Positions 1 to 10,019 of a stretch of DNA of 10,019 nucleotides are shown piece by piece. Each line of letters begins with the position of its first letter. Positions within the stretch are counted from its first letter, which is position 1. The notes under the pieces are model-generated. The model did not search any database. It saw only the letters and a program-made list of their open reading frames with translations, and was not told where the DNA came from. The translations under genes were made by a program, and so were the position numbers. Origin of the DNA: an uncultured bacterium. Lineage in GTDB: Bacteria > Gemmatimonadota > Gemmatimonadetes > Palauibacterales > KS3-K002. Location: NCBI GenBank assembly GCA_947581845.1, contig CANPVY010000092.1, forward strand, positions 1 to 10,019, in the 5' to 3' direction.

Positions 1-447
1 AAGGCAATCCTTGAGGAGAAGATACGCTCGCTGGATCCGATGCTCGCGGAGTTGGCGGCGGCAGACGAGAGGTCATTGAAAGAAACCTTGCGCGGCGTAG
101 CCAGCGCGATGCTGCGGAAGTACAAGCGCGATCGCACACTCCTTCGCCTCTTGCTTTACAGCGCACTCGAGGATCATGAGCTGGCGCGATCCTTCTTTCG
201 CCAGCTGATGCAGGGGTCGTTCCGACGGCTGACCGAGTTGCTGGAAGAGAGGCAGGCGCGAGGTGAGTTGAGGAAGGACCTCGATCTGCAGGTGGCGGGG
301 CGGGCGTTTGTAGGGATGATTATCAATGAGATTCTATGGCGGGAACTAATTGGCGAAGTCGTGCTCCCACGCCTCTCGATGGAACGCGTGGTGGGCGGAT
401 ACGTGGATACGTACTTGAAGGGCATCTCAGCATGGACAGAAGAGTGA
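1..447 (+). CDS. TetR/AcrR-family transcriptional regulator, C-terminal part (5' end outside window)
   Basis: The reading frame is open from the first base and ends at TGA 445-447, giving 148 visible residues. It starts KAILEEKIRSLD, the helix that normally follows the N-terminal helix-turn-helix of TetR/AcrR proteins, so the DNA-binding domain is left of the window. The rest is all-helical and rich in Leu, Arg and Glu, including the stretch LLEERQARGEL followed by a hydrophobic helix (AGRAFVGMIINEIL). This layout is typical of the ligand-binding and dimerisation domain of AcrR/AefR-like repressors, which release DNA when a small molecule binds. The ligand cannot be read from sequence. A strong promoter with an imperfect palindrome lies 50-100 bases after the stop on the same strand and is a plausible target. 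TetR assignment is from length, helix pattern and family resemblance; I am fairly sure of the superfamily and unsure of the subfamily. Confidence 0.85.
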   Translation, partial: KAILEEKIRSLDPMLAELAAADERSLKETLRGVASAMLRKYKRDRTLLRLLLYSALEDHELARSFFRQLMQGSFRRLTELLEERQARGELRKDLDLQVAGRAFVGMIINEILWRELIGEVVLPRLSMERVVGGYVDTYLKGISAWTEE

Positions 448-494
448 GTCGTTGGAGGCGAGCGTCGCTTCCGTGCCAGCAAGGGTAGCGAGGC

Positions 495-523
495 TTGACG
501 GAGCGAAAGTAGGGCCCTATATT
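495..523 (+). promoter_or_regulatory. sigma70-like promoter
   Basis: TTGACG at 495-500 and TATATT at 518-523 are each one mismatch from the -35 and -10 consensus, and the spacer is exactly 17 bases. This is the best promoter match I found in the window, and it stands out in otherwise GC-rich DNA. It reads towards the OB-fold protein gene. It overlaps a palindrome that could bind the adjacent TetR-like protein. Confidence 0.55.
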
Positions 524-545
524 AGTGAGTACATACTTAGTTACT
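524..545. promoter_or_regulatory. candidate TetR-type operator overlapping the promoter
   Basis: The segment AGTGAGTACATACTTAGTTACT lies at about 525-545 and reads partly the same on both strands, with an exact core AGTA-CA-TACT at 528-537. Its length and its place directly after the -10 box are typical of TetR-family operators, where a dimer blocks RNA polymerase. Binding by the product of the upstream gene is inference from proximity only. The symmetry is imperfect (about two thirds of positions). Confidence 0.35.
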
Positions 546-750
546 CCCCGTCCCACGTAGCGGCAAGCCGCACAACAGGCAAGCTCGGCCGCCTCGAAGG
601 GCGGGCACGTCTGGAGGACCTGGCTCGGCTTCACAACTTCGCGATAGCCAGGCTGCATGCCGTCCCGGAAGAGTGGCGACAGCACGACTCGGACCAGGAG
701 GCGCGTTCTCTGTAGACGAGCCGGCTCCAACTCGGGGATGGTGGACTAAT

Positions 751-757
751 AAGGAGG
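751..757 (+). promoter_or_regulatory. ribosome binding site fixing a TTG start
   Basis: AAGGAGG is a perfect Shine-Dalgarno sequence, five bases before TTG 763. It decides the start of the exported OB-fold protein in favour of this TTG over the ATG at 673, which has no ribosome site and would put 30 unlikely residues before the signal peptide. Confidence 0.75.
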
Positions 758-762
758 ACGGG

Positions 763-1323
763 TTGCGCACAGTTGTGTTCTTTGCCGTAGCAGCCGCGGC
801 GCTGTTCATCTTGTCAGCTCTGCTTGTGACGGCCGTGGACGCGTCTGCTCAGCTGCCGGGCTACAGAGGGCACGGCTGGGCCACAGGCAGCGACTACAAC
901 CGATGCTACGATGTCAGGACAGTACAGACAGTCGGTGGGGAGGTGATAGGGGTAGAGAGAGTCGCTCCAAGGCACGGCATGTCCCGCGGCGTGCAACTAC
1001 TAGTCAAGACGCACGACGAGGTACTCCGCATTCACTTGGCCCCAGCGTGGTTCATGGACAGCCAGACCGAGGACTTCAAGCCGGGAGACAGGGTCGAGGT
1101 TCTGGGCTCGAGGGTCAAAAGCGAGGGCGGACCTGTGGTCATCGCGGCGGAGGTGAAGAAGGGGAGTCGAGTGTTGCGAGTTCGAGACCACGGAGGTGCT
1201 CCGCGGTGGGACGGTTGGACCCAGGCCGCCAGTTCCGTACCTGCTCGCGCCGAGACGCCGCTGTATCGGACGGACCTCGACCGCCACCTCTGGTCCTGGG
1301 GAAACCGCCAGAGATTGGGCTAG
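763..1323 (+). CDS. secreted OB-fold protein, MamS/MamX-like domain
   Basis: From TTG 763 the product is 186 residues. Residues 1-29 form a signal peptide: MRT, a hydrophobic core to about residue 25, then DASA before a likely cut ahead of Gln30, so it should be exported. Residues about 54-130 form a small beta-rich domain: VGGEVIGVERV, then GVQLLVKTHDEVLRIHLAP, then KPGDRVEVLGSRV, then IAAEVKKG, ending in VRDHGGAPRWDGW. This order (a GEV strand, a HLGP-like strand, a PGDxVxVxGSRV turn, an AAEVKKGxxxLxLRDxxGxPxWxGW ending) matches small exported OB-fold proteins often annotated as magnetosome MamS/MamX-like, known mostly from non-magnetic bacteria. The C-terminal 45 residues are low in recognisable features. 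Function is unknown; OB folds of this kind may bind metals, haem proteins or cell-envelope ligands. A promoter lies 240 bases upstream. The family label is from memory of the motif pattern. Confidence 0.75.
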   Translation: MRTVVFFAVAAAALFILSALLVTAVDASAQLPGYRGHGWATGSDYNRCYDVRTVQTVGGEVIGVERVAPRHGMSRGVQLLVKTHDEVLRIHLAPAWFMDSQTEDFKPGDRVEVLGSRVKSEGGPVVIAAEVKKGSRVLRVRDHGGAPRWDGWTQAASSVPARAETPLYRTDLDRHLWSWGNRQRLG

Positions 1324-1533
1324 GGACGTGTCACTCCGCACGAGAATCTCTCTGATGGAAGCGTCGAGATGTTGACGGAGGGCCGGTGGTGTGAGACACG
1401 ATAACGCCGTCCGAGCCCCTGGCCCCGGCCCCGTTCGGCAGCGGATTTGGAGGCAAGCTGTCAGGGCCGGCCGTGGGGACGCCGTCAGCCCCTCAGCTGC
1501 CCCTCCACGGGAAGCTACGGCGGAGAAATAGAG
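1324..1533. other. intergenic region before the membrane protein gene
   Basis: No gene is supported here. The frame of the next gene stays open back to a TTG at 1447 (29 extra residues, rich in Gly, Arg and Pro), but that part lacks a ribosome site and does not look like protein. A TTGACG at 1372-1377 has no partner at proper spacing. Confidence 0.4.
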
Positions 1534-2403
1534 GTGAGGTGCGGCCGTCTTTCCCAGTGGGGTCGAGCCGGATTGATGGTGCTGGCCGTTCACACCCTGT
1601 TGCTCTTCCTCCCTCCGATTCCCCCCAATATCAAAGGTCCCCTCGTGTCCTACCTGGCTGCCTACGCTGCGGTCTTCCTGCTGCTCGTGGAGTTCGCTCG
1701 GCATCGCGAGACTGTCGCGGCTCGCTGGACCGCGACCGCTCCCCAGCGTCGCCAGGCGGTGGCTCTTGGTTTGACGATCGGTGTTCTGGCGCTGGGGCTG
1801 ACTCTGAGGGCGTACGCCCCGGCGCGGTTCCAGGTGTTCGTGTTGGCCGAGTACGGCCTCGCAGAGCCTGCGACACTCTTCGCCTACCTTGGCACCACGA
1901 TCATCTTGTTTGGCGCCAGCCGGACGTTGGAGGGGCGGGAGCGCAAGCACTGGCAGTTCATCACCGCTATGTGCTTGTTGTTGGGCCTGGAGGAGATCGA
2001 CTACTTCGGGATCTTCGGCGCCTTCATTGGGAGGATTCAAGGCGTCTACGCGGGCTCGCTCCATGACCTGATTCGCCTGACTACCGAAGGGGTCTTGGGG
2101 CCCGTCGGCCTGGCAGCTGTGGTGGCGATCTTCCTAGTCGTTGCCGCAGCGCTGTGGCGGCTGGGGTACCTGCAGCCGCGGACACTCGTTTCGATGCTGG
2201 TTTCGCGCAGCTTCGTCTGGGTGGTTCTGGCCTTGGGCCTCTATCTGATCGCTGCAGCGGACGAGACCGATCTCTTCGGCTGGAGGGCTAACCCTCCTTA
2301 TGAAGAGCTGCTGGAGCTGTCGGCTGCAATCTGTGTGGCTGTCTACGCTCTCGAGCTGGTAGCGCGCCGAGGTCGGAAGTTGTTGGATCCTCAGCTGCCT
2401 TAG
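1534..2403 (+). CDS. polytopic membrane protein with intramembrane EE/HD motifs, function unknown
   Basis: I chose GTG 1534 because GGAG lies eight bases before it; this gives 289 residues. TTG 1447 and ATG 1576 are alternatives. About seven hydrophobic segments are visible, near residues 13-30, 36-54, 75-92, 112-128, 141-165, 186-208 and 226-241, with a last one near 258-275. The segment GLEEIDYFGIFGAFIG (151-166), followed by Gln169 and SLHDL (175-179), resembles a motif of uncharacterised bacterial membrane proteins that read roughly LEEISWGQRIFG ... NLHNL. The later YEELLELSAA (256-265) also fits that group, which has an EExLE sequence near the last helix. Paired acidic residues and a His inside or beside membrane helices suggest a metal or substrate site, but no activity is known to me. 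It is 210 bases after the OB-fold gene on the same strand, so co-transcription is possible but unproven. Confidence 0.7.
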   Translation: MRCGRLSQWGRAGLMVLAVHTLLLFLPPIPPNIKGPLVSYLAAYAAVFLLLVEFARHRETVAARWTATAPQRRQAVALGLTIGVLALGLTLRAYAPARFQVFVLAEYGLAEPATLFAYLGTTIILFGASRTLEGRERKHWQFITAMCLLLGLEEIDYFGIFGAFIGRIQGVYAGSLHDLIRLTTEGVLGPVGLAAVVAIFLVVAAALWRLGYLQPRTLVSMLVSRSFVWVVLALGLYLIAAADETDLFGWRANPPYEELLELSAAICVAVYALELVARRGRKLLDPQLP

Positions 2404-2673
2404 AACGGAGAACCTCTTCCAACCGAAAGCGTGCCTTCGGGAGCTCGGGCCCGCACCAAGTGCTATCCAGCGGCTTGACTCAGGTGTCGCCAGCGGGCGA
2501 TAGGTCGCAATCCGTCGTAAGACGGACGATTCGTGGCGCGGTCGCGTGGCGGGGACGAGCCGAGCAGCGCCCACTTCGGCAGTCACAGTCTCAGTGTCAG
2601 CCCCCACCGGTGGTGGTGAGCGCTGGCTGACGCCGGGGCACGGAGAACCTCTAGAATACGCGCCTGAGGTGCG
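2404..2673. other. convergent intergenic region
   Basis: The + strand membrane protein and the - strand GT87 gene both end into these 270 bases. I see no gene. It holds a 10-bp palindrome CCACCGGTGG (2604-2613), a 13-base direct repeat near each end, and a long inverted repeat whose right arm covers the GT87 stop. A weak hairpin CCGAA/TTCGG (2423-2440) follows the membrane protein gene but has no T run. Confidence 0.5.
2405..2652. repeat. 13-base direct repeat at both ends of the convergent intergenic region
   Basis: ACGGAGAACCTCT occurs at 2405-2417 and again, exactly, at 2640-2652. The first copy begins two bases after the stop codon of the membrane protein gene. Two exact 13-mers 235 bases apart are unlikely but not impossible by chance. 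No mobile element lies between them. Confidence 0.4.
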
Positions 2674-2683
2674 TCAGCCGCGC
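2620..2683. repeat. bulged 13-bp inverted repeat at the end of the GT87 gene
   Basis: GCGC-T-GGCTGACGC (2620-2633) pairs with GCGTCAGCC-GCGC (2671-2683); the single T at 2624 is bulged and all other bases pair. The loop is 37 bases. The right arm includes the stop codon of the GT87 gene (TCA at 2674-2676 on the + strand). It could act as a 3'-end stabilising structure or rho-dependent-type stop between convergent genes. No T run follows on either strand, so it is not a classical intrinsic terminator. Confidence 0.4.
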
Positions 2684-4026
2684 TGCGCGAGGACAGGCCC
2701 TGCCACACTAGCCGCAGTTTCACCGCGCCCTTCGCTCCGCACCACGATCGTCAGCGCAGCCGCCAGGATCAACGCGCCCAGGAAGGGGAGCGAGAACGCC
2801 TGCATCAGCCGCGACGCCGAAGACGAGACGAGAAGAAACGATGCTACGAGCGCGTAGAGCATCAACTTCCGCTCTGGACTGGATGCGGGCCGTGTGCGGA
2901 CGAAGTAGACCGCAGCCGTGTAAGGGAACAGCAGAACCACATAGTGATTGATCCACGAGATCGGAGAGATGAAGAGCGCCGCGATCATCACTAACGAGTA
3001 CTCAAACGAGAGCGCTACCCTATTCCTGCCGCCCAGAGGTGTACAGCAGGTCCAGGCGAGGGCGGCCACGATCGCCAGCGAGAGCGACTTTACGACGCGA
3101 TCCGCCACGATGTGACTCAGTGACAAGAGATTCATGTAGAAGTCGGAGCGCCCTCCGCCCGCCGGAGTCGCGGTGAAAAAGCGATGGAATACCGCGCTCA
3201 ATGACTGGTTCGTGTGCCTGAATCCGCTCACCCCTTCCGCCAGCGTGCCCTCCACGAGGAACGGGTTCACTTTCTCGAACCAGCCGCTCATCACGACGCT
3301 GAAGTGATCCGTGCCAAACACCAGCGGCGGGACGACCAGCCAGCAGATGACGACACCGGTGAGTGCACCGAGCACCACCCGATAGGCCCGCTTGTAGGCG
3401 AAGTAGAGAATGAAGAGGCCGGGTGTAAGCTTGAGCGCCGTGGCTAGCCCCAACGCTAGGCCGGAGCGCACATCGGCGCCATGCTTGAACGTGTACAGGG
3501 CGAGGCACAGGAAGAAGAGGATCACGATGTTGACCTGTGCCGTCTCCAGGTTACTACCGATGATCCCCGCTGCAAGCACGAAAGGGACCCAGAACATCGA
3601 CGGCCGCCTCGCCTCCACGCCGTCTGTTTCATCCACGGTGCGAACGCTCAAGTACGTTGCACCCACTGCCAGCGTGAGGTTCAGCAGGAACCAAAGGGAC
3701 GCCGCCAGGCGCGTCGGTAGCAGAACCAGCGGCGTGAACAGCAGGCCGAAGAAGGGCGGGTACTTTCCGATCGACGTCCGCTCCCACGAGTACTCGCGGT
3801 ACACGTCGACCCGCTCGTACACCAGGTCACGGCTGAACTCGATCCAATCATCGAACTGAGATCCGTGCCCCTGAACGGCCCGCCTCACCATGTTCCACCA
3901 GAGGAACGCCACCAGCGCGACGAGAAGTACGAGCAAGATCCGTTTCGCCAGCGGCGAACTGCACGCTTTTGCGGCCCTCTCTACCACGCCGGGTCGCGGC
4001 TCGGCGACCTGACCCTGCAATCGCAA
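2674..4026 (-). CDS. GT87-family polyprenyl-phosphate-mannose-type glycosyltransferase
   Basis: The product is 450 residues from TTG 4026, chosen because GGAGGG (4033-4038) lies six bases upstream. It is an integral membrane protein with about ten hydrophobic helices. The pattern matches family GT87 (DUF2029), which moves a mannose or related sugar from a polyprenyl phosphate donor onto lipids or glycans outside the membrane. Visible hallmarks in order: acidic FDDW loop after the first helix (58-61), KYPP (88-91) before a membrane segment, QVN (164-166), KLTPGLFILYF (199-209), TNQS (272-275) and SPISWINHYV (354-363). Asp59 or Asp60 in the first loop is the likely catalytic base by analogy with GT-C enzymes. 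A terminator hairpin 157 bases upstream separates it from transcripts coming from the right, so it likely has its own promoter; TAGAAT (4080-4085) is a possible -10 with a poor -35. The acceptor cannot be told. Confidence 0.87.
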   Translation of the reverse strand: MRLQGQVAEPRPGVVERAAKACSSPLAKRILLVLLVALVAFLWWNMVRRAVQGHGSQFDDWIEFSRDLVYERVDVYREYSWERTSIGKYPPFFGLLFTPLVLLPTRLAASLWFLLNLTLAVGATYLSVRTVDETDGVEARRPSMFWVPFVLAAGIIGSNLETAQVNIVILFFLCLALYTFKHGADVRSGLALGLATALKLTPGLFILYFAYKRAYRVVLGALTGVVICWLVVPPLVFGTDHFSVVMSGWFEKVNPFLVEGTLAEGVSGFRHTNQSLSAVFHRFFTATPAGGGRSDFYMNLLSLSHIVADRVVKSLSLAIVAALAWTCCTPLGGRNRVALSFEYSLVMIAALFISPISWINHYVVLLFPYTAAVYFVRTRPASSPERKLMLYALVASFLLVSSSASRLMQAFSLPFLGALILAAALTIVVRSEGRGETAASVAGPVLAQRG

Positions 4027-4182
4027 GCTGCTCCCTCCAACGCTTCAGACGGGTGAGGTTCCGCCTGCTTGAAAAAGGCATTCTAAGAGGAAGTCGTGCG
4101 ACGCGCTACAGGGATGGGCTTGTGTCTTTCGTTTCCGCAAATAGGGCAGTAGGAACTTTCGTTGACACAGGCCTAAAGACAA

Positions 4183-4236
4183 AAGCATGAGGCACCACCC
4201 CGAACCCGTTAAGAGAGGAGGTGGTGCCTCATGCTT
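4183..4236 (-). terminator. intrinsic terminator hairpin (minus strand)
   Basis: AAGCATGAGGCACCACC (4183-4199) and GGTGGTGCCTCATGCTT (4220-4236) are perfect 17-bp inverted arms around a 20-base loop. Read on the minus strand, the right-hand arm is followed by TTGTCTTT, making a T-rich tail of about TTTTGTCTTT with the arm end; on the plus strand no T run follows. It therefore stops transcripts from the right, before the GT87 gene. The stem is longer than most terminators and the loop is large, so another role, such as a mobile-element relic or RNA-stabilising stem, is possible. Confidence 0.6.
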
Positions 4237-4567
4237 CCGGTGGATAGTGAACTCCACCTGGCGTTGAAGACAGAATCGCGTCTGGTGGGGGCGCGTCCTG
4301 ACCAAGTGCCGCTACACAAGAGGCGAGGCTTTCGTCGCGGCGAACTCGGTAGTCGATCCGACGGTCCGCGATTCCATCACAATCGAGGTCTGGCCGGGGT
4401 CGACAGGCTGCACATGAGTGTGACCTCCGCGAGTGACCTTCAGTTCCACCAGGGGTGGCACGCATTCCGTTGACGTGACTTACAGAGGCCTTAGGGATCT
4501 GTAAATCAGGTTAGCGATACTTGTGCCCCCAGAGTGTCAACGCCGGGCTTTGCCGTATCTGAACACC

Positions 4568-4617
4568 GAGCCCTGTCTTGCACGCAGGAGGTCGTGGGTT
4601 CGAATCCATCCGCTCCA
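4568..4617 (+). pseudogene. 3' remnant of tRNA-Ala(UGC)
   Basis: From 4572 the sequence folds as the 3' two thirds of a tRNA. The anticodon stem is CCTGT/GCAGG (4572-4576 and 4584-4588), the loop CTTGCAC holds anticodon TGC (4579-4581), the variable loop is AGGTC (4589-4593), the T stem GTGGG and T loop TTCGAAT follow (4594-4605), and CCGCTCCA (4610-4617) is the acceptor end with discriminator A. The T-stem 3' strand is CCAT where CCCAT is needed, a one-base deletion. Upstream, GAGC (4568-4571) may be the 3' strand of the D stem, but no matching GGAGCGG acceptor strand exists, so the 5' half is lost or badly decayed. CCA is not encoded. It cannot make a working tRNA. Such 3' tRNA ends are classic attachment sites for integrating elements. 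Confidence 0.8.
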
Positions 4618-4652
4618 TTCTCCCCCAAAGATGCACGCAGGAGGTCGTGGGT
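4579..4652. repeat. 21-base tandem-spaced direct repeat within the tRNA remnant
   Basis: The 21 bases at 4579-4599, running from the anticodon through the variable loop into the T arm, recur exactly at 4632-4652. The core reads GCACGCAGGAGGTCGTGGGT. The second copy is followed by unrelated sequence (GGAGCTTGGC) and so lacks the rest of the T arm and acceptor. Spacing is 53 bases. This looks like att-site duplication or repeated integration and excision at a tRNA-Ala gene. Confidence 0.7.
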
Positions 4653-4828
4653 GGAGCTTGGCACTGCCTGCGGCGACGCTCAGTGTGAAGCCGTCCCTGG
4701 CGACCCGCAAGACGCTTCGGCGGGGCAAGCAGCGGCGCCCGCTACGGCGCGAGCGAGGCCGGCCGCCATTAGGCCTGGCCAAGGGCGAAGACGCCGCGAT
4801 TGCGTATCAGCGATGTCTGCGATGTTCG

Positions 4829-6898
4829 CTAGTCACCGGGCCCAGCACGGCGGTGCTGTTCGAACCAACCCAGCGTCCCTTGGAGCTTGGCGATGTGATG
4901 GCTCGGGCGCCGACGGATGCCGTGCGGTTCGCCGGGTACGCGCACCAGGACCGTCTCCACTCCCAGCAGCTTCAGCGCCTTGAAGTACTGCTCGGACTCC
5001 GACATTGGCGTCCGATAGTCCTCTTCGCCAGTCATGATCATCGTCGGGGTCTTGACGTTCTCGACCACGGAGAGGAGCGAGCGGCTCTCGTAATGCTCGA
5101 CGTGGTCCCAGGGTAGGCCGGGAAACCAGTTCTTGACCGTGAAGGGCGCGATGTCGGCGGTCAGGTTGAAGCTGTACCAGTTGATGACCGGGTACCACGA
5201 GACGGCGGCGCAGAAGCGATCGGTGCGCCCGATCATCCATGCGGTCAGCACACCGCCACCGCTGCCGCCGGCGACGTAGAGGTTGTTCTCGTCGATGTAG
5301 CCCGCCTCGAGCGCCGCATCGACGGCGGAGTTCAGATCGTAGAAATCGTCGCCAGGATAAGCGTGGTGGATCAGATTGCCGAACGCTTCGCCGTAGCTCG
5401 TGCTGCCGCGCGGATTGACGTAGAGCACCACGTAGCCCTCGGCCGCCATGATCTGCTTCTCCATGTCGAACCGATCACCATAGTTGGCGAAGGGGCCGCC
5501 ATGGATCTCGATGATCAACGGATACTTGTTCGCCGGGTCGAAATCGGGCGGCTTCACGATCCAGCCCTGGATGCGACGCCCATCGAACGACGAGTTGTAC
5601 CAGATCTCTTCCACGTCACCCAGCTTCTTTCCAGCGAAGACATCGGCGTTGAGGGCAGTGATCTGCCGTACCTCCCTGGCTCTGCGGTCGGTGACCGCTA
5701 CGTCGCCGGGCACATGCGGTCGCGTGTAGGTGAATGCAATACTCCGGTTACGGGCCACGGAGAACGCATCGCCCGACCCGTAGGCACTGCCCAGGGTGCC
5801 GATGTCACCGGAGAGCACACGATGGCTGCCGTCCAACGAGAAGAAGGCGAGCTTCGTGTTCCCCTGATCGTCGTAAAGGGCGTACACCCCGCTATTGTCG
5901 GGCGCCCAGGTCGGGTTCGAGACGCTGCGGTCTAGGCTGGCTGAGACGACCCGAGCGCCGGAGCCGTCGCGGTTCATGACGTAGAGCTGGGTGAGCTGGT
6001 AGCCCACGTACCGTTCATCGAAGCCGACGTAGGCAATACGCCGGCCGTCAGGCGACACCGCCGGCGAGTTGTCGGGCCCCGGGCGATCCGTGAGCGCGCG
6101 CACGCTGCCATCCTGGACCGAGAACTCGTAGATCTCGGTGTCGCGCGTCTCGATCTCGAAGTCGTGGCGGCGGTTGGCGGAGGTGATCAGGTACTGGCCG
6201 TCCGGCGTCCACGCCGGCTGGACGCTCCCAAAACCGACGCCGCCGTGATGGAAGTCCCCGCTCGAGATCTGACGGGGCGTTCCACCCTCTGAAGGGATGA
6301 CGAACAGGTGGACATAGCCCCGTGGGATGTCACCGACGCCGTTGAACCGGTAGGTGAGCCTGTCGATGTACTGGGGCGGCTTCGCCCACTCCGCGCCTTG
6401 GGGAGGCGAAGGCATCTTGCCGATCTTCAACGGGGCCGCCGGGACCAGCTTCGTGAACGCCAGCTGTGTACCGTCAGGAGACCACGCGATGTTGCTGGGA
6501 GGCTCGGTCAGATTCGTGATCGGCGCCGACTGCCCCGTGTCCATCCAGCGAATGAAGATCTGGGGTTTGCCCTCGCGATCGGATATGAAGGCGAGCCGTT
6601 GACCGTCGGGTGACCAGCGTGGGGTATGGTCGTTGTAGTTGCCGCTCGTCAACGGCCGGTGGTCACTCCCGTCGGAGCGTATGATCCAGAGGTTGGAGTA
6701 GCGGCGGTCGGTCATGATGTCGGCGAACTGCCGCACGTAGACCACGCGCTGACCGTCGGGAGAGATCTGTGGGTCCCTCGCGTACTCCATGTTGAAGATG
6801 TCCTCGACCGATAGCCGGTCCGTTTGGCCGGCCGCAGGAGGCGCGATGGCCAGAAGGGCGCAGACGACCCAGGCCACAGCAGGGAAAGAGCGGAGCAT
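4829..6898 (-). CDS. secreted S9-family (prolyl oligopeptidase-type) peptidase
   Basis: The 689-residue product starts at ATG 6898 with GAGGTG (6906-6911) seven bases upstream. A signal peptide (residues 1-24, hydrophobic, ending PAAG before Gln25) sends it out of the cytoplasm. Residues 40-400 form a beta-propeller of TolB/PD40 repeats, each with an SPDG or TPDG turn (46-49, 96-99, 140-143, 231-234, 282-285). An alpha/beta-hydrolase domain follows: HGGP oxyanion-hole segment (466-469), NPRGSTSYG (495-503), nucleophile elbow GGSGGG with Ser546, Asp627 in TGEEDYRTP and His659 in GEPHG. All three catalytic residues are present. Such enzymes remove dipeptides or acyl-amino acids from short peptides, and the propeller excludes large proteins. 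It lies 114 bases after the HgcAB-like gene on the same strand; the gap contains a possible promoter, so it may be transcribed independently. Exact specificity (dipeptidyl or acylaminoacyl) cannot be told. Confidence 0.95.
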   Translation of the reverse strand: MLRSFPAVAWVVCALLAIAPPAAGQTDRLSVEDIFNMEYARDPQISPDGQRVVYVRQFADIMTDRRYSNLWIIRSDGSDHRPLTSGNYNDHTPRWSPDGQRLAFISDREGKPQIFIRWMDTGQSAPITNLTEPPSNIAWSPDGTQLAFTKLVPAAPLKIGKMPSPPQGAEWAKPPQYIDRLTYRFNGVGDIPRGYVHLFVIPSEGGTPRQISSGDFHHGGVGFGSVQPAWTPDGQYLITSANRRHDFEIETRDTEIYEFSVQDGSVRALTDRPGPDNSPAVSPDGRRIAYVGFDERYVGYQLTQLYVMNRDGSGARVVSASLDRSVSNPTWAPDNSGVYALYDDQGNTKLAFFSLDGSHRVLSGDIGTLGSAYGSGDAFSVARNRSIAFTYTRPHVPGDVAVTDRRAREVRQITALNADVFAGKKLGDVEEIWYNSSFDGRRIQGWIVKPPDFDPANKYPLIIEIHGGPFANYGDRFDMEKQIMAAEGYVVLYVNPRGSTSYGEAFGNLIHHAYPGDDFYDLNSAVDAALEAGYIDENNLYVAGGSGGGVLTAWMIGRTDRFCAAVSWYPVINWYSFNLTADIAPFTVKNWFPGLPWDHVEHYESRSLLSVVENVKTPTMIMTGEEDYRTPMSESEQYFKALKLLGVETVLVRVPGEPHGIRRRPSHHIAKLQGTLGWFEQHRRAGPGD

Positions 6899-6958
6899 CG
6901 TCGTTCACCTCGTCGCTGGTTACAGAACAGGCGCATGACTCAGGAGGCCGGGCCCGTC

Positions 6959-6988
6959 GAGAACACTGAGCTCGGTACGTGAGTTCTC
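6959..6988. promoter_or_regulatory. inverted repeat near the putative start of peptidase transcription
   Basis: GAGAAC (6959-6964) and GTTCTC (6983-6988) are exact 6-base inverted arms 18 bases apart. They abut the possible -10 box of the peptidase gene, so a repressor site is conceivable. The arms are short and the evidence is weak. Confidence 0.2.
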
Positions 6989-7016
6989 TACTACGTCGGG
7001 GATTGACCGCCGTCAA
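6988..7016 (-). promoter_or_regulatory. possible promoter of the S9 peptidase gene
   Basis: On the minus strand TTGACG (7016-7011) overlaps the stop codon of the HgcAB-like gene and is followed after exactly 17 bases by TAGTAG (6993-6988). The -35 is good and the -10 is poor (three of six). The leader would be about 80 bases. It is reported because the gene gap is long enough to need it. Confidence 0.3.
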
Positions 7017-8137
7017 GTCGCTCTTGCCGAATCGACCAGGCGTCGGCCCAGCAGGTTCACCTTGAAGCGGCGCACCGTCTCGGGCGGTACGACCGCCCCT
7101 GTCGCGCTGCGAAAGTGGAGCGCGTCGCAGGGGCACTGCACAATACAGGCACCGCACTGCACACAATCTTCGGCTTTCGCTACAGTCGCTACTCGCTGCT
7201 GGTAGTCCACCTCGAAGACGTTTCTGGGGCATACCTGCTCGCAGAGGCCAACTCCCGTGCACAGCTCGCCGTCCAAGGCGATTTGAAGCAGGCGGTCCTC
7301 CTGGAACCCGCCTTTGTAGACTGGCGTGCTCCCCATGAGGTCAACCGTGAGGATCGCCACGACGATTAGCGAGATGGCTCCCCAGCGGATGGCGAGCGGC
7401 CATGAGAGAGTCCCTGCGTGGATGGTCGCGGCGAGCAGCGCGGCCATGAACAGTAGCCAGAGCAGCAGCGCGAGCGCGATCCGTCCGCCCGTTGTGCGGA
7501 GCCGCTCGTGATAGAGAGGAAAGGATAGGAAGATGAGGGCGGACAACGCCCACACGAGACCGACGACCGGAAGTGCGCCCTGCGGCCAGAACAAGAGGAG
7601 CAACAGCGCGAGCAATGAGATCGGGGATGCCCAGGCAACGGCCATCTCCAGCCGCTGTGGCCACGGGAAATCGATCGTTCGCATGCTTGCGGCCGCCTGC
7701 GAGCCGGCTTTCAGGAAGGCGGGTATCGCGCTGGCACGGACCGGTCCCCAGACAACCGTCCAGCCCGTCTTCCGGTGAACGACCGCGCCTTCGATGCCGG
7801 TGGCGGCAAGCTGAGGCAGGATCAGCTGTCGGTGATCGACCAGATCCTCGATGCCGCTTGTCTTCAGAACTGCGATGACATCGTGATTCGTCAACAGGCC
7901 ACCGGTGGCAGCACACCAGACATTGATGCCGCGGCTGTTGGCGACCAGCAGATACGCGTCGATCCCTTGGATGGCGCGTCTCACTCTTGCGACCGTGAGG
8001 CGGAAGTTGCAGGTGAGCAGGACCGGCGAGTCACGTCCGGGAGCCCCGATCTTGACCAGGCCTGTCCGGCACGGGAATGGGAGCACCCTGAGAAGCGTCT
8101 GCAGAATATTGGTCCAGGCGTAGTGGAGGTAGCTCAC
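7013..8137 (-). CDS. HgcAB-like fusion: corrinoid domain, membrane helices and two-cluster ferredoxin domain
   Basis: This 374-residue protein starts at GTG 8137. Residues about 25-150 match the corrinoid-binding domain of HgcA, with SPVLLTCNFRLTV (37-49), then GINVWCAATGG (70-80). In HgcA the cap-helix motif NVWCA(A/G)GK supplies a Cys ligand to cobalt; Cys75 is its counterpart, while the GK end is TGG here. LVDHRQLILPQLAATG (99-114) and WGPVRASAIPAFLKAG (130-145) also match HgcA. Four membrane helices follow (about 167-184, 188-208, 219-240, 248-267). Residues 285-340 resemble HgcB: C293-x5-C299-x3-C303P and C325-x2-C328-x2-C331-x3-C335P. HgcA and HgcB are normally separate proteins that together methylate Hg(II). 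Here the first motif has Val296 in place of its second Cys. The gene overlaps cpaM by 4 bp (GTGA), implying coupled translation. I infer a membrane corrinoid methyl carrier reduced by its own ferredoxin domain; mercury methylation is not demonstrated. Confidence 0.88.
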   Translation of the reverse strand: MSYLHYAWTNILQTLLRVLPFPCRTGLVKIGAPGRDSPVLLTCNFRLTVARVRRAIQGIDAYLLVANSRGINVWCAATGGLLTNHDVIAVLKTSGIEDLVDHRQLILPQLAATGIEGAVVHRKTGWTVVWGPVRASAIPAFLKAGSQAAASMRTIDFPWPQRLEMAVAWASPISLLALLLLLFWPQGALPVVGLVWALSALIFLSFPLYHERLRTTGGRIALALLLWLLFMAALLAATIHAGTLSWPLAIRWGAISLIVVAILTVDLMGSTPVYKGGFQEDRLLQIALDGELCTGVGLCEQVCPRNVFEVDYQQRVATVAKAEDCVQCGACIVQCPCDALHFRSATGAVVPPETVRRFKVNLLGRRLVDSARAT

Positions 8138-8802
8138 GCTGTTGCTTTATCCGGCTTCTTGGCCATCAGCTCGATGAAGCTGCCGAGCCTGCTGGTGTCG
8201 GCTGACATGATACTCAGGCCCGCTTGCGTCAGTTTGTCGTGCAGGCCCGCGATAGGGCGTGTCGTCCGCTGACTGATGACGTACGTGAGAATCGCGAGGG
8301 GGATCCGGACCAGCGAATGCAACATTCGAGTGACAAGGCTTTGAGGCCTGACCTCGTCGGCGACGAGCAGGAGCCCTCCGGGCCGCAGAATTCGCGTAAC
8401 CTGCTTCAGGGTGTAGGCGAGCTCGTCGTCACCTAGCTCGGACAGGCAGAGGCCGCTCATGACAACGTCGTAGCTTTCCGACCGCTCCGCGTCCAGCTCG
8501 GCGACGCTCATCTCCACCAGCTCGATTCTGTCTGAAAGGCCTGTGTCTCGCCCATGCCGGGCGGCGATCTCGAGCATCTGGGGGTTCACGTCGATCGCCC
8601 TTACGCTGGCTCCACGGCGAGCTGCCCGCAGGGCTAGCGGGCCGGTACCGCAACCGATGTCGAGCACCCGCTGCCCAGGGTCTATGTAGCTTGCCAGGCG
8701 ATCGTAAGCTCTCTGCACACGTCCGAGCGTGAGCAGACGGATGCCCAAGTCGTATCGCTGTGGAGCGGATTCGAGGATCCGCATCAGCACGAAAGTGCTC
8801 AT
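8134..8802 (-). CDS. cpaM: corrinoid protein-associated class I SAM methyltransferase (CpaM-like)
   Basis: The product is 222 residues from ATG 8802; the ribosome site is weak (GGTGG nine bases before). It has a Rossmann-type SAM-binding fold: VLDIGCGTG (46-54, motif I), acidic Asp71 in RAIDVNPQML that should bind the ribose hydroxyls, VEMSVAEL (96-103), YDVVMSGLCLSEL (111-123) and the motif VTRILRPGGLLLVADE (135-150). The N-terminal MSTFVLMRILESAPQRYDLGIRLLTLGR is the helical lead-in I associate with CpaM, the methyltransferase found next to HgcAB-like fusions. Its last four bases (TGA in GTGA) are shared with the start of the fusion gene, so the two proteins are probably made together and act on a common substrate. 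It could pass a methyl group from SAM to the corrinoid protein or modify its cofactor or product; the direction is not known. A palindrome upstream is a possible operator. Confidence 0.85.
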   Translation of the reverse strand: MSTFVLMRILESAPQRYDLGIRLLTLGRVQRAYDRLASYIDPGQRVLDIGCGTGPLALRAARRGASVRAIDVNPQMLEIAARHGRDTGLSDRIELVEMSVAELDAERSESYDVVMSGLCLSELGDDELAYTLKQVTRILRPGGLLLVADEVRPQSLVTRMLHSLVRIPLAILTYVISQRTTRPIAGLHDKLTQAGLSIMSADTSRLGSFIELMAKKPDKATA

Positions 8803-8846
8803 ATCAGTGAACCACCGGCAGCCGGGATGCTCAGCGCATACGCCTC

Positions 8847-8860
8847 ACTCGTTGACGAGT
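8847..8860. promoter_or_regulatory. 14-base perfect palindrome upstream of cpaM (candidate operator)
   Basis: ACTCGT-TG-ACGAGT is a perfect inverted repeat with 6-base arms and a two-base centre, 45 bases before the cpaM start. It has the size of a dimeric regulator site. As the only sharp palindrome between the BAHD gene and cpaM, it is the best candidate for control of the cpaM/HgcAB-like pair. The regulator is unknown. Confidence 0.4.
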
Positions 8861-8874
8861 AGTCTGGCGAAACA

Positions 8875-8896
8875 GGCCCGCAAAGAAAAGCGGGCC
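8875..8896 (-). terminator. hairpin after the BAHD-type gene, probable terminator
   Basis: GGCCCGC (8875-8881) pairs with GCGGGCC (8890-8896) around an 8-base A-rich loop on the + strand (T-rich on the - strand). On the minus strand the stem is followed by TGTTTCG, a weak T run. It sits 60 bases after the BAHD stop and before the palindrome, so it probably ends that transcript and insulates cpaM. Confidence 0.5.
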
Positions 8897-8955
8897 CCTC
8901 TCCGTCGCAACGCCTCGCGGGCACCAGGCGGGCGCCGGCCCGGTCTGTTGTGGCG

Positions 8956-10019
8956 TCAGCTCGTTTCTTGCGGCAGGCAGACGCGGATATCCGCACCGTC
9001 AGCAGCGGGCAGGATGACGGCGCCGCGCTCCGCGGGCGTCAGAATGTCGAAGGCGACAGGTGGCCCGGCGTCGAACTCTAACTCGTGCACGGGCAGCCGT
9101 GACAGGTTGGTGACCAAGATACCGCTGTGCGGGTGGATCACGTGGCAGTGCTCGAGGACGGATAGTCCCTCCTGCCTGCGCAGGCGCTCGACAACACTCA
9201 GCGACTTCCTCACGTAGTCTGCATCGACTTGAGCGACCGTGCTGCGGATCTTCTGGGCCAGCACGCCGAGCGGTGCATCGCTCAGGTACTCGCGGTCGAC
9301 GGACACGATGGCCAGGCTGACAGCGCAGCCGAAGTAGGTCGGTGGGAACCCGTCGAGCAGCCTGCGGAAATCCACCGGGCAGCTGGCAAGGGCAGTGCTA
9401 TCCGTCGTTCCGGCACTCCAGGCGGGCACGTATCGCTTCCAGAGCCAGGCGGTGATCGCGTCGTTGTGGGAGAGCCTGACATCGCAATCCCGCTGTGCCT
9501 GGCTGAGTATCTCGTTCATCTCTTCGCGCGAGAACTGGTAGCGGTGCCAGCGTAGCCGTTCTCGGGCGATCGCGCTCCGCCGCTCGCCCCAGTGGACGCC
9601 GCACTCAGCGAGCACGTCTTCGGACGTGAGTCGCTTGGCGGGTTCGGTGCTTGCGGGGATCAGCAGTTCGCGCCGGTGCGAGGGTGGGTGGATCGGTAAC
9701 CCGTGAAAGAGGCGTGCCCAGCTGGACAGGAAATGGAAGTAGCTGAATCCGTCGGCGACGGCGTGTGACATGCTCACACCGACCACGGATCCCTGCGGCG
9801 TCTGGGAGAGCTTGATTCGGGTTAGCGGTTCGCCCTGGACACTGTGGACGGGATTCAGGAATCCGTAGCGTGCCCCAGCTTCGCTGAAAGTCACCGTCGA
9901 GCTCGCCACCTCGAAGTGCAACCCGTCGTCGGACGGTTCGAGGCCGTAGGCATCCTCAGCGAGTCTGACCAGTTTGCTTGCTACCGGCGCGAAGTGCTCG
10001 AGCGCCTCCTCAAGGCTGC
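8956..10019 (-). CDS. BAHD-type (HxxxD) acyltransferase, 5' end outside window
   Basis: The frame is open to the right edge, giving 353 visible residues; the true start is beyond the window (the family is about 420-480 residues). The first visible residues, SLEEALEHFAPVASKLVRLAED, match the early BAHD helix that in plant enzymes reads like LxxSLxxxLxxYYPLAGRL. SHAVADG holds the catalytic HxxxD (visible His85, Asp89), where His acts as general base for acyl transfer from an acyl-CoA to a hydroxyl or amine. Other hallmarks: SHNDAITAWLWK (183-194), PVDFRRLLDGFPPTYFGCAVS (214-234) and ILVTNLSRLPVHELEFDAG (300-318), where the structural DFGWG motif of plant BAHD enzymes is replaced by EFDAG. The closing ILPAADGADIRVCL also fits. 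It should be a soluble monomeric acyltransferase. Donor and acceptor are unknown. Its gene is followed by a hairpin, so it is not clearly in the cpaM operon. Confidence 0.85.
   Translation of the reverse strand, partial: SLEEALEHFAPVASKLVRLAEDAYGLEPSDDGLHFEVASSTVTFSEAGARYGFLNPVHSVQGEPLTRIKLSQTPQGSVVGVSMSHAVADGFSYFHFLSSWARLFHGLPIHPPSHRRELLIPASTEPAKRLTSEDVLAECGVHWGERRSAIARERLRWHRYQFSREEMNEILSQAQRDCDVRLSHNDAITAWLWKRYVPAWSAGTTDSTALASCPVDFRRLLDGFPPTYFGCAVSLAIVSVDREYLSDAPLGVLAQKIRSTVAQVDADYVRKSLSVVERLRRQEGLSVLEHCHVIHPHSGILVTNLSRLPVHELEFDAGPPVAFDILTPAERGAVILPAADGADIRVCLPQETS

Follow-up and report, generated by a model that had tools for sequence, protein, structure and literature searches.

An HgcAB-like fusion protein and its partner gene

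The window, by which we mean the whole 10,019-nucleotide stretch that was analyzed, carries on its minus strand a frame of 374 aa (7013..8137; GTG start at 8137, stop at 7013). In an NCBIfam profile scan its product matched NF043039, "HgcAB-like fusion protein," at 434.4 bits against a cut-off of 285 (E-value 4e-130). The match was near full-length (window residues 9-340, profile positions 2-349 of 350) with the same domain order, and by sequence the protein adds one member to a family with an existing NCBI name. Upstream on the same strand, and overlapping the start of the HgcAB-like gene by 4 bp, is a gene for CpaM (8134..8802), a class I SAM-dependent methyltransferase of 222 aa. CpaM matched the whole of NF043040 (288.7 bits, cut-off 180, profile positions 1-216 of 216), with no difference from this family found, and also PF13649 (75.9 bits, Pfam). 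It has the SAM motif DIGCGTG, and Gly 50, 52, and 54 are invariant in 29 aligned CpaM sequences. A sequence-only reading of this DNA, made earlier, had mentioned neither the overlapping CpaM gene nor the lost cluster ligand described below.

The N-terminal part of the HgcAB-like protein is a corrinoid-binding domain with a fold of the CFeSP/HgcA type (residues 20-146; 7700..8080, minus strand). The sequence-only reading had described an HgcA-like corrinoid domain with an NVWCA cap, and expected both a profile match within residues 25-150 and a corrinoid-binding fold in the predicted structure. All of these were found: PF03599 matched residues 21-141 at 62.9 bits and the HgcA profile NF040863 matched residues 23-243, the latter at 164.7 bits and so below its cut-off of 275. 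The profiles for HgcB (NF040864; 49.7 bits, cut-off 99) and for the corrinoid subunit of the acetyl-CoA pathway (NF003195; 94.4 bits, cut-off 306) also scored under their thresholds. The cap-helix motif, NVWCAATGG (residues 72-80; 7898..7924), retains the Cys but ends in TGG, as had been noted earlier, in place of the GK of the HgcA motif, which is given as NVWCA(A/G/S)GK in the accessible text of PMC7536318 and reads NVWCAAGK in the canonical HgcA loci studied here. C75 was invariant in all 46 aligned sequences and is the presumed lower cobalt ligand, which is consistent with the Cys-ligated corrinoid, or Cys-on architecture, that had been proposed.

Four transmembrane helices follow (residues 159-265; 7343..7663), one fewer than the five of HgcA. 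Their number, which agrees with the earlier reading, was the same by hydropathy and in the AF2 model (pLDDT 88.0, pTM 0.85), where they span residues 159-182, 185-204, 218-241, and 246-265. The C-terminal part is an HgcB-like dicluster ferredoxin domain (residues 283-343; 7109..7291), identified by Fer4 Pfam matches and by the HgcB profile score given above.

Linkage and fusion of CpaM to the corrinoid protein

To place the window we used a scan of a genome collection, from which the best 80 loci listed, plus the window, make a sample of 81 that is biased to close relatives. By their cap motifs these comprise 19 canonical GK loci and 62 non-GK loci. HgcA and ferredoxin lie in one frame in 51 of the 62 non-GK loci among the matches listed (32 of the 33 in the window's clade, 17 other fused loci, and two triple fusions), and the idea that a sequencing error or assembly join had merged two genes was rejected. 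In L024 (9950-10729), a frame of the window's clade ends before the ferredoxin domain, and a search of the following 770 bp found no ferredoxin.

Among the matches listed, CpaM was adjacent or fused in 58 of the 62 non-GK loci vs. none of the 19 canonical HgcA loci. The 58 include L007 and L015, in which only a piece of CpaM is present, at the contig end. Loci L016, L023, and L076 begin inside the gene at contig ends, and their genomes hold an over-cut-off CpaM on another contig; in those of L016 and L076 an HgcAB-like gene begins after it at the contig end, while in that of L023 CpaM is close to a contig end and no fragment of HgcAB was seen. The real exception is L036, a distant fused member with no CpaM in its locus and a best genome match of 61.6 bits. 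We left out of the count a generic methyltransferase (44.8 bits) about 3.5 kb away in L079.

Searches of whole genomes gave a similar picture. CpaM exceeded its cut-off in one of 18 canonical genomes (L075 was left out), that of L071, where it directly precedes a fused HgcAB-like gene (L137) on a contig other than that of the canonical hgcA; the fused protein matches the window's at 51%. In 201 Chloroflexota genomes, not selected for HgcA, there were three CpaM matches over the cut-off, one of them from the search-centre genome, and each of the three either adjoined or shared a frame with a match to NF043039; one of these NF043039 matches (266.5 bits) is below its cut-off. L144, from the Chloroflexota set, has a canonical HgcA and no CpaM in the stretch fetched. 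A shortened CpaM in L143 (6016-6560; 178.6 bits) has a ferredoxin piece no more than 24 bp after it but no HgcA, and appears to be a remnant or an assembly gap of a CpaM-HgcAB-like operon.

CpaM and HgcA form a single ORF in 12 of the 62 non-GK loci among the matches listed, and in L052 and L055 CpaM, HgcA, and HgcB are joined in one chain that exceeds the cut-offs of both NF043039 and NF043040. When mapped on the tree of HgcA, the label "CpaM fused" requires two changes. The distances between HgcA sequences and between CpaM sequences at 57 loci were correlated (r 0.77, with 0 of 2000 permutations as strong), a value to which shared organism history contributes. A model of the L052 triple fusion (pLDDT 87.0, pTM 0.85), for which natural fusions supplied 12 of the 58 rows, predicted the class I methyltransferase fold; this prediction is for L052 rather than for the window's own CpaM. 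The overlap and fusion of CpaM are the best clue to the source of the methyl group. As a feature of the NF043039 family, the CpaM partner comes from the present comparison and, as far as we could see, is absent from the NCBI definition.

In the literature searched we found no paper on CpaM together with HgcA, and no measured activity for CpaM or an HgcAB-like fusion. Likewise not found in that literature, which was without one likely source (Haft and Gwadz, 2023), were the linkage of CpaM, the chains that join CpaM, HgcA, and HgcB, the lost cluster ligand, and the L061 form described below. The NCBI name "corrinoid protein-associated methyltransferase" indicates, however, that annotators had already seen the association of CpaM with corrinoid proteins.

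Cysteines missing from the ferredoxin domain

The two-motif ferredoxin of the sequence-only reading was borne out as to the domain (at about residues 283-343) and the second motif, CVQCGACIVQC (C325-xx-C-xx-C-xxx-C335; 7133..7165), which is complete and has invariant Cys columns at 325, 328, 331, and 335. The first motif (7226..7261) is deficient: it reads C293-x5-C299-x3-C303-P, with Val at the position of the second Cys, and thus departs from the two complete CxxCxxCxxxCP motifs of HgcB. This Cys is absent from every one of the 32 members of the window's clade that could be assessed (among the matches listed plus the window), whereas among the matches listed it is kept in 17/17 other fused loci, 2/2 triple fusions, and 19/19 canonical HgcB proteins. 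Seven of eight assessable Chloroflexota ferredoxins beside CpaM-HgcA, again among the matches listed, also lack it. In the HgcB model, as set out in the accessible part of PMC7305189, the second Cys of motif 1 belongs to cluster A, and cluster B lies 14.9 Å from the cobalt. A first motif without one Cys may hold a cluster of higher potential, which would be less suited to making Co(I).

According to the same part of PMC7305189, Cys73 is indispensable, and full mercury methylation also requires one or more C-terminal Cys residues. The window protein has instead the tail RRFKVNLLGRR (7040..7072) in place of the Cys73 and CC tail of HgcB; its one extra Cys, C337, lies two residues past the second motif and not at the Cys73 place. 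Comparison of the tails in its clade (matches listed plus the window) showed that they resemble RRFKxNLLGxR, with a Cys at the Cys73 place in none of 32 and any later tail Cys in two of 32, L011 and L013. In the 19 canonical HgcB proteins among the matches listed, this place is always a Cys or, in three cases, an in-frame TGA. The three HgcB genes concerned (L051, L062, and L079) have a CC tail after the TGA, which probably encodes selenocysteine. For CpaM-HgcA fusions with a separate ferredoxin, the Cys73 place was read by eye.

Five fused HgcAB-like proteins (L035, L036, L038, L041, and L049) have a Cys at the Cys73 place and more Cys residues in the tail, with CpaM upstream in four of the five. 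Handling of soft metals is a possible role for these Cys-tailed fusions.

Phylogeny and the L061 form

A tree that included canonical HgcA, as the earlier reading had recommended, was rooted on four CFeSP subunits. The 19 canonical HgcA rows formed one clade (100/100, among the matches listed) and the 61 CpaM-linked rows a second (99/96, among the matches listed plus the window), and the window was outside the HgcA clade. The proposal of a distinct family is upheld in that these clades are separate, but the family is not new, having been named as NF043039. The window belongs to a clade of 33 rows (98/85) from Asgard archaea and many bacterial phyla among the matches listed. In a tree of CpaM itself, the rows from the window's clade were not one group; the outgroup branches were too long, and that tree is consequently unfit for rooting.

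In the best tree, L061, from a member of the Poribacteria, was outside both clades (92/76), although an alternative tree that places it inside the CpaM-linked rows was not rejected (p-AU 0.487). Positions 8815-11493 of L061 encode an ArsR/SmtB regulator (66.4, cut-off 55), a CpaM-HgcA fusion with the cap NVWCAAGEGNF, and a separate HgcB-like ferredoxin. The CpaM part of the fusion scored 229.6 against its cut-off of 180, while the HgcA part scored 231.1 on the HgcA profile (cut-off 275) and 237.1 on the HgcAB-like profile (cut-off 285). The ferredoxin, 380 bp on from the fusion (77.7, below the cut-off of 99), has a Cys at the Cys73 place and no later Cys. Elsewhere in this genome is a canonical hgcAB pair (L145), and the 4 kb retrieved for it contains no CpaM. 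ArsR regulators are known upstream of hgcAB in bacterial methylators, as reported in the accessible text of PMC10349881. Judging from these sequences, L061 could connect canonical HgcA with the CpaM-linked family.

Neighborhood and host

No third conserved operon gene emerged when the 1138 neighbor genes of the 81 loci were clustered, as no further cluster was common to most, and no conserved neighbor points to an acceptor for the methyl group. Immediately upstream of CpaM, 11 loci among the matches listed (L018, L020, L025, L026, L028, L029, L030, L031, L045, L065, and L078), which fall into two groups, have a TetR-type regulator (Pfam was run on five of the 11); the position of this regulator hints at an organic ligand. 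Among 20 chosen neighbors, Pfam identified only one regulator of a metal type, the ArsR of L061. A link to oxygen was considered and rejected, as COX1 was over its cut-off in 19 of 33 genomes of the window's clade vs. seven of 16 canonical genomes among the matches listed, which gives no separation.

Several individual neighbors are worth recording. In L024, a phospholipid-methyltransferase-like gene (PF04191) overlaps CpaM. An O6-methylguanine-DNA methyltransferase gene is located just downstream of the HgcAB-like gene in L002 (3262-3756), and the corresponding downstream position in its close relative L003 holds a gene of the same length. In L074 (4103-6606), genes of the pyruvate:ferredoxin oxidoreductase type neighbor CpaM (Pfam), which is of interest for the mechanism.

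Seven other proteins of the window were searched with Pfam, two being without a match, and none was a mercury or acetyl-CoA pathway protein, in line with the earlier reading. Upstream of CpaM on the minus strand, and open at the window end, is a gene for a PF02458 transferase (8956-10017; 101 bits), a BAHD-like acyltransferase. This family is found mainly in plants and fungi. Downstream lies an S9 peptidase gene (4829-6898) from a large paralog family of the host order, with 35 matches in its own genome. The host genome also has four matches to the B12-binding domain (PF02310) over the cut-off. It has no rplB match of its own; in an rplB tree, the window's relatives stood apart from the phyla named there. 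The abundance of S9 peptidases would point to Gemmatimonadota.

The CpaM/HgcAB-like pair was probably gained horizontally. A decaying or mis-binned fragment without function is very improbable: the host assembly, in 400 contigs, has a completeness of 65%, no other genome among the 298 of the phylum exceeds the NF043039 cut-off, and the S9 peptidase is 49% identical to its best match in the only same-genus genome searched, but both frames are intact with their key residues kept, the patchy spread suggests horizontal gain, and the contig fits the host order because the same peptidase is 65-67% identical to its matches in six same-order genomes.

Comparison with known systems

Relative to canonical HgcA and HgcB, the window protein is a single chain with GK replaced, without the fifth membrane helix and with a CpaM partner; relative to HgcB in particular, it lacks Cys73, the C-terminal Cys, and the second Cys of motif 1. 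The last of these also sets its clade apart from the fused loci outside it. The large subunit of CFeSP (AcsC, CdhE) has no membrane domain and, according to the accessible part of PMC7305189, no cap Cys. Judged by description, the fused HgcAB proteins of Pyrococcus, Methanococcoides, and Kosmotoga probably belong with NF043039. In the portions of the mercury literature available to us, fused HgcAB proteins are treated as paralogs and used to root trees.

A proposed mechanism and its alternatives

Based on the observed anatomy, the linkage and fusion of the modules, and the missing cysteines, we lean toward a reading in which the two genes form one membrane methyltransferase of three modules that would carry a methyl group from SAM, via cobalt, to an acceptor that is probably not mercury. 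The ferredoxin domain would pass electrons to the corrinoid and bring the cobalt to Co(I), and CpaM would bind SAM and donate a methyl cation to Co(I). The cap-helix thiolate of C75 would ligate the resulting methyl-Co(III) from below, a ligation by which the methyl group could leave as a carbanion or radical and pass, as we infer for this direction of transfer, to an electrophilic acceptor. The likeliest acceptor would be a small electrophile that is reached from the membrane and, in some hosts, sensed by a TetR repressor. It is probably not Hg(II), since the clade is missing the HgcB cysteines to which the carriage of Hg(II) and methylmercury is ascribed.

In purified canonical HgcAB, the methyl group comes from SAM via methylcob(III)alamin with thiolate ligation, a 2024 finding that the accessible text of PMC11588087 terms unexpected. 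As SAM methylates the purified canonical proteins without CpaM, CpaM is not chemically required. A methylenetetrahydrofolate reductase gene just upstream of CpaM in L044 (8268-9155; Pfam) would fit a folate methyl source and counts against the SAM mechanism.

An unlikely alternative is that CpaM, which resembles the UbiE/Coq5 quinone methylases, leaves the corrinoid alone and methylates either the product or a different group on that substrate, while the HgcAB-like part conducts a separate methyl transfer. After NF043040, the next NCBIfam matches of the window's CpaM are quinone methylases and ArsM-type enzymes, all far below their cut-offs. The best PDB matches of the L052 model are Coq5 and other class I SAM methyltransferases, and its fold matches also include phosphatidylethanolamine N-methyltransferase. 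The 12 loci (among the matches listed) in which CpaM is fused to the N-terminal side of the corrinoid domain argue against such a division of labor; given that HgcAB is known to use SAM, they point to cobalt as the simplest target.

We consider it somewhat less likely still that the protein is a mercury methylator in which CpaM replaces the canonical loading from SAM and Hg(II) arrives via free thiols rather than the HgcB cysteines. The cap Cys and corrinoid site are kept, the sub-clade of Cys-tailed fusions has cysteines at the Cys73 place and beyond, and L061 unites an ArsR regulator with a CpaM-HgcA fusion and an HgcB-like ferredoxin whose Cys73 place is occupied by a Cys. However, the window's clade, with 0/32 at the Cys73 place and 2/32 with a later tail Cys among the matches listed plus the window, lacks these residues almost entirely, and the HgcA and HgcB cut-offs were missed. 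In addition, two cultured carriers of fused HgcAB, Pyrococcus furiosus and Methanococcoides methylutens, which may belong to another sub-clade, formed no methylmercury according to the accessible text of PMC5893877. The absent mercury-handling cysteines and these two negative cultures agree with the earlier view that the window protein is probably not a mercury methylator.

It is quite improbable that the system runs in reverse as a demethylase, taking methyl groups from a methylated compound onto Co(I), with CpaM passing on or clearing them. Corrinoid proteins take methyl groups from many donors, and TetR control in some loci would fit detoxification, but methyl transfer from cobalt to SAH is unfavorable. 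Moreover, the sole studied relative, HgcAB, runs from SAM to cobalt (PMC11588087, in its accessible text).

Implications for the origin and detection of mercury methylation

This family bears on the original role of HgcA and on the reasons for microbial mercury methylation. The missing mercury-handling cysteines and the partner CpaM suggest an unknown methylation reaction related to mercury methylation. That the non-GK relatives have a SAM methyltransferase of their own, up to the point of three-module fusion, independently fits the biochemistry of SAM as donor.

We tentatively raise, as a scenario that may well not hold, that the pairing of CpaM and the HgcAB-like protein came first, as a membrane-bound, SAM-fed corrinoid enzyme that converts the methyl cation of SAM into a carbanion- or radical-like methyl group and hands it to a native acceptor. 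Mercury methylation would then have arisen in one branch through the loss of CpaM, the acquisition of the GK cap, and the retention or gain of mercury-binding cysteines, with L061 as a surviving intermediate.

The concern that such proteins could be mistaken for methylation markers in surveys is a fair one, though the NCBI HgcA model does reject the window protein (164.7 bits vs. 275). The GK cap, Cys73, the tail Cys, and the presence of CpaM provide simple rules by which such genes can be excluded from mercury-methylation surveys, while L061 and the Cys-tailed fusions should be watched as possible unrecognized methylators. The CpaM/HgcAB-like pair is a concrete system in which to find the native acceptor, and the CpaM linkage, together with L061, makes the native role of this family testable.
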